Shown one piece after another: positions 1-64,000 of a stretch of DNA of 64,000 nucleotides. Below the pieces are notes generated by a model that saw nothing but the letters and a program-made list of their open reading frames with translations, did no database searches and was not told the origin of the DNA. The position numbers and the translations under genes were made by a program. How positions within the stretch are numbered: position 1 is the first letter of the stretch; each line of letters begins with the position of its first letter. This stretch comes from Leptotrichia sp. oral taxon 879 str. F0557 (GTDB lineage: Bacteria > Fusobacteriota > Fusobacteriia > Fusobacteriales > Leptotrichiaceae), in NCBI RefSeq assembly GCF_000469385.1, contig NZ_KI271346.1, positions 14,630-78,629 on the forward strand. The letters are read 5' to 3'.

Positions 1-19
1 ATTATTATACCGTATTTTT

Positions 20-255
20 AGGTCGTTTTTGTATAAGTTTTACTATATATTTACCAGTGTATGTACTTGATCTTTCTTCAGATGGTATTCTATTATTTCG
101 ACTTCTTTATACTCACTTATGATTTTCTTAAAATTTTTCCCATGCTTTTTCTGTATTGACTGTATACAATTTTTGTTTGTACTTAGGTGTAAATATATAC
201 GATATTTACACATACATTTTAGTATGAGATAGGATAGGTTAGTCTTATTAACTAT
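20..255 (-). pseudogene. IS200-type transposase (TnpA) fossil
   Basis: Minus-strand translation gives broken pieces of a Y1-type TnpA of the IS200/IS605 family. A segment starting NKTNLSY and ending CKYRIYLH matches the family N-terminus. A second, in another frame, has TPKYKQK, and a third has EVEIIEYH followed by DQVHTLVNI, where the family has DHVH with the HUH histidines. The pieces lie in two or three frames with stops between them and the first His of the HUH motif is Gln, so the protein is dead. The family call rests on motif order and spacing and has not been checked by alignment. Confidence 0.6.
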
Positions 256-400
256 ATAAACGCCTTTCCTTTATTAAATGGCTTAAACAACTCCATTATA
301 AAGGAAGCTGTTTTTTTTGTAAACTTACATTTCTACACTTGCATAGTGGGGAGATATATTATTATACGCTTTGAGTACTCAATTGACTATGACTAAATTC

Positions 401-436
401 AATAATAAAAAATTTACCCTAAGGACTAGGGTAAAT
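401..436 (-). terminator. Rho-independent terminator of rpsP
   Basis: A 9-bp perfect stem (ATTTACCCT, 412-420, with AGGGTAAAT, 428-436) and a 7-base loop is followed on the minus strand by a T-rich run complementary to 401-411. It sits about 50 bases past the rpsP stop codon, so rpsP appears to be transcribed alone. Confidence 0.85.
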
Positions 437-484
437 ACTCTATGAGAAATATGAAAATTTCACATTTAAGATACTAATTTATAG

Positions 485-754
485 TCATTTTTTCTTAGCT
501 TCTTGGAATTTTGCCCATACTCCTGCTTTTGTTAAAATACTTTTAACAGTTTCAGTTGGTTGAGCTCCGTGTAATAAGTATTTTAAAACTTCTTCTTCTT
601 TTAATACTACTTGTTTTTCTTCTTCGGAAAGTGGGTTGAATGTTCCTAAGTAAGCAACTGCTTTTCCATCTCTTTTTGATAAAGCCTCCATAGCAACTAT
701 TCTATAGAAAGGAACTTTTTTTCTTCCTAATCTAGTTAATCTTAATTTTAACAT
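485..754 (-). CDS. rpsP: 30S ribosomal protein S16
   Basis: This is a structural protein of the small ribosomal subunit that binds 16S rRNA during early assembly. The 89-residue product has the usual S16 length, the N-terminal RLTRLGRKKVPFYRIV signature and a lysine-rich C-terminus. The ATG follows a strong GGAGGT ribosome site. It has its own strong promoter upstream and a terminator downstream. In many bacteria rpsP heads an operon with rimM, trmD and rplS. Here none of these follows, and an IS200 fossil lies beyond the terminator. Confidence 0.97.
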   Translation of the reverse strand: MLKLRLTRLGRKKVPFYRIVAMEALSKRDGKAVAYLGTFNPLSEEEKQVVLKEEEVLKYLLHGAQPTETVKSILTKAGVWAKFQEAKKK

Positions 755-801
755 TGTATTTTACCTCCATTTATTTAATAACTTGAAAATTTATTATTTT
801 T

Positions 802-822
802 AAGTATAATATGATTATACTT
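802..822. promoter_or_regulatory. Perfect palindrome over the rpsP -10 box
   Basis: AAGTATAAT (802-810) and ATTATACTT (814-822) form a 9-bp perfect inverted repeat around a 3-base centre, covering the -10 box. It also creates a TATAAT on the plus strand (805-810) with a TTGAAA 16 bases before it (783-788). It could be an operator or a divergent -10, but no plus-strand gene follows closely. Confidence 0.5.
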
Positions 823-842
823 AATTTTTTGAAAGTTGTCAA
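814..842 (-). promoter_or_regulatory. Promoter of rpsP
   Basis: The minus strand reads TTGACA (837-842), 17 bases, TATAAT (814-819). This is a full consensus sigma-70 promoter about 60 bases upstream of the rpsP start codon. Confidence 0.9.
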
Positions 843-1784
843 GTTTTTTTTCTTTACAGTATGATAAACGCAAAAAAAATATAGAAAAAATAGTATATAT
901 AATATTATTGATATATCTTAGGGAAGAAGCTGATAAAGAAGAATTGACAAGATTATACAAACATCATAAATCTTTGCAAAAAATGAGGTTATAGTATGAT
1001 GATATTTGAAAGAATAGTAAAAATTAGATTTTTAGAAATCCATCTACAGCATTTATTAATATAGTAATGTGAACCTGTTTTTTTATCTGCATATTTATGA
1101 CATTCAAAAGTAACATTTCCAAAGATAGTAATAACTGTTCTTTTAAAATTTTTTACTTTTTTTCATCTGAATCCAAAAAGCTGTTATCTGCTCTTTAGAT
1201 ATAAACTTTAAAGAGTGTTTCAAAAACCTTTACGATAAATAGTTTGAACTGCTGTTCAAACGGAAGCTTGGAAGAAAATTAAAAAAAGTCTTTACAGGTG
1301 AGAAAAAATCTGATAATTTTGAACTATAAGTTATCGAACAGGTCTATTGTATTTTTTTTAAGATAGTTAAGTATATGTTTTGATAGTTTCATTATAAAGT
1401 AGGAAATATTATTTTTGTCACTAAGTCTATTTCTATTCCTGCATATTTTCTCAATTCCATGATATATCACAATCATCTTCATATATGTATTTTTACTTCA
1501 AATTAAACTATCTTTTTTAAAGGTTAACATTTTGGAACATTGTGTATCAATTAAGACAAAGGAGAGAAAATTGAAAAATAAAAAAAGGATGAAACAAAAA
1601 GAACACTTTTTAATTGATTTCAAAATGAGAATCTGATTAAATTGAGGTTGTTATTAAATAATTGTTGTGAGACAATACATATGTGACGAAAGTATATAAA
1701 AAAAAGAAAGGTTTCTGATATAATGTAAGTCTACCAAAACCATATTAAGAAAGAAACATTTTTAATTATTTTTTAATTATGAAG
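843..1784. other. Gene-poor region with decayed sequence
   Basis: No convincing intact gene is seen in this stretch. Short broken translations such as KRKLGRKLKKVF (about 1257-1292, plus strand) end near a recognisable insertion-sequence end at 1329-1348. This suggests the tail of a dead transposase, but the family cannot be named. The rest is AT-rich with no structure I can support. Confidence 0.4.
1329..1348. repeat. Insertion-sequence end shared with 34326-34345
   Basis: These 20 bases (AGTTATCGAACAGGTCTATT) are the exact reverse complement of 34326-34345, which is one terminus of a 125-bp inverted-repeat element there. No matching second end was found nearby, so this looks like a one-ended insertion-sequence remnant. 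Confidence 0.65.
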
Positions 1785-1813
1785 TTGATTTTATGACGAA
1801 TATAGAGTATAAT
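1785..1813 (+). promoter_or_regulatory. Promoter of mnmA
   Basis: TTGATT (1785-1790), a 17-base spacer and TATAAT (1808-1813) lie about 90 bases upstream of the chosen mnmA start. Confidence 0.7.
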
Positions 1814-1846
1814 AGATTTGGATTTAAGTATGAAATGATATTGTGA

Positions 1847-2998
<1,152 letters not shown>

Positions 2999-3115
2999 TT
3001 TAGATTTTATAAAGGTATTAAATATAATATTAGTTATATGGGAAATAAATTAAAAATTAAGATTAGATAACTATTTAAGATAACGCAAAAACATTTTTTT
3101 ATTTTTCTTAATTAC

Positions 3116-3144
3116 TTGACAATTAATAGTTCTGATAGTATAAT
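3116..3144 (+). promoter_or_regulatory. Promoter of M15 peptidase gene
   Basis: TTGACA (3116-3121), 17 bases, TATAAT (3139-3144) is a full consensus promoter. It leaves an AT-rich leader of about 160 bases before the coding start. No riboswitch motif was recognised in the leader. Confidence 0.85.
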
Positions 3145-3311
3145 AACATAAAGATTGTTCTAATAATAAGAAAAGTTTATACCTAATTAAAATACTAACA
3201 TCTCTAAAATTGTATTATACAAATTATAATTTTACAAATCTGAATAATCTTGTTTTATAAATAATATTTTATTAATATATTAATTTTATATAATAAAGGA
3301 GATGAACAAAT

Positions 3312-4007
3312 TTGAAAAAATCAAAGCTTTTAATAGGAATATTCACTATTTTTAGTATAATGTCAATAGAGAATAAACTTTATGCTTATAATGAAATACA
3401 AGGTATATTTAAATCAGGAAATAGAGAAAATAAAAATACATCGGATAGTAAACAAACAAAAAACGAAAATATTCAGATACCACCACAAGTAGAAATTGTT
3501 AATGATCCTATGTGGGAATATTATATTGAATATCATGAAAGAATTGATGCAGAATTGCAAGATGTTTATTATAATCCTTCTCATGAAACCGCAATAAGAC
3601 ATATGGTTTGGGTTGAAGTTCCTATATGGAAATTAAAAAATGGACAAAAAGTTTCAAGTAAGGCAAAAGTACAAGTATTAAATTTATTAGCAGAAGATGT
3701 AAAAAGTATATTTACTGAAATATACAATGGGCCAGAAAAATTTCCTATTAAATCGTTAGGAGGATATAATTGGCGTCCTAATGGATTAAAAAGCCTTCAT
3801 AGTACTGGCCGTGCAATAGATATAAATCCTGATGAAAATCCTCAGCTAGATGTTGAAGGAAAAGTATTGGTAGGTAAAAAATGGGAACCAGGAATAAATC
3901 CTTATTCTATTATTCCAGATGGTGATGTTGTAAAAGCATTTTCTAAGAGGGGATGGACTTGGGGAGCTGCATTTTCAAGAGCTGATTATATGCATTTTGA
4001 CTTTTAA
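3312..4007 (+). CDS. Secreted M15-family (VanY/CwlK-like) peptidase
   Basis: This is a predicted zinc peptidase acting on the peptide stems of peptidoglycan outside the cytoplasmic membrane. The N-terminus is a signal peptide (KSKLLIGIFTIFSIMS, cleaved near LYAYN). The C-terminal half holds the M15 zinc motif SLHSTGRAID (H163, D170) and a terminal W-x-WG...DYMHFDF with the last ligand at H228. The start is a TTG preceded by AAAGGAG about ten bases away. The 231-residue length fits. A close paralogue lies at 26478-27110. Whether it cuts D-Ala-D-Ala or L-Ala-D-Glu bonds cannot be told from sequence. Confidence 0.8.
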   Translation: MKKSKLLIGIFTIFSIMSIENKLYAYNEIQGIFKSGNRENKNTSDSKQTKNENIQIPPQVEIVNDPMWEYYIEYHERIDAELQDVYYNPSHETAIRHMVWVEVPIWKLKNGQKVSSKAKVQVLNLLAEDVKSIFTEIYNGPEKFPIKSLGGYNWRPNGLKSLHSTGRAIDINPDENPQLDVEGKVLVGKKWEPGINPYSIIPDGDVVKAFSKRGWTWGAAFSRADYMHFDF

Positions 4008-4031
4008 TTATAAAAATTTATATATAAAGAT

Positions 4032-4086
4032 AAAAAAGTACCAAAAAACTATATAATAAAAATGTTTAGAGGTACTTTTTTTATTT
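4032..4086 (+). terminator. Terminator after M15 peptidase gene
   Basis: AAAAAGTACC (about 4033-4042) pairs with GGTACTTTTT (4071-4080) across a 28-base loop and runs into a T tract. Confidence 0.75.
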
Positions 4087-4316
4087 GTAAATTTATTTTC
4101 CTTGTTTGTTTACCGATATTGTGTTATACTTTTACTATAATATAGTGTTATTTAGAAATTAGACCTAAAAATTATAATTATTGATTTAAAATTTTAGAAT
4201 AGTTTAATTTTTATTAGTCGTGTATTTACTTTTATTTGACAATAAAATTACATAAATATAAAAATATGAGTATAAAATTGAATTTATGACCTTTTTTATA
4301 TAGATGAAGGAGGAAA

Positions 4317-5261
4317 ATGAAAGAATTAATATTTTGCTTGAATGCAACAATGCCTGTATTTCTGATTATGATACTTGGGTATATCTTTAGGAAAATAGGA
4401 ATTATAGATTTAGAATTTGCGGATAAGATGAACAGATTTGTATTTTTGGCACTTTTGCCTGTACTTTTGTTTAAAGAATTGTCGCTATCTGATTTTTCGG
4501 CAATTTGGGATTTGAAATATTTGATGTTCTGTTTTTTTGCAACATTTTTTTCAATAATGATAATGTGTATTATTTCAGTTTTTTTGAAGAATAAGTCAAT
4601 TCGTGGGGAATTTATTCAAGCTGGATTCAGAAGCAGTGCTGCTTTGCTTGCTTATGCTTTTGTGCAGAATGTGTATGGAGAGGCTAAAATTGTGGCTCTT
4701 ATGGTAATTGGAGCTGTCCCTTTGTACAATGTTGCTTCAGTTGTGATTTTGATGTTACTTAGTCCAGAACAGGGGAAATTGAATAGAGTAGTTTTAAAAA
4801 ATACGTTAAAGGGAGTTATGAAGAATCCTTTAATACTTGGAATTTTGGCTGGAATGATTTGGGCATTGTTAAAAATTCCGCAGCCAGTAATTATGAAAAA
4901 ATCAATTTCGACATTTTCTGCAGCGGCAACTCCTCTTGGATTACTTGCACTTGGAGCAAGTTTTGATGTAAGAGAAGTTTTTTCAAAAATAAAAATTGTA
5001 TTAGTTTCGTCTTCATTCAAGCTGCTAATTCTTACAGCAATATTTTTACCAATAGCAATAAAATTTGGATTTGAGGATGAAAAGCTGGTTGCTGTGCTTG
5101 GAATGCTGGGAAGTCCAACTACTCCAACTTCATTTACTATGGCAAGAGGAATGGGACATAATGGAGCTGTAACTTCGGGAACTGTTATGATTACTACGAT
5201 TATGAGTATTTTTACATTAACAGGATGGCTTTATATTTTGAAAATTGCAGGATTAGTATAA
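4317..5261 (+). CDS. AEC (auxin efflux carrier) family transporter
   Basis: This is an integral membrane carrier of the bile/arsenite/riboflavin transporter superfamily. The bacterial members known are mostly malate or other organic-acid permeases. The 314 residues form about ten hydrophobic segments in two halves. The N-terminal GYIFRKIGIID and the C-terminal GMLGSPTTPTSFTMARGMG are typical of the family. AAGGAGG stands just before the ATG. It appears to be a single-gene unit. The substrate cannot be predicted. Confidence 0.85.
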   Translation: MKELIFCLNATMPVFLIMILGYIFRKIGIIDLEFADKMNRFVFLALLPVLLFKELSLSDFSAIWDLKYLMFCFFATFFSIMIMCIISVFLKNKSIRGEFIQAGFRSSAALLAYAFVQNVYGEAKIVALMVIGAVPLYNVASVVILMLLSPEQGKLNRVVLKNTLKGVMKNPLILGILAGMIWALLKIPQPVIMKKSISTFSAAATPLGLLALGASFDVREVFSKIKIVLVSSSFKLLILTAIFLPIAIKFGFEDEKLVAVLGMLGSPTTPTSFTMARGMGHNGAVTSGTVMITTIMSIFTLTGWLYILKIAGLV

Positions 5262-5350
5262 ATTTGTTAAATAAATAAAAATTTGGTATAATAACAGAGT
5301 ATTGCGAAAATCATAAATTTTTAAAAATAAAACATTCTGGAGGAAAAATA

Positions 5351-6343
5351 ATGAAATTGAAAAAATATGCAGTGATTGGAATAATGATGGCATTGCTAGT
5401 TATTGTAGGGTGTGATAACAAGGGCAATGACAAAAATGATAAGGATAAAGTAAAAGTAACGAATGTAAAAAGGGATATTTCAACAGAGGAAATTGCAAAA
5501 TATAATGAATATTCAAAATTAAGCGATGTACCAAATTCTGAAGAATGGAATACATTTTTTATGGAGATAAAAAAAGAGGAATTTCTTAATGAAACTGGAA
5601 ATATAAAAAATATTTCGGAAGTGCCGACATTTACTGAAAATTTGGATAGTTCAATTAACCTGATTGGTGAATATATAAAAGAAATTACTGATATAATGCA
5701 AAAAAGCCCAAAAATGGAAGCTATTGATAAAAATGCTGAAAATCTGATAAATTCATTGGTAGAGGAACAAAAGGTACTGACAGAAATTAACGATTATTTT
5801 GAAAAAGGTGATTATAAAGCTGATAAGCTGGCAAAAGTCGGAGAATTGAATGACAAGTATAAAGTTGTATTGCAAAATAGACAGGAAAATCACAAAATTT
5901 TTGCTAATTCATTACATGAAATTGCTCAAATAATTAATCAAAAAATGGAGAATCAATTACAAAAAGATGGTAAAACAGCAAAATTGAATATTTTAAAATT
6001 TGTAAATTCCGTAAATGAATTTGGAAAAACAGCATTTGGAAAAAATAATCTAAACTTTGATGAAAATGAAGTAAAAACATTAGAAGAAGCTAATAATAAC
6101 GTTCAAAATGCATATAAAGTAGTATCTGAAATAACACTAGAAAATGCTAAAAAAGAAAATATAAGTGAGTCAGATTTCAAAAAAATAAAGGAAAGTTCAA
6201 AAACGCTATCAGAAAATATGCAAAAAATGGTAGCAGGCGTAAAAAATCAAAATATTCAGGATGTAGTAATGAGTGCAAGTAATATTTTGAGTGCAAAGAC
6301 AGATTTAGAAAATGTGTTTAATCTTTTAATGGTACAAAAATAG
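5351..6343 (+). CDS. DUF3829-like lipoprotein
   Basis: The product begins with a lipoprotein signal peptide and the lipobox IVGC (Cys about 21), followed by a charged linker. The remaining 300 residues are mainly helical, rich in Lys, Glu and Asn, and carry the motif KYNEYSKL early on. This pattern resembles DUF3829 (YiiG-like) lipoproteins, whose function is unknown. It should be anchored to a membrane facing the periplasm. GGAGG precedes the ATG. Confidence is high that it is a lipoprotein and moderate for the family. Confidence 0.7.
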   Translation: MKLKKYAVIGIMMALLVIVGCDNKGNDKNDKDKVKVTNVKRDISTEEIAKYNEYSKLSDVPNSEEWNTFFMEIKKEEFLNETGNIKNISEVPTFTENLDSSINLIGEYIKEITDIMQKSPKMEAIDKNAENLINSLVEEQKVLTEINDYFEKGDYKADKLAKVGELNDKYKVVLQNRQENHKIFANSLHEIAQIINQKMENQLQKDGKTAKLNILKFVNSVNEFGKTAFGKNNLNFDENEVKTLEEANNNVQNAYKVVSEITLENAKKENISESDFKKIKESSKTLSENMQKMVAGVKNQNIQDVVMSASNILSAKTDLENVFNLLMVQK

Positions 6344-6432
6344 AATTTATACTAAACTCTATTTATAATAAAACTGTTATTAAATAAAATAAGCTGATAT
6401 TTAAATGAAAAAAATTTGAATAACTATAAAAT

Positions 6433-6466
6433 AGGTGGGTAATAATCGCTCACCTTGTATTTTTTA
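6433..6466 (+). terminator. Terminator after DUF3829-like gene
   Basis: AGGTGGG (6433-6439) pairs with CTCACCT (6449-6455, one G-T pair), followed by a T-rich run. Confidence 0.7.
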
Positions 6467-6535
6467 TTCTGATTTTTTAGTATTTAACCATAAATAAAAT
6501 ATATCGAAATATATAAAAGTTATATATTATAATTA

Positions 6536-6565
6536 TTGACAAAATATCGAAAAAAATGTTATTAT
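6536..6565 (+). promoter_or_regulatory. Candidate promoter of amino-acid ABC operon
   Basis: TTGACA (6536-6541) is followed after 18 bases by TATTAT (6560-6565). A better TATAAT at 6566 lies too far from it. It stands about 65 bases before the first gene of the operon. Confidence 0.5.
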
Positions 6566-6629
6566 TATAATATATTTAGAAATTAATTTGTAAATTTTAG
6601 TATATAAATGAAAGCAGGAGGCGGTAGAA

Positions 6630-7418
6630 ATGAAAAAAATAATGTTGCTTATGGTTTTTGCATTAAGTGTATTAATGTGCAGTGTTCAGAAGGATGAAAA
6701 AGAAGAAAAAGCCAATGCTAACGGTATTCCTAAGAAAATAGTGATTGGGCTTGATGATTCATTTGTTCCGATGGGATTTAAGAATGAAAAAGGAGAGATT
6801 GTAGGGTTTGATATTGATTTGGCTAGAGCGGTTGCTCAAAAGTTGGGTGCTGAAGTTGAATTTAAACCAATAAACTGGGATTCAAAGATACTAGATTTGA
6901 ATGGTGGAAATATTGATTTAATTTGGAATGGACTTACTATAACAGAGGAAAGAAAAAAAGAGACTGAAATGTCAAAACCTTATTTTACAAGTCATCAGCT
7001 TATAGTGATTAAAAAGGATTCAAGCATTAATGCAAAAGCTGATTTAACAGGAAAAAATGTTGGAAGCCAAACTGAAAGCAGTGGAGAAGAAGCTGTGAAA
7101 AAATCAGGTGAGGATAAAAAATTTAAGGAATTTAAAACTTATGCTCAATATGACCAGGCATTTATGGATCTTGATGCAGGGAGAGTTGATGCAATTGTAG
7201 CAGATGAAGTGTTGGCAAAATATACTAAAAAGACAAAAGAAACACAGGCTAAAAAAGATCTCTATAAAATTTTAAGCGAGAACTATGGAGAAGAAGAATA
7301 TGGAATTGCTGCTAAAAAAGGAAACACAAAATTAATTGAGGCTATAAATAAAGCTATTAAAGAATTGAAAACAGACGGGACTTATCAAAAAATTTATTCA
7401 AAGTGGTTTAAAGATTAA
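6630..7418 (+). CDS. Amino-acid ABC transporter, substrate-binding protein
   Basis: This is a family 3 solute-binding protein for a polar amino acid, working with the two downstream genes. After the signal peptide, family motifs occur in order: FVPMGFKNEKGEIVGFDIDLA, then DLIWNGLTITEERK, LTGKNVGSQTESSG, and a C-terminal DGTYQKIYSKWF. A Cys follows the hydrophobic stretch (LSVLMCS), but the residue before it is Met, not the usual Gly, Ala or Ser, so lipidation is uncertain. AGGAGGCGG precedes the ATG. The permease starts 3 bases after its stop. The substrate (Gln, Cys, His or similar) cannot be assigned. Confidence 0.88.
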   Translation: MKKIMLLMVFALSVLMCSVQKDEKEEKANANGIPKKIVIGLDDSFVPMGFKNEKGEIVGFDIDLARAVAQKLGAEVEFKPINWDSKILDLNGGNIDLIWNGLTITEERKKETEMSKPYFTSHQLIVIKKDSSINAKADLTGKNVGSQTESSGEEAVKKSGEDKKFKEFKTYAQYDQAFMDLDAGRVDAIVADEVLAKYTKKTKETQAKKDLYKILSENYGEEEYGIAAKKGNTKLIEAINKAIKELKTDGTYQKIYSKWFKD

Positions 7419-7420
7419 TA

Positions 7421-8077
7421 ATGAATCAATCATTATCAATATTTGTAGAATTATTAAAAACATTACCTAATGTTGCAATATTATATGTGTTTACAATCCT
7501 ATTCTCCGTCCCGTTAGGAATTTTAGGAGCGTTAGCATATACAGGGAAAAATAAAACAGTAAAATTTTTTATTTCAGTTTACACTTGGATATTTAGAGGA
7601 ACTCCTTTAATGCTTCAGTTAATGGTGGTTTATTATGGAATACCGCTTATGAAAATTGGCGGATACAAAGTTGTGTTAGAGCCATATACGGCGGCAACTA
7701 TTACTTTTATTATAAATTATGCGGCATATCTTGTGGAAATTATGAGAAGTGGAATAGAAAGTATTGATAAAGGACAGCATGAAGCTGCAAAAGTTCTTGG
7801 TTATAGTTACTGGCAAAAAATAATATATATTATTTTGCCACAGGCAATAAGAAGAGTACTGCCGACATTGGGAAATGAAGCAATTACACTTATAAAGGAT
7901 ACTTCATTAATCTATGTTCTCGCTGTAACCGAAGTTATGAAGCGTACAAAGGAATTAGCAAACATTTACTATAATATTACGCCATATATTTGTGCAATTA
8001 TCATTTATCTTGTATTAAGTTTTGCAGTTGATAGATTGTTTAAAAATATAGAGAAAAGAAATAAAGTCAGAATTTAA
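7421..8077 (+). CDS. Amino-acid ABC transporter, permease
   Basis: This is the inner-membrane permease of the HisMQ/GlnP type, 218 residues with about five transmembrane segments. The early FRGTPLMLQL motif is typical, and the EAAKVLGYSYWQKIIYIILP loop is the site that contacts the ATPase. It is in the same operon as the binding protein (3-base gap) and the ATPase. A single permease gene implies a homodimeric channel. Confidence 0.93.
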   Translation: MNQSLSIFVELLKTLPNVAILYVFTILFSVPLGILGALAYTGKNKTVKFFISVYTWIFRGTPLMLQLMVVYYGIPLMKIGGYKVVLEPYTAATITFIINYAAYLVEIMRSGIESIDKGQHEAAKVLGYSYWQKIIYIILPQAIRRVLPTLGNEAITLIKDTSLIYVLAVTEVMKRTKELANIYYNITPYICAIIIYLVLSFAVDRLFKNIEKRNKVRI

Positions 8078-8113
8078 GAAATTTTAAAATTAAAGAGGAC
8101 TAGGAGATAAAGA

Positions 8114-8860
8114 GTGAAAAATGAAAAAATAGTAGAAGTAAAAAATTTGAAAAAACAATATGGCGATAATATAATTTTAAAAGATATTAATTTACATATT
8201 AATAGAGGAGAAGTTGTCTCATTAATAGGGCCTTCTGGAAGTGGAAAATCGACAATTTTACGTTGTATTGTAGATTTAGAGTCGATAACGTCAGGAGAGA
8301 TTTTGATTGAGGGGAATAATCTGACAGATAAAAATGTAGATAAAAAAATTAAAAAGGAAATCCTGCTAAAAACAGGAATGGTTTTTCAAACTTTTAATTT
8401 ATTTCCTCATCTATCAGTTAGAAATAATATAGTAAAGACTTTAAAGCTGGTAAAAAAAATTGATACATCAGAAGCAGAAACTATTGCAAAAAAAATGCTA
8501 GATTTAGTGGGATTATCAGATAAGATGAACAGTTTTCCAAATGAACTTTCAGGAGGTCAGAAACAACGTGTAGCAATAGCAAGAGCATTAGCATTACAGC
8601 CAGACATATTACTTTTTGATGAGCCAACTTCAGCACTTGATCCAGAACTTGTAAAAGAGGTACTGGATATAATTAGAAAATTGAAAGAGCAAAAGATAAC
8701 GATGCTAATTGTAAGTCATGAAATGAACTTTGTTCGTGAAATTTCAGATAGGGTAGTGGTTATGGAAAAAGGTAAAATACTGGAAACAGGGACTTCGCAA
8801 CAAATTTTTGAAAATCCATCTTCTCAAAGAGTAAAGGAATTTTTAAATACAAATAGTTAA
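8114..8860 (+). CDS. Amino-acid ABC transporter, ATPase
   Basis: This is the nucleotide-binding subunit of the GlnQ/HisP class that powers the importer encoded just upstream. Walker A is GPSGSGKST, the signature is LSGGQKQR, Walker B is LLFDEPTSALD and the H-loop is IVSHE. The 248-residue length is normal. The start is a GTG at 8114 with AGGAG seven bases upstream. A weak hairpin near 8876-8897 followed by TTTT may end the operon, and a 14-base palindrome TTAATCTAGATTAA overlaps the stop region. Confidence 0.94.
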   Translation: MKNEKIVEVKNLKKQYGDNIILKDINLHINRGEVVSLIGPSGSGKSTILRCIVDLESITSGEILIEGNNLTDKNVDKKIKKEILLKTGMVFQTFNLFPHLSVRNNIVKTLKLVKKIDTSEAETIAKKMLDLVGLSDKMNSFPNELSGGQKQRVAIARALALQPDILLFDEPTSALDPELVKEVLDIIRKLKEQKITMLIVSHEMNFVREISDRVVVMEKGKILETGTSQQIFENPSSQRVKEFLNTNS

Positions 8861-8989
8861 TCTAGATTAATTTAAGAGTATCATAAGCATACCCTTTTAT
8901 AATCTTAATAAATTTTTTTTAAAAATTCTACTTTTTTACTTGTATATACAATATAAAAATGATATAATATAAAAAAGTATTTAAAACAG

Positions 8990-9018
8990 TTGACTTTTAA
9001 AGTAATAAATAATATAAT
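8990..9018 (+). promoter_or_regulatory. Promoter of metN operon
   Basis: TTGACT (8990-8995), 17 bases, TATAAT (9013-9018) lies about 55 bases before metN. The leader is too short for a SAM riboswitch or T-box, so methionine control, if any, would be by a repressor. Confidence 0.82.
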
Positions 9019-9073
9019 CTTTTTAACTACGGAAAGTAAAAATAAGGCAAAATAAATTAAAAAGAGGTGAAAT

Positions 9074-10147
9074 ATGGACGGTTTTATTAAGATAAGGAAT
9101 TTGGTAAAAGAATATAAACTTAATAATGGGCAAGAATTACTAGCTGTAAATGATGTAAGTCTTGACATTGAACAAGGGGATATATATGGAATTATGGGGC
9201 TTAGTGGAGCTGGTAAATCTACACTTATAAGACTTCTTAACAGGTTAGAAGAACCTACTTCTGGAGAAATTCTTGTAAGGCATGAAGTTATTGATAAAAA
9301 AAAGAAAAAAAGTCTTGGATATGAAAATAAGAATATTCTAAAATTTAATACAAGACTTTTGAGAGAATATAGAAAAAAAACTGGTATGATTTTTCAGCAT
9401 TTCAATTTGCTAAATTCAAAAAATGTTGCTGATAACATAGCTTTTCCGTTGCAAATTTCAGGATGGAAAAAAAGAGATATTAAAAAAAGAGTGGATGAAC
9501 TACTTGAAATTGTAGGACTTTCAGATAAAAAACTAAATTATCCCGAACAACTTTCAGGAGGACAGAAGCAACGTGTGGCGATAGCTAGGGCATTAGCAAA
9601 CAATCCGCAATTACTGCTTTCAGATGAAGCAACATCAGCACTTGATCCAAGAACGACTAATTCTATTTTGGAACTGTTAAAGGATATAAATAAAAAATTT
9701 GGAATAACTATAATTTTGATTACTCATCAAATGGAAGTTATAAAGAAGATCTGTAATAAAGCTGCAATTATGTCAGATGGACAAATTATTGAAAAAGGTG
9801 AAACAAAAGAGATTTTCCTAAATCCAAAAACAGAACTTGCAAAAGAATTTGTACAAAATATTTCACACGAAGAATTTAGAACAGAAGAAGAGATAAAGAG
9901 CCGTGAAGAAAATAATGGAAAATTACATCTAAGCCTTAAATATAACGAAGAACAGGTAAACGAGTCATATATTACAAAAATTATTCGTAAATATGATGTT
10001 GAAGTAAATATTCTAGGTGGATTTGTTGATAAAGTAGGCGATATTATCGTTGGAAATTTATTAATAGAAATTTCGGCAAATGAAGAGAAAGCAAAAGATA
10101 TTATTGAATGGCTGAAAGAAAATAAAATAGATTCGGAGGTGGTATAA
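9074..10147 (+). CDS. metN: Methionine ABC transporter, ATPase MetN
   Basis: This is the ATPase of the D/L-methionine importer MetNIQ. The N-terminal 240 residues hold Walker A (GLSGAGKST), the signature LSGGQKQR, Walker B (LLLSDEATSALD) and H-loop (LITHQ). The remaining 110 residues match the NIL domain that binds methionine and inhibits transport in MetN proteins. That domain, the 357-residue length, and the MetI and MetQ neighbours separate it from other ABC ATPases. The stop overlaps the metI start by one base. Confidence 0.93.
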   Translation: MDGFIKIRNLVKEYKLNNGQELLAVNDVSLDIEQGDIYGIMGLSGAGKSTLIRLLNRLEEPTSGEILVRHEVIDKKKKKSLGYENKNILKFNTRLLREYRKKTGMIFQHFNLLNSKNVADNIAFPLQISGWKKRDIKKRVDELLEIVGLSDKKLNYPEQLSGGQKQRVAIARALANNPQLLLSDEATSALDPRTTNSILELLKDINKKFGITIILITHQMEVIKKICNKAAIMSDGQIIEKGETKEIFLNPKTELAKEFVQNISHEEFRTEEEIKSREENNGKLHLSLKYNEEQVNESYITKIIRKYDVEVNILGGFVDKVGDIIVGNLLIEISANEEKAKDIIEWLKENKIDSEVV

Positions 10148-10836
10148 TGAGAGTAAGATTTGACTGGGTTAAATTTTTACAATTTCAAAATATGGCTGAA
10201 CCCCTTTGGGAAACAATTTATATGGTATTTATTTCGACAATTATAGCATTAATTATCGGACTGCCAATTGGAATTTTGCTTGTTACATCTGATGAAAAGG
10301 GTGTAAAGCCAAATAAAACAATTCATAAAATATTAGATATGATTATTGTAAATATTACAAGGTCAATACCATTTATAATTCTGATGGTTTTATTAATACC
10401 GCTTTCAAGAATACTTGTAAATAAATCTTATGGAAGTGTCGCATTTATTGTTCCTCTTTCGTTAGGATCTGCACCATTTGTAGCAAGGATTATAGAAGGA
10501 GCGTTAAAGGAAGTAGATGATGGGCTTATTGAAGCTTCAAAATCTATGGGAGCAACAGTTTCTGAAATTATTTTTAAAGTGATGATACCAGAAGCACTGC
10601 CTGCACTTGTTCATGGTTTGACGTTAACATTAATCAGCCTGATTGGGTATTCTGCGATGGCTGGGACAATCGGTGGTGGTGGACTTGGAAATGCTGCTGT
10701 AATTGACGGTTATCAAAGATCTAAGCCAGAAGTAATGTGGCAGGCTACAATTGTTATAATCGTACTTGTACAAATTATACAGTTTGTCGGTAACAGTATT
10801 GTAAAAGCTCTTATGAATAAGAGAAAAAGAACATAA
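10147..10836 (+). CDS. metI: Methionine ABC transporter, permease MetI
   Basis: This inner-membrane channel of the methionine importer has 229 residues and about five membrane segments. IPFIILM and the cytoplasmic coupling segment DGLIEASKSMGATVSEII are typical of MetI, as is MAGTIGGGGLGNAAV near the end. It overlaps metN by one base, so the two are translationally coupled. Confidence 0.93.
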   Translation: MRVRFDWVKFLQFQNMAEPLWETIYMVFISTIIALIIGLPIGILLVTSDEKGVKPNKTIHKILDMIIVNITRSIPFIILMVLLIPLSRILVNKSYGSVAFIVPLSLGSAPFVARIIEGALKEVDDGLIEASKSMGATVSEIIFKVMIPEALPALVHGLTLTLISLIGYSAMAGTIGGGGLGNAAVIDGYQRSKPEVMWQATIVIIVLVQIIQFVGNSIVKALMNKRKRT

Positions 10837-10890
10837 CATAATAAATTAAAATAATAATTTTGTAGATTATACAAAAAGGGAGATGATTAT

Positions 10891-11697
10891 ATGAAAAAAA
10901 TTTTGTTAGTTTTAGTAACAGCATTATTTTTAATAGCCTGTGGAAATTCAGAAAAATCTTCAAAAGATTCTGGAAAAATTGAAAAATTAAAAGTTGCTGC
11001 CACACCAATTCCTGCTGGAGAAATCTTGAAATTTGTAAAGGATGACTTAAAAAAGGAAGGAATAGAACTTGAAATAGTAGAGTTTAATGACTATGTTCAA
11101 CCAAATAAAGTGCTACAGTCAAAAGAAGTAGATGCTAATTTATTCCAGCATACTCCATATATGGAAAATTTTGGAAAGAAAAATGGATTTGAGATGACAG
11201 CAGTTGGGAAAATATATTTACCTACACTTGCACTTTATTCAAAAAAAATAAAAAATATTAACGAATTAAAAAATGGCGATACAATATTGTTGCCAAATGA
11301 TCCGACAAATTTGGCTCGTTCATTAATTCTGCTGGATAAAGCTGGAATTATAAAATTAAATAATAACAAGAATGTGGATGCAACATTAAAAGATATTGTA
11401 AGCAATCCAAAAAATATAAAATTTGAAGAGCTTTCAGCAGAACAGCTTCCGCCAAGATTACCTGAAGTTGCTGCTTCAATTGTAAATAGCAGTTTTGCAT
11501 TAAATGCAGAATTGTCATATAAAGAAGACGGACTTGTAAAAGAAGATAAAGATTCACCTTATGCAAATGTCCTTGCAACATTGAAAGGGAACGAAAACGA
11601 TCCTAGAATTCAGAAATTGTTAAAGGCACTACAAAGTGAAAAAGTAAAAAAATATATGGAAGAAAAATATAAAGATGTAATTGTTCCAGTATTTTAG
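10891..11697 (+). CDS. metQ: Methionine-binding lipoprotein MetQ, first copy
   Basis: This NlpA-family lipoprotein captures methionine and delivers it to MetNI. The signal peptide ends in the lipobox LIAC (Cys 17). The body carries VAATPIPAGEIL, EFNDYVQPNKVL, FQHTPYM and LLPNDPTN, motifs shared with known MetQ proteins. It lies 54 bases after metI and 48 bases before a second, clearly homologous copy. AAGGGAG precedes the ATG. Confidence 0.9.
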   Translation: MKKILLVLVTALFLIACGNSEKSSKDSGKIEKLKVAATPIPAGEILKFVKDDLKKEGIELEIVEFNDYVQPNKVLQSKEVDANLFQHTPYMENFGKKNGFEMTAVGKIYLPTLALYSKKIKNINELKNGDTILLPNDPTNLARSLILLDKAGIIKLNNNKNVDATLKDIVSNPKNIKFEELSAEQLPPRLPEVAASIVNSSFALNAELSYKEDGLVKEDKDSPYANVLATLKGNENDPRIQKLLKALQSEKVKKYMEEKYKDVIVPVF

Positions 11698-11745
11698 TAA
11701 AAGTTTGTAAAATAAATTATAAATAAAAAATTTTTGGAGGTATTT

Positions 11746-12561
11746 ATGAAAAAAATATTATCACTATTATTAGCAACAGCACTATTTTTAGTAGCTTGTG
11801 GAAGTAAAGGAACAGAATCAAAAGGAGGAGCTGCATCAGGAAAAACTGAAAAGTTAGTTGTAGGTGCGACACCAGTTCCTCATGCAGAATTATTAAATTT
11901 GGTAAAGGATGACTTGAAAAAAGAAGGGATTGAACTTGAAATAGTTGAATTTAATGACTATGTTCAGCCAAATAAGGCACTTGCAGATAAAAGTATAGAT
12001 GCAAACTTCTTCCAACATGTTCCATATATGGATGATTTTGGAAAGAAAAATAACATTGGATTGTCAGCAGTTGGAAATATTCATTTGGAGCCAATGGCAT
12101 TATATTCTAAAAAAATAAAAAATATTAATGACTTAAAAAATGGAGATACTTTAATTATTCCTAACGATCCAACAAATGGAGGACGTTCATTAATTCTGCT
12201 TGATAAAGCTGGAGTTATAAAATTAAAAGATAATACAAAATTAGATGCTACACCAGCTGATATTGTTCAAAATCCCAAAAATATCAAAATTGAAACATTA
12301 TCAAATGAACAAATTGCACCAAGATTATCAGAAGTTGCAGGAGCAATCATAAATTCAAACTTTGCAATTGATGCTGGAGTTACAAAAAATGAAATTATCT
12401 TGATTGAAGGTAAAGACTCGCCTTATGTAAACATTGTTACAGTATTAAAAGGAAATGAAAATGACGAAAGAGTTAAAAAATTAGTAAAAGCACTGCAAAG
12501 TGAAAAAGTTAAGAAATTTATTGAAGAAAAATATGAAGGTAGAGTAATTCCTGCTTTCTAA
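11746..12561 (+). CDS. metQ: Methionine-binding lipoprotein MetQ, second copy
   Basis: This second NlpA-family lipoprotein has the lipobox LVAC and the same motifs as its neighbour (GATPVPHAELL, EFNDYVQPNKAL, FQHVPYM, IIPNDPTNGG). The start chosen is the ATG at 11746 with TTGGAGG ahead of it. The frame is open from a TTG at 11734 that lies inside that ribosome site. The two proteins are alike over their whole length, including the ending ALQSEKVKK, so they arose by tandem duplication. They differ most in the segment between the NDPTN motif and the C-terminus, which may mean different ligand preference. Confidence 0.9.
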   Translation: MKKILSLLLATALFLVACGSKGTESKGGAASGKTEKLVVGATPVPHAELLNLVKDDLKKEGIELEIVEFNDYVQPNKALADKSIDANFFQHVPYMDDFGKKNNIGLSAVGNIHLEPMALYSKKIKNINDLKNGDTLIIPNDPTNGGRSLILLDKAGVIKLKDNTKLDATPADIVQNPKNIKIETLSNEQIAPRLSEVAGAIINSNFAIDAGVTKNEIILIEGKDSPYVNIVTVLKGNENDERVKKLVKALQSEKVKKFIEEKYEGRVIPAF

Positions 12562-12582
12562 TAAATATTTTTAGCTAAAGGT

Positions 12583-12615
12583 AGCCTTAAATTAAGTTTT
12601 AGGGCTGTTTTTTTA
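12583..12615 (+). terminator. Terminator of metNIQ operon
   Basis: AGCCTTAAA (12583-12591) pairs with TTTTAGGGCT (12597-12606), then a run of eight T. Confidence 0.82.
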
Positions 12616-12663
12616 TTATGTTTATAAATCTATCAAAAAAATTATGTTTTTTTGTTTAAATCC

Positions 12664-12692
12664 TTGAAATATATTTGAGAAAAATGTATAAT
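12664..12692 (+). promoter_or_regulatory. Promoter of pepO
   Basis: TTGAAA (12664-12669), 17 bases, TATAAT (12687-12692). It leaves a leader of about 200 bases before the coding region. Confidence 0.78.
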
Positions 12693-12699
12693 ATGGTAT

Positions 12700-12902
12700 T
12701 GCTATAAGATATGACGTCTTTTAGCTGGATAGTTTTAGTTATCTAAATATCAATATATAAAAAATAAGGAGAGGAGAAATTTTCCTTAATCTATTAGAAT
12801 TATTTAGAATGAGTTGATGTAACATCTTTACCGTATACTGTAGTCGTGGATTAATAGCTAATTCTAATATATTCTGAATATTTTAATGGAAATGAAGAAA
12901 GA
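12700..12902 (+). other. Long 5' leader of pepO
   Basis: These roughly 200 untranslated bases contain a purine-rich AAGGAGAGGAG that can pair with TTTTCCTT just after it, and two AATTCTA-like segments in opposite orientation further on. No known riboswitch core was recognised. It may only be a long leader. Confidence 0.35.
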
Positions 12903-15068
12903 ATGAAAAAATTACTTGTAATTTCGCTATTTTTAGCCAGCGTTAATTTAATTTATGCAGAAAATGAAGCTAATGAAGGCAAGGCCGTACCTGCAGCATC
13001 AAAGACGACTGTGCAGAAAGCAACGGAGAATAAGGAGGAAACGCCTACACCTGTTCCACAGAAAAGACCTGAAGGATTTTGGAATTTTTATGCCAAACAG
13101 CAGGCAAAGCTTGTAAAGGATAATGACAGGGCAATGTTTGAAGATGTCAGCACGAATGTCAAGGCACAGGAGGATTTTTATAACTATGTAAACGAAAACT
13201 GGGATAAAAAGACTCAAATTCCAAGCACAAAGCCTGCCTGGGGAGCGTTTTATGAACTGAATGAAAAAAATCAGGATTTTCTTCGAAACCTTATAAGGGA
13301 GCTAAAAGGAAAATCTTCATTGACTGCCGATGAACAAAAAGTAATAACGATTTATGACAGTTATTCAAATATGGAGAGAAGAAACAAGGAGGGGCTTACA
13401 CCCATAAAGAATGATCTTGAAAAAATTGATGCCATAAAGAATATTGACGATCTTAAAAAATACAATGTTGAAGTTACAAAGACTGGTAGTTCTGAATTTT
13501 ATGGATGGGGAGTAGGAACAGATTTGAATAACTCGAAAAATAATGCTATATATCTAGGAAGCGCAGGAATTGGGCTTTCAAGAGAATATTTTCAGAAAGA
13601 TACAAGGGAAAATAGGGCAATACTTGAAGAGTATACAAGATATGTAAGTGATATGCTGAAATATCTGGGAGAATCGGATACCCTTGAAAGAGCTAAAAAA
13701 ATAGTTGCATTTGAAAAACAGATTGCAAATACGTTGCTTACAAATGAAGAGCGTCATGATGTAAAAAAATATAATAATCCTGTAAAAGTAAGCGATTTAG
13801 GAACATTGTCTAAAAATGTAGATTTAGCAGAATATTTGAAGCAACTGAATGTAAATACAGACAAGGTAATAATAACTGAGCTAAATTATTATAAAAATCT
13901 TGATAGATTTGTAAATGATGCAAATATTGGTGTAATCAAGGATTATATGAAATATAACTTAATAAGTTCTGCAACTGGAGTGCTAAACGATGAACTTGGA
14001 AAAAGAAGCTTTGAATTTTTTGGAAGACATCTGAATGGTCAGAAAGAAAGGGAAATACTTGAAAAAAGAGCATTAAACTTTACAAATGGAAGTCTTGGAG
14101 AAATTATCGGAAAAATCTATGTTCAACGTAATTTTTCATCTGAAGCTAAGAAAAATACGTTGCAAATGGTTGATTACATTAAGAAAGCAATGAAGAACAG
14201 AATTGAGAAACTGGACTGGATGAGCGCTGCTACTAAGAAAAAAGCGTTAGAAAAATTATCAAAAATTACTGTAAAAATCGGATATCCTGATAAATGGAGA
14301 GATTTTAGTAAAATGACAATTTCAAGCAATGATTCACTTTATGACCAGATGAAAAAAATAAGTGAATGGGAATACAATGAAGATATGAAAAAAGTCGGAA
14401 AACCAGTAGATAAAACAGAATGGCACATGTCTCCCCATACGATAAATGCCTACTATTCACCAACGAGTAACGAAATAGTATTTCCAGCAGGAATCTTGCA
14501 ATATCCATTCTATGATTATGGAAAATCAGAAATGGCAAGTAACTTTGGAGGTATCGGAACAGTTATAGGACACGAGCTTACTCATGCGTTTGATGTATCA
14601 GGAGCTTCATATGATGGTGATGGAAATGTGAGAAACTGGTGGACAGAAGAAGATAAAATGAAATTTGACGCAGCAACAAAAAAATTGGAAGATCAGTTTT
14701 CAAGATATTCAGTTGGAGGTGGAGTATATGTTAACGGAAAATATACATTGACTGAAAATATTGCTGATCTTGGAGGACTAAATATTGCCTATGATGCATT
14801 ACAAATGTACATGAAAGATCATCCAAATTCTACAAAAGCATATTCGGACACAATAAACAAACTATTCTTTTTAAGCTTTGCAAGAATGTGGCGACAAAAA
14901 TCAACACCAGAATACTTGAGAAATCTAGCAAAAACAGATTCTCATTCACCAAACATCTTCCGTGTAAATGGAACATTGATAAATATTGATGCTTTCCATA
15001 AGGTATTTGAAACAAAACCAGGAGATAAAATGTATAAAGCCCCAGAAGATAGAATAAAAATCTGGTAA
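12903..15068 (+). CDS. pepO: M13 (neprilysin/PepO) family metalloendopeptidase
   Basis: This is a zinc endopeptidase that cleaves oligopeptides. It has a signal peptide (KLLVISLFLASVNLIYA), so it acts outside the cytoplasm, unlike lactococcal PepO. The M13 N-terminal domain fills residues about 80-470. The catalytic domain has VIGHELTHAFD (HExxH near 557-561), the third zinc ligand in ENIADLGG (about 618-625) and the closing NxxxF-type sequence FRVNGTLINIDAFHKVF. The 721-residue length is normal. A proline- and threonine-rich linker follows the signal peptide. It is a single-gene unit with its own promoter and terminator. Confidence 0.93.
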   Translation: MKKLLVISLFLASVNLIYAENEANEGKAVPAASKTTVQKATENKEETPTPVPQKRPEGFWNFYAKQQAKLVKDNDRAMFEDVSTNVKAQEDFYNYVNENWDKKTQIPSTKPAWGAFYELNEKNQDFLRNLIRELKGKSSLTADEQKVITIYDSYSNMERRNKEGLTPIKNDLEKIDAIKNIDDLKKYNVEVTKTGSSEFYGWGVGTDLNNSKNNAIYLGSAGIGLSREYFQKDTRENRAILEEYTRYVSDMLKYLGESDTLERAKKIVAFEKQIANTLLTNEERHDVKKYNNPVKVSDLGTLSKNVDLAEYLKQLNVNTDKVIITELNYYKNLDRFVNDANIGVIKDYMKYNLISSATGVLNDELGKRSFEFFGRHLNGQKEREILEKRALNFTNGSLGEIIGKIYVQRNFSSEAKKNTLQMVDYIKKAMKNRIEKLDWMSAATKKKALEKLSKITVKIGYPDKWRDFSKMTISSNDSLYDQMKKISEWEYNEDMKKVGKPVDKTEWHMSPHTINAYYSPTSNEIVFPAGILQYPFYDYGKSEMASNFGGIGTVIGHELTHAFDVSGASYDGDGNVRNWWTEEDKMKFDAATKKLEDQFSRYSVGGGVYVNGKYTLTENIADLGGLNIAYDALQMYMKDHPNSTKAYSDTINKLFFLSFARMWRQKSTPEYLRNLAKTDSHSPNIFRVNGTLINIDAFHKVFETKPGDKMYKAPEDRIKIW

Positions 15069-15087
15069 AATAATTAAATAATAAAAC

Positions 15088-15125
15088 AAAAACTATCTTG
15101 ACTATATTGAGATAGTTTTTTTATA
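15088..15125 (+). terminator. Terminator of pepO
   Basis: AAAACTATC (15088-15096) pairs with GATAGTTTT (15111-15119), then a T run. Confidence 0.85.
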
Positions 15126-15154
15126 TTCTATTTTTTCTCATATTTTCCTCAATG

Positions 15155-15190
15155 AAAAAGCTACCATTTTGTTTTGGTGGCTTTTTTCTT
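15155..15190. terminator. Second strong hairpin, terminator-like
   Basis: AAAAAGCTACCA (15155-15166) pairs with TGGTGGCTTTTT (one G-T pair) across a short T-rich loop. It could end transcription from either side. On the minus strand it may be left over from a lost gene. Confidence 0.7.
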
Positions 15191-15264
15191 TTTATAGAAA
15201 GTAAGGGGAACTATCGCAATCTTTCTTTATTTTACAATAATAGTTATTTTAATATATCATAGAT

Positions 15265-15415
15265 TGTAAAATATATTGCGACAAACTAAAAAAATGTAAA
15301 AACTCATGATAATTTCGTGTTAAAATGTTAGTAACAACAAAGCAACGCCATTCGAGAAATTTTTACACGAAATTAGTTTTTAAAAAAATTTGGTAAAATG
15401 TCGCAATTAATATTG
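15265..15415. repeat. Nested inverted repeat upstream of csm2
   Basis: TAATTTCGTGT (about 15316) and ACACGAAATTA (about 15364) form an 11-bp perfect inverted repeat. Further out ATTGCGAC (about 15277) and GTCGCAAT (about 15400) are inverted, with AAAAACT/AGTTTTT between. Each half spans about 50 bases around a GC-richer core holding GTAACAACAAAGCAACGCC. It could be the footprint of a small mobile element, a leader remnant or an operator. No copy elsewhere in the window was found. Confidence 0.5.
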
Positions 15416-15467
15416 CAATTTATGATATAAAATGGAAATTTATTACAAATTTAGAAAGGAATTTGTT

Positions 15468-15812
15468 ATGGAAAATAAAACAGTGGAAGAATTAGTAAAA
15501 GAAAATAAAAATAATATGGTTACAACAACACAGTTAAGACAACTTTTGTCAAATTCAGTAATAGTAAAAAATAAAATATCTTCAAAGATATTAAAGAAAA
15601 AAGATAAATTATCAGATGATTTATTAAACGATGTAAAATATCTTTTAATAAAGCATACATATCAATGTGGTAGAGAATCTAAAGTAAAGGAATTTGATAA
15701 AAAATTTGAAATTTCAGAAAGATTGAAAAAAATAAAAACCAAAGAAGATTTTGATATATTTTATCGTTATTTAGAAGAAATAGTAGCATATGTGAAATAT
15801 TATATTGGATAA
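15468..15812 (+). CDS. csm2: CRISPR type III-A small subunit Csm2
   Basis: Csm2 is the small helical subunit that lines the crRNA backbone in the Csm effector. The 114-residue product has TTTQLRQLLS near the N-terminus, LIKHTYQCGRES in the middle and FYRYLEEIVAYVKYY at the end, all characteristic of Csm2. I start at the ATG at 15468 because AGAAAGGA lies seven bases before it. An earlier in-frame ATG at 15432 lacks a ribosome site. It is the only effector gene here that looks intact, and its partners downstream are broken. Confidence 0.8.
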   Translation: MENKTVEELVKENKNNMVTTTQLRQLLSNSVIVKNKISSKILKKKDKLSDDLLNDVKYLLIKHTYQCGRESKVKEFDKKFEISERLKKIKTKEDFDIFYRYLEEIVAYVKYYIG

Positions 15813-15845
15813 ACTAAAAATAAAAAATAGGAGTGAAAAATAGTT

Positions 15846-16098
15846 ATGAATACATTAAAAGGAAAATTTATTATAACAGGGAAAATAAAAGTTTTAACAG
15901 GACTTCATAGAGGAACATCTGGAGATTTTTCGGCGATAGGAGCGGTAGATAACATTGTAATTAACGAATAAACCAATAATACCAGGATCTTCATTAAAAG
16001 GGAAAATGAGATACTTAAAAGAAAATGAAGATGATATAGAATATTTGAAATCAGAAATTGAAAATATAGTGAAATATTTGGAAAGTAGGAGAGAATAA
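15846..16098 (+). pseudogene. csm3: Csm3 remnant (frameshift and internal deletion)
   Basis: Csm3 is the backbone RAMP subunit that cuts target RNA. The first 41 codons read GKFIITGKIKVLTGLHRG and SGDFSAIGAVD, the classic Csm3 start including the Asp of the active-site loop, then stop at 15969-15971. In another frame from 15961 the sequence continues LTNKPIIPGSSLKGKMRYL, the next family motif, so a small indel broke the frame. After about 25 more codons it ends at 16098, where about 215 residues are expected in the family. The middle of the gene is therefore deleted. Its stop overlaps the csm4 ATG by one base, the normal operon layout. Confidence 0.85.
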
Positions 16099-16868
16099 TG
16101 ACTTATTTAATATATAAATTAAAATTTCCAAACGGAATTCATGTTGGTGCGAACAATTCTTTAGAATTGACAGACACAACTGTAAGTTCAGATGTTTTTT
16201 ATTCTGCTTTTTATGCTGAATATATTAGAATATTTGGCGAAAATGATAGAGAATTATTTCAATTAACAGAAAATGATGAATTTAAAGTATCAGATTTGTT
16301 GCCTTTTAAAGAAATGAAGACGGAAACGGTTTTTTATGTTCCAAAGCCATTTGTGAATGATATTGAAAGAAAAAAAATGAGCAAGTTGTAGATAGAAAAA
16401 AGGTGAAAAAGTTAAGTTATATTCCTGCAAATAGATTAAATGAATATTTTGAGTTTCTGGAAACAAGAAAAAATTTTCCTGAAATAGATGACGATTTTGG
16501 AGAAAAGGAATTACATACTAAAAATAAGATTTCAAGAATTGGAGAAGATACAGAACTTTATAATGTTGAAGTTTTTAGATTTAATAAAGATTCAGGACTT
16601 TATTTTATTGTGTAATTACCAGAGAAATGGCAAGAAAAATTTGAAAATGTATTGGAAAGTTTGTCGTTGACAGGAATAGGTGGGAAAAAAAGTGCTGGAT
16701 ATGGACAATTTAGTATCACAGACGATGCTATGATATTTGATGGAGAATATTTTGATATAATTGAGTCAGAGGATGATAGATTTATAAATGAATCTTTATA
16801 TAAGGAAAGTGATAAATATTTACTGTTGTAGTCATATTTGCCACAAAAAGATGAAATTAAAAAAATAA
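16098..16868 (+). pseudogene. csm4: Csm4 remnant
   Basis: Csm4 binds the crRNA 5' tag at the foot of the Csm complex. The first 97 codons (YLIYKLKFPNGIHVG) are followed by a frameshift in an A7 run near 16372. The frame then continues through KLSYIPANRLNEYF, a TAA at 16613-16615, and the glycine-rich loop LTGIGGKKSAGYGQF that marks Csm4. A TAG at 16829-16831 follows, then SYLPQKDEI, after which Csm6-like sequence begins. The Csm4 C-terminus and all of csm5 are gone, so a deletion joined csm4 to csm6. Confidence 0.82.
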
Positions 16869-16871
16869 AAA

Positions 16872-18268
16872 ATAAAGAAAGAGTACTTTTAACATTTGCA
16901 GGAAATTAGAGGTAATTATGATGGGCCTATACTTCATATTTGACATTATTATAGGCCTGAAAAAATATATTTAGTTTTAACTTCTAAAATGCAAAAAAGA
17001 AATGAGAATAAAATTTATGAAAAAGCGATAAAGGAAAGTTTGAAAGATTATAACCCAATATTTGAATATATTAAGACTGATATTGGTAATGCACATTTGT
17101 TTGATATATATTTTAATAAAATAAATGAAACATTTAATAGAATAAAATTAGAACATCCAAATGCGGAAGTTTTGGTAAATGTAACATCGGGAACTGCCCA
17201 AATGATTAGCAATTTAGTGATGTACACAGTTGATGCTATAAATATAAATATTATTCCGATACAAGTGGCTACTCCTGAAGGAAAAGGAAATACATCAAAA
17301 GTCGTAAATGATAGTTATAAAGTGAACGATGAGAAAGAAAATAATTTTGATAATATAGAGGAATTTAGAACAAATAGAATATTATTTCCTGATTTAAGAC
17401 AATATTCAAGACTTTTAGCAAAAAATCAGATAAAATAATTATTAAAAAAATATGAATATCCGACATGTCTAGAGTTATTAAAAAGGGATATTTTTCAAGA
17501 AAATAGTAAATTAAACGGACTTCTTAATTTTGCAAATGATAGACGACACTTAAAAGGTTTGAAATCAAATGGGAAATTAAAAAGTTTGAATGATAAAAAA
17601 TTTGATAAATTCTATTATTACAGTAGAAATGAAACAAATGAAAATAAAGTAAAAGAATGGTACAAAATTGTAGATTATTTTGCACTTGGTAATATTAAGC
17701 AAAAATCTGGTGATATAGCAGGGTATACGATAATGTTAGAACCTTTGATTGTAAATATTTATTTGTCAATTTTAAGAGATATTTTTGGGAAAAATTATCG
17801 GATTTATTTTCAGAAAAAAGAAAAGAGGAAGAATTCAGTTATAAAACAGACATTTTAAAAATAAAAAAATACGATGAATTAAAAGAAAAAATTGAATATG
17901 AATTAGGAATTGTGGACTTGAAAAATTCAACGTTTGTATCAGATAATGTGTTAATTGCTACAATTAAATATTTTATTGAAAAAAATGAGTTTGGAATACT
18001 GGAAAAAATGGACTTAGCGTATTTTTCTGATTTAAGTAAAACTTTGCATAAAATAAAAGAAGTCAGAAATATGATTGCTCATTCATTAAAAACTATTAAT
18101 AGAGATGATTTTAACAGTGAAGCAAAAGTTGGGATAGATACTGTGAATAGAAAAATAACTGATTTTTTCAAAAAATATTACACAGATTTTGGATATAAAG
18201 AGAATATAATATGTGTTTATGATGAAATAAATAAAATAGCAAATGAAATTTTGGAAACAGAAAAATAA
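16872..18268 (+). pseudogene. csm6: Csm6 remnant (CARF-HEPN ribonuclease)
   Basis: Csm6 is the ancillary ribonuclease of type III systems, switched on by cyclic oligoadenylate. The pieces read in order: VLLTFAGN, a frameshift near 16905, RGNYDGPILHI, a TGA at 16941-16943, HYYRPEKIYLVLTS, then an open stretch with VNVTSGTAQMISNL, the CARF ligand-pocket motif. A TAA at 17436-17438 and a frameshift near 17800 follow. The last frame ends with EVRNMIAHSLKTI, the HEPN RNase motif R-x4-H. The joined length of about 460 codons suits Csm6. At least four lesions show it is dead. Confidence 0.85.
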
Positions 18269-18363
18269 ATTATATTAAAAAAAAGTAGAATATTTATAAA
18301 AATTTAAATTGCAAATTTTCTATTTGGCTAAAGTATTTTTCAAAGAACATGAGATAGGTTAAA

Positions 18364-19203
18364 GTGAGTAATGTATATGTTTATGAACAAGGAGTAATGT
18401 TAAAATATAAAGAAAACAGATTAATTATTAATTATTCAGAAAATAATTTTAAGTCGATACCAATTGAAAATATAGATAATATTGTGATTTTTGGTACGAT
18501 TCAAGTTAGTACAAAATGTGTTCAACAAATGCTGACGAGGGGAGTGAATCTAACTTTTTTGTCTAAAAAAGGTTCTTATTTTGGAAGATTGGAATCAACG
18601 GGACATGTAAATATAGAAAGGCAGAGATTGCAATTTAGAAAAAGTGATGATAAAATTTTTTCTTTAGAAATAAGTAAACAATTTATTAAAGGAAAGGCAG
18701 CAAACCAAAGAACTATACTTATGAGAGCAAATAAATTACTAAAAAGTCCAGAAATTACAGATATTATACTAAAAATGTCAGTTTATTCAAAGAATATAGA
18801 AAAATCTAAATCTATTGAAGAACTAATGGGAATGGAAGGATATTTAGCAAAATTGTACTATCAAGGAATTAGTAACATAATTGATAAAGAATATTCATTT
18901 TCTAAAAGAACTAGAAGACCGCCAAAAGATTCATTCAATTCTGTTTTTAGTTTTGGATACACACTGCTCCATTATGAAATATTTACAATTGTTGAATCCA
19001 AAGGATTACACCCTTATACCGCATTTCTTCATTCTGATAAATCTAAGCATCCTGTATTATGCTCAGACTTAATGGAAGAATGGAGACCGATGTTGATTGA
19101 CTCTTTGGCAATTGCTCTTTTAAACAATAACAAAATAAAAAAAGGAAATTTTGAGTATAATCAAGAAAATAGCCAAATAACATATCATAAAATAAGGGTT
19201 TAA
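18364..19203 (+). CDS. cas1: CRISPR integrase Cas1, C-terminally short
   Basis: Cas1 is the metal-dependent integrase that inserts spacers with Cas2. Catalytic positions are kept: the Glu in GMEGYLAKLYY, the His in LHPYTAFLHSD and the acidic residue in DLMEEWRPMLIDSL. The N-terminal beta domain (ENIDNIVIFG) is present. At 279 residues it is shorter than the usual 320-340 and stops soon after the last helix, so the C-terminal tail seems lost. It starts with a GTG. No cas2 and no repeat array are present, so it has no visible partner or substrate. Confidence 0.85.
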   Translation: MSNVYVYEQGVMLKYKENRLIINYSENNFKSIPIENIDNIVIFGTIQVSTKCVQQMLTRGVNLTFLSKKGSYFGRLESTGHVNIERQRLQFRKSDDKIFSLEISKQFIKGKAANQRTILMRANKLLKSPEITDIILKMSVYSKNIEKSKSIEELMGMEGYLAKLYYQGISNIIDKEYSFSKRTRRPPKDSFNSVFSFGYTLLHYEIFTIVESKGLHPYTAFLHSDKSKHPVLCSDLMEEWRPMLIDSLAIALLNNNKIKKGNFEYNQENSQITYHKIRV

Positions 19204-19226
19204 TTGAGAGAAGATAAAAAAGGATA

Positions 19227-19245
19227 AAACTCCGAAAGGAGAAAC
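19227..19245 (+). other. Hairpin with GAAA tetraloop after cas1
   Basis: CTCC-GAAA-GGAG (19230-19241) is a short, perfect GNRA hairpin in otherwise AT-rich sequence, followed by AAAC. The form resembles the stem of a CRISPR repeat, but it occurs once and has no spacer-repeat pattern. Confidence 0.35.
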
Positions 19246-19264
19246 AAATAAAATTTTAAAATAT

Positions 19265-19290
19265 AAAATGTCTTTTATAGACATTTTTTT
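19265..19290 (+). terminator. Terminator after cas1
   Basis: AAAATGTCT (19265-19273) pairs with AGACATTTT (19279-19287) and runs into a T tract. It separates the CRISPR remnant from the histidine cluster. Confidence 0.82.
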
Positions 19291-19326
19291 GTTTATATTT
19301 ATTCCTTATTGCAAAACGAAAATTTA

Positions 19327-19355
19327 TTGTCTTTTCTGAAATAACATTGTATAAT
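19327..19355 (+). promoter_or_regulatory. Promoter of hisH
   Basis: TTGTCT (19327-19332), 17 bases, TATAAT (19350-19355), about 65 bases before hisH. The leader is too short for a histidine T-box or attenuator. Confidence 0.78.
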
Positions 19356-19421
19356 GTATTTAAATAAATTATTAAAAATAACAAATGAACAAACAATAAA
19401 ATAGAAAGGATTTTTTTACTT

Positions 19422-20051
19422 ATGATAGCAGTGATTGATTATGGAGTAGGAAATCTTTTTTCCTTGCTTTCTTCTTTAAACTATGTCGGACTGGATACGA
19501 AGCTGACTAATGATATTGAAGAGATAAAAAATGCTAAGGGGATAATATTGCCAGGAGTCGGGGCTTTTAGAGATGCTATTGGGAATTTGGAAAAATATGG
19601 GCTAAAAGAGACTTTGATAAGTGAAGCGAAAAAAGGGAAGCCGTTTTTGGGAATTTGTCTTGGTATGCAGATGCTTTTTGAAAAAAGTTATGAATATGGT
19701 GAATATGAAGGGCTTGGGCTTATAAATGGAACTGTTGAGGAGATAAAAAAATATATTCCAGAAAACTCTGATTTGAAAATACCTCATATGGGATGGAATA
19801 GTTTAGCCATAAATGATGGATTTAAAGATGATAAAATTTTAAAAGATGTAGACAATAATGAATATGTTTATTATGTTCATTCGTATTTTGCAAAAACAGA
19901 TATGAAGAATATTATCGCATATTCAGAATATGTAACAAAAATTCCTGGAATTGTAAAAAATAAAAATGTATATGGAATGCAGTTTCATCCTGAAAAATCT
20001 GGAGATACTGGATTGAAGTTATTGAAAAACTGGGGTGAATTAGTAAAATAA
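19422..20051 (+). CDS. hisH: Imidazole glycerol phosphate synthase, glutaminase subunit HisH
   Basis: HisH releases ammonia from glutamine and channels it to HisF in histidine synthesis. The class I amidotransferase nucleophile is in FLGICLGMQ and the catalytic His-x-Glu is in MQFHPEKSG. The N-terminus DYGVGNLFSL and the PGVGAF motif are typical. The 209-residue length is normal. It heads the his cluster here. hisF lies about 1.9 kb downstream after an unrelated gene and hisA. Confidence 0.95.
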   Translation: MIAVIDYGVGNLFSLLSSLNYVGLDTKLTNDIEEIKNAKGIILPGVGAFRDAIGNLEKYGLKETLISEAKKGKPFLGICLGMQMLFEKSYEYGEYEGLGLINGTVEEIKKYIPENSDLKIPHMGWNSLAINDGFKDDKILKDVDNNEYVYYVHSYFAKTDMKNIIAYSEYVTKIPGIVKNKNVYGMQFHPEKSGDTGLKLLKNWGELVK

Positions 20052-20136
20052 AAGTAAAATTGTAATTATTTTACTTAATTTATTCATTTTTAGGTTGGTT
20101 TTGATAATTTATTTTTTAATTGAGAAAGAGGTATTT

Positions 20137-20991
20137 ATGAAGAAGATAATATTATTGATGAGTATTTTTGCAGCAGTTAATATGAATGCTAAAAGTCGAA
20201 GCGAAATGATAAAGCAGGATTTGTCAAAATTAGGAGTTTCTCAGGAAATAATATTAAAAACAATAGAACTGGATAAAGAAATACCTAATGTGGTGAGTGA
20301 ACCTGATAGGGAAAAAGTAAAAAAATTGGTATTAAAAATTGAAGAATTGCTGAAAAAGAATGAGAAGAATTTTGTATTATCAGAAAATTTGATAAATATT
20401 TATAATGTACTTGGAAAAAGTGATGCTGAAAAATTAAATAATTTTAAGCGGTATGAAAAATACAATCCTTATGAAGTGTCAAAATTATTTTTTTCAAATA
20501 TGTATTATTCTAACAAAGGAGATACAGCAGCGTTTGATAAAAATTATGAAAAACTTAAAAGGGAATACCCTGATTATTTAATCACTAGAATTGCTGTAAC
20601 ATATACGATAGGAAGAGATGCAATCTGGAATGTTATGAAAAACGATGAAAAAGCGGCTCTTGCAAGTTTAAATTCTATTATGAAGATGTGTGATGATAAA
20701 ATAAAAACGGAAGAATCACGTATTTCTGATGAGCAGGCGTGGGCATACAAATTGACGATGGGATGGTTTGCGATAAGTTTTTATTTAAATGAGAATCGTA
20801 CGCAGGATGCAATTGATTTTTATTATAAAAATTTTGAAGGGAAAAATAAGCCAAGTGAAGAAATATTGTATTACAACAGGTATCAAAACTGGTATATAAA
20901 ATCAGAGCTGGCAAAGGAGAATAAAACTGATTTTTACAATAATAAGAAAATATTTCAAAAAAATCTGGATAAAATAAGAATGTTTGATTAA
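20137..20991 (+). CDS. Secreted protein of unknown function inside his cluster
   Basis: I do not recognise this protein. The chosen ATG at 20137 follows AAAGAGG and starts a signal peptide (KKIILLMSIFAAVNMNAKS). The mature part of about 265 residues is helical and charged, with repeated Lys/Tyr-rich helices (NYEKLKREYPDYLI, FYYKNFEGKNKPSEEI) that could form TPR-like hairpins. The frame is open upstream to 20095 without a ribosome site. It lies between hisH and hisA on the same strand, yet a secreted protein has no obvious place in histidine synthesis. A later insertion is likely. Confidence 0.6.
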   Translation: MKKIILLMSIFAAVNMNAKSRSEMIKQDLSKLGVSQEIILKTIELDKEIPNVVSEPDREKVKKLVLKIEELLKKNEKNFVLSENLINIYNVLGKSDAEKLNNFKRYEKYNPYEVSKLFFSNMYYSNKGDTAAFDKNYEKLKREYPDYLITRIAVTYTIGRDAIWNVMKNDEKAALASLNSIMKMCDDKIKTEESRISDEQAWAYKLTMGWFAISFYLNENRTQDAIDFYYKNFEGKNKPSEEILYYNRYQNWYIKSELAKENKTDFYNNKKIFQKNLDKIRMFD

Positions 20992-21171
20992 TATTTTGAG
21001 ATTTTTTATCAAAGTTAGATTTTGAGTATGGTTGTTGGAGCATATATTCCAAATATGATGATTTTTCTTTTGTGTTTTGGAATGACCTAACTTTTTTGAA
21101 AAATTTTGCAGTATATAAAAAAATAGAGTTGTAAAATAAAAAAGTATATAATATTTGAAGGAGATTAAACT

Positions 21172-21888
21172 ATGATAGAGATTTTTCCAGCGATAGACTT
21201 ACATAACGGTCAGGTAGTGCGACTGAAACAGGGAGATTATAATCAAGTGGAAGTGTTTTTTAAAAATCCTGTTGAAGTTTTGGATTTTTTTAATAAAAAT
21301 AATTCAAAAAATCTTCATATTGTAGATTTGGACGGAGCAAAAGATGGAAATACTAAAAATTATGAAGTTATAAAGGAACTGGTTGAAAAAAGTGATTTTT
21401 TTGTTCAAGTTGGCGGTGGAATCCGTGATGAAGAGAGAATAAAAAAATATATTGAAATTGGTGTAAATAGGGTTATTTTGGGAACAATTGCTGTTGAAAA
21501 TGAAGGATTTTTAAGAGAAATGGTAAAAAAATATGGAGATAAAATTGCAGTTTCTGTGGATGCGAAAAATGAAAAAGTCGCTGTAAAGGGATGGACAGAA
21601 ACAGTTGAATTAAATTCAGTTGAGTTTTGCAAAAAGTTATCGGACATTGGAGTAAAAACAATAATTTATACCGACATTTCAAAAGATGGAATGTTAAATG
21701 GTACAAATCTTGAAATTTATAAAAAATTGTCCAAAATAGTAAAATCAGATATTATAGCTTCTGGTGGAATTACATTTTTAGATGAAATAAAGGAACTTAA
21801 TGAAAATGGGGTTTACGGAGCTATTGTTGGAAAGGCAATTTATTCTGGAAATCTTGACTTAAAAGAAGTATTGGAAGTTAGCAAATAA
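21172..21888 (+). CDS. hisA: Phosphoribosylformimino-5-aminoimidazole carboxamide ribotide isomerase HisA
   Basis: HisA opens the ribose ring of ProFAR to give PRFAR, the substrate of HisF/HisH. It is a TIM barrel with two half-barrel repeats. The catalytic acid is in FPAIDLHNGQ and the second Asp in YTDISKDGMLNG. The phosphate sites are VGGGIR and ASGGI. The 238 residues are normal. AAGGAG precedes the ATG, and hisF starts about 70 bases downstream. Confidence 0.96.
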   Translation: MIEIFPAIDLHNGQVVRLKQGDYNQVEVFFKNPVEVLDFFNKNNSKNLHIVDLDGAKDGNTKNYEVIKELVEKSDFFVQVGGGIRDEERIKKYIEIGVNRVILGTIAVENEGFLREMVKKYGDKIAVSVDAKNEKVAVKGWTETVELNSVEFCKKLSDIGVKTIIYTDISKDGMLNGTNLEIYKKLSKIVKSDIIASGGITFLDEIKELNENGVYGAIVGKAIYSGNLDLKEVLEVSK

Positions 21889-21957
21889 TATTTTAAAAAT
21901 TGTTTAAATGAAATTGAAAATGTAAATATTGCATATTAAAAGAAAGTGGGTGTAAAA

Positions 21958-22713
21958 ATGCTTGCAAAAAGAATTGTTCCCTGTTTGGACGTGAGAAATG
22001 GGAAAGTGGTAAAAGGCGTTAATTTTACTGGGATAAAAGAAGTTGACAATCCCGTTGAGTTAGCAAAGTTTTATAATAAATCTGGTGCTGATGAACTTGT
22101 TTTTTATGATATTACAGCAACTGTTGAGGAAAGAGGGCTTTTTACTGATATTTTAAAGGAAGTGGCAAGTCAGATATTTATTCCGCTTACTGTTGGTGGT
22201 GGGATAAATACACTAGATGATTTTGACAGAGTGTTAAAAGCGGGAGCAGATAAAGTAAGTGTCAATTCAGGTGCGATAAAAAATCCAAAATTAATTGAAG
22301 AAGCTGCAAAAAAATATGGAGATCAGTGTGTAGTTTTGTCTGTCGATGTAAAAAGAGTAGACGGCAAATTTAAAGTTTTTGCAAAAGGCGGCAGAGAAAA
22401 TACTGGAATTGATGCGATTAAATGGTTTGTGCAGGGACAGGAAAATGGAGCTGGAGAAGTTGTTGTGAACAGTATCGATACGGATGGCCTTAAAACTGGC
22501 TTTGATTTGGAATTATTATCAATTTTGGCTGAAAAATTGTCAATTCCAATAATTGCGTCAGGTGGAGCTGGAAATATGGAACATTTTAAGGAATTATTTA
22601 AAATACCAGGAATTGATGCAGGGCTGGCAGCTTCGATTTTTCATTTTAAAGAAGTGGAAATTATGGAGCTGAAAAGGTATCTGAGGGATAATGGAGTGGA
22701 AATGAGAATTTGA
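21958..22713 (+). CDS. hisF: Imidazole glycerol phosphate synthase, cyclase subunit HisF
   Basis: HisF uses ammonia from HisH to turn PRFAR into imidazole glycerol phosphate and AICAR. Catalytic Asp residues lie in VPCLDVRNGKVVKG and VNSIDTDGLKTG, and the phosphate sites are VGGGI and ASGGAG. I start at the ATG at 21958. The frame also has a GTG at 21946 within the purine-rich AAAGTGGGTG that serves as ribosome site. The 252-residue product is of normal length. Confidence 0.96.
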   Translation: MLAKRIVPCLDVRNGKVVKGVNFTGIKEVDNPVELAKFYNKSGADELVFYDITATVEERGLFTDILKEVASQIFIPLTVGGGINTLDDFDRVLKAGADKVSVNSGAIKNPKLIEEAAKKYGDQCVVLSVDVKRVDGKFKVFAKGGRENTGIDAIKWFVQGQENGAGEVVVNSIDTDGLKTGFDLELLSILAEKLSIPIIASGGAGNMEHFKELFKIPGIDAGLAASIFHFKEVEIMELKRYLRDNGVEMRI

Positions 22714-22739
22714 TAATTGTAGTTAAAATAATAAAAAGA

Positions 22740-22777
22740 GAAACTAAAAAATCTCTCGTTAGTTTTCATTTTTTAAA
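22740..22777. terminator. Bidirectional terminator between hisF and the relE/parE-like gene
   Basis: GAAACTAA (22740-22747) pairs with TTAGTTTTC (22759-22767). T-rich runs follow on both strands. The right arm includes the stop codon of the convergent toxin gene. Confidence 0.65.
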
Positions 22778-23091
22778 ATATTGTCAGTATCTCTGTGGCT
22801 AAAAATAATACGTAAAATAATTATACTTTTTAAATTATCATTTACAGAATAATATAAAATATAGTTGTTAATCAGCTTTTTTCTAATAATAATGTACTCT
22901 GGTAAAAATTTATTCATAACTTTTGGACAACTCTTTGGAAATAACTGAATGTTAGTAACGGATTCTTGAAATTTATTTATAAAAGAGGTCGCAGCTGTTA
23001 GATTATTTAATTCTACTTTGATATAATGAAGAATCTGCTCTAAATCATTTTTAGCACTTTTAGTAAATTGATAAGAATATTTAGATTCCAT
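22759..23091 (-). CDS. RelE/ParE-superfamily toxin
   Basis: This is the probable toxin of a type II pair. The 110 residues contain SYQFTKSAKNDLEQILHYI, SFINKFQESVTNIQLFP and IRKKLINNYILYYSVND, which follow the ParE/RelE fold pattern (helices first, then strands with basic residues). It overlaps the end of the antitoxin gene by 11 bases, the usual coupling. It cannot be decided from sequence whether it cuts mRNA like RelE or blocks gyrase like ParE. It is on the opposite strand to the his genes. Confidence 0.8.
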   Translation of the reverse strand: MESKYSYQFTKSAKNDLEQILHYIKVELNNLTAATSFINKFQESVTNIQLFPKSCPKVMNKFLPEYIIIRKKLINNYILYYSVNDNLKSIIILRIIFSHRDTDNILKNEN

Positions 23092-23338
23092 ATTTACCTC
23101 TTAATTCATTAATAGTATTTTCACCATCTGAAATATCATTGTTTTGAATATCTTTTATTCCATCAAGCAGAAGTTTTGCTTCTTCAATTTCACGCATAGT
23201 TCGTTCATAATATTCAATATCCATTACAACTAGGCGTCCATAACCATTTTTAGTTATAAATACAGGTCCTTGTTCTTCGGAACAGTATTTTTCAATTTCG
23301 ACTGTATTTTTTAAATCACGAATTGGTATAATTTTCAT
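23081..23338 (-). CDS. Phd/YefM-type antitoxin
   Basis: This is the DNA-binding antitoxin that should neutralise the toxin encoded downstream and repress their promoter. The N-terminal half, IIPIRDLKNTVEIEKYC followed by GPVFITKNGYGRLVVMD, is the Phd/YefM fold. The C-terminal tail would wrap the toxin. I start at the ATG at 23338, which has AAGGAG 11 bases upstream. A GTG at 23350 overlaps that site. The product is 85 residues. Confidence 0.85.
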   Translation of the reverse strand: MKIIPIRDLKNTVEIEKYCSEEQGPVFITKNGYGRLVVMDIEYYERTMREIEEAKLLLDGIKDIQNNDISDGENTINELRGKYGI

Positions 23339-23436
23339 AAGTAAACACACTCCTTTATGTATTATTTATATCTATATTATACCATAAATTATGTTACAAT
23401 AAAACTAAATCTTAAATTTTTAGAAAGGACAAAAAG

Positions 23437-23763
23437 ATGAATATAAAAAAAGAAGAGATTTTAAAAAAACTAAAAGAGATTAATAAAGAGAAATATTCGA
23501 TTTTAAAATTAGGTCTTTTTGGAAGTTTTTCAAAAAATATTAATACAAATGATAGTGATATTGATATTCTTGTAAAAATGGAATTTAAGAAAGGGATGTA
23601 TCAGAATTTTTGTAGTTTACATAAAAAACTAGAAGAAATTTTTCAAAAAAAAGTAGATTTAGTTGATGAAAGTATGTTTGAATATAAATTTAAAAATCCG
23701 AAAGTTCAGAAATACAAAGATGATATAAAGGAAGAAATTTTGCGGAGTGTAATCTATGTGTAA
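23437..23763 (+). CDS. MNT-type nucleotidyltransferase (MntA-like antitoxin)
   Basis: This is a minimal nucleotidyltransferase of the HEPN-MNT toxin-antitoxin class. The motif GLFGSFSKNINTNDSDIDIL is the GS-x10-DxD active site. In characterised HepT-MntA pairs the enzyme silences the HEPN toxin by adding AMP groups to a Tyr. The 108-residue length fits. It overlaps the next gene by 8 bases. The pair stands between the divergent Phd/RelE-type pair and hisIE. Confidence 0.88.
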   Translation: MNIKKEEILKKLKEINKEKYSILKLGLFGSFSKNINTNDSDIDILVKMEFKKGMYQNFCSLHKKLEEIFQKKVDLVDESMFEYKFKNPKVQKYKDDIKEEILRSVIYV

Positions 23764-24130
23764 AAAAGGAAGAAGAAATATATTACAATTTACTTATGAT
23801 ATTGAAGAATGTATTGATATAATACAAGAAGAAACTTCGGAAATTTCATTTGAAGAGTTTATTAATGATAGGAAGACAATTGGTTATATAGAAAGACAGT
23901 TAGAAAAAATAGGTGAAGCTATTTCACAGATTCAAAAATTAGATAAAAATATTTTAATAGAGACTTTTTCAAATTATTCTTATTGGGAAAATATAAAAGG
24001 AATGAGAAACAGACTTATTCATGAATATTGGGGAACAAGTTTAGAAATGTTTTATGAAGTTTCTGTTTTTGAAATGGAAGATTTGTTAAAGTATATTTAC
24101 ATATTAAGAGAAAAATTAGAAAAGAGGTAA
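23756..24130 (+). CDS. HEPN-domain toxin (HepT-like, DUF86)
   Basis: This is the likely ribonuclease toxin of the HEPN-MNT pair. The C-terminal half carries MRNRLIHEYWG, the R-x4-H-x-Y motif. Arg and His form the RNase site and the Tyr is the residue AMPylated by MntA in characterised systems. The 124-residue, all-helical pattern matches DUF86. Its stop is 3 bases before the hisIE ATG and the hisIE ribosome site lies inside its last codons, so translation of the toxin and hisIE is probably coupled. Confidence 0.88.
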   Translation: MCKKGRRNILQFTYDIEECIDIIQEETSEISFEEFINDRKTIGYIERQLEKIGEAISQIQKLDKNILIETFSNYSYWENIKGMRNRLIHEYWGTSLEMFYEVSVFEMEDLLKYIYILREKLEKR

Positions 24131-24133
24131 AAA

Positions 24134-24787
24134 ATGAATATAGAACAAATAAAATTTGACGAAAAAGGGCTTGTTCCTGCAATAATACAAGATTATTATA
24201 CAAAAGAAGTGCTAACTCTTGCGTATATGAATAAAGAAAGTCTAGAAATAACTTTAAGAGATAAAAAAACTTGTTTTTATAGCAGAAGTAGACAGGAATT
24301 ATGGTTAAAAGGAGAAACTTCGGGAAATTATCAGAATGTTGTTTCGGTAAAATATGATTGTGATTCCGATTCTTTGCTTGTGGAAGTAAAAAAGGAAGGC
24401 CCTGCTTGCCATACCGGCTCTGAAAGCTGTTTTTTCAATTCTTTATTTGAAGCAGAAAATTACAGTAATTTTAGTCCTGAGAAACTTTATAATTTAATAA
24501 AAGATAGAAAGGTCAATCCTGAAGAAAAATCATATACAAGTTATCTCTTTGAAAAAGGACTTGATAAAATTTTAAAAAAAGTAGGAGAAGAATGTACAGA
24601 AGTTATTATTGGCGCTAAAAATAATGATAATGATGAGTTAAAATATGAAATTGCAGATTTATATTACCATACTTTAGTATTAATGATTGAACAGGGGCTT
24701 ACAATACAGGATATAAAAGAAGAATTAGCTAAAAGACATATTATTGACCATAAAGTTAAGCAGGAAAAAATGGGTGGTGAAAAGTAA
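24134..24787 (+). CDS. hisI: Bifunctional phosphoribosyl-AMP cyclohydrolase / phosphoribosyl-ATP pyrophosphatase HisIE
   Basis: This fusion performs the second and third steps of histidine synthesis. Residues 1-110 are the HisI cyclohydrolase, with LAYMNKESL, the zinc motif YDCDSDSLL and [12 protein letters not shown]. Residues about 120-217 are the HisE pyrophosphohydrolase, with [13 protein letters not shown] and the acidic helix [14 protein letters not shown]. The 217-residue length is normal for the fusion. It follows the HEPN toxin gene with 3 bases between them. AAGAGG lies in the toxin's end. Confidence 0.95.
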
Positions 24788-24817
24788 AAAAATACCTTTT
24801 TAAAAAGAATATTTAAT

Positions 24818-25244
24818 ATGAAGAATAAAAATCATTTAAAAGAAATCATAGATTTTGACAAAAGTGTAAAAAAAACTGAAAAAAGTTTAATTTTTAATGA
24901 TGAATTTTTTAAAGAATGTCAAATAGTGAAATATCGTTTTCTTTTTGAAGAATATGATATTTTATATTTTAAATTTGTAACATGTTGTAAAAATTGGAGA
25001 GGTGATATTTTCTTTAATTGAAAAATTAAATTTTTCCGATAAATATCAGTATCAGTGGCATTCAGCTTTCAAATTTGTATTAAATGATATAGACGGATAT
25101 GAAAATATGCTAACACTTTCAAAATTACGATAAAAAAATTCGTTTAGTATTTGATACTCATACAAGAGCAGAGTTTCAAGATGTTTTACAATTGCGTATA
25201 GTTTTGATGAATTAATAGATGGACTTTATTTAAGTGATAATTAA
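24818..25244 (+). pseudogene. Decayed paralogue of the 28699 gene
   Basis: An open start of 67 codons contains EIIDFDKSVKKTEKS, FNDEFFK and EEYDILYFK. These match in order the N-terminus of the protein at 28699-29523 (IIDYDESIKREYES, FNDKFFE, REYEVIYFK). A frame break near 25000 is followed by EKLNFSDKYQYQWHSAFKF in another frame and a last piece SFDELIDGLYLSDN, which resembles the end of the same family (SFDEFMDNIENFDLSN). It is a truncated, frameshifted copy. An 8-bp inverted repeat, TTAAGTGA/TCACTTAA, covers the end (25229-25252). Confidence 0.65.
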
Positions 25245-25286
25245 GTCACTTAATACAGAATATCACAATATAAGGAGCTGATAAAT

Positions 25287-26138
25287 ATGCAAACTAAAAA
25301 AACAATTTTCCCATCAAATCTTCACGCCCACACATTTTACTGCGATGGAAAAAACAATGCTGAAGATTATATTTTAACTGCAATAGAGAAAGGATTTACA
25401 AGTGTTGGACTTTCGGGGCATTCTTTTACAGCATTTGATACAGAACCGTGCATGACAGAACAAGGGACGCAGGAATATTTGAAAGAATTAAAAGAACTAA
25501 AAGAAAAATACAAAAATAAAATGCAGGTTTATATTGGAATCGAAGCTGATTTTTATACTGGGTATAACAAGGAAACTGATAAGGAAATGGGACTTGATTT
25601 TAGGATTGGATCTGTTCATTATGTGAAAGATAAGGAAAAAGACGAGTATTACTGTGTTGATAATACACCTGAAATTTTGGAATATGGAATAAAAAATTAT
25701 GCAAATGAAGACGAAAGAGTATTCATTGAAGCATATTTTGATAATATTGTGGAAATGGTACATACTCAAAAGCCTGATATTATTGGACATTTAGATTTAG
25801 TTAGAAAATTTAACAAAGATTTGAAATATTTTGATGAAAATGCTGACTGGTACAAAAAGAAAGTAGAATATGTACTGGATGAAATAGCAAAAACTGATGC
25901 GATTATTGAAATTAATACTGGCGGGATGTCAAGAGGATGGACACAAACTCCTTATCCAAGCATTTCAATACTGGAAAGAATATTAGCTAAAAATATTCCA
26001 ATTACAATTTCTTCTGATGCACATGAAACTAAAAATATTGATTTTTATTTTGAAGAAAGTCTTGAAATCGCTAGAAAAATTGGCTTTAAAAGTGTGAAGA
26101 TTTTGGATGGTGGAGAGTTTAAAGATTTCAAGATTTAA
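25287..26138 (+). CDS. hisK: Histidinol-phosphatase, PHP family (HisK)
   Basis: This enzyme dephosphorylates histidinol phosphate, the second-last stage of histidine synthesis. The PHP metal motif SNLHAHTFYCDGKN opens the protein, followed by SGHS, a central EADF, IIGHLDLVRKF and the C-terminal ISSDAHETKNI. The 283-residue length and place in a his cluster favour HisK over PolX-like PHP proteins. It completes the set seen here. hisG, hisD, hisB and hisC are not in the window. Confidence 0.9.
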   Translation: MQTKKTIFPSNLHAHTFYCDGKNNAEDYILTAIEKGFTSVGLSGHSFTAFDTEPCMTEQGTQEYLKELKELKEKYKNKMQVYIGIEADFYTGYNKETDKEMGLDFRIGSVHYVKDKEKDEYYCVDNTPEILEYGIKNYANEDERVFIEAYFDNIVEMVHTQKPDIIGHLDLVRKFNKDLKYFDENADWYKKKVEYVLDEIAKTDAIIEINTGGMSRGWTQTPYPSISILERILAKNIPITISSDAHETKNIDFYFEESLEIARKIGFKSVKILDGGEFKDFKI

Positions 26139-26465
26139 TGAAAAGAATAATATTAAATATAACTGCTATTAAACAGAAAATTTATGTACACTTTTGATAA
26201 GTTATAAATCTTCATTTAGTAAATATAAAACTTAATTTAGTTAGATTTCTTTTAAAAAAAAGACTTTAAGTGCCTTTCAGAAGGGAAATAACAACTTTTT
26301 AAATAACTATACTATTATATTTTCTAAGGTTGAAGATTCTCCAAAATATTGAAACAGCATCAGGAAAATTAAAAAAAACTTTTACTTTGGAATACTACTA
26401 TTATTTAACAAAAAATTTATGATTAAAAAAGTTTATAAGTTTATTATCAAATTAAAAATAAAGGA
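26139..26465. other. Intergenic region, 327 bases
   Basis: AT-rich sequence between hisK and the second M15 peptidase gene. I see no gene, no consensus promoter and no terminator I can defend. Confidence 0.4.
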
Positions 26466-26477
26466 ATGGTATATTAT

Positions 26478-27110
26478 ATGGATAAGATAAATTTTAAAAA
26501 CGGAATAAGGCGATTTGCATTACTGACTGCATTAATACTTTCTGCAACAGCAATAAGTACAGCAAATAATATTTATGAAAATCTATATTCTTTTAGATCT
26601 AAACGAAAGGTTGAGAATCCTGATCCAGATTTCGAATTAAAGCAAAAAGTCAAGGATAGAATAAAAGAGGTTTCTACAAGAGCAGAAGCTGAATCAAGAC
26701 TAGTTTGGGTGGAAGTTCCTGTCTGGAGATTAAAAGACGGGAAAAAGGTGTCTGATACAGAAAGATTTCAAATTTTGGATATACTTGCTAATGATGTAAA
26801 AGAAATTTTTCATGAAATACATAAAGGAAAAGAGAAATTTCCGATAAAAAGATTAATCGGGTATTCATGGCGTGGAAGTTTTAAAAGCCTTCACAGCACA
26901 GGACGTGCAATTGACTTAAATCCTGAAGAAAATCCTCAAGTTAGCCGAAGTGGAAGAGCTATTGTCGGAAAAAGCTGGCAACCAAATAGCAACCCATATT
27001 CTATAAAACCTGATGGCGATGTTGTAAGAGCATTTACAAAAAGAGGATGGATCTGGGGAGCAAACTTTCGAACACGAGATTATATGCATTTTGGCTTTGC
27101 AGAAATGTAG
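26478..27110 (+). CDS. M15-family peptidase, second paralogue
   Basis: This predicted extracytoplasmic zinc peptidase has the same domain as the gene at 3312. SLHSTGRAIDLNPEENPQ holds two zinc ligands and the end reads W-x-WGANFRTRDYMHFGF with the third. The N-terminus has a hydrophobic segment (FALLTALILSATAISTA) as signal peptide or anchor. Two ATGs compete, 26466 directly after AAGGA and 26478 about 13 bases after it. I choose 26478, without certainty. The spacing to the next gene is 35 bases. Confidence 0.78.
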   Translation: MDKINFKNGIRRFALLTALILSATAISTANNIYENLYSFRSKRKVENPDPDFELKQKVKDRIKEVSTRAEAESRLVWVEVPVWRLKDGKKVSDTERFQILDILANDVKEIFHEIHKGKEKFPIKRLIGYSWRGSFKSLHSTGRAIDLNPEENPQVSRSGRAIVGKSWQPNSNPYSIKPDGDVVRAFTKRGWIWGANFRTRDYMHFGFAEM

Positions 27111-27145
27111 TTTAAATAAATATAGAATAAAAAGAGGCGAGAAAA

Positions 27146-28663
27146 ATGTTGCTTGGTGGAAATGAAACTACAAGAAAGATTGATAAATTTGCTATAAATA
27201 ATTTGAAAATTCCAAGTATTGTACTTATGGAAAATGCTGCAATTTCATTTGCAAAACATATTGAAGAAAATGAAGATAATTTTCTTATTATTTGTGGCAA
27301 AGGCAATAATGGCGGAGATGGTTATGCAATTGCACGTCAGTTATTTTCAAAGGGAAAAAATGTGAAAATTTTTTGTATTAGCAATGAAAATATGAGTAAT
27401 GATTGCATGATAAATTATGAAATTTGCAAGAATATGGGGATTGAGATATTTTATAAAATAGAAGAATTGGATAAGTTGTTTTTTGAATGTAATGTTGTTA
27501 TTGAAGGAATTTTTGGAACAGGATTAAATTCAGAAATAAAAGGAATTTATCAAGAAATTATCGAAAAAATCAATACATTAAGTAATAATAAAAAAGTTTA
27601 TTCAATTGATATTCCCTCTGGAATTAATGGGGATACTGGTGAAATTATGGGAATTTCAGTCAAAGCAGATATTACAATTTCATTTGTCACTTACAAAAAA
27701 GGATTTTTAAATTCAAAAATAAAAGATTTTTTAGGAAAAATCATTATTGAAAATATTGGATTGAACGAAACTAGTATCAATCATTTAGTCAAAGAGTATT
27801 ATTTAACACCTGACATGATAAAAAGTTTTCGTATAAAAAGAAATGAAGATTCCCATAAGGGAGATTTTGGAAAAGTATTGATTTTTGCTGGAAGCAGTGG
27901 ATTTTATGGTGCAGGAAATATAGTTGCAAAATCGTGTGTGAGAACAGGAGCAGGACTAACTACTGTAATTACTGATAAAAATAACTTTTCATTAAATGTA
28001 TCTGTGCCAGAAGCTATGAGTTTTCCAATTAATTTTGATAATATAAATGAAAATCTCAAAAAATTAGAAAATGAAATCTTAAACAGCGATGTAATTGCAA
28101 TTGGGCCAGGAATTGGAAAAAGGGAGCAAGCATTTTTAATTTTTGAAAAATTGATCAGTATTAATAAAAACAATAAAGGGAATACAATAAAACTGATATT
28201 AGATGCAGACGCTTTAAATTTGCTGTCAGAAAACAGGGAACTTTTTGAAAAAATAAGAAATAGAAGCATTTTGACACCACATTTAGTTGAATTTTCACGA
28301 CTGACAGGATTTTCGCCAGAAGTAATTAATAAAAATAAATTTGAAATAACAAAGAACTTTGCAAAAAAATATGAAGTAACTCTTTTGTTAAAAGGTAAAA
28401 ATACAATTATTACGGATGGAGAAAGACTTTTTGTAAACAGCACAGGAAATTCTCATATGGCAAATGGTGGAATGGGGGATTGCCTAACAGGAATAATATG
28501 TTCACTTGCTGGACAAAAATACGATTTAATGAAATCTGCTAGTATTGGAGCGTATTTGCATGGTAAAATTGCAGATGAATTGGTAAGAAGGCAGTATGCT
28601 GTGAATGCAACAGATGTGATTGATAATATTTCTGAGTATATGAATAAGATTTTTAGAATTTAA
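27146..28663 (+). CDS. nnr: Bifunctional NAD(P)HX epimerase/dehydratase
   Basis: This enzyme repairs hydrated NADH and NADPH. The N-terminal YjeF epimerase domain (residues 1-215) has LMENAAISFAKHI, CGKGNNGGDGYAIARQL and SIDIPSGINGDTG. The C-terminal ADP-dependent dehydratase (about 225-505) has GDFGKVLIFAGSSGFYGAG, LDADALNLL and the catalytic NGGMGDCLTGII. The 505-residue fusion is the normal bacterial form. GAGGCGAG precedes the ATG. Confidence 0.95.
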   Translation: MLLGGNETTRKIDKFAINNLKIPSIVLMENAAISFAKHIEENEDNFLIICGKGNNGGDGYAIARQLFSKGKNVKIFCISNENMSNDCMINYEICKNMGIEIFYKIEELDKLFFECNVVIEGIFGTGLNSEIKGIYQEIIEKINTLSNNKKVYSIDIPSGINGDTGEIMGISVKADITISFVTYKKGFLNSKIKDFLGKIIIENIGLNETSINHLVKEYYLTPDMIKSFRIKRNEDSHKGDFGKVLIFAGSSGFYGAGNIVAKSCVRTGAGLTTVITDKNNFSLNVSVPEAMSFPINFDNINENLKKLENEILNSDVIAIGPGIGKREQAFLIFEKLISINKNNKGNTIKLILDADALNLLSENRELFEKIRNRSILTPHLVEFSRLTGFSPEVINKNKFEITKNFAKKYEVTLLLKGKNTIITDGERLFVNSTGNSHMANGGMGDCLTGIICSLAGQKYDLMKSASIGAYLHGKIADELVRRQYAVNATDVIDNISEYMNKIFRI

Positions 28664-28698
28664 GCTAGAGGATATTTGAATTTTTTAGGGAGTTAGCT

Positions 28699-29523
28699 AT
28701 GATTAAAAATGATATTATTGATTATGATGAAAGTATAAAACGAGAATATGAAAGCAATTGCTTTAATGATAAATTTTTTGAAATTTTTCCGACTAAATAT
28801 GAAAAGATGTTGAGAGAATACGAAGTTATTTATTTTAAGGATGAAGTTAGAATTTCATTTTTTAATTTGGATTTTTCTGATGATATGATTTGTTATGAAG
28901 AATGTGATTTTATTGATCGAGTAAGACATAGTTTATATAGCATTGCCGAACTAATTAATTCCCAAAAAACTGAAAAATTAAAAAAATTTTGGAATATATT
29001 TGAGGAAATTTATTGGGAAATAGTTCAAGAAAAAATTCCCAAAGATAATAAAAAAGTTTTAAATTTTATGAATGAATTAAAAATGGAAATTAATGAAATT
29101 TTAAAAACATTCCCTTTGGAAAAAGTTGAAGAATATCGTGAAATTATAAAAGAATATGCTGGAAAATTTTGGAATAGAATAGAAAAATCAAAAACTAAAT
29201 CCAAAAGATTATATTATGAAAAAGCATTGCTGTTTATTCTCGTTAAACTAGAAAATTTATTGAACATTCAGCACGAAGAACAATTTTTACAAAATTATGT
29301 TTGTATTTTAAACGACTTATATTCGGATGATTTTAATGATAACGGATCGTTTTCAAATTTATTTTTTCTTAATAAAGTTGATAAAGGAGTCTATTTTTCA
29401 GATGATACAAAACTTTTTTCATTTGAATTGGTAAAAATTGCAAATAGTTTTGATGAATTTATGGATAATATTGAAAATTTTGATTTAAGCAATTACGGTC
29501 GATATTTCGTTAGTATAAAATAA
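28699..29523 (+). CDS. Hypothetical protein, SMI1/KNR4-like C-terminus
   Basis: The function is not recognised. The protein is cytosolic, 274 residues, acidic and rich in Phe, Tyr and Asn. The last 60 residues (DKGVYFSDDTKLFSFELVKIANSFDEFMDNI) resemble the end of SMI1/KNR4 and related immunity proteins, where a strand is followed by SFxEFL. That is an inference from one motif. A decayed paralogue lies at 24818-25244, so the family is being gained or lost here. No toxin gene is adjacent. Confidence 0.5.
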   Translation: MIKNDIIDYDESIKREYESNCFNDKFFEIFPTKYEKMLREYEVIYFKDEVRISFFNLDFSDDMICYEECDFIDRVRHSLYSIAELINSQKTEKLKKFWNIFEEIYWEIVQEKIPKDNKKVLNFMNELKMEINEILKTFPLEKVEEYREIIKEYAGKFWNRIEKSKTKSKRLYYEKALLFILVKLENLLNIQHEEQFLQNYVCILNDLYSDDFNDNGSFSNLFFLNKVDKGVYFSDDTKLFSFELVKIANSFDEFMDNIENFDLSNYGRYFVSIK

Positions 29524-29535
29524 TTAAAAAAATAT

Positions 29536-29564
29536 TTGAAAAAACAAAGAAAATGTAGTACAAT
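29536..29564 (+). promoter_or_regulatory. Promoter of bactofilin gene
   Basis: TTGAAA (29536-29541), 17 bases, TACAAT (29559-29564), about 70 bases before the start codon. Confidence 0.72.
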
Positions 29565-29633
29565 AACAATATAAGTAATTTATTTATAATTTTATAATAA
29601 AAAAATTAATATTTTTTAAGAAAGGAATGAAGG

Positions 29634-30137
29634 ATGGCATTATTTTCTAGTAATGATAAAAAATCAAGAGACAAAAGAGAAAACACAGATAGATTAAACA
29701 GTCAATTTTCTGCAAATAATGAGGAAAATGTTAACGGTGTCAGTACAATTTCGATGGAAACAACAATAACAGGAACTATCGAATCAAATTCTGTTTTTAA
29801 AATGGATGGTGTCCTAAATGGAGATATTAAAGGAAATAAACTTGTTCACATTGGAAAAACAGGACAAGTAAAAGGAAATGTTACAGCCGAAACTGTAGTA
29901 GTTGACGGTGAAGTTTCTGGAGAAATACTGGCAGATAAAGTGGAAATAGGAAGCACAGGTAAAGCTTACGCTACAATAACTTCAGCTGTATTTGTAATTC
30001 AAGAAGGTGGTGTATTTGAAGGAAGAAAGAAAATGAAAATTGCTCTTATAAAAGAAGAACAACCTAAAAAATCAGAAAATAAAATTGATTTAAAACCAAA
30101 TGAAAATTCGATAAATGAGAACAAAAAAGAATCATAA
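29634..30137 (+). CDS. Bactofilin (polymer-forming cytoskeletal protein)
   Basis: Bactofilins polymerise without nucleotide and scaffold cell-wall enzymes or define shape. Residues about 40-135 form the DUF583 beta-helix core (TTITGTIESNSVFKMDG, LNGDIKGNKLVHIGKTGQV, VVVDGEVSGEI), flanked by charged, disordered ends as expected. The 167-residue length is typical. AAAGGAATGAAGG stands before the ATG. It is a single-gene unit with promoter and terminator. In other bacteria bactofilin genes often sit near M23 peptidase genes. Here the nearest wall enzyme is the M15 peptidase about 2.5 kb upstream. Confidence 0.9.
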   Translation: MALFSSNDKKSRDKRENTDRLNSQFSANNEENVNGVSTISMETTITGTIESNSVFKMDGVLNGDIKGNKLVHIGKTGQVKGNVTAETVVVDGEVSGEILADKVEIGSTGKAYATITSAVFVIQEGGVFEGRKKMKIALIKEEQPKKSENKIDLKPNENSINENKKES

Positions 30138-30162
30138 TCTAAAATTTGGAAAATAAATTAAC

Positions 30163-30212
30163 ATAGTCATGAGCTCTAAGCTAATATACGAGTTTATGAC
30201 TATTTTTATACA
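30163..30212 (+). terminator. Terminator of bactofilin gene
   Basis: ATAGTCAT (30163-30170) pairs with ATGACTAT (30196-30203), extended inward by CTC/GAG, then a T run. Confidence 0.78.
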
Positions 30213-30332
30213 TTTTTTTATTATCTAACTTTCGATTTGAACAATTTTTCTATTTATACTATACATTAAAATAAAATTGTGATAAAATCTAATAAGCAGA
30301 GATAAATTAAATAAAAAAGGGAATGAACTTTA

Positions 30333-31334
30333 ATGAAATTCATTGTAGAAAATTTAGCAGAAATAAAGGATATTATCGAATATCATAATGATATAGAACT
30401 TCCTGATTATAATAAAAATCTTAAAGAAATAAAACAAAATAAAAATATTGTGATTTTAGGAAATTTTGATGGTGTCCACAAGGGACATCAGATAATTTTA
30501 AAAAAATCTGTAAGTAAAGCTAAAGAAGAGAATTTAAAAACAATTGTTTATACATTTAATGAATATCCCAAAAATCAGCAAACTAAAATAACAACTTGTT
30601 CTGAAAAAGCATATTTATTGAATGAAAATGGAATTGACTATCTTTATCTGGAGCAATTTGAAAAAGTTAGGAATTATACGCCTAAAGAGTTTGTAGAAAA
30701 AGTACTTGTGGATACTTTAAATGCTAAAGAAGTTTATTGTGGGTTTAACTTTACTTTCGGAAAAGCAAAATCTGGAGATGTTAGTACACTTGAAAAACTT
30801 TTAAAAGATAAAAATATAAAGCTTAATGTTCAAGAACCTGTACGAGATAAGAATAAAGAAATAATAAGCAGTACAAGGGTTAGGAATTATATTAAAGAAG
30901 GAAATTTTGAAAAAGTTAGAGAACTTCTTGGGCATAATTTTATTATTCTTGGAGAAGTTGTTTATGGTAAACAGTTAGGACGTGTACTAGGCTTTCCTAC
31001 AGCAAATTTACGATTTGAGAACAAAATCTATCCAGAATTTGGAGTTTATGGAGTAAAAGTTCATATTGAAGATGATGAAAAAATTTATAATGGAGTAATG
31101 AATATTGGTAAGAATCCGACAGTAGATATTGGTGTATTAAGTGTAGAAGCAAATATTTTTGATTTTTCAGAAGATATTTATGGAAAAATAATTTTGATTG
31201 AAGTTTTAGAAAATATTAGAAGTGAGAAAAAATTTGATTCTATAGATGAATTAAAAAAACAGATTGGAAATGATGTAGATTACTGGAAAAATAAAATTTC
31301 ATATTGGCGTAAGAAATACCCAAAAGAAAAATAG
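30333..31334 (+). CDS. ribF: Bifunctional riboflavin kinase / FAD synthetase
   Basis: RibF makes FMN and then FAD from riboflavin. The N-terminal FAD synthetase has the nucleotidyltransferase motif GNFDGVHKGHQ and SSTRVRNYI. The C-terminal kinase has GKQLGRVLGFPTANL and NIGKNPTV. At 333 residues it is slightly longer than most RibF proteins. It is the first gene of a tight run: scpA starts 7 bases after its stop. Confidence 0.95.
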   Translation: MKFIVENLAEIKDIIEYHNDIELPDYNKNLKEIKQNKNIVILGNFDGVHKGHQIILKKSVSKAKEENLKTIVYTFNEYPKNQQTKITTCSEKAYLLNENGIDYLYLEQFEKVRNYTPKEFVEKVLVDTLNAKEVYCGFNFTFGKAKSGDVSTLEKLLKDKNIKLNVQEPVRDKNKEIISSTRVRNYIKEGNFEKVRELLGHNFIILGEVVYGKQLGRVLGFPTANLRFENKIYPEFGVYGVKVHIEDDEKIYNGVMNIGKNPTVDIGVLSVEANIFDFSEDIYGKIILIEVLENIRSEKKFDSIDELKKQIGNDVDYWKNKISYWRKKYPKEK

Positions 31335-31341
31335 GTAAAAT

Positions 31342-32076
31342 ATGGAAAATGTAATACAAATTAAAATCGACAATTTTGAAGGTCCTCTAGACTTGCTTAT
31401 TCATCTGATTGAAAAAAAGAAAATGAACATTAATGAAATAAATATTTCACAAATAATAGATGATTATCTAGGTTATATTCACGCACAAAAGGAATTAAAT
31501 TTAAAAATAAAAGTCGAATTCCTAATAATGGCAACTGATCTAATTGAAATCAAAGCTTATTCAGTATTAAATAGAAATGAAAAGCTTGAAAGAATTGAAA
31601 AGCTTGAGAAAAAAATAATAGAATATCAGTTATTTAAGGAGATTTCAGAATTATTTTCAAAACATGAAAATGAATATAATATTCCATATACAAGAACAGG
31701 TACTGAAAGTATGGGAGATGAAATAATAGAATATGATATTTCAAGCCTAAATTTAGATAATTTATTTAAAAGTTTAAAAAATTTGGTCAATGCAAGGCTA
31801 AGAGGAAAAAATAATTCCCAAGATAGAATGATTTTGAACTTGGAAGGAGATAGTTATTCAACAGAGGAGGCTTATAATGAGGTTTCCAATATTATAAAAA
31901 ATGATAAAAAAGTAGAGTTTAATCAATTATTACAAAATAAATTTTCAAAATCCAGAATAGTAACTTTGTTTCTTTGTATTTTAGATATGTTTAAAAATGG
32001 AGAAATTGACATAATTGTCGAAGAAAAAAACTTTTTTATTAAGTCAATGCAAAATTCAAGAAAGGAAATTAATTAA
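31342..32076 (+). CDS. scpA: Segregation and condensation protein A
   Basis: ScpA is the kleisin that bridges the SMC heads in the bacterial condensin. The N-terminal FEGPLDLLIHLIEKKKMNI and the LIMATDLIEIKAYSVL helix are hallmark ScpA sequences. The C-terminal winged helix (VTLFLCILDMFKNGEIDI) binds SMC. The 244-residue length is normal. scpB is not next to it. Its stop shares one base with the murJ ATG. Confidence 0.94.
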   Translation: MENVIQIKIDNFEGPLDLLIHLIEKKKMNINEINISQIIDDYLGYIHAQKELNLKIKVEFLIMATDLIEIKAYSVLNRNEKLERIEKLEKKIIEYQLFKEISELFSKHENEYNIPYTRTGTESMGDEIIEYDISSLNLDNLFKSLKNLVNARLRGKNNSQDRMILNLEGDSYSTEEAYNEVSNIIKNDKKVEFNQLLQNKFSKSRIVTLFLCILDMFKNGEIDIIVEEKNFFIKSMQNSRKEIN

Positions 32077-33590
32077 TGTTTAAATCTAGTTTTATAGTAA
32101 TGATTATAAATATGCTAAGCCGTATTTTAGGACTTGTTCGTGAAATGATTATCGGAAGTGTATTTGGTGCAACAGGAATGACAGATGCATATTTTAGTGC
32201 CACAAAAATCCCAAACTTCTTTACAACATTATTTGGAGAAGGCTCTCTCGGTACAGTTTTTATCCCAATTTATAATCGTGGAATTGAAGAACAGGGAAAA
32301 GAGAGAACGCATGAATTTGTCTTTTCAGTATTAAATTTAATAGTTGCATTTACATCAACAATGTCAATATTAATGATTTTGTTTTCAAGACAAATTTTAA
32401 AAATAACAACAGGTTTTGCAGACCCTGAACGTTTTGAAACAGCTAATATGCTTTTAAAAATAGTTGCTTTTTATTTTTTGTTTATTGCACTTTCTGGAGT
32501 AGTATCATCGTTATTAAATAATTATAAAAAGTTTGCAGTGGCTGCATCAATGGGAATTGTTTTTAACTTAACAATTATAATCGGAACACTTCTTTTAAAA
32601 AATAAAATGGGAATTTATGGATTAGGAATAGCTTATTTGCTGTCAGGAGTTTTCCAGCTTGCTATGATGCTTCCGCAATTTTTTCAAATAATGAAAACGT
32701 ATAAATTTACATTTAACTTAAAAGATGAATATGTTATAGAAATGTTTAAGTTAATGATTCCAACATTAATCGGAATTTTTGGCTATCAAATAAATGAAAT
32801 TATAGACAATCGTTTTGCCACAATGTTGCCTGCAGGAACAGCCAGTGCCTTAAATTATGCAAGCCGTCTATATTTATTGCCAATTGGAGTTTTTGCAATT
32901 TCATTGGCAGTAGTGATATTTCCTACATTATCAAAGGCTGTAGTAAAAAATAATATGAAGACAGTAAGAAGAGTAGTTCATCAAGGTTTGTACATGTTAG
33001 CATTCTTAATCGTTCCTTCTTCAGTTGTATTATTTGGTTATGCACAGGAAATTGTGACATTAATTTACAAAAGAGGGCATTTTAGTGAAAAAAGTGTAGT
33101 AATAACTTCTGAAACATTGCAATTTTATGCAATCGGACTATTATTTTTCTCAACAATACACCTTCTTACAAGAAGCCATTATGTATTCAAGGATAGAACT
33201 TTGCCAGTAATTTCTTCGTTTACAGGAATTGGAATTAATATTCTTTTGGACTGGCTGCTATACAAACAATATCGACATGTTGGACTTACATTTGCAACAT
33301 CATTTGCCGCAATGGTAAATTTCCTAATTTTATATACTTCACTTGCAAAACGATATGTAAAATTAAGGACTTTCAAATATTTTGTAATACTTATAATCAC
33401 GTTTGTTACCTCAGGAATTTCATTTTATATTTCAAAAATGATAAAATTGAATATATTGGGGAGATTCAGCATTGCTATTAATTTAACGGTGTTTACCACA
33501 ATTTATCTGTTAATCTGGTTTATTTTAATTTCAATTTTTAGAAAAGATTTAATTGAAAAAATGCTAAAAAGAGTTTTGAATAGAGGATAA
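32076..33590 (+). CDS. murJ: Lipid II flippase MurJ
   Basis: MurJ flips the peptidoglycan precursor lipid II to the outer face of the membrane. The 504 residues give about 14 membrane segments. MINMLSRILGLVREMI and FFTTLFGEGSLGTVFIP near the N-terminus are typical, including the conserved Arg residues of the central cavity. It is translationally coupled to scpA by a one-base overlap and followed at 2 bases by a small gene. Confidence 0.94.
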   Translation: MFKSSFIVMIINMLSRILGLVREMIIGSVFGATGMTDAYFSATKIPNFFTTLFGEGSLGTVFIPIYNRGIEEQGKERTHEFVFSVLNLIVAFTSTMSILMILFSRQILKITTGFADPERFETANMLLKIVAFYFLFIALSGVVSSLLNNYKKFAVAASMGIVFNLTIIIGTLLLKNKMGIYGLGIAYLLSGVFQLAMMLPQFFQIMKTYKFTFNLKDEYVIEMFKLMIPTLIGIFGYQINEIIDNRFATMLPAGTASALNYASRLYLLPIGVFAISLAVVIFPTLSKAVVKNNMKTVRRVVHQGLYMLAFLIVPSSVVLFGYAQEIVTLIYKRGHFSEKSVVITSETLQFYAIGLLFFSTIHLLTRSHYVFKDRTLPVISSFTGIGINILLDWLLYKQYRHVGLTFATSFAAMVNFLILYTSLAKRYVKLRTFKYFVILIITFVTSGISFYISKMIKLNILGRFSIAINLTVFTTIYLLIWFILISIFRKDLIEKMLKRVLNRG

Positions 33591-33592
33591 GT

Positions 33593-33958
33593 ATGATACA
33601 GGAAAAAATTAGGTATACAAAGACAGGTAAACGAATAGAAGTTTATGAATTTAAAGCTAAACTGCATCAAAAAGTAGTAATGAATAAAAATCAGTTTGAA
33701 GAACATATTTTTCCAAAACATCCTGAAATCTCGCTGGAAATAATAAAAGAAGTGTTAGAAAATCCAGATTTTGTAACAAAACAGTCAAAATCCCGAAAAG
33801 AACATTTTTATCAAAAAAAAATTGGAAAATTGAATTATTTTGTAGTAATTTCCCAACATAAAAATGTAAAAAAATTAAGATTTGTATTAACAGCTTTTAT
33901 GGCAAAAGATATAAACTTTTTGAAAGAAAAAAATATACATTACAGATATAAAAAATAA
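33593..33958 (+). CDS. Small PBECR-like (barnase/RelE-fold) protein
   Basis: This 121-residue protein has FEEHIFPKHPEISLEIIKEVL, then NPDFV, HFYQKKI, YFVVIS and LRFVLTAF. The order (His-containing helix, 'rHPE' motif, then strands) resembles PBECR phage barnase/RelE-fold nuclease domains. That is an inference from pattern. It starts 2 bases after the murJ stop, so it is probably co-translated with murJ. No antitoxin candidate is adjacent. Confidence 0.5.
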   Translation: MIQEKIRYTKTGKRIEVYEFKAKLHQKVVMNKNQFEEHIFPKHPEISLEIIKEVLENPDFVTKQSKSRKEHFYQKKIGKLNYFVVISQHKNVKKLRFVLTAFMAKDINFLKEKNIHYRYKK

Positions 33959-34046
33959 AAATATAAATTCAAAAATTCAAAACTGTTATTTAACTAAATT
34001 TTTGATAAATACTGAAAATAGTGATTTATAATTTTATAATAAAATC

Positions 34047-34165
34047 GAATTACAATATGAATTACAATATGAATTACAATATAAGAAAAAAATCATCGTA
34101 ATAGAAAGCGTATAAGAGCCTAAAATTAAGTTAGCCATTTTTTATTGTCGATGATTTTTTATTGC
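34047..34165 (+). other. Tandem repeat followed by long-loop hairpin
   Basis: GAATTACAATAT is repeated three times exactly (34047-34082). Right after, AAAAAATCATCG pairs with CGATGATTTTTT (about 34150-34162) around a 50-base loop, then ATTGC. The hairpin is a plausible terminator for the ribF-murJ run. The repeat plus hairpin could also be a small RNA, with TATAAT-like boxes at about 34025-34040. Confidence 0.5.
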
Positions 34166-34324
34166 TTAAAATCGCTTATTTAGTTTTTTTACATTTTCTA
34201 TTTATGTAAATCATAAATCAATTTTTTGGTATAATATCTTATAAAATCTACAATACATAACATTTTATAATTTCATAAAGTTCTATAAAAGTTCTATTTT
34301 TATAACACTAAAATCCTATTTAAA

Positions 34325-34449
34325 TAATAGACCTGTTCGATAACTGTATTAAATTTGAAAAGGCAATAAGATAAATATTACTCTGAAGTGAGCAAAACTT
34401 CTTATCTTATTAGAGATAAAAAATATAAAGTTTCCGAACAAGTCTAATA
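34325..34449. mobile_element. 125-bp MITE-like element
   Basis: TAATAGACCTGTTCGATAACT (34325-34345) and AGTTTCCGAACAAGTCTAATA (34429-34449) are terminal inverted repeats matching at 17 of 21 positions. Inside, AATAAGATAA and TTATCTTATT form a second, perfect inverted repeat. There is no coding capacity. The left end is found again, exactly, at 1329-1348. It is either a non-autonomous element or an insertion sequence reduced to its ends. Confidence 0.7.
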
Positions 34450-34470
34450 AATTTTTTCTATTTTTTTAAT

Positions 34471-34659
34471 TTAGTAATCAAAAACAGTTTGAACACTTGC
34501 ATCTCTACAATATTTGTATCCACGTTTTGCTTTACATCTTTCCAATGCTTCTCGATAAGCTTTGTCTGCTTCTTTATATGATTTTGGATCAAAAAGTTCA
34601 CATCCAAAAACACTCATTCCTAACGAAACTAAAAGTAGCAACTTGATTATTCTTTTCAT
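34471..34659 (-). CDS. Small lipoprotein
   Basis: This is a 62-residue predicted lipoprotein with signal peptide KRIIKLLLLVSLGMSVFGC and the lipobox VFGC. The 42-residue mature part is charged, has two further Cys residues (ERCKAKRGYKYC) and ends FDY. AGGAGGAATTAT precedes the ATG. It lies 41 bases downstream of the integrase gene on the same strand, so it may be cargo of the same element. Function unknown. Confidence 0.72.
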   Translation of the reverse strand: MKRIIKLLLLVSLGMSVFGCELFDPKSYKEADKAYREALERCKAKRGYKYCRDASVQTVFDY

Positions 34660-34700
34660 AATAATTCCTCCTGGTTTTTATTATTTATAATTTAAAAAAA

Positions 34701-35810
34701 TTATTTATTTAATTTTTCCATTAACTGGGCATTTGCATCCTTATACAAATGAGAATATGTATTTATCGTAGTTTGTAAATTATCGTGTCCCAGCCGTTTG
34801 CTGATAGCAGTGATGTCGGCTTGAATAAACAGCAAATATGAAGCGTGAGAATGCCTAAAGTCGTGAAGGCGTATTTTTGGCAAATTTGCTTGCAAACTGT
34901 ATTTCTCTAGAATGTATCTAAGTTGTGAACTTTTTAAATCAAAAATTCTAGCAGTTTTTATATTTTTTTTATTTTGATTAGTTTTTGAAGTTACAGAAAA
35001 ATATAATTGTAAATCCGAAATAAGAGTTTCTGGCAATAAAACTTTTCTTATTGAACCCAAAGTTTTTGGAGTAGTAATATAATCCTTTTTATTTATATGC
35101 GAAAGAGTTTTGTTCACGTCAATAAATTTTCCTTCCAAATTAATATCATTTTCAGAAAGAGCCAAAAGTTCACCAATTCTAAGTCCGGTCCAAAACAAAA
35201 TTTTAAACATAATAATAGAATCAGAATATTTTCCATTTTTCTCTTTATTTTTTAACTCTAAAACTTCGATAAACTTTTCAAAATCGTTTAAAGACCAAAT
35301 TTTCATTTCCGAACGATTTTTTTTGCTTCCAAAAGATCCCATATTTTTACAAGGATTTTCATTTAGTCCTTGATATTTCGTAGCCCAGTTAAACATGCTT
35401 TTCAATGCTGCATAAATATTAGATTTAGAATTTTCGCTAAACAGTTGTCCGTTTTTGCATTTCTTTTCTAACATCTTATTCTGCCATTCTCTAATCATAA
35501 AAGGAGTAATCTTATTTATTTCAATTTTATCAAAAAATGGTAAAATATGCAAACGAAAATATGCTTCTATAGTATTGACTGCAGTAGACTTGTGTCTTTT
35601 ACTATAATCTTCAAAATAAAGTTCATATAATGATTGAAACGACATATTCATAGACTTGGCAATCTTTTTCTTAAATTCGTATTCGTAATCCTGAGCCTCT
35701 TTTTTCTTTTTAAACCCAGTCTTTTTATACTTTTTATTTACACCTTTATAGTCTTTAGCATAAAACATCGCATACCAAGTCTTTCTATCCGCATTGTAAT
35801 AAACTGGCAC
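34701..35810 (-). CDS. Tyrosine recombinase (phage-type integrase)
   Basis: This is a site-specific recombinase of the kind used by prophages and integrative elements. The first 50 residues are an AP2-like arm-binding domain (KTWYAMFYAKDYKGVNKK), followed by a SAM-like core-binding domain. The catalytic domain has Arg in WTGLRIGELLAL, HDFRHSHASYLL, and the nucleophile Tyr in LQTTINTYSHLY with LGHDN before it. The 369-residue length is typical. It starts with a GTG behind AAGGAG. No excisionase, phage genes or att repeats were recognised. Confidence 0.92.
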   Translation of the reverse strand: MPVYYNADRKTWYAMFYAKDYKGVNKKYKKTGFKKKKEAQDYEYEFKKKIAKSMNMSFQSLYELYFEDYSKRHKSTAVNTIEAYFRLHILPFFDKIEINKITPFMIREWQNKMLEKKCKNGQLFSENSKSNIYAALKSMFNWATKYQGLNENPCKNMGSFGSKKNRSEMKIWSLNDFEKFIEVLELKNKEKNGKYSDSIIMFKILFWTGLRIGELLALSENDINLEGKFIDVNKTLSHINKKDYITTPKTLGSIRKVLLPETLISDLQLYFSVTSKTNQNKKNIKTARIFDLKSSQLRYILEKYSLQANLPKIRLHDFRHSHASYLLFIQADITAISKRLGHDNLQTTINTYSHLYKDANAQLMEKLNK

Positions 35811-36202
35811 TTTAAAGTTCTCCTTACTTTTATGATTTTCAATATAATTATATCACATTTTTATATTATATATTAAATAAAGTTTTTTTATTAGTATTTT
35901 TAGATATGTATAACTATAAAACAAGAAAATTTTATATGCAAGAAAGAGTAAGAGTATAAAATACTAGAAGAATCAAAAATATAATCTAATGAATATAATA
36001 AGGCTTTGTAATTTATCATTAAAATTACATAACATACATTATCGGACTAAAATAATTGTTTCAAAATATAATATAATTTCTTAATAAATAAATTAATTAA
36101 TACGTCCGATAAAATACTTTATATTAATTATTGTATTAATATTAAATATTATTTTCCAAGTATTATCATTTCATTATAATATATATCATACGTATCTTCT
36201 TT
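35811..36202. other. Intergenic region between integrase and helicase genes
   Basis: It holds a 9-bp perfect inverted repeat, TTATCGGAC (36039-36047) and GTCCGATAA (36104-36112), 56 bases apart, in AT-rich sequence just past the end of the helicase gene. A TATAAT on the minus strand near 35845 may belong to the integrase promoter. Nothing else was seen. Confidence 0.45.
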
Positions 36203-39200
36203 TTAACTTAAATTATACAATTCATAAATTAACTCTTGTGGTATTTTCTCATCTAACTTCCATAAAATTCTCATTGGTTTATCTCCATAGCTTTTATAAT
36301 AATTGGCTTTTCCTAGATAAATAAATGGGTTTGTTTTATTATTATTCATGAATGCATATTTCCTTATAAATATGTGGACATTATACCCTAATTCACTATG
36401 GTTTGTAAACATTTTCCCGACACTTGAGTTATGGGCTGTTTTAGGTTGGCTTATCCATTGAATTATGTTGTCAGCAAATAAAGAATTATCATATTTTAAG
36501 TTTTCTTGTAAAATATGGGTCTTGTCAATTGTTGCAAAAAGGCAAATATCCTTGTCTGTATTTGCATAACCTGCTCTCCAGCTGCCTTTTGGCACTTTGG
36601 AATCAAGCAAAATTTGGAGTTCTATTCTTTTATATTTTTTGTATGGAATCAGAATATTCTCATTAAATATCGATAAATTATTACTTTTCTTAAATTCTGA
36701 CAATCCTAAATATAGTAATTCTTTTAGACGAATCTTGAAATTATAATTTGAATTTTGAGAATTATCTAAATTTATAAGTTTTAGGTTTATTTTATTGTTA
36801 TTATTAATTTTATCTATATTTTGAAATATTTTTCTGTAATTTTCAGAGATGTTAAATAAATTATTATTTTTTGAATTTTGTTCTAAAATTTTATCTTCAA
36901 CTAATTCTCTAAAAATACGGTTTATAACATATTCTTTTTCAAAATTATTTTTTATATTAAAATAATTTCTATACTCATTAATAGTAATTTCTGAAGTTAT
37001 AAACTCATTATTTATCAAATAATTTATAATTAAATACGTAAATGGCTCTACAAGCGTCAATTTTTTTTCTAAATATGCCAAAAATTCAATTTCTTCTGAA
37101 TTTAAAGATATTTTATTCATTTTTAGAATTTCAGGATTTTCAAATTGTAATTGTGCATTATAAAATGAGCCTAATTTTAAGGATAATTCTTGAAATAATT
37201 CGATATTTGTATCAAAATCACTTACTTTTAAAATTTCATTTTCAGATTTGCCAATTTCTTCTTTATAATCTAAATACAAGTCTTTTAAAATATTTTTAGA
37301 ACTGAAGTTGATTTTTTCGATTTTTTCAATAATACGATTTTGACAAACTCTATCTAGTTCTACATAGCATGATTTTGGAATATTTGAAAATTGATTTTTT
37401 ATTTCGTTTATTATTTTTTCTTTTTTAGTAAATAAAGTATCCTTGTTGTCAACTTCGTTTGAAAAATAATTTATTAGCAAGTAATCTTTCTTATGATTTC
37501 CAATAAAATCAATAATTGTAACAAAATCTTTATTTTCAGCCTTTCTTAATCCTCTTCCAATTTGCTGTATAAAAATTGTTGAGGACATTGTAGGACGTAA
37601 AAATAGCAGTAAATTAATTGTTGGAATGTCAATTCCTTCATTTAAAATATCTACTACACATAAAATTTCAATTTTTTTATTTTTAAATTTGTCTAAAATT
37701 TCTGATCTTTCGTTTGAACTTGTATTTGCTGTGATTACAGCGGATTTATAGCTTTTGTTTGTAAATTCTTCTTTCATGAAAAAAGCATGCTCTATATTTT
37801 GGCAAAATGCGATAGCACTTAATTTATCACCATCAAAACCAAACTTATTTATTTTTTCAACAATATAATCGGTACGTGTGTTCAGTAATAAATTTTCTAA
37901 TAATACTTTTTCATTATATTTCCCATTTTTGTAAGGAATGTTATCATAATTAATCATGTAATCATTTACACCAAAATAATGAAAAGGCACAATCAAATCC
38001 TCTTCCAAAGCCTCTTTTATTCCAATTTCATCAACAACATTATAGTCACAAAGTGACAGAATATCTTTGCCATCCATACGTTTCGGAGTTGCTGTCAAAC
38101 CTAGCAAAAATTTACTCTGAAAATATGATAGCGTCTTTAAATAACTGTCTGACATTGAATGATGAAATTCGTCAACTATGATATAATCAAAAAAATCAGT
38201 TTTAAATTCATTGTAACAATTTCTTAATGATTGAATCGAAGCAAAAACCATACTTTTATTAATTTCTTTTAAACCACCGTAAATTCTTCCAAATTCATTT
38301 TTATCAATTTTGAGAATTCTCGAAAAGACATTTATTGCATTTTCCAGCAATTCTTCACGATGGGCGATAAATAAAAATTTTATATTTAAAATTTTGGACT
38401 TGCCATCATTTGTTTCAAACAATTTATTTTTATTGTTAGAATTAATTTCAAAAAATTGTTTTATATCCATTGCAGCAAGGTAAGTTTTCCCTGTACCAGT
38501 TGCAGAAATCACGAGTCCTTTTTTATTGCCATTTTCTCTTGTTTCCTCCAACTTTTCCAAAACTCTTTTTTGCATGCTATTTGGAACAAATTCATCTTTT
38601 TGTGTTATTTTTGTTTTTCTATAATCAAATGTATTTTGTGTATTTATAGATTTTTTATATTTTTCATATTCATCAATAAAATCTTCTGTCAATTCTATTG
38701 CTTCATTACTGTGCCACAATTTTTCAAATTGGTTTAATGATTTTTCATAAATATTAAAAAAACTGCTGTCTGTCAGTTTCACATTCCATTCTTCAGCCGA
38801 ATACAAAGCACTTTGGCTAATATTAGATGATCCGATTATAACACTATGATATTTTTCCTTTTCAAATAAATATGCTTTTGTGTGAAAACTCTCGCTTGAA
38901 TTATTGTAAATTTTTACTTTTATATTTTTATACGACAAAAGTTTTCGCAACGCCTTTGAGTCTGTGATATTTAGATAGACAGATGTTATAATTTCCCCTT
39001 GAATGCCTTGTTTTTCAAGTTCATCTAAAGTACTTATTAAAAGCTGTATACCTGAGTATTTTATAAAACTTACTATAAAATAGAATTTTTTACAGTTTAA
39101 TAATTCCTGTTTTAAATAAATAAAAAAATTACGAAACTTTACTTTTTCGTTTATAATTAATTCATTTATATTTCCGATTATATCGCTATTTTTTCGTTTT

Positions 39201-39475
39201 AATGGTAACTTAAAGTGAAAATCAGTATTTTGAGTTTTTATTTTTTCTGATTTATCTGTAAATGCCTGATTTAATAAATACAACTGTTTTTCGGTAAATT
39301 CAATAACTTTTTGATAGTCATTTTTCCCAATAAAATCAGAAATTTTTTCTGAAAAAGTTTCCAAAATTTCAAATTCCAAATTTTCTTTGTATTCGGTTAT
39401 TTCTAAAAAATTATTATTTTTTTCTTCTGTATTTATTAAATTATTTGACTCAGATTTTTTTGCTAAAATACTCAT
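36203..39475 (-). CDS. PLD-nuclease / superfamily 2 helicase / DUF3427 protein
   Basis: This is a large DNA- or RNA-acting enzyme of unknown role. Counting from the GTG at 39481, residues about 110-260 are a phospholipase-D-type domain with HTKAYLFEK (H200, K202) and GSSNIS. Helicase motifs follow: Walker A SATGTGKTY (about 326), DEFHH (437-441), TATPKR (463-468) and QQIGRGLRK (639-647). The C-terminal 400 residues resemble DUF3427. I start at the ATG at 39475, which has GGAG five bases before it. This arrangement is known from restriction-like and defence-associated helicases. It follows the exonuclease by 63 bases. Only one HKD motif is seen, so the nuclease may act as a dimer. Confidence 0.82.
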   Translation of the reverse strand: MSILAKKSESNNLINTEEKNNNFLEITEYKENLEFEILETFSEKISDFIGKNDYQKVIEFTEKQLYLLNQAFTDKSEKIKTQNTDFHFKLPLKRKNSDIIGNINELIINEKVKFRNFFIYLKQELLNCKKFYFIVSFIKYSGIQLLISTLDELEKQGIQGEIITSVYLNITDSKALRKLLSYKNIKVKIYNNSSESFHTKAYLFEKEKYHSVIIGSSNISQSALYSAEEWNVKLTDSSFFNIYEKSLNQFEKLWHSNEAIELTEDFIDEYEKYKKSINTQNTFDYRKTKITQKDEFVPNSMQKRVLEKLEETRENGNKKGLVISATGTGKTYLAAMDIKQFFEINSNNKNKLFETNDGKSKILNIKFLFIAHREELLENAINVFSRILKIDKNEFGRIYGGLKEINKSMVFASIQSLRNCYNEFKTDFFDYIIVDEFHHSMSDSYLKTLSYFQSKFLLGLTATPKRMDGKDILSLCDYNVVDEIGIKEALEEDLIVPFHYFGVNDYMINYDNIPYKNGKYNEKVLLENLLLNTRTDYIVEKINKFGFDGDKLSAIAFCQNIEHAFFMKEEFTNKSYKSAVITANTSSNERSEILDKFKNKKIEILCVVDILNEGIDIPTINLLLFLRPTMSSTIFIQQIGRGLRKAENKDFVTIIDFIGNHKKDYLLINYFSNEVDNKDTLFTKKEKIINEIKNQFSNIPKSCYVELDRVCQNRIIEKIEKINFSSKNILKDLYLDYKEEIGKSENEILKVSDFDTNIELFQELSLKLGSFYNAQLQFENPEILKMNKISLNSEEIEFLAYLEKKLTLVEPFTYLIINYLINNEFITSEITINEYRNYFNIKNNFEKEYVINRIFRELVEDKILEQNSKNNNLFNISENYRKIFQNIDKINNNNKINLKLINLDNSQNSNYNFKIRLKELLYLGLSEFKKSNNLSIFNENILIPYKKYKRIELQILLDSKVPKGSWRAGYANTDKDICLFATIDKTHILQENLKYDNSLFADNIIQWISQPKTAHNSSVGKMFTNHSELGYNVHIFIRKYAFMNNNKTNPFIYLGKANYYKSYGDKPMRILWKLDEKIPQELIYELYNLS

Positions 39476-39538
39476 TTTCACTCCATTTATTTTACTTTAA
39501 TTCTATTTTTTGACTTTATATAAATATTTTTTTAGAAA

Positions 39539-40177
39539 TTATTCTTTTTCTAAAAATTCTAAAATTCGCTTATTTCCAGTCTTATGCTTCATCATCTTGA
39601 AGAAAATTCTAAACATTATAAGAACATCGTAATAACTGCCATGCAGCTGACTTTCTTCAAATGGGATATTATAATAATTGGCACATTCCATAAGTTTTGG
39701 CCATTTGTAATTTCCGTAGGAAGAACCGTTTACTTTAACGATGTCTATATTTGTTAGCATTGTATCAAATTGATTTTGCAAAGGAAAATCTACGAAGCTT
39801 CTGTCAAATTTTATGTTATGGGCGACAAAATGGCTTGTGTCCTGGCAGAATAAAAAGAAATTATCCATATCTTCCTTAAAAGTCAAAGGATATTCAATTC
39901 CTGTATTTTGAATAATATTTTTTCTTTCACTTAAAATTACATCGTCTGTCAAGCCATTTACGCTTACTGCACCTTCGTTTAACTCTTCACCTTCATTTCT
40001 GAAATAAAATCTGTTAAATTCAGACACTTTTTTCCATTTATTTCTCTCTTCTCCAGAGTTTTCAGAATTATAATTCACTTTTATTGCAGACATTGACAAA
40101 ACTGAACTTCCCTGAAATCCATTTGTTTCAACATCAAAAAATATTATATTCTTATTTAGTTTTTTTTCTTTGTTCAC
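39539..40177 (-). CDS. DEDDh 3'-5' exonuclease
   Basis: This is a DnaQ-like exonuclease. Motif I is IIFFDVETNGF, motif II lies near NGLTDD, motif III is VAHNIKFDRSF and the last acidic motif is LHGSYYDVLIM, with the His characteristic of DEDDh enzymes. The 212 residues form one domain with no polymerase or helicase part. It starts with a GTG at 40177 and stands between lepA (42-base gap) and the helicase gene (63-base gap), all on one strand, so it may work with the helicase. Confidence 0.85.
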   Translation of the reverse strand: MNKEKKLNKNIIFFDVETNGFQGSSVLSMSAIKVNYNSENSGEERNKWKKVSEFNRFYFRNEGEELNEGAVSVNGLTDDVILSERKNIIQNTGIEYPLTFKEDMDNFFLFCQDTSHFVAHNIKFDRSFVDFPLQNQFDTMLTNIDIVKVNGSSYGNYKWPKLMECANYYNIPFEESQLHGSYYDVLIMFRIFFKMMKHKTGNKRILEFLEKE

Positions 40178-40219
40178 TTTTTTCTCTTTTCCTTATATTT
40201 TTACACAAGATATAAAAAA

Positions 40220-42016
40220 TTAATCATTTAATTTTAATACTGATAAAAACGCTTCTTGGGGTATTTCTACATTTCCGATTGCCTTCATACGTTTTTTACC
40301 TTCTTTTTGTTTTTCTAATAATTTTTTCTTACGTGTAATATCTCCACCATAACATTTTGCAAGCACGTTCTTTCTAAGTGCCTTAATTGTTTCTCTTGCA
40401 ATTATTTTTGTACCCAATGCGGCCTGTAATGGTATTTCAAACTGCTGTCTCGGAATTACATCTTTTAATTTTTCAACGATTGCACGCCCTCTGTAATAGG
40501 CATTATCTTTATGAGCAATGAATGAAAAGGCATCTACTGGATTTCCACTTACCAAAATATCCACTTTTACCAAGTCTGATTCCTTGTATCCAATCATTTC
40601 ATATTCAAATGAAGCATACCCTTTTGTACGTGATTTCAATTTATCATAAAAATCAATTACTATTTCTGCAAGTGGCAAATCATAACTTATCATTGTACGA
40701 GTTTCATCAAGGTAATTCATATTAAGGAAAGTTCCTCTTTTTTCCTGACAAAGCTCCATTACGTTTCCAACATAATCCTTTGGCACAATGATTGTACCTT
40801 TTACGTAAGGCTCCTCAATGTACTTTTTCCCTTCTGGAAATTCTGCAGGGTTGTCAATTACAATCATTTCCCCTTGTTCAGGTGTTACGTTATATTTAAC
40901 CGATGGTGCTGTTGAAATCAAGTCAATGTTAAATTCACGACGCAATCTTTCTACAACTATTTCCATGTGCAAAAGCCCTAAGAAACCACATCTGAATCCA
41001 AATCCCAACGCAAGTGATGTTTCTGGAGCATAAGATAACGAAGCATCATTCAACTGTAATTTTTCCAATGCTTCCCTTAAATCTTCATAATCATCTGTTG
41101 AAACTGGATAAATTCCCGCAAAAACCATGCTTAATGCAGGACGGTATCCTTCAAGAGCTATATCTGTCGGATTTTTCACATGTGTAATTGTATCCCCAAC
41201 TTGTGTATCTTTGATTGACTTAATTCCCGTAATAATATATCCAACTGAACCAACTGTCAATTCATCAACTTCCTTCATTTTAGGCGAGAAAATCCCAACT
41301 TCCAATACGTCAAATTCCTTTTCGGTAGACATAATCTTAATTCTGTCTCCTTTTGCAATTTTCCCTTCAATTATTCTAATATACGTTATAACTCCTCTAA
41401 AATCATCATAATGTGAGTCAAAAATTAACGCTTTCAAAGGATTGTTAATTTCTCCTTTAGGTGCAGGAATATGCTCAATAATTGATTCCAGCAAATCTTC
41501 AATTCCGAATCCAGTTTTTCCAGAAACAAGAACAGCATCATCTGCTGGAAGCCCAATAACTTCCTCTATTTCCAGCTTAACCTTATCAGGATCCGCTGAA
41601 GGCAAGTCAATTTTATTTATTACAGGCAATATTTCCAAATCGTTTTCCAAAGCCAAATACACATTTGCCAATGTCTGTGCTTCAATTCCCTGTGCGGCAT
41701 CAACTACAAGCAAGGCTCCGTCACAAGCGGCAAGCGATCTTGATACTTCGTAAATAAAATCGACGTGTCCCGGCGTATCAATTAAATTTAACTCATAAGT
41801 CTCCCCGTTTCGAGCCTTATACTTCAATGTAACTGCCTGTGCCTTAATCGTTATCCCTTTTTCTCTTTCTAAATCCATGCTATCCAACAGCTGATCTACC
41901 ATTTCCCTTTGCGTTACAGTTCCTGTCTGCTCCAAAAGCCTGTCCGCAATAGTGGATTTTCCATGATCAATATGTGCTATTATCGAAAAATTTCTTTTAT
42001 TTTTTTGATCCAACAT
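40220..42016 (-). CDS. lepA: Elongation factor 4 (LepA)
   Basis: LepA is a ribosome-associated GTPase that acts during translation or subunit assembly under stress. The G1 box is AHIDHGKST, with G3 DTPGHVDF and G4 NKIDLP. The LepA-specific C-terminal domain has AAQGIEAQT upstream and [16 protein letters not shown] at the end. The 598-residue length is standard. GGAGG precedes the ATG. Confidence 0.97.
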
Positions 42017-42071
42017 TTATATTGTTTCCTCCGTTTACTCGTTTATTATCTTCTTTGTTATATTTTTAAAA

Positions 42072-42104
42072 TGAGTAACTATTCTATCCGAACCTAGTTA
42101 CTCA
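42072..42104. promoter_or_regulatory. Hairpin in lepA leader region
   Basis: TGAGTAACTA (42072-42081) and TAGTTACTCA (42095-42104) are a 10-bp perfect inverted repeat about 55 bases before the lepA start. On the minus strand it is followed by ATTTTAAAA, so it may be a weak terminator or a leader structure. A TATAAT box lies further upstream. Confidence 0.45.
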
Positions 42105-42352
42105 GCAATATGTATATTATATAATAATTTTGCATTTTTTCATAGTCTTTGTGAAAAATATTTTACCAAAATTCAGTTATTTTTTATATTATGTTTTAAT
42201 TTTTCACAAAATTATAGCAAAACTACTTTAAAACTGAACTTCAAGACCATGACTATTTTATTCAAACCTAGAGTTTATATAATTTTAAATAAATTCTCGT
42301 ACATTTTAAAATTGGAAATAAAAATTATATTTATATCACTTAAATTGCAAAT
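42105..42352. other. Intergenic stretch between the YdcF-like gene and lepA
   Basis: AT-rich. On the minus strand a TATAAT near 42115-42120 may be the lepA -10 box, but no good -35 is visible. No gene seen. Confidence 0.35.
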
Positions 42353-43018
42353 TTATTTAACTTTTAACTGATTCCCAGATTGAAAAATAAAATAGTTTAC
42401 ATTTGACAAAAATTCCCTAAAATAAGATTTTGGTATGGAAATAATCGGCGTTTTCGCTGGAAGTCCGTAAATTTCATAATTTTCATTGTCAAACCCAACT
42501 TTTCTAGCAATATTTTTAGAACGCAAAATATGATAATCATTCGTTACAATCAATACTTTTGTTTTTTGATTTTTTTCATTATTGTTTAAAATATTTTTAC
42601 TATTTTGAGTATTTTTTATCTTCTCAAGACTAAACCTAAAATTTTCAACAGTATTCTTAGATTTGTCCTCCAAAATAATTCTATCCTCACTAATTCCATT
42701 TTTCAAAAGTTCCCTTTTTATCGCCAATCCTTCTGCCACATTTTCATTTTTCCCTTGTCCACCAGTTGCAATAACCTTAACTTCTGGATTTTTCTTTAAA
42801 TACTCAGTTGCAGCCTTTATCCTTTCCATAAGTGATTTAGTCGGCTTTTCTCCTTTTACTCTTGCTCCCAGTATTATTACATAATCTACTTTTTTATTCT
42901 CATTTACGGCTTTTCTATCAGTTATATATTCATTTATTATGAAATATTGTACAAAGCAAAATAAAAAAACAAATAAGATAATAGAAATTTTTATTACTGT
43001 CATAATTGTATTCTTCAT
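42353..43018 (-). CDS. YdcF-like (DUF218) membrane-anchored protein
   Basis: DUF218/ElyC proteins have a Rossmann-like domain, and one member (ElyC/SanA group) affects envelope polymer synthesis. A single N-terminal membrane helix (IKISIILFVFLFCFVQYFI) is followed by VDYVIILGARVKG, ATGGQG, the EDKSKNTVENF motif and VLIVTNDYHILRS. I start at the ATG at 43018. The frame is open to 43078, but that part overlaps the vapD terminator. The length is 221 residues. Confidence 0.82.
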   Translation of the reverse strand: MKNTIMTVIKISIILFVFLFCFVQYFIINEYITDRKAVNENKKVDYVIILGARVKGEKPTKSLMERIKAATEYLKKNPEVKVIATGGQGKNENVAEGLAIKRELLKNGISEDRIILEDKSKNTVENFRFSLEKIKNTQNSKNILNNNEKNQKTKVLIVTNDYHILRSKNIARKVGFDNENYEIYGLPAKTPIISIPKSYFREFLSNVNYFIFQSGNQLKVK

Positions 43019-43044
43019 AAGTTTTCGATTGTAAAAATATCCTT

Positions 43045-43080
43045 TCTTAAAATAAAGGCTGTTCCATTTCTGAAACAACC
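43045..43080 (-). terminator. Terminator of vapD
   Basis: On the minus strand GGTTGTTTC pairs with GGAACAGCC (two G-T pairs), followed by TTTATTTT. It is 13 bases past the vapD stop. Confidence 0.75.
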
Positions 43081-43092
43081 ACTATAAAATAA

Positions 43093-43377
43093 TTATTCTT
43101 TCACGATAGCTGTAAAATCACTCCAATCTTCAACTTTAAAAGCTCTAATATCCCTTACAGAATTTTTAAACCATTCGATAGATTTTAGTTTTGTTATGGC
43201 TTTATAAACTTCAGCTAAAGTATTTTTTTCAGTACTATTCACATATAAACTGCCCTGTGTCCATTCAAAACCTAGCATCTCCAATTCCTGTCGAATTTCA
43301 TCGTAAGCCCTGTTATCTGTATCCCCATAATTTTTTTTCAAATCATCAATTTTTAAATCAAATGCAATTGCATACAT
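43093..43377 (-). CDS. vapD: VapD family ribonuclease
   Basis: VapD is a small endoribonuclease with a Cas2-like ferredoxin fold. The N-terminus [13 protein letters not shown] holds the conserved Asp, TQGSLYV is the core strand, and [20 protein letters not shown] closes the protein, close to Haemophilus and Helicobacter VapD. The 94 residues are normal. A strong GAGGAGGGA site precedes the ATG. No vapX-type antitoxin lies beside it. The divergent neighbour is a yefM antitoxin gene. Confidence 0.93.
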
Positions 43378-43413
43378 CTGTAATCCCTCCTCTTTTAAAT
43401 ATTTTACAACAAT

Positions 43414-43442
43414 ATTTTATTATATTTTACCATAATTGTCAA
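43414..43442 (-). promoter_or_regulatory. Promoter of vapD
   Basis: The minus strand reads TTGACA (43437-43442), 17 bases, TAAAAT (43414-43419), 36 bases before the start codon. Confidence 0.8.
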
Positions 43443-43463
43443 TTTCTTGTTTTTATTTTTTTA

Positions 43464-43492
43464 TTGATGTTTTGTAAAAAAAGAATTATAAT
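43464..43492 (+). promoter_or_regulatory. Promoter of yefM-yoeB
   Basis: TTGATG (43464-43469), 17 bases, TATAAT (43487-43492). It is back to back with the vapD promoter, 22 bases apart. Confidence 0.78.
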
Positions 43493-43525
43493 AAATTGTA
43501 CAAAAACTATAAAGGAGAGATAAAT

Positions 43526-43780
43526 CTGTTAGTTGTAAGTTTTTCAACTATGAAAAATAATTTAAAAAGTTATTGTGATAAAGTAGTGAAAGAAAATGAA
43601 GATGTGATTGTAACAAGAAAAAATGAAGAAAATATAGTTTTAATAAATCTTGAAAAATATAATCAATTTTTGAAAGCAGTCCAAAATGCTGAATATCTTG
43701 CAAAAATGGATAGAGGATTTTCTCAGATGAAAAGTGGAAAAGGACAAGTTCATGATTTAATCGAGGTCGACGATGAATAA
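43526..43780 (+). CDS. yefM: YefM antitoxin, possible CTG start
   Basis: YefM is the Phd-fold antitoxin and repressor that partners YoeB. The protein begins (M)LVVSFSTMKNNLKSYCDKV, the usual YefM N-terminus, continues VIVTRKNEENIVLINLEKYN and ends in an acidic tail. The family start falls on a CTG at 43526, six bases after the strong site AAAGGAGAG. The next ATG, at 43550, would remove the first strand, and a TTG at 43496 precedes the ribosome site. Its stop overlaps the yoeB ATG by 8 bases. Confidence 0.82.
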   Translation: MLVVSFSTMKNNLKSYCDKVVKENEDVIVTRKNEENIVLINLEKYNQFLKAVQNAEYLAKMDRGFSQMKSGKGQVHDLIEVDDE

Positions 43781-44028
43781 ATTGTGGACTGATGATGGCT
43801 GGGCAGATTATTTATATTGGCAATCTCAAGATAAAAGAACTTTAAAAAGGATTAATGAACTCATAAAAGATATTGAAAGAAATGGAGCATTGAATGGAAT
43901 AGGCAAAACCTGAAGCTTTGAAATATAGAAAAGGATTTAGTCGAAGAATTGACGAAACTAACAGGCTTGTCTATGCCATTGATGAAAATGGAGTTTTATG
44001 GATAATTTCCTGTAGAGGCCATTATTAA
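43773..44028 (+). pseudogene. yoeB: YoeB toxin, frameshifted
   Basis: YoeB is a ribosome-dependent mRNA interferase. The first 46 codons (KLWTDDGWADYLYWQSQDK, RINELIKDIERNG) are typical YoeB. A TGA at 43911-43913 follows an A4 run in GGCAAAACC. With one A fewer the frame continues PEALKYRKGFSRRIDETNRLVYAID and ends ISCRGHY, the full family C-terminus with the catalytic His. So a single-base insertion inactivated the toxin, while the antitoxin stays open. Confidence 0.9.
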
Positions 44029-44047
44029 AGTTGTTTTTTGTTGATTA

Positions 44048-44078
44048 AAAAGAGTAGATAATACCACTCTTTTATTTT
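44048..44078 (+). terminator. Terminator of yefM-yoeB
   Basis: AAAAGAGT (44048-44055) pairs with ACTCTTTT (44066-44073), then TATTTT. Confidence 0.72.
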
Positions 44079-44149
44079 AAATATTTTAACAAATACTCTA
44101 GTTTTATGAATATTACTCTGCTAACGCAATTAAAATTAAATCATTTAAT

Positions 44150-46045
44150 TTACTGATTTTCAAATCCACCTGTATAAAGCTGATAATAAGTTCCTTTTTG
44201 TGCAATCAGTTCATCGTGATTTCCACGTTCGATAATTTTTCCTTGATCAAGTACCATTATTACATCGGAGTTTTTGATAGTTGAAAGCCTGTGGGCAATT
44301 ACAAATACCGTTCTTCCCACCATCAACTTGTCCATTCCTTCCTGCACGATTTTTTCTGTTCTTGTATCAATACTTGAAGTTGCTTCATCCAGAATTAAGA
44401 CTGGCGGATCGGCGATTGCTGCTCTTGCTATTGACAATAATTGTCGCTGTCCTTGTGAAAGGCTCGAACCATCACCGCTTAAGTAAGTGTTGTAGCCTTG
44501 TGGCAAGTGTTTTATAAAATGATCGGCATTGGCAAGTTTTGCGGCTGCATACACTTCTTCATCTGTTGCATCAAGTTTTCCATATCTGATGTTGTCGGCA
44601 ACTGTTCCAGAAAATAAGTGTGTGTCCTGTAGTACAATTCCAAGAGATTCTCTTAGATCCTGTTTTTTTATTTTTTCAATGTTAATTCCATCATATCGGA
44701 TTTTTCCAGAGTTAATATCGTAAAATCTGTTAATTAAGTTTGTAATTGTAGTTTTTCCAGCTCCTGTTGCACCAACGAAGGCAATTTTTTCTCCTGGCTT
44801 TGCATAAAGATTGATCTTATGAAGTATTGTCTTTTCATCATTGTATCCAAATGTTACATCTTCAAAAACAACATCTCCCATCAGTCTTTCATAAGAAATT
44901 GTTCCGTCAGAATGTGGATATTTCCAAGCCCACGCACCTGTGTGCTTTTCAGTTTCTGTAATGTTTCCATTTTCATCAATATTTGCGTTTACAAGAGTTA
45001 CATAGCCGTTATCTTGTTCAGGTGTCTGATCTAGCAGGTTAAATACTCTTTGGGCTCCAGCCGAGGCCAATATTACTGATGTTAATTGCTGTGCAATTTG
45101 TGAAACAGGCTGATTTATTACTTTTATAAACTGCAAAAATGATACAAGTCCTCCAATTGTAAAGCCTGCAATATTATTAAACACAATTATTGAACCAAGA
45201 ACTGCTGTAAGTACAAAGTTTATATTTCCAAGATTCCCTACAGCAGGACCTAAAATATTTGCAAATTTCATCGCATTGTTCGCCCTGTTAAATAATGCCG
45301 TATTCAGTCTGTTAAAACGTTCATCAGCTTTTTTCTCGTATGAAAACACTTTTACAACTTTTAACCCTTCTATCATTTCTTCCACATATCCATTAACAAT
45401 CCCGATATTTCTTTGTTGAGCAGTATAGTTTCTTGAACTTTTTGAAGAAATAGTTTTTGTTGTAATAATCATAATAATAATCATTATTACTACGAAAATT
45501 GCTAGTGGAATATTTAATATAAACATTGAAATGAGAACACTTACAATTGTAATAATTGAAGATATTACTTGTGACAAGCTTTCAACCATCATATTTCGTA
45601 AAGCGTCAATATCGCTTGAATAAACACTCATTATATCTCCATGTGCATTTGTATCAAAATATTTTATAGGAAGCGATTCCATATGTATAAATACATCATC
45701 TCTTAATCTTTTCAATGTTCCCTGTGCAACGTAAATCATAAATATTTCATAAATATATGTACAAATTACAGCTCCGCCATATATGACTGCCATTTTTAAA
45801 ATTAGGCTCACAAGCTCTTTGATAAAGTTAGGATTATTTTTACCAATGTTAGGAATAATGATACCATCAATCAATTCTTTTGAATACATTGTCCCAATAA
45901 CCATTCCAAATGAACTCAAACAAATAAATACAATAACAAATAGCGTCTGTATTTTATAATGCTTAAACATATATCCAAGTAATCGAATTAATCCTTTTAG
46001 CTGATTTCGTGATTGCGAATTTTCAGTTTTTTTATTTTTACTCAT
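44150..46045 (-). CDS. ABC exporter half, catalytically complete subunit
   Basis: This is a fused membrane-ATPase half-transporter of the multidrug/lipid exporter class. Residues about 25-340 carry six membrane helices. The ATPase has Walker A GATGAGKTT, signature SLSQGQRQ, Walker B VLILDEATSSID with the catalytic Glu, and H-loop VIAHRLST. An unusual insert of about 45 residues (ENGNITETEKHTGAWAWK) lies between the membrane part and the ATPase. It overlaps the second subunit gene by one base, which points to a heterodimer. Confidence 0.92.
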   Translation of the reverse strand: MSKNKKTENSQSRNQLKGLIRLLGYMFKHYKIQTLFVIVFICLSSFGMVIGTMYSKELIDGIIIPNIGKNNPNFIKELVSLILKMAVIYGGAVICTYIYEIFMIYVAQGTLKRLRDDVFIHMESLPIKYFDTNAHGDIMSVYSSDIDALRNMMVESLSQVISSIITIVSVLISMFILNIPLAIFVVIMIIIMIITTKTISSKSSRNYTAQQRNIGIVNGYVEEMIEGLKVVKVFSYEKKADERFNRLNTALFNRANNAMKFANILGPAVGNLGNINFVLTAVLGSIIVFNNIAGFTIGGLVSFLQFIKVINQPVSQIAQQLTSVILASAGAQRVFNLLDQTPEQDNGYVTLVNANIDENGNITETEKHTGAWAWKYPHSDGTISYERLMGDVVFEDVTFGYNDEKTILHKINLYAKPGEKIAFVGATGAGKTTITNLINRFYDINSGKIRYDGINIEKIKKQDLRESLGIVLQDTHLFSGTVADNIRYGKLDATDEEVYAAAKLANADHFIKHLPQGYNTYLSGDGSSLSQGQRQLLSIARAAIADPPVLILDEATSSIDTRTEKIVQEGMDKLMVGRTVFVIAHRLSTIKNSDVIMVLDQGKIIERGNHDELIAQKGTYYQLYTGGFENQ

Positions 46046-47784
46046 TACTTATCACTCCCTTCTGTCTGGGATTCATAAACTTCACGGTATACCTTGCTTG
46101 TTTTAAGCAGTTCATCGTGTGTCCCTGCTGCTGTTATAATTCCGTCTTCCAAAACTAATATTTTATCAGAATCTTTTATTGATGATACTCTTTGTCCGAT
46201 AATAATTTTTGTAATGTGTGGTAATTCATTTTTGAAGGCTTCCCTTATTAATTTGTCCGTTTTTGTATCAACTGCGCTTGTAGAATCATCTAAAATTAAT
46301 ATTTTAGGAGATTTCAGCAAGGCTCTGGCAATACACAGCCTTTGTCTTTGACCTCCAGATACATTTGCTCCGCCACGTTCAATACGAGTATCATATTTTT
46401 TAGGAAATTTCTGAATGAATTCATCAGCTTGTGCCAATTTGCAAGCATGTTCCATTTCCTCATCGGTTGCATTTTCATTCCCCCAACGTAAATTATCCTT
46501 TATAGTTCCTGAAAACAGCACATTTTTTTGAAGAACCATCGCTACATTGTCTCTAAGCGTCTTTATATCATAATCCTTTACATTTACGCCGCCAACCAAA
46601 AGTTCCCCATCTAGAACATCATACAATCTCGGAATTAACTGAACAAGAGCTGATTTTGCACTTCCAGTTCCCCCAATAATTCCAATAGTTTCTCCAGACT
46701 TTATTTCCAGATTTATTTTTGTCAAATTCAGCACATCAGGATTATTACTGTAACTGAAATCCACATTTTTAAATACTATTGAACCATCTTTTACCTCTGT
46801 TATCCCATTTTCAGGATTTTTAATATTTGGCTCTTCATCTAGAACCATCACAATTCTATCTCCAGATGCTCTTGAAAACACAATATTTACAAGCATCATT
46901 GCAAGCATAAGAAGGCTCATAAGAATATTGGTTGTATAAGCAAAAAGGCTTGTAAGCTGCCCAGTCGTCAGCTCATTTACAACAATCATCTTTGCTCCAA
47001 ACCATGAAAGCAGTAAAATACACCCAAATACTGTTATTTGCATTACAGGAGATACAAATATTATAATTCTTTCCCCTTTTAATAACATATTTCTCAAATT
47101 TTCAGTAGCCTTCTTAAATTTATTAGTTTCATATTTTTCACGAATATATGCTTTTACAACTCGAATACCATTAATGTTTTCCTGAAGGCTAGAATTTATA
47201 TCATCATACTTTTTAATTGCAGCTGTAAAAATCGGATGCACCTTAAAAATAACAAAGACTAAAAAACTTCCTAAAAACAAAACTGCAACAATAAATATCA
47301 TTGACAACTTTGGACTTATCATAAACGACATAAATATTGCTACGCACATCATAAGTGGAGCTCTTACAAATCCTCTGATTAACATCTGAAATGAATTCTG
47401 AATGTTATTAACATCTGTTGTAAATCTTGTAATCAGTCCAGCTGTAGAAAATTTATCAATATTAGTGAATGAAAAGGACTGTATTTTAGAAAATAAATCT
47501 TTTCTCAAGTTTTTAGCAAATCCAGCCGAAGCATAAGAAGCATATTTACTAGCTTGTATTCCACATAACAACGACAACATAGCCACTCCAAACGTTGCAA
47601 GTCCCATTATAACAATAAACTTCATATCTCCCTTACCATCATTTCCATTCAGTCCGCTGTCAATAATTACAGCCATAAGTGTTGGAATAAGCATCTCAAA
47701 AACAACTTCTATTCCAATAAATATTGGCGAGATTAATGCACTTTTTTTATATTCCCCCAGACGAGAAAATAGTTTTTTTAACAT
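46045..47784 (-). CDS. ABC exporter half, degenerate-site subunit
   Basis: This is the partner half-transporter, 579 residues with six membrane helices and a C-terminal ATPase. Walker A is GGTGSAKSA and the signature is VSGGQRQR. Walker B ends LDDSTSAVD, with Asp in place of the catalytic Glu, and the H-loop reads IIGQRVSS, with Gln in place of His. Those changes mark the non-consensus site of asymmetric exporters such as TM287/288. A terminator-like hairpin (47845-47907) separates it from the esterase gene. Confidence 0.92.
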   Translation of the reverse strand: MLKKLFSRLGEYKKSALISPIFIGIEVVFEMLIPTLMAVIIDSGLNGNDGKGDMKFIVIMGLATFGVAMLSLLCGIQASKYASYASAGFAKNLRKDLFSKIQSFSFTNIDKFSTAGLITRFTTDVNNIQNSFQMLIRGFVRAPLMMCVAIFMSFMISPKLSMIFIVAVLFLGSFLVFVIFKVHPIFTAAIKKYDDINSSLQENINGIRVVKAYIREKYETNKFKKATENLRNMLLKGERIIIFVSPVMQITVFGCILLLSWFGAKMIVVNELTTGQLTSLFAYTTNILMSLLMLAMMLVNIVFSRASGDRIVMVLDEEPNIKNPENGITEVKDGSIVFKNVDFSYSNNPDVLNLTKINLEIKSGETIGIIGGTGSAKSALVQLIPRLYDVLDGELLVGGVNVKDYDIKTLRDNVAMVLQKNVLFSGTIKDNLRWGNENATDEEMEHACKLAQADEFIQKFPKKYDTRIERGGANVSGGQRQRLCIARALLKSPKILILDDSTSAVDTKTDKLIREAFKNELPHITKIIIGQRVSSIKDSDKILVLEDGIITAAGTHDELLKTSKVYREVYESQTEGSDK

Positions 47785-47844
47785 ATAATTAACACCTCTT
47801 CCTTTTTTATTTTTTTGTTTTTTTTTAATACTAATACAAATTTA

Positions 47845-47912
47845 AAAGCACGAAACTTATCAAAAAAAAATAAAAAAATCAATTTCATTAATAAATTTCA
47901 GTGCTTTCTATT
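47845..47912 (-). terminator. Terminator-like hairpin after esterase gene
   Basis: AAAAGCACGAAA (47845-47856) and TTTCAGTGCTTT (47897-47908) pair with one bulged base around a T- and A-rich loop. It suggests that the exporter genes are a separate or attenuated unit. Confidence 0.55.
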
Positions 47913-47937
47913 TGTTATTAAAATCAAATAATTATGC

Positions 47938-48675
47938 TTAAATATCTAAATGTTCTATAAAATATCTTATCTGCAATTTCCACCAATACCAATCATGAGC
48001 CACATCGTGACCCCAAAAGTCTGTCCATGCTGGAACTTGCTTTTCATAAAGAATATGAGCCAGTTCTCTATTACTTGGCAATAGCTCTTCTTCCCATGCT
48101 CCTTGTCCAATACATACAATAATGTTTTTTTGTCTATATATATCTAAATAATGGTGATTCCAAGGCATATTTCTTAAAAAATCAACCACTGAATTGTTGT
48201 AAACCAAATCATCTTTGTAATCTCCAAAAAACATTGATGCATCAAACATTCCACTTAGTGAGATTAACGTGTCAAACAAGTCAGGTCTACGGAAAAATAA
48301 AATTCCCGCATGAGCTCCTCCCATACTACATCCTGTAACAATAATATCACTTCTCCAAGAAATATCCTGTATTCTTGGCACAAATTCATTTGCGATAAAG
48401 TTAAACCATTTTTCCTGCATTTCTATTCTATATCTTGGATTTCCGTTAAGATCTGACCAGCTCTCTCTATCAACGCTTCCTACACAGAATAATTGCAGTC
48501 TTCCTTGCTCAATGTAGTCAGAAAGTACGTCTATCATTCCAAATTCTTCATACTGGTTACAATCCCCATCTTGTGAAGGAAATACCAACACTGGCTTCCC
48601 AGCATGTCCATACCTCTTATATTCTACTTCTCGCCCAAGATGATGGCTGTATTCTTTTTTATATTCTATTTGCAT
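47938..48675 (-). CDS. Alpha/beta-hydrolase esterase (COG4947-like)
   Basis: This is a predicted serine esterase. The nucleophile elbow is VTGCSMGGAHAG and the catalytic His is likely in FWGHDVAHDWYWW. The start, YSHHLGREVEYKRYGHAG, and LVFPSQDGDCNQYEEFGM match the esterase group COG4947. The 245 residues have no signal peptide. It starts 27 bases after the stop of the ATP-grasp gene, so the two are probably cotranscribed. The substrate is unknown. Confidence 0.82.
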   Translation of the reverse strand: MQIEYKKEYSHHLGREVEYKRYGHAGKPVLVFPSQDGDCNQYEEFGMIDVLSDYIEQGRLQLFCVGSVDRESWSDLNGNPRYRIEMQEKWFNFIANEFVPRIQDISWRSDIIVTGCSMGGAHAGILFFRRPDLFDTLISLSGMFDASMFFGDYKDDLVYNNSVVDFLRNMPWNHHYLDIYRQKNIIVCIGQGAWEEELLPSNRELAHILYEKQVPAWTDFWGHDVAHDWYWWKLQIRYFIEHLDI

Positions 48676-48702
48676 TCTTTCTCCTTGTGATTTTATTTAT
48701 TT

Positions 48703-49908
48703 TTATTCTTCTATTTTTTTATGTACGAAATCTATAAATTCTTCCATTTCCTCTTTTGTTTTAAATTTTGCTGTGTACATATAGTTTCCCATTGCACCTG
48801 AAAAAATATCTGGCATTCTTTCATCCATCACAATTGCGTTTCCATATTTCTGCTTAATTTCATCGTGAGAATGAATATAATTTCTATTATCACGACGACT
48901 TGCATAAACACAGTAGTTTTTTTCTATATCTTTATTTAATTTAGCCTTTTCGATTTTATCAAATGCAATCATATCAGCCCAGATTTGATAAACATCAGTA
49001 TTGTTGGCGTAATTGTACATATCAGGTGTATATCCGCCTGCAGGACGCATATTTGCTTCTAGTCCTACATAATCCCCTTTTTTACCGAGTCCTTTTTTGT
49101 TTTTATTTAATTTAAAAAATTCAAGATGCACAAATCTGCTTTTTACTCCAAATCCTTTCACAGCTCGTCTTCCTGCATCCAGTAACTTTTCAGGCATTTC
49201 CTTTTCTACATAATAAAATACATCCAGTCCTTCATTTACAATATCCATAACAGCAGGCTCAACAATTCCTGTTTCAAAAATAGGATTTCCGTTGGAATCA
49301 ATAACTGCGTCATAAGACACTAAATCTCCATCAACATACTCTTCCATAATATATTTTACATTTTCATTACGAGTTTCAAAAAATTCTTTCAGTTCTTTTT
49401 CATTCTTGATTTTACGGGTATCACTAGCTCCAACTCCATTATCAGGCTTAACAACTACTGGATATCCCACTTTATCAATAAATTTTTTTGCTTTTACAAG
49501 TGTTGTAACTAATGAAAAGTCCGCAGCTGGTATTTCTCCTTTTTTATATGCTTTTTTCATTTTAGACTTTTCTTTTATATTTGCAATTTTATCAGACTTT
49601 ATTCCAGTTGTAATATTAAAATCTAAACGAAGTCTTGAATCCTGTACAAGCCAGTATTCATTATTCGACTCAAGCCAGTCGATTTTTCCATATTTATGTG
49701 TAAAAAAAGCCACTGCCTTTAAAACCTCATCATAATTTTCAAGGCTAGAAACTTTATAGTATTCTGTTAAACTATCCTTTAATTTTTGAGCCAATTGATC
49801 ATACTCTATATCTGCGATTCCTAATACATTTACCCCATTTTGTTTTAATCTATTGCAAAATTCACAGTTAGTTTTTGGAAATTGTGGTGAAATGTAAACA
49901 AAATTCAT
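48703..49908 (-). CDS. ATP-grasp domain ligase, carbamoyl-phosphate-synthase-like
   Basis: This is a predicted carboxylate-amine ligase forming an acyl-phosphate intermediate. The N-terminal 100 residues are a pre-grasp Rossmann domain. The grasp domain has VGYPVVVKPDNGVGASDTRK (nucleotide loop), IMEEYVDGDLVSYDAVID and the metal-binding LEANMRPAGGYTPD. At 401 residues it is far shorter than CarB and has no second grasp or allosteric domain. The esterase follows it at 27 bases. Both substrates are unknown. Confidence 0.82.
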   Translation of the reverse strand: MNFVYISPQFPKTNCEFCNRLKQNGVNVLGIADIEYDQLAQKLKDSLTEYYKVSSLENYDEVLKAVAFFTHKYGKIDWLESNNEYWLVQDSRLRLDFNITTGIKSDKIANIKEKSKMKKAYKKGEIPAADFSLVTTLVKAKKFIDKVGYPVVVKPDNGVGASDTRKIKNEKELKEFFETRNENVKYIMEEYVDGDLVSYDAVIDSNGNPIFETGIVEPAVMDIVNEGLDVFYYVEKEMPEKLLDAGRRAVKGFGVKSRFVHLEFFKLNKNKKGLGKKGDYVGLEANMRPAGGYTPDMYNYANNTDVYQIWADMIAFDKIEKAKLNKDIEKNYCVYASRRDNRNYIHSHDEIKQKYGNAIVMDERMPDIFSGAMGNYMYTAKFKTKEEMEEFIDFVHKKIEE

Positions 49909-50157
49909 AATATCTCATCTCCTTCTACTGTTAAATTAGTTTGATTTCATAAACTTCTGTAATCTGCTTTTTTAGTAATTTGTATTATTATAACATAATT
50001 TTTGAAAAAATGAAAATACTATTATTTTCTTAATCATTTTAAACAAACTTATACAATATGCCAAAAATAGAATCACATAAGATTTCTGTAAATTTAATTT
50101 AAAAAACTAAAAATCTATGATATAATTATTTTAAAATTAATAAAAATGGAGGTTATC

Positions 50158-50682
50158 ATGGATTTTGAAAATAATTTTTTAGATAAAGAAAAAAAGAATG
50201 AAAATATAGAAAATAGTCATTACTTTAATAATACAGCAGAATTAGACAAAATTAGGAAAGAAGTAACTGGAAATTTTAAAGAAAATCAGAATTTTAAAAA
50301 TTCCGAAAATAGTCAGAATAGTAAAAAAAATGGTTCGATTAGGCTAACTTTAGATGAATTTACTATTAAAAATATAAAAACAATTGTTTCTATCACAAAA
50401 TTTCTTTCCGTTATAGGAATTTTTATAGGAATATTGCAATTATTTACATTTCTTATTGGGATTTTTACTATTTTTATTTCATTAAAATTCCTTAATTTTT
50501 CTTCGGCTTTAGACGATGCCATTAAAATGGAAGATGAAAATAAATTAAAAATTTCTTTTAAAGAGCTTGCGAAAGGATTGAAGTTTTATATAATCTCATT
50601 AATTGTTATATTTATTTTCATATTCTTACTTGTTGCTATATCTGCAAGTCTATATCACACTTCAGGATATTACTACAATTAG
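50158..50682 (+). CDS. Two-helix membrane protein (DUF5362-like)
   Basis: The first 70 residues are polar and Asn-rich. Two membrane segments follow, IVSITKFLSVIGIFIGILQL with its continuation, and FYIISLIVIFIFIFLLVAI, with a charged helix DDAIKMEDENKLKISFKELA between. That layout resembles DUF5362, of unknown function. I start at the ATG at 50158, five bases after GGAGG. The gene lies alone, divergent from the ATP-grasp gene. Confidence 0.65.
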   Translation: MDFENNFLDKEKKNENIENSHYFNNTAELDKIRKEVTGNFKENQNFKNSENSQNSKKNGSIRLTLDEFTIKNIKTIVSITKFLSVIGIFIGILQLFTFLIGIFTIFISLKFLNFSSALDDAIKMEDENKLKISFKELAKGLKFYIISLIVIFIFIFLLVAISASLYHTSGYYYN

Positions 50683-50691
50683 TATTAAAAT

Positions 50692-50725
50692 TTAAAAATA
50701 GGGAGAGCTTTCTCTCCCTCATTTT
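50692..50725. terminator. Bidirectional terminator
   Basis: GGGAGAG (50701-50707) pairs with CTCTCCC (50712-50718). The T-rich run is best on the minus strand, for the FtsZ-like gene, but the hairpin also serves the convergent plus-strand gene. Confidence 0.78.
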
Positions 50726-50740
50726 CCGATTATCATAATA

Positions 50741-51646
50741 TTAAACGCTTGATATCACTACTGTCTTAATTTTCTGGGTCTTATCATAATCTTGATTCAT
50801 TATTACTCCCCAGATTAGATTTACATTCTTATCTTTAACAATGTCCGAAATTTTTTCTGTTATCTGTCCAATATTCGCTAAAGAAACATCATGCCCTGCA
50901 GTAAAATTTATAAGAACTTTCTTCGCATTTTCCAATTTTCCTTCAAATAAATTATTTTCCTTCAGCTGTTCAATTATCTCATCAACAGCATTATCTCCCT
51001 TACCTTCTCCAACACGAATAATTGTATCCTTTGAATTGTAAAGAACTGCCTTTATATCTAGTAAATCAATATTCATAAACCCAACTTCCGTCAGAATATT
51101 TACAATACTTTCAATACCTTCTTTTATAATCTCGTTTACTTTATTGTAAGCCATCTCAAGAGGCTCTTTCTTATCTATATGATTATATAATTTTTCATTC
51201 GGAATTACAATCAGACTATCCGTAATCTTCTCAATCTTCTTAATACCTGTATTTGCAATCTTTAAATTCTCAAATCCTTCAAGATAAAATGGACGTGCAA
51301 CAATACTGATCGTAAAAATTTTTAATCTTTTAGAAACATCGAGAATAACAGGCATTATACCACTCCCAGTAGCTCCACCAATTCCTGCAACCAAAAACAA
51401 AATATCTGTACCTTTAAATAATTCTCGAAATTGACTCTCACATTGAAGTGCCACTCTCTCAGCCTGTTCTCTACTGCATTCCTTAACCCCAGTATCTAAA
51501 AAAATCTTTTTTTCAGCTTGACTTCGCTCAGAATTCTTACTATCTGTATCAATCGTTATATATTCAACCTTCCTTACTCCTGAAGCTATCATAAAATTAA
51601 CAAAATTTATCCCCATTCCACCAATTCCAATAACTTTTACACTCAT
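50741..51646 (-). CDS. Short FtsZ/tubulin-family GTPase
   Basis: This is a homologue of the division-ring protein FtsZ. The N-terminal nucleotide fold has VIGIGGMGINFVNFMI and TIDTDSKN, the tubulin signature is AGIGGATGSGIMP (GGGTGTG in most FtsZ), and the catalytic T7 loop FMNIDLLDIKAVL keeps both Asp residues. The protein stops after the second domain, at 301 residues, with no linker and no C-terminal peptide for FtsA or ZipA-like partners. I start at the ATG at 51646, behind AAGGA. No ftsA or ftsQ is nearby. Confidence 0.82.
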   Translation of the reverse strand: MSVKVIGIGGMGINFVNFMIASGVRKVEYITIDTDSKNSERSQAEKKIFLDTGVKECSREQAERVALQCESQFRELFKGTDILFLVAGIGGATGSGIMPVILDVSKRLKIFTISIVARPFYLEGFENLKIANTGIKKIEKITDSLIVIPNEKLYNHIDKKEPLEMAYNKVNEIIKEGIESIVNILTEVGFMNIDLLDIKAVLYNSKDTIIRVGEGKGDNAVDEIIEQLKENNLFEGKLENAKKVLINFTAGHDVSLANIGQITEKISDIVKDKNVNLIWGVIMNQDYDKTQKIKTVVISSV

Positions 51647-51659
51647 TTTATCCTTCATA

Positions 51660-52133
51660 CTAATCCCGCTATTGCAAATTATAAATTTTGCAAATCTCCC
51701 TTCTATAAATATGTCTAAATATTATAGTCGATTCTCTTTAAATATATAAAAAGAAATAAATTGGCTATAATCTTTACACTCATTTTAATCTATGATTTCT
51801 ATAAACTTAATTTTATATTTGTATATATTTTACCAAATTAAACCAGGTATTTCAAGGGAAAGAATATGAAAGTTTAAATTTATTGTGTAATTAGGTATGA
51901 CTCCTAAAATATATTAAAAAATCACAGCTAATTTAATAACTGTGATTCTAATTTATATTTTTTACTTTTGGCTTATTTTTACCGTAAACTCGATTTTAAG
52001 ATAAATATTCGTAAGAATAATTTGAATATTTGGATTTTTGTTTTTTCAATAAAAATATTAACCTAAATATTCTTTTGTCAAAGCTATTTTGTCCAAAAAA
52101 TAATCATCATTATTTATATATTTTTAAAATATT
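51660..52133. other. Intergenic region of about 475 bases
   Basis: It contains a hairpin at 51920-51947 (AATCACAG/CTGTGATT) that is followed on the minus strand by TTTTTAAT and so could end the membrane-protein transcript. The rest is AT-rich with no gene seen. A promoter for the FtsZ-like gene must lie near 51660-51850 but has no clear consensus. Confidence 0.5.
51910..51947 (-). terminator. Terminator of membrane-protein gene
   Basis: 8-bp stem AATCACAG/CTGTGATT with an 11-12-base loop, then a T run on the minus strand, about 190 bases after the stop codon. Confidence 0.6.
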
Positions 52134-53087
52134 CTATTTTCTACCTCCAGCAATCTTCTCAAAAACAATCGACTTTGTTGCTACATAAAGCAAAATTGCT
52201 ATTAATAACGGCAATACAATTGATGTCAATAAAATTATTCCAATAATAACTGGCGTATTTTCAACCAAGTCTTTTGAGATAACATTTATTTCTTTTGAGA
52301 AATTATCAATTTTAACTTTTGCACTGTCAATTTGTCCTGGAATATTAAAAATGCTTTTGGATTGATCTAATGAAAGCATCTCATCTTTCACTTTATTTAG
52401 TCTTCCTAAATCTTGATTCAGTTCAACAATTGCAGGTTCTTTATATTCTTTTTCAAAATAGCTTGATATTGTGGAATTTACAAATATCGCACTTGGTAGA
52501 ACTATGTAAATATAAAGTAATATAAAAAACGAATATTTAGAAATCTTTCTAAAAATTCTTGTAACTTTGTTTTTATAAATAGTATATGGAAAAATTGTAA
52601 TTAATGAAATAAACGTCAATATTGTAGCCAATTTTACCTTAAAAATTTCATAATAAATCGTTTCCAGCTTCAGTATAACAACGCTCGCAAGCGACACTTT
52701 CCACAAAATATTTATCATATCGTAAATAGGCTGAATAATATCTCCAATCTCAATTTCCATTCCAACAATCATACTGACATTAACCGTACTACCTTCAATA
52801 ATATCCGTAGTTCCTTTCAAAAGCGACAATGTTAAAAACATCTTTTTAGATTCTTCATAAGTTTTTTCCAAATATGGCATTGTTAAATTTTTAAAAAAGT
52901 TAAAAATCGTATGTTCAAAGATTTTATCCATTATTCCAAAAATACATAAAATCAGTCCAATTACAATTAATATTTTAACCAATAGGTTCTTGCTATCTGA
53001 TTCCCATTTAGGAGAATCATTTTTCTTATTTTTTTTTATTTTTTTTTCTTCATTTACTGTTAATACAGCTTCTTTTCTTTCTTCCAA
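52134..53087 (-). CDS. Membrane protein of unknown function
   Basis: I do not recognise this 317-residue protein. A lysine-rich cytosolic N-terminus (residues 1-33) precedes about five hydrophobic segments: LLVKILIVIGLILCIFGI, one near 120-140, LATILTFISLITIFPYTIY, YSFFILLYIYIVLPSAIFV and IIGIILLTSIVLPLLIAILL. A charged helical stretch of about 70 residues (DLGRLNKVKDEMLSLD) separates the last two. GGAGTGAAATTG precedes the start. No operon partner is evident. Confidence 0.6.
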   Translation of the reverse strand: MEERKEAVLTVNEEKKIKKNKKNDSPKWESDSKNLLVKILIVIGLILCIFGIMDKIFEHTIFNFFKNLTMPYLEKTYEESKKMFLTLSLLKGTTDIIEGSTVNVSMIVGMEIEIGDIIQPIYDMINILWKVSLASVVILKLETIYYEIFKVKLATILTFISLITIFPYTIYKNKVTRIFRKISKYSFFILLYIYIVLPSAIFVNSTISSYFEKEYKEPAIVELNQDLGRLNKVKDEMLSLDQSKSIFNIPGQIDSAKVKIDNFSKEINVISKDLVENTPVIIGIILLTSIVLPLLIAILLYVATKSIVFEKIAGGRK

Positions 53088-53234
53088 TCAATTTCACTCC
53101 TTTTTCTATTTCAATTGTTTTTAAACATTTATTAGTTGATACAAACTTGCTTAATAATTTATTTTAAAAGTTATAATATTAAAATTAAGTTTTTAAATAA
53201 TTTAAATAATTAAGATATTTAACATTACCTATAT

Positions 53235-53993
53235 TTAATCCCACTCCAATAACTTTCTCACTACATAAGAAGCCAGTACAAGACCAGCTGCTCCTGGGAC
53301 AAACGAATTACTTCCAGGTGTAGTTTTTCTCGGAATTTTATTATTTTCCCTAAATTCAGTTGGCAATTCTTCCTTAAATAGTTCTGACTTATTTGGCTGA
53401 ACAGGTATTTCTTTTGAAAATGCAACTGGAACATTTGTAATCCCTTTCTTTTTCAAAATACTTCTGATTGTTCTTGCCATTGGACAAACAGAGGTATTTT
53501 TTATTTTTGCAATTTCTATCTTTTCAGGGTGCATCTTGTTTCCAAATCCCATTGAAGAAATAATATTTATGTTATTTTTCGCACAATATTCAATCAGATT
53601 AATTTTGCTCCCGATGACATCGATAGCATCCACAACAAAATCATATTTGTTATTTCCCAAAACTTCATACACATCATCATAAACTAATCTTTTTACAAGT
53701 TCAACCTTACAATCTGGATTAATGTCCAAAATTCTGTCTTTCATAACATCAATCTTAGACTTACCGATTGTGCTTCTAAGCGAATGCAGCTGTCTATTAA
53801 TATTTGACTCCGAAATCTCATCAAAATCAACCATAGTAATTTGCCCAATTCCTGCACGTACCAAAGCCTCCACAGTATAAGAGCCAACCCCGCCAACTCC
53901 AAAAATTATAACTCTAGATTTTCCCAATTTCTCAATCCCTTCTTCTCCAATCATCATAGAAAACCTAGCAAATGTCTGATTTTTATCACTCAT
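53235..53993 (-). CDS. tcdA: tRNA threonylcarbamoyladenosine dehydratase TcdA
   Basis: TcdA, an E1-like ATP-dependent enzyme, cyclises t6A37 to ct6A in tRNAs reading ANN codons. The ThiF fold shows VIIFGVGGVGSYTVEALVRA, the adenylation residues in DFDEISESNINRQLHSL, and DAIDVIGSK. TTPGSNSFVPGAAGLVLA near the end is typical of TcdA rather than ThiF or MoeB, and there is no rhodanese domain. Two starts are possible. The ATG at 53993 begins where family members begin, while 54023 adds ten residues. Confidence 0.88.
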   Translation of the reverse strand: MSDKNQTFARFSMMIGEEGIEKLGKSRVIIFGVGGVGSYTVEALVRAGIGQITMVDFDEISESNINRQLHSLRSTIGKSKIDVMKDRILDINPDCKVELVKRLVYDDVYEVLGNNKYDFVVDAIDVIGSKINLIEYCAKNNINIISSMGFGNKMHPEKIEIAKIKNTSVCPMARTIRSILKKKGITNVPVAFSKEIPVQPNKSELFKEELPTEFRENNKIPRKTTPGSNSFVPGAAGLVLASYVVRKLLEWD

Positions 53994-54023
53994 TTTTAAA
54001 TTATTTCCCCTTTCAATATCCAT

Positions 54024-54467
54024 TTTTCTTTTCTCTATCTAAAATTTTCTCATATTATATCATAAATCTAGAAAATGTAAATAGTGAGAGTATAAATTTT
54101 TTTATTATAAAGTTTTTATTTGACTCCTTTAATTTACTCTATTCTTATACTATAAATCCGCAATTAAGTAATAAATGTTTAATAAATTTTTGAATTGTAT
54201 ACTATTTTAGCAATGAATTAAAGTTTCTTATCCTTAGTACAGTTTCTATTTTACTATTTTTTCACATAATTCTCATTGTTGTAAATTCTTATTTTGCCTG
54301 AAAGATTTATCCTGACAAATAAAAACTCCGCCAGTTTATTAAAGCAAAAAAATTATATTTCAATTATTTGGAAATACTAATTTTTAATTCTTTGTTGAAA
54401 AAATTTTGATAAATTTGTTGTTTAAATATATCGTTTGTATTAAATATCTATAAAATAAATATAATTA
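54024..54467. other. Divergent intergenic region tcdA/htpX
   Basis: About 440 AT-rich bases. Other than the htpX promoter just after it, I see no gene, repeat or clear terminator. Confidence 0.4.
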
Positions 54468-54496
54468 TTGAAAAAAATACTAATTTATAATATAAT
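54468..54496 (+). promoter_or_regulatory. Promoter of htpX
   Basis: TTGAAA (54468-54473), 17 bases, TATAAT (54491-54496), 38 bases before the start codon. Confidence 0.75.
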
Positions 54497-54534
54497 ATTT
54501 TTGCATAAATTAAAAGAAAGGAAAAAAGACACTT

Positions 54535-55401
54535 ATGTTTATAAATACTATGAAAACAGGTTTTTTAATGTTTGGATTAGTTTTTCTCTTTGTAGCAATT
54601 GGTGGTATATTGGGAAATCAGCAAGGGGCATTGATTGGGCTTCTGATTGCTGGGGGAATGAGTTTTTATAGCTACTGGTTTAGTGATAAAATGGTTATAA
54701 GAGCTTATAATGGACAGGAAGTTACTCCTGAAAATAATCCAAGATTGTATCAATTGATACAAAGATTAGCCAAAAATGCTAATTTACCAATGCCAAAAAT
54801 TTATATAATTCCAGAACGTCAGCCAAACGCCTTTGCAACTGGAAGAAATCCTCAAAATGCCGCAGTTGCCTGTACTGCTGGATTACTAGAAATGATGGAT
54901 GACAACGAATTGGCTGGAGTTATGGCTCACGAATTAGGGCATATAAAGCATCGTGATATTTTGGTTAGTACAATTGCTGCCACTTTTGCTGGAGCTATTG
55001 CCAATATTGCAAGATTTTTACCTTATGTTTCAAGTGGAAATAATAGAGATGGAAACAGAAGAAGAAATAACGTCGGAACTGCAATGCTGCTTTCATTTTT
55101 AGCCCCAATAGCAGCTTCTATAATTCAAATGTCTATTTCAAGAAAAAGAGAATACATGGCAGATAGAGCTGGAGCTGAATATTCAGGAAATCCATTATAT
55201 TTACGTAATGCACTGCAAAAATTAGAGAGTTACAGCCACAGTATCGCCATGAATAGACAAGATCCTACAACAGCCCATATGTTCATAATAAATCCATTTT
55301 CAAGCCTTGGAAATCTTAAAAATTTATTCAGCACACACCCTTCTACTGATGACAGAATAAGAGAACTTGAAAAAATAGCAAGAGAGCAACATTTATTATA
55401 G
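54535..55401 (+). CDS. htpX: Protease HtpX
   Basis: HtpX is an M48 zinc metalloprotease of the inner membrane that removes damaged membrane proteins. The active site is VMAHELGHIKHRD (HExxH) and the third ligand lies in SRKREYMADRAGAEYSG. Two membrane segments open the protein and two more frame the catalytic domain (TIAATFAGAIANIARFL, AMLLSFLAPIAASIIQM). The C-terminus ends THPSTDDRIRELEKIA. The 288-residue length is normal. AGAAAGGAAAA precedes the ATG. Confidence 0.95.
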   Translation: MFINTMKTGFLMFGLVFLFVAIGGILGNQQGALIGLLIAGGMSFYSYWFSDKMVIRAYNGQEVTPENNPRLYQLIQRLAKNANLPMPKIYIIPERQPNAFATGRNPQNAAVACTAGLLEMMDDNELAGVMAHELGHIKHRDILVSTIAATFAGAIANIARFLPYVSSGNNRDGNRRRNNVGTAMLLSFLAPIAASIIQMSISRKREYMADRAGAEYSGNPLYLRNALQKLESYSHSIAMNRQDPTTAHMFIINPFSSLGNLKNLFSTHPSTDDRIRELEKIAREQHLL

Positions 55402-55533
55402 TTTTTTAGTTTAATTTTAATGACATTTATAATACATTATAAAATAACTAAAGTTAACTCTTTCATTTTATCTTGAGAATTTATCTTAAATATGATAAAA
55501 TGTATAAAAACTATGAAATATGGAGAATTAGAT

Positions 55534-55920
55534 ATGATAAATGCTTTTACATTTTTAACATTACTATTACTTTTTGTACGAATTTATTCACTTGTATCTC
55601 TGTTATTCCTAAGCGGGAAACAAGTAAAGTCTGCAGAAAGAATTACTATACTTATACTGCTGCTTGAAGTTCTGACTATATTTTTATACAGTTTTTTTAC
55701 TTCATTCCGTTACTTATTACCGCCGGCTTTAATGCTGTTAAAAACTCCCAAATTTTTGATTTTTAAAAATTTTTCAGTAGTATTATTATCTTATTCACTC
55801 TTAAATCTGGCATTAAGTTTTACATTTAACAGTCAAAGCATTTTTAAATTTATAAATAGATTTCTGGTAGGTATAGTATTATTAACAAATATTATTTATG
55901 GATTTTTATTAATAATATAG
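55534..55920 (+). CDS. Small four-helix membrane protein
   Basis: This 128-residue hydrophobic protein has about four membrane segments (AFTFLTLLLLFVRIYSLV, ITILILLLEVLTIFLYSFF, FSVVLLSYSLLNLALSF, FLVGIVLLTNIIYGFLLII). The ATG at 55534 follows GGAGAATTAGAT. The frame is open to 55492 without a ribosome site. I recognise no family. It lies alone between htpX and a convergent gene. Confidence 0.55.
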   Translation: MINAFTFLTLLLLFVRIYSLVSLLFLSGKQVKSAERITILILLLEVLTIFLYSFFTSFRYLLPPALMLLKTPKFLIFKNFSVVLLSYSLLNLALSFTFNSQSIFKFINRFLVGIVLLTNIIYGFLLII

Positions 55921-56023
55921 TCTTTATAATAGAATTCCTTTAAATAAAGCTAAGACAAAAGATTTATGAAAATTCTTTTAAATTTAGTTAATTAGACTAG
56001 TTCAATGTAAAAAATTCAAGTAT

Positions 56024-56074
56024 AAAAAAATAGGTAATTTATAGCAATTTTACTAATAGATTACCTATTTTTAT
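56024..56074. terminator. Bidirectional terminator
   Basis: AAAAATAGGTAAT (56026-56038) pairs with ATTACCTATTTTT (56060-56072), with A/T runs on both sides. It serves the convergent genes on either side. Confidence 0.82.
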
Positions 56075-56083
56075 TTACTTTCA

Positions 56084-56293
56084 TTATCCTTCTTGTTTTT
56101 CAAGAACCATATTTACTTCTTCAATAATCATATCTGGATTTAATCCATGAACAGCGATTCCTTCTCCCAAAGTTTCTGCACTCGAAATAATACATCCAAC
56201 ACATCCAAGTCCATATCTCATAAGTACTTGTGCAATAATTGGATATTTTTCAACTGCTTCCATTATATTCATATCTTTTGTTACTCTTTCCAT
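56084..56293 (-). CDS. DUF1858 redox-disulfide domain protein
   Basis: This is a 69-residue, single-domain protein of the DUF1858 family, which also occurs at the N-terminus of ScdA/RIC-like iron-sulfur repair proteins. It has DMNIMEAVEKYPIIAQVLMR followed by YGLGCVGCIIS, whose CxxC is the likely redox or metal site, and ends LNPDMIIEEVNMVL. A strong AGGAGG site precedes the ATG. The sodA gene lies about 300 bases upstream on the same strand. A role in redox stress is an inference. Confidence 0.85.
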   Translation of the reverse strand: MERVTKDMNIMEAVEKYPIIAQVLMRYGLGCVGCIISSAETLGEGIAVHGLNPDMIIEEVNMVLEKQEG

Positions 56294-56597
56294 AATTATC
56301 TCCTCCTATTTAAAATTTTATTTTAATATTTATCTATCCTAGTTAAGTATAGCAGATTAAATAATTTCAGTCAACTTTTATAAACAAATATTTCTTGTTC
56401 AAATTATAGTCAAGATATTTAAAAGTTGAAGTAAAAATACATAAAAATTAATAAATTGGTTAATCTATAACTTAATCTTACTTTCTTTTTTAATTTAAAT
56501 TATTGTTATTTAAGATTTTTAGATAAGAAAAAGATTGAACTAGAATTATTATGACCAACATTTCCAATTCAATCTATACTTTATTTTTTACTTTAGC
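56294..56597. other. Intergenic region after sodA
   Basis: It contains the sodA terminator at about 56525-56572 and AT-rich sequence upstream of the DUF1858 gene. No gene is visible. Confidence 0.5.
56525..56572 (-). terminator. Terminator of sodA
   Basis: On the minus strand AGATTGAA pairs with TTCAATCT across about 30 bases, then TTTTTCTTAT. Confidence 0.68.
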
Positions 56598-57233
56598 CTA
56601 TTTTAAAGCTTCGTATTTTTTAGATACTTCATTCCAGTTTATAACGTTGAAAAATGCTGAAATATAATCTGGACGTCTATTTTGATAATTTAAATAATAT
56701 GCATGTTCCCATACATCTATTCCTAAGATTGGAGTTCCTTGTGAACATCCGCAAGAAGTTGCTCCTGGCATTAATGGATTGTCTTGATTTGCAGTTGAAG
56801 TTACTTTTAACTTTCCATCTTTATTTACAACAAGCCAAGCCCATCCTGATCCAAATCTAGTTGCTGCAGCCTGTGAAAATTTTTCTTTAAACGCTTCAAA
56901 ACTTCCAAATGCTTCGTTAATTTTTTCTGCTAATTCTCCAGTAGGTACTCCACCTGCATTAGGTGCCATTATTTCAAAATAAAGATTGTGGTTGTAAAAT
57001 CCACCTCCATTATTTCTAACAGCTCCTCTTATTTCTTCTGGTAATACATCTAAATTTGCTAAGATTTCCTCAATTGGTTTTTCCAAAAATTGTGGTGCAT
57101 TATTTTTTAATGTATCATTTAAATTATTAGTATACGCTGCATGGTGCTTTCCATAATGTATTTCCATAGTTTTTGCATCAATATTTGGTTCTAATGCATC
57201 AAAACTGTAAGTTAATTCTATTTGTTTAAACAT
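56598..57233 (-). CDS. sodA: Superoxide dismutase (Mn/Fe)
   Basis: It dismutates superoxide to peroxide and oxygen in the cytosol. Metal ligands are the His in HYGKHHAAY, the His in [11 protein letters not shown] and the DVWEHAYYL motif. GSGWAWLVV and NQDNPLMPG follow the SodA pattern. The loop after it reads [11 protein letters not shown], with a Cys-x-Cys not usual for the family. I start at the ATG at 57233, behind AGGAG. The longer frame would begin inside the promoter. The length is 211 residues. Mn or Fe use cannot be decided from sequence alone. Confidence 0.95.
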
Positions 57234-57264
57234 TTTTATCACTCCTAATCTATTTTTATGATAC

Positions 57265-57293
57265 ATTTTAGCACATTATTTTTATAAAATCAA
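57265..57293 (-). promoter_or_regulatory. Promoter of sodA
   Basis: The minus strand reads TTGATT (57288-57293), 17 bases, TAAAAT (57265-57270). It is 32 bases before the chosen start codon and excludes an earlier start. Confidence 0.72.
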
Positions 57294-57459
57294 TAAAAAT
57301 TTATATTTTTTATGGATTTGTTATTATTACAATTATGAATTGGTTAATTAATTTTTTCACTATTTTGTATAAATTGAAAATTATATAAAAATTATTTAAT
57401 TAGCTTAGCAATTTAACAATTAAAACAGAATAATTTAAAAATTCTTCAATTAAAAATAC

Positions 57460-58137
57460 TTATTCTTTTATAATGTATCCTACACTTCTTACAGTCTTAA
57501 TAATTTTTTGTTCATGTCCTTTATCTATTTTTGATCTTAAAAAATTGACATACACATCTACAATATTACTTTCTGAAACAAAGTCTATATCCCATATTTT
57601 TTCAGAAATCATTGTTCTTGTAAGCACTCTATTTTTGTTTCTTAGGAAATATTCTAGTAATAGAAACTCTTTATTTGTTAATTCTATTTCCTTGCCATCA
57701 CGCTTAACTTCTCTATTTGCAGGATTTAATGTCAAGTCGTAAGCTGTCAGAATACCCATTTCATCTTCAGTCAAACGTTTGTTTAAAATTCTTACGATTG
57801 CTCTAAATTTAGCAGAAAGTTCTTCTAGTCTAAAGTCATTATATATATAGTCATCTATTCCTTTTAATAGAGCCTCTGTTTTTGCGTATCTATCATCTTG
57901 CTCGATTGCCATCAAAATATAGCTTTGTTTTTTATATCTCAATACCCTTTCAATTGCCAATGGAAAATCTTCTATTGAACTTATATCTAAAAAAGCAATG
58001 TCAAGAGATTCTGTCTTTAAGGCATCTAACATTTGTTCTTCATTTTCTGCTAATATAACATTAAAACTTAATTCTTTTAATAACTGTCCCACTACCATTC
58101 TAGTTTTTTCATTTTTATTAAATACTAACACTTTCAT
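57460..58137 (-). CDS. OmpR-type response regulator with atypical receiver
   Basis: The C-terminal 100 residues are an OmpR/PhoB winged helix (LTNKEFLLLEYFLRNKNRVL, VDVYVNFLRSKID, IIKTVRSVGYIIKE). The N-terminal receiver keeps an Asp at the phosphorylation position (IAFLDISS), but the acidic pair that binds metal is replaced (VLVFNKNEK), and the conserved Lys of the KPF motif is Asn (YIYNDF). It may not be phosphorylated in the normal way. No histidine kinase gene is adjacent. It lies 68 bases downstream of the Mrp gene, on the same strand. Confidence 0.85.
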   Translation of the reverse strand: MKVLVFNKNEKTRMVVGQLLKELSFNVILAENEEQMLDALKTESLDIAFLDISSIEDFPLAIERVLRYKKQSYILMAIEQDDRYAKTEALLKGIDDYIYNDFRLEELSAKFRAIVRILNKRLTEDEMGILTAYDLTLNPANREVKRDGKEIELTNKEFLLLEYFLRNKNRVLTRTMISEKIWDIDFVSESNIVDVYVNFLRSKIDKGHEQKIIKTVRSVGYIIKE

Positions 58138-58205
58138 TTTTTTAATTGTATAATAAATATACTAAAATTACAATATATTTAAAATACTTCTCCTTTCGCT
58201 CTTGT

Positions 58206-59006
58206 TTACTTTTCTAATTTTTCAATTATTTTAGTAATTATATCATTCATTTTTCTTGATGCTACAGAATCATTTGAAATAAATGGTAATCCATTATCAC
58301 TAGATTCCACGATATTTCCATCCAATGGTATTGAGCCTAAAAAGTCAGTTTTTTTCTCTTGCGCCATAGTTTCGGCACCGCCTTTTTTAAATATATTCAC
58401 TTCCTTTTGACAGTCAGGACAAATAAAACCACTCATATTTTCGATTATTCCAAGCACATTTAAATTAATTAATTTAGCAAAGTTTAATGCTCTTGTAGAA
58501 TCTAGAATAGAAACTTTTTGTGGTGTTGTAACTACTATTGCCTTAGAATCTGTTCCTATATTCTGTGCAATACCTAGTGTCTCATCACCTGTTCCAGGCG
58601 GCAAATCGACTATTAGAAAATCGATTTCTCCCCATCTAATTCCTTCTAGCATTTCCATTATCGCCGTAATCTTTTGCGGTCCTTTCCATACAACTGGAGA
58701 GTTGTCAGGTACAAAAAAACTTAATGATGATATATACAAATTTTCTGATATTTCCAACGGTTCAGAAATTTTTGAAAGCTTTACGCCTTCTTTCCCAAAC
58801 ATGATTGGAATATTTGGACCATGTAAATCAGCATCAAGAATACCAACTTTGTATCCTCTTAATGAAAGTCCATAAGCTAAATTAACAGATGTAGTTGATT
58901 TACCAACGCCACCTTTACCGCTCATTACTACTATTTTATGCTTAATCTTGGACATATTGGAATCAATTCTTTGTTTTCTTTCGGCTAAAGCTGGATTAGT
59001 TTGCAT
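58206..59006 (-). CDS. mrp: Mrp/ApbC-type iron-sulfur carrier ATPase
   Basis: This P-loop ATPase carries Fe-S clusters to target proteins. The deviant Walker A is VVMSGKGGVGKSTTSVN, then ILDADLHGPNIP and DLPPGTGDE, all diagnostic of Mrp. The cluster site is the CPDC pair in GFICPDCQKE. There is no N-terminal DUF59 domain. The length is 266 residues. AGGAGG precedes the ATG. Confidence 0.93.
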   Translation of the reverse strand: MQTNPALAERKQRIDSNMSKIKHKIVVMSGKGGVGKSTTSVNLAYGLSLRGYKVGILDADLHGPNIPIMFGKEGVKLSKISEPLEISENLYISSLSFFVPDNSPVVWKGPQKITAIMEMLEGIRWGEIDFLIVDLPPGTGDETLGIAQNIGTDSKAIVVTTPQKVSILDSTRALNFAKLINLNVLGIIENMSGFICPDCQKEVNIFKKGGAETMAQEKKTDFLGSIPLDGNIVESSDNGLPFISNDSVASRKMNDIITKIIEKLEK

Positions 59007-59286
59007 TCATTCCTCCTTACTCTAAAAATATTATAATTTTATTTAACTTCCCTACTTTAATTAAATCATAAACTCAGAAAAAATACAAGTAATTTTTTAC
59101 ATTTTTTCAAAAAAAATTAATTTTTCTATTATTATAAATAAATTATAACTAAAAATTTTTTTTATTAAAAAATAAGCTGGACTAATCTCCTTCTTTTTTA
59201 TATAATATATTTGAACCTTTTTTCAAAAAAAAATTAATTTTAAAGGTTTATACTATAAATATAATTAATAGAAAGGAATATAAACT

Positions 59287-59859
59287 ATGAATATATGCAT
59301 AAAATCAAATATCCGAAGAATACTAATATTTTTTATAATAACTTTGGCACTTTTATGTAAATCCAAATCAGAAAAATATGTATGGTATACCCCGAGAGAA
59401 GTGATTGCCAATGTAGATATGCTAGAACCGGGCGATATTCTTATTCTCTCTAAAAGACCGACATTACGTTCGATGTGGGGACATGCAGCAGTATTAAATG
59501 AACACAAAAAAATTGTTGAATTCCCGTCTTACTCTGCTGGATATAGTGAAAGTCCATTATATGCTTGGCAGAATATTAATAGAAAAATTGCTATTTTTAG
59601 GCTAAAAGGGATAAACGATAAGTTTAAATCCGAACTATTTAAAGAAATTAATGATACAGTAACAAAACCTTATGGTCTCACTTTCCATAAGAACTTTGAT
59701 AAAAGACTTTATTGCTCACAATTTATATATCTTGTATTTAAGAAAGCTGGAGAAAGAGTGGGTCGTGACATAGATCTCGATTCCAATGGTGGAGGTTGGG
59801 TTATGCCTTTTGACATAATGGATTCTCCTCTCTTAGAAAATATTAAGCTATATTCATAA
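59287..59859 (+). CDS. YiiX/NlpC-P60-like cysteine hydrolase
   Basis: This is a permuted papain-fold hydrolase of the YiiX/DUF830 group. The His is in SMWGHAAVLNEH and the catalytic Cys in KRLYCSQFIYLVF, the reverse order to classical NlpC/P60. A hydrophobic N-terminus (ILIFFIITLALLC) serves as signal peptide or anchor. EPGDILILSKRP is the usual strand at the domain start. AGAAAGGAA precedes the ATG. The 190-residue length fits. Its substrate could be cell-wall peptides or lipids, unknown. Confidence 0.82.
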   Translation: MNICIKSNIRRILIFFIITLALLCKSKSEKYVWYTPREVIANVDMLEPGDILILSKRPTLRSMWGHAAVLNEHKKIVEFPSYSAGYSESPLYAWQNINRKIAIFRLKGINDKFKSELFKEINDTVTKPYGLTFHKNFDKRLYCSQFIYLVFKKAGERVGRDIDLDSNGGGWVMPFDIMDSPLLENIKLYS

Positions 59860-59876
59860 ATCTAAAAGAAAGAGGC

Positions 59877-59914
59877 TGTCTCAAAATTTTAATCATTTTG
59901 AGACATTCCTTTTT
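59877..59914 (+). terminator. Terminator of YiiX-like gene
   Basis: TGTCTCAAAA (59877-59886) pairs perfectly with TTTTGAGACA (59896-59905), then TTCCTTTTT. Confidence 0.85.
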
Positions 59915-60042
59915 GTTACATAGAATCCTAATTTAGCAAGAACAGAAGGTTAGTTAGATTATATAGATATTTTTGATTTCAGTTTTAAGCAATTGATATG
60001 ATATTTAATTTATTGTAAAGAAAATTTATAAATTCGATTTTA

Positions 60043-60981
60043 TTAAATCTGAAAATTCGGAGCATCTCCCAATGTTGTAAGATCATAAGGTGTTCCTTGA
60101 TAAACATGATGATTCACCCAATTAGAAAATAATAAATTTGCATGAGCTCGCCATACAAAAAGTGGTTTCTTATTTATATCATTATCTGGATAATAATTAA
60201 ATGGAATTTTTATATCTTTTCCTAATTTTATGTCTCTTTCATATTCTTTTGCAAGTGTCATCCTGTCATATTCCAAATGCCCCATAATAAAAATATTTCG
60301 TTTATCTCGGCTACGAACAATGCTGACTCCTGCATCTTCAGAACATGCAATAATCTCCAGTTCAGAAACTTTTTTAATATCTCTTGCACGAACTTCAGTA
60401 TGTCTTGACTGTGGCATATTAAACACTTCATCAAATCCCCGAAGTAGCATCGTATGATAAATGTTAATATTTAAAGGATAAATTCCAAAAAGTTTTTCTT
60501 TCAAAGGATACTTCTGTATTCCATAATGATAATACAATGCAGCTTGTGCTCCCCAGCAAATGCACATTGTTGAATAAACATGTGTTTTACTCCATTCCAT
60601 AATCTCAGAAAGTTCTTTCCAGTAAATTACTTCTTCAAAAGGAATATTTTCAACTGGAGCTCCTGTTATAATAAGTCCATCAAAATAGTCATTCTTTATA
60701 TCCTTAAATGTTTTATAAAAATTTGACATGTGTTCCTTTGAGATATTCTTTGAAACATAAGAAGCCATTTTTAAGAATGTAACTTCCATTTGTAAAGGGG
60801 TATTACTAAGTAATCTTAGTAATTGAGTCTCTGTTTCTATTTTTGTAGGCATTAAATTTATTATTATAAATTTTAAAGGACGAATATCTTGCGACAATGC
60901 CCTGTTTTCATCCATTACAAAGATGTTCTCCTTTGCTAAAATATCTACAGCCGGCAAGTTATTTGGTATTTTTATAGGCAT
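60043..60981 (-). CDS. metA: Homoserine O-acetyltransferase (MetA family)
   Basis: MetA acylates homoserine at the first committed step of methionine synthesis. The nucleophile is C142 in [13 protein letters not shown], and PQSRHTEV and GHLEYDR hold the other active-site residues. Residue 111 is Glu (TGAPVENI). Work on this family ties Glu111 to acetyl-CoA and Gly111 to succinyl-CoA, so acetyltransfer is expected. The 312 residues are normal. It follows dnaN by 49 bases on the same strand. No SAM riboswitch or T-box precedes it. Confidence 0.93.
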
Positions 60982-61030
60982 TGCATATTCTCCTTTCGTA
61001 AAAATTTATTTTGCTTGTCTCAATTGGTTT

Positions 61031-62158
61031 TTAACTTTCTCTAAGTGCTAGTGGCATTGTGAAATACAGCGATTTATCATTATCCTCGTCTTTTACAATT
61101 ACTGAACTCTTATTATTTAACAGTTCCAGCACGGTTACTTTTCCTTCAATTGTGGAAATATAATCAAGTAAAAATCTTACATTTAATGAAATCTTTAAAT
61201 CTCCACCTTCCTGAATTGTTACAATTTCTTCTTTTATCTGAGCATTTTCACTTGTTCCAGTAAGCAATAGCTTGTTCTTGGCAAAATTAAATATTCCACC
61301 ATTTTTAGCTTCTTTGTTATCCCTAACAAATATAGCCGTTCTTCTTAGCACCGATAAAAAATCCTTTGTATTTAGCAATATTTTTTTATTATGTTGTGAG
61401 TTATTTAAAATTGATTTGTAATCTGGAAATTGTAAATCAATTGTACGAGTCAATATTTCTACATTTGAAAATTGGAAAAATACTTTTGAACCATCTGATT
61501 TTACTGTAATATTTTCCTCATCAATAAGTTTCATAATTTTTATTAATCCATCTATTGTTTTTAATGGAATACTTAAACTAAGATTTTCCTTCCCTTTCTG
61601 AGCATCATCCAAATTTTCCTCAATATATGTCAATCTGTATGTATCAGATGAGATGAGTTTTAACTTGTCTTCCTCTATTTCCATTCTAATACAGTTTACA
61701 GCAAGATTTTCTGGGTTTGGAGAAGCCGAAATTTTTACATTTTCAATATCATTTAATAACTTTTCTTTTTCAAAGACATATTCAACTCCATTTTCCAGTT
61801 TTGACTGAACTGGGAAATTTTCTGAATCATATAAAGAAAATTCAGTGTTTGTTGAACTTGCTTTAATTACTAATTTTCCGTTTTCTTCAATCAATGTAAT
61901 TTTTTCATCAGAAATTTGTTTCAAAAATTCTTCGATTAATTTGTGTTTTATAACAATTTTTCCTTCTTCTTCAATTTGAGCTTCTATTTCAGTATTTATA
62001 GATAACTCTAAATCTGTTCCACGTAAAATTGCCTTTCCTTCGTGTGTTTCAATATAAATTCCAGAAAGGACTTCTCTTATTTTATTTTCAGTTACTGCAT
62101 TTTCAACTATAGTTATAGCTTTTAATAATGATTTTCTATCTACAATTATATGTAACAT
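61031..62158 (-). CDS. dnaN: DNA polymerase III beta subunit (sliding clamp)
   Basis: This ring-shaped processivity clamp encircles DNA. The 375 residues contain three repeated clamp domains. MLHIIVDRKSLLKAITIVENA opens the first, FSLYDSENFP and ALRES at the C-terminus are typical, and the closing MPLALRES is the usual clamp ending. Its start is 15 bases from the sigma-factor stop. dnaA and recF, the common neighbours, are absent. Confidence 0.95.
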   Translation of the reverse strand: MLHIIVDRKSLLKAITIVENAVTENKIREVLSGIYIETHEGKAILRGTDLELSINTEIEAQIEEEGKIVIKHKLIEEFLKQISDEKITLIEENGKLVIKASSTNTEFSLYDSENFPVQSKLENGVEYVFEKEKLLNDIENVKISASPNPENLAVNCIRMEIEEDKLKLISSDTYRLTYIEENLDDAQKGKENLSLSIPLKTIDGLIKIMKLIDEENITVKSDGSKVFFQFSNVEILTRTIDLQFPDYKSILNNSQHNKKILLNTKDFLSVLRRTAIFVRDNKEAKNGGIFNFAKNKLLLTGTSENAQIKEEIVTIQEGGDLKISLNVRFLLDYISTIEGKVTVLELLNNKSSVIVKDEDNDKSLYFTMPLALRES

Positions 62159-62173
62159 ACTCTTAACTCTCCT

Positions 62174-62995
62174 TTACAGTATATCCTTATATTCTTCCAA
62201 ATGTTCTTTTAATTTTGTTATAGCCTTTTTTTCTATTTGTCTAACTCTTTCACGAGTAATTCCCATTTGTTCTCCAATTTCCTTTAATGTATGAATCTTG
62301 TTGTCATACAGTCCATAACGATATTCAAGAATCATTCTTTCACGCTTATTCAGAACTTTTTCAAGCAAATCTTTCATTTCGATAAGCTGATCTTCTTTTA
62401 TTATTTTATCCTCAACATCATCATTTTTCCCAATGATATCTTCCAAATAAATATTATCTCCTATTGTTTCATTTAATGACATTATATCCTGAAATTCACC
62501 TAAAAGCAAGATAACCTTGCTTTCCTTCAAGTCAACTTCCTTCGCAATATATTCTGTCGATGGAGCTTCACCATGAATGGCAGTATAATCTTTTATAACT
62601 TTATTTACTTTTGACAATTGCTCGTACTTATAAGACGGTATTCTTATATCACGTCCTATATTGATGATAGCCTTTTTTATTGACTGCTTTATCCACCATA
62701 CTGCATATGTGCTGAACCTATGACCTTTTTCATAGTCAAACTTATTTATGGCCTTTATTAGTCCAATATTACCCTCACTGATTAAATCAATCAGAGGAAG
62801 CCCGTTTCCAAGAGACTTTTTAGCTGTACTTATTACCAATCTTAAATTTGATAAAATCAATAATTGCCTTGCTTGCTCATCATCATCTTCCCTAATTCGT
62901 TTTAATAGTTCATATTCTTCCTCCTTTGAGAGTAAATCAAATTTTTGAATATCACTTAAATATAACGACATTAGGTTTAAGTTGTTATCTTCCAT
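62174..62995 (-). CDS. RNA polymerase sigma-70 factor without region 1.1
   Basis: It has region 1.2-2 (SLYLSDIQKFDLLSKEEEYE, SEGNIGLIKAINKFDYEKG, FSTYAVWWIKQSIKKAI), region 3 and a complete region 4 (LKEIGEQMGITRERVRQIEKKA). At 273 residues it lacks region 1.1 and the non-conserved insert of primary RpoD, so it is either a compact primary factor or a group 2 factor. GGAGTGAGGT precedes the ATG. It lies between a GNAT gene (25-base gap) and dnaN (15-base gap). I leave the symbol open. Confidence 0.88.
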   Translation of the reverse strand: MEDNNLNLMSLYLSDIQKFDLLSKEEEYELLKRIREDDDEQARQLLILSNLRLVISTAKKSLGNGLPLIDLISEGNIGLIKAINKFDYEKGHRFSTYAVWWIKQSIKKAIINIGRDIRIPSYKYEQLSKVNKVIKDYTAIHGEAPSTEYIAKEVDLKESKVILLLGEFQDIMSLNETIGDNIYLEDIIGKNDDVEDKIIKEDQLIEMKDLLEKVLNKRERMILEYRYGLYDNKIHTLKEIGEQMGITRERVRQIEKKAITKLKEHLEEYKDIL

Positions 62996-63020
62996 TACCT
63001 CACTCCAGTTTTAATAATTT

Positions 63021-63578
63021 TTATTTGTCTAGTTTTTTTAATTTCATAATCATTACAGTTAAATTATTTTCAGAACGAAAATCTTTTATTTTCTGAAACC
63101 CAAAATTATTATAGAAGTCTATTAATTTATTTTTATTTTCACATTCTAACCAAACATATTTTGCATTAATTATTTTCTTTGCTTCTAAAATTAAGTTAAA
63201 TGCCAATGTCAATAAATCAATACCCTCTATTATTTCTTCTTTTGGAATATTATAATTCTTTCCAATCTGTCCTAATAAATAACTATTTACTATATAAACA
63301 CTGTTTTCTAACTTTCTTCCACTATAAGTTAATTTTCTCTTCTGTGTATTACTTAATATTTTATAATTATGTTCAGTTATTACTAATCCTTTATTAGCAA
63401 TAGAAAAATAACCAACTAAAGTGCCATTTTCATTAAAAACTAAATGTGTACTTGAAATTGAATCTTTTTCATATTTTATTGCTTTTTCATATAAAAAAAT
63501 TTCAATATCATTAGTCTCAATACTTTTAAAATTTTCTAAAAAATTCTTTTTTATATCTCCTTCATTAGTATATTCCAA
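63021..63578 (-). CDS. GNAT acetyltransferase, probable toxin
   Basis: This GCN5-related acetyltransferase has 185 residues. THLVFNENGTLVGYFSI, an ILGQIGKNY-like acetyl-CoA loop (YLLGQIGKNYNIP) and the closing WLECENKNKLIDFYNNFGFQ are standard. It overlaps the upstream small gene by 14 bases, the layout of GNAT toxin-antitoxin pairs that acetylate aminoacyl-tRNA. The frame has no ATG at its start. TTG at 63578 is the nearest start-like codon, while AGGAG lies about 25 bases further up, so the true start is unsure. Confidence 0.72.
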   Translation of the reverse strand: MEYTNEGDIKKNFLENFKSIETNDIEIFLYEKAIKYEKDSISSTHLVFNENGTLVGYFSIANKGLVITEHNYKILSNTQKRKLTYSGRKLENSVYIVNSYLLGQIGKNYNIPKEEIIEGIDLLTLAFNLILEAKKIINAKYVWLECENKNKLIDFYNNFGFQKIKDFRSENNLTVMIMKLKKLDK

Positions 63579-63756
63579 TAAACTTTGTAACGATACTATT
63601 TTCTCCTAATAATTTTTCAATTTCCTTTTTATCAGTTACAAATTCAGTTTTTATATTCGTTAATTTAGGTTTTTTATTATTTTCCAGTGCTTTTATTAAA
63701 TTATCGACATCTTTAGCCTCAAAGGTTATTTCTTTTGTAAAACTTTGTGTTGCCAT
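63565..63756 (-). CDS. Small protein, candidate antitoxin of GNAT pair
   Basis: This 63-residue protein (ATQSFTKEITFEAKDVDNLIK, LENNKKPKLTNIK, FVTDKKEIEKLLGENSIVT) has a strong GAGGAGGGA site before its ATG and ends inside the GNAT gene. It has the size and position of an antitoxin but no ribbon-helix-helix or other DNA-binding motif that I can name. It starts 38 bases after the gpsA stop. Confidence 0.6.
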   Translation of the reverse strand: MATQSFTKEITFEAKDVDNLIKALENNKKPKLTNIKTEFVTDKKEIEKLLGENSIVTKFIGIY

Positions 63757-63794
63757 TTTAATCCCTCCTCAAATTATTATTAAAAGTTAAAACA

Positions 63795-64000
63795 TTAATT
63801 TGAAAATTCTGATTTTAAATCTCTGCTCATAAATGTAGATTCCAGTTCTGAAACTGGCTTCCCATCGTATATTACTTCGTAAAGTGCTGTAAAAATTGGT
63901 GCTTTCAGGTTATTTTCCTTTATAATTTTATAAAGAGCCTTTATTGTTTCTGCACCTTCTGACACCATATTCATGTGAGAAACTATATCTTCAATTTTTT
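63795..64000 (-). CDS. gpsA: Glycerol-3-phosphate dehydrogenase GpsA, 3' end
   Basis: Only the last 67 codons are in the window and the gene runs off the right edge. They read KIEDIVSHMNMVSEGAETIK, IFTALYEVIYDGKPVSE and end SRDLKSEFSN, which matches the C-terminal helix bundle of NAD(P)-dependent GpsA, an enzyme of phospholipid precursor synthesis. It is the first visible gene of the minus-strand run toward dnaN. Confidence 0.85.
   Translation of the reverse strand, partial: KIEDIVSHMNMVSEGAETIKALYKIIKENNLKAPIFTALYEVIYDGKPVSELESTFMSRDLKSEFSN

Follow-up and report, generated by a model that had tools for sequence, protein, structure and literature searches.

The window, the whole 64,000-nucleotide stretch of Leptotrichia sp. 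oral taxon 879 str. F0557 DNA analysed here, carries on its minus strand an intact open reading frame for a tail-less FtsZ paralogue, which we call Z2; the plus strand over the same positions is full of stops. The features of the locus are as follows:

50146–50682, plus strand: DUF5362 gene, convergent neighbour of Z2 (context only)
50700–50719, minus strand: terminator-like hairpin just 3' of Z2, between the convergent genes (sequence scan)
50741–51646, minus strand: Z2 coding sequence, tail-less FtsZ paralogue, 301 residues from the inner ATG
50741–51658, minus strand: Z2 coding sequence from the in-frame outer ATG at 51658, 305 residues
51056–51073, minus strand: T7 catalytic loop NIDLLD (equivalents of N208, D210 and D213, kept)
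51266–51268, minus strand: N131 codon, aligned to the catalytic R143 of S. aureus and B. subtilis FtsZ (lost)
51359–51379, minus strand: T4 signature GGATGSG (canonical GGGTGTG)
51464–51493, minus strand: TGVKECSREQ, replacing the canonical T3 loop GLGAGANPE with its G72 (lost)
51605–51628, minus strand: T1 nucleotide-binding loop GIGGMGIN, kept
51721–51750, minus strand: promoter-like pair TTTATA-18-TATAAT upstream of Z2 (sequence scan)

Translation of Z2 starts at either 51658 or 51646; AAGGAT lies directly before the second ATG, fits a candidate ribosome-binding site and would suit that start. The length of 301 residues originally given for the protein holds for the ATG at 51646 and becomes 305 from the ATG at 51658. 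Promoter-like sites in the scanned upstream region number 21 against a shuffle mean of 20.0, which is no excess. The DUF5362 gene adjoins Z2 in 10 of the 14 genomes with Z2, and it varies strongly (40–78% identity to the window's copy); no neighbour was found to be kept beside Z2 in all 14. We rejected an operon partner, as the commonest co-directional neighbour (52134–53087 in the window), for which no Pfam or NCBIfam match was found, immediately precedes Z2 in only 5/14 genomes.

Z2 matches the Pfam Tubulin/FtsZ GTPase domain (9.3e-29; 101.5 bits against a cut-off of 33) and the Pfam FtsZ_C domain (6e-13; 49.4 bits against a cut-off of 27), and with both domains over their cut-offs it belongs to the FtsZ superfamily. 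It falls below the NCBI FtsZ equivalog TIGR00065, scoring 214.4 bits against a cut-off of 295.2, where Z1, the canonical FtsZ of the same genome, scores 382.3. A structural model built solely on the 14 Z2 rows had a weak pLDDT of 67.6; an alignment of 48 rows, which took in 11 of the 14 Z2 and was mostly non-Z2, yielded a good predicted model (pLDDT 91.3, pTM 0.90) that may be biased towards the FtsZ fold and that ends with the last strand, without a tail. Its best fold match was S. aureus FtsZ (SaFtsZ; Z 39.7, rmsd 2.0 over 301 residues), and a Foldseek comparison of the two gave E 6.2e-37 and TM 0.91. Among FtsZ, FtsZl and TubZ, the families named at the outset, Z2 sides with FtsZ by scores, architecture and fold. 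TubZ, tubulin and FtsZl were rejected as identities, the best solved FtsZ matching at 4.5e-61 and entries not named FtsZ at best at 8.4e-8; in the search of solved structures TubZ reached 1.4e-4, and the PhuZ phrog gave 6.2e-8 and 33 bits, against 214 bits with the FtsZ model. As described in PMC2875224, FtsZl1 and FtsZl2 have family-specific inserts between T1 and T4, FtsZl1 has a coiled coil and neighbouring vWA-domain genes, and FtsZl2 has a C-terminal region of about 300 residues. Z2 has instead a deletion between T1 and T4 and nothing C-terminal to the FtsZ core, and no vWA domain was found in its five scanned window neighbours.

The genome (2.42 Mb, 99.9% complete) contains three tubulin/FtsZ genes by the Pfam GTPase-domain search, Z1, Z2 and Z3; Z4 escaped this search, and the FtsZ_C search counts four copies. 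Z1 is a canonical FtsZ of 372 residues on another contig, beside an FtsQ-type POTRA-domain gene, so that Z2 is not the sole FtsZ of the organism and does lie away from the division cluster, as had been predicted. A further gene adjoining Z1 is, judged by eye, presumably murB. Position 143 of Z1 is K, not R, in 13/13 Leptotrichia, the change (R143K) described as lowering GTPase activity in S. aureus (PMC8936486). The Z1 C-terminus reads FVLPPFF(E/Q)E, without a basic residue, in 13/13 Leptotrichia; outside the family, 12 of 13 sampled lineages have a basic FtsZ C-terminus of the (D/E)(L/I/V)P..(I/L/V)R type, and tests for FtsA were positive in 10 of these 13 lineages.

The expectation that ftsA would accompany a canonical ftsZ was not borne out. 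No FtsA was detected with the SHS2_FTSA model in 33 family genomes, where all 27 other genomes of the order match, and the NCBI ftsA model was over its cut-off in 0/33 family genomes and in 26/27 others of the order (G044 lies below). Every family genome does have matches to the latter at E ≤ 0.001 with partial model cover; the listed ones all score below 75 bits, where the cut-off is 175.85, and we take them for other actin-fold proteins. As FtsA is below cut-off in all 33, this is a family trait, not one specific to the genomes with Z2. SepF was present in 60/60 relatives; of the two FtsZ anchors sought, it alone was found in the family. It interacts with the FtsZ C-terminal domain, according to the text of PMC8178401, in which some Fusobacteria members have both anchors and Fusobacteria do not appear in the passage listing phyla with two FtsZ copies.

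We then compared Z2 with 36 canonical FtsZ of the phylum. FtsZ acts on its nucleotide through N44, D46, Q48, G72 and R143 on the nucleotide side and N208, D210 and D213 on the T7 side, as set out in PMC8936486. The T1, T4 and T6 loops are kept in Z2, including the predicted GGATGSG box, N25 and N166 are kept in 14/14, and so is each member of the T7 triad N208, D210 and D213. The original prediction of intact GTP-binding and catalytic-loop residues thus stands for T1, T4, T6 and T7 and fails for the T3 loop with G72, for Q48 and for R143, each lost in 14/14 (one Z2 has K at 143). In the canonical proteins, Q48 and G72 are present in 36/36 and position 143 is R (19) or K (17). Compared with B. 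subtilis, the T3 segment of Z2 is short by five columns, lacks the glycine-rich stretch and contains an invariant C61 (14/14); N44 is replaced by D in all 14, D46 is kept in 10 and is N in the other 4, and D97, which forms an inter-subunit salt bridge in SaFtsZ (PMC8936486), is also lost. Since the T1, T4, T6 and T7 loops are kept but T3, Q48 and R143 are gone, Z2 probably binds GTP and probably hydrolyses it poorly in its own pocket, most likely lacking the parts that position the catalytic water and the charge above the GTP it holds; judging from its T7 loop, it could complete the active site of a neighbouring subunit. In S. aureus, R143K and Q48A allow assembly and lower GTPase activity, and R143Q and D46A suppress assembly, as reported in PMC8936486. 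With R143 lost and N in place of D46 in 4/14, Z2 may therefore not polymerise.

The absence of a C-terminal tail, linker and anchor peptide was upheld: past B. subtilis position 306, the window's Z2 has 8 residues and the 14 Z2 have 8–9, compared with 42–93 in the 36 canonical proteins, and linker and C-terminal peptide are absent in 14/14. These features make it very improbable that Z2 is a redundant second FtsZ doing the work of Z1: the FtsZ fold and both Pfam domains would fit such a protein, but a score of 214 bits against the 295-bit NCBI cut-off, the missing tail and the lost T3 loop, constant in 14/14, speak against it.

Z2 is under purifying selection, as judged from median dN/dS ratios of 0.13 for Z2, 0.11 for Z1, 0.20 for Z3 and 0.43 for Z4, calculated over pairs with dS between 0.05 and 3 (78/78 for Z1, 78/78 for Z2, 44/45 for Z3 and 36/36 for Z4, the diverged G001 copies being left out of the Z4 set). 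Pairwise dN of Z2 tracks that of Z1 with r 0.947, a value reached in 0 of 5000 permutations, and Z2 looks vertically inherited. A pseudogene was rejected on the dN/dS of 0.13 and the intact frame in 13/13, and a mobile or phage origin because dN follows Z1. Phage matches to Z2 (24 records) are all under 60% identity, with the ten listed at 29–32%, and so indicate no phage source.

To compare the two faces of the subunit, we used 76 positions nearly invariant in the 36 canonical FtsZ, which we grouped ourselves and which are not independent, so that the p values are a guide only. Z2 keeps 4/6 such positions in the T7 region and 21/41 on the nucleotide face (Fisher p 0.67). Its identity to the Leptotrichia Z1 consensus is low (T7/H8 0.38, H10 0.32, S9 0.38) and hence gives no special sign of a lower face kept for Z1; among Z2 proteins themselves, conservation is 0.97 in the T1 region and 0.86 in T7/H8.

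Z3 (311 residues) and Z4 (282 residues), both tail-less and degenerate, are not on the contigs of Z1 and Z2 but lie near each other (contig C21, L069:2292–4877), flanking a gene for a ToxN-family toxin, and occur in 10/13 and 9/13 genus genomes. They have lost the T3 loop (G72 0/9 in Z3, 0/11 in Z4) and N166 (0/9 and 0/11), and their G-box is broken, and they keep N208 and D213 (9/9 and 11/11 each) and D210 (9/9 and 10/11). The T7 region is kept at 6/6 positions in both, the nucleotide face at 16/41 in Z3 and 8/41 in Z4 (Fisher p 0.007 and 0.0003, respectively), and T7/H8 identity to the Leptotrichia Z1 consensus is 0.86 and 0.71. With T7 kept and the nucleotide face eroded, Z3 and Z4 have the look of Z1 partners in which a single face still works, and Z2 appears to keep both faces partly. 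The region around Z3 and Z4, with genes that by eye we take to be Msr, RR and rfaE2, has a between-species median dS of 0.15–0.24, compared with 0.71–0.76 for Z1 in the same pairs; on account of this low dS, the region seems to have been exchanged between species as a whole.

The asymmetry between the T7 side and the nucleotide side, stronger in Z3 and Z4 than in Z2, also bears on an improbable role for Z2 as a division brake, that is, a non-polymerising GTP- or GDP-bound regulator that would use its intact T7 loop to cap or sequester Z1. All 14 Z2 keep the T7 triad while G72, Q48 and R143 are lost, and the inhibitor MciZ is described as binding the lower face of FtsZ and capping filaments (PMC8936486). 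A pure cap, however, would not need the T1, T4 and T6 loops that Z2 keeps under purifying selection, and the lower face of Z2 is not especially Z1-like.

In phylogenetic trees, Z2 has a very long stem of its own, outside ordinary fusobacterial FtsZ. The full tree, which carries a long-branch warning, groups it with second FtsZ proteins from other genera (96/94), a grouping that may reflect long-branch attraction; once the second FtsZ of other genera, Z3 and Z4 were removed, Z2 fell in an unresolved fork. The full tree comprised 9 of 10 Z3 (the shorter G005 copy left out), 11 Z4-type proteins (a truncated G001 copy left out) and no Z5 (a further FtsZ-derived protein, below). Canonical FtsZ was represented in it by 10 of 20 proteins from the rest of the family and 13 of 65 from beyond it, and the second FtsZ of other genera by 6 of the 8 fetched. 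Z3 and Z4 nest with Leptotrichia-side canonical FtsZ (98/99). Placing Z2 on the Leptotrichia side (p 0.441) and uniting Z2, Z3 and Z4 in a single clade (p 0.412) both survived approximately unbiased (AU) tests, and the latter value leaves unproven that Z2 arose separately from Z3/Z4. Neither part of the outcome named beforehand as counting against the original prediction, a sole FtsZ nested with ordinary fusobacterial FtsZ, was found, Z1 being present and the stem of Z2 being long and its own. With Z1 elsewhere in the genome and this stem, describing Z2 as a modified division protein or a second tubulin-like filament is still reasonable.

The latter possibility, that Z2 builds its own filament apart from the Z-ring and serves a role other than division, for example in shape or cytoplasmic organisation of long rods, we consider unlikely, though there is something to be said for it. 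The very long stem, the divergence of both faces from Z1 with tight conservation among Z2 proteins, the stand-alone gene distant from the division cluster and the missing tail for Z-ring tethering would all suit such a filament. Its assembly is harder to reconcile with the loss of catalytic acceptor residues, including R143 (R143Q being the S. aureus change described as suppressing assembly; PMC8936486), and no partner gene is kept beside Z2 in all genomes.

All 13 genomes of the genus carry Z2, as does 1 of the 20 genomes from the rest of the family; a contig scan for named relatives gave a single Leptotrichia locus, together with two MAG-derived FtsZ of full length. Across 98 Fusobacteriota genomes, at least two FtsZ_C matches occur in 14/33 within the family and 16/65 outside it. 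Among other Fusobacteriota, g17 (10/12), g20 (3/3), g18 (2/3) and g26 (1/1) have genomes with two or more. The second FtsZ of g17 (n=3) and g20 (n=2) resembles Z2 in its short tail (12–17 residues in the 5 proteins) and in standing beside a canonical FtsZ, but differs in keeping G72; the g17 proteins retain Q48 and R143 as well.

We also observed, at loci L126–L131, L054, L140, L142 and L145, a 235-residue FtsZ-derived protein, Z5, in which only the T7 loop and the C-terminal part are recognisable. It adjoins a WYL-domain regulator and exchangeable genes, one of them with a weak, sub-threshold resemblance to a PD-(D/E)XK nuclease and the others without a family. Eight of nine complete copies, one in another genus, are 95–100% identical, the G004 copy being at 47%, and this near-identity across genera indicates that Z5 moves between species. 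A search of the window's genome yielded no Z5, and one of plasmids no match; a role in defence would be a guess, the WYL gene alone having matched PADLOC clearly.

Sinorhizobium FtsZ2 and the magnetosome protein FtsZm are tail-less FtsZ. Given that tail-less paralogues are already known, Z2 is not categorically new. Among open-licence PMC papers, we found no description of FtsZ paralogues in Leptotrichia by title, and no paper on FtsZ paralogues with lost GTP motifs. With canonical FtsZ (its own Z1; S. aureus FtsZ 7oja/7ohk), Z2 shares the fold, the T1, T4 and T6 loops and the T7 triad; it differs in lacking linker and C-terminal peptide, in the loss of T3, Q48, R143 and D97, and in scoring under the NCBI cut-off. 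Agrobacterium has three FtsZ homologues, one alone with linker and C-terminal peptide (CTP), as described in PMC13170164; its accessory FtsZ thus resemble Z2 in lacking both beside one full-length FtsZ, although they belong to another phylum and are likened here by description. Chloroplast FtsZ1 is likewise a second FtsZ in the same compartment, without the CTP that its partner keeps, and according to PMC8142252 it has no known membrane partner, counterbalances FtsZ2 filament stability and is presumed to reach the ring by co-assembly with FtsZ2, for which the sedimentation described there gave no direct evidence. The plant FtsZ1/FtsZ2 core is reported as conserved, binding and hydrolysing GTP (PMC8142252), whereas Z2 has lost catalytic acceptors, and FtsZ1 presumably has a different origin.

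On balance we favour, tentatively and short of calling it probable, a reading that makes Z2 an accessory FtsZ subunit, itself untethered, which tunes the filament formed by Z1 in the manner of chloroplast FtsZ1; we place it ahead of a separate filament, a division brake and redundancy, in that order. Z2 would be made beside Z1, would bind GTP and split it slowly in its own pocket, and could still complete a partner subunit's active site with its T7 face. Without a tail, Z2 would offer SepF no site for tethering. By co-assembling with or docking onto Z1 filaments, Z2 would dilute their membrane anchors and hydrolytic sites, and this dilution would adjust how stable the filaments are and how they turn over, in the way chloroplast FtsZ1 acts on FtsZ2. 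The canonical Z1 in the same genome, the predicted fold, the kept loops, the T7 triad, the missing tail, the presence of SepF with no FtsA over the cut-off, the occurrence in 13/13 genus genomes and the low dN/dS are consistent with a tuning subunit; the sequence of the lower face, which does not appear Z1-like, the Fisher p of 0.67, the loss of D97 and the changes at R143 and D46 that may prevent polymerisation argue against one, and no neighbour is kept in all genomes. That dN of Z2 tracks Z1 is also expected from plain vertical inheritance.

Extending this to the other copies, it is conceivable, if doubtful, that Leptotrichia, in a lineage without FtsA, gained a graded set of one-sided FtsZ, with Z2 holding GTP without normal hydrolysis, Z3 and Z4 lacking the GTP pocket, and all keeping the T7 triad with which a partner's active site is completed; these subunits would act as built-in inserts, caps and GTPase activators of the Z1 filament and make treadmilling a multi-protein, tunable process. 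Nature may have made FtsZ subunits with one working face, as structural biologists make by mutation. One full and several partial FtsZ, in a family without detected FtsA, would offer a natural test of what the tail, T3 and T7 contribute to treadmilling and Z-ring anchoring.
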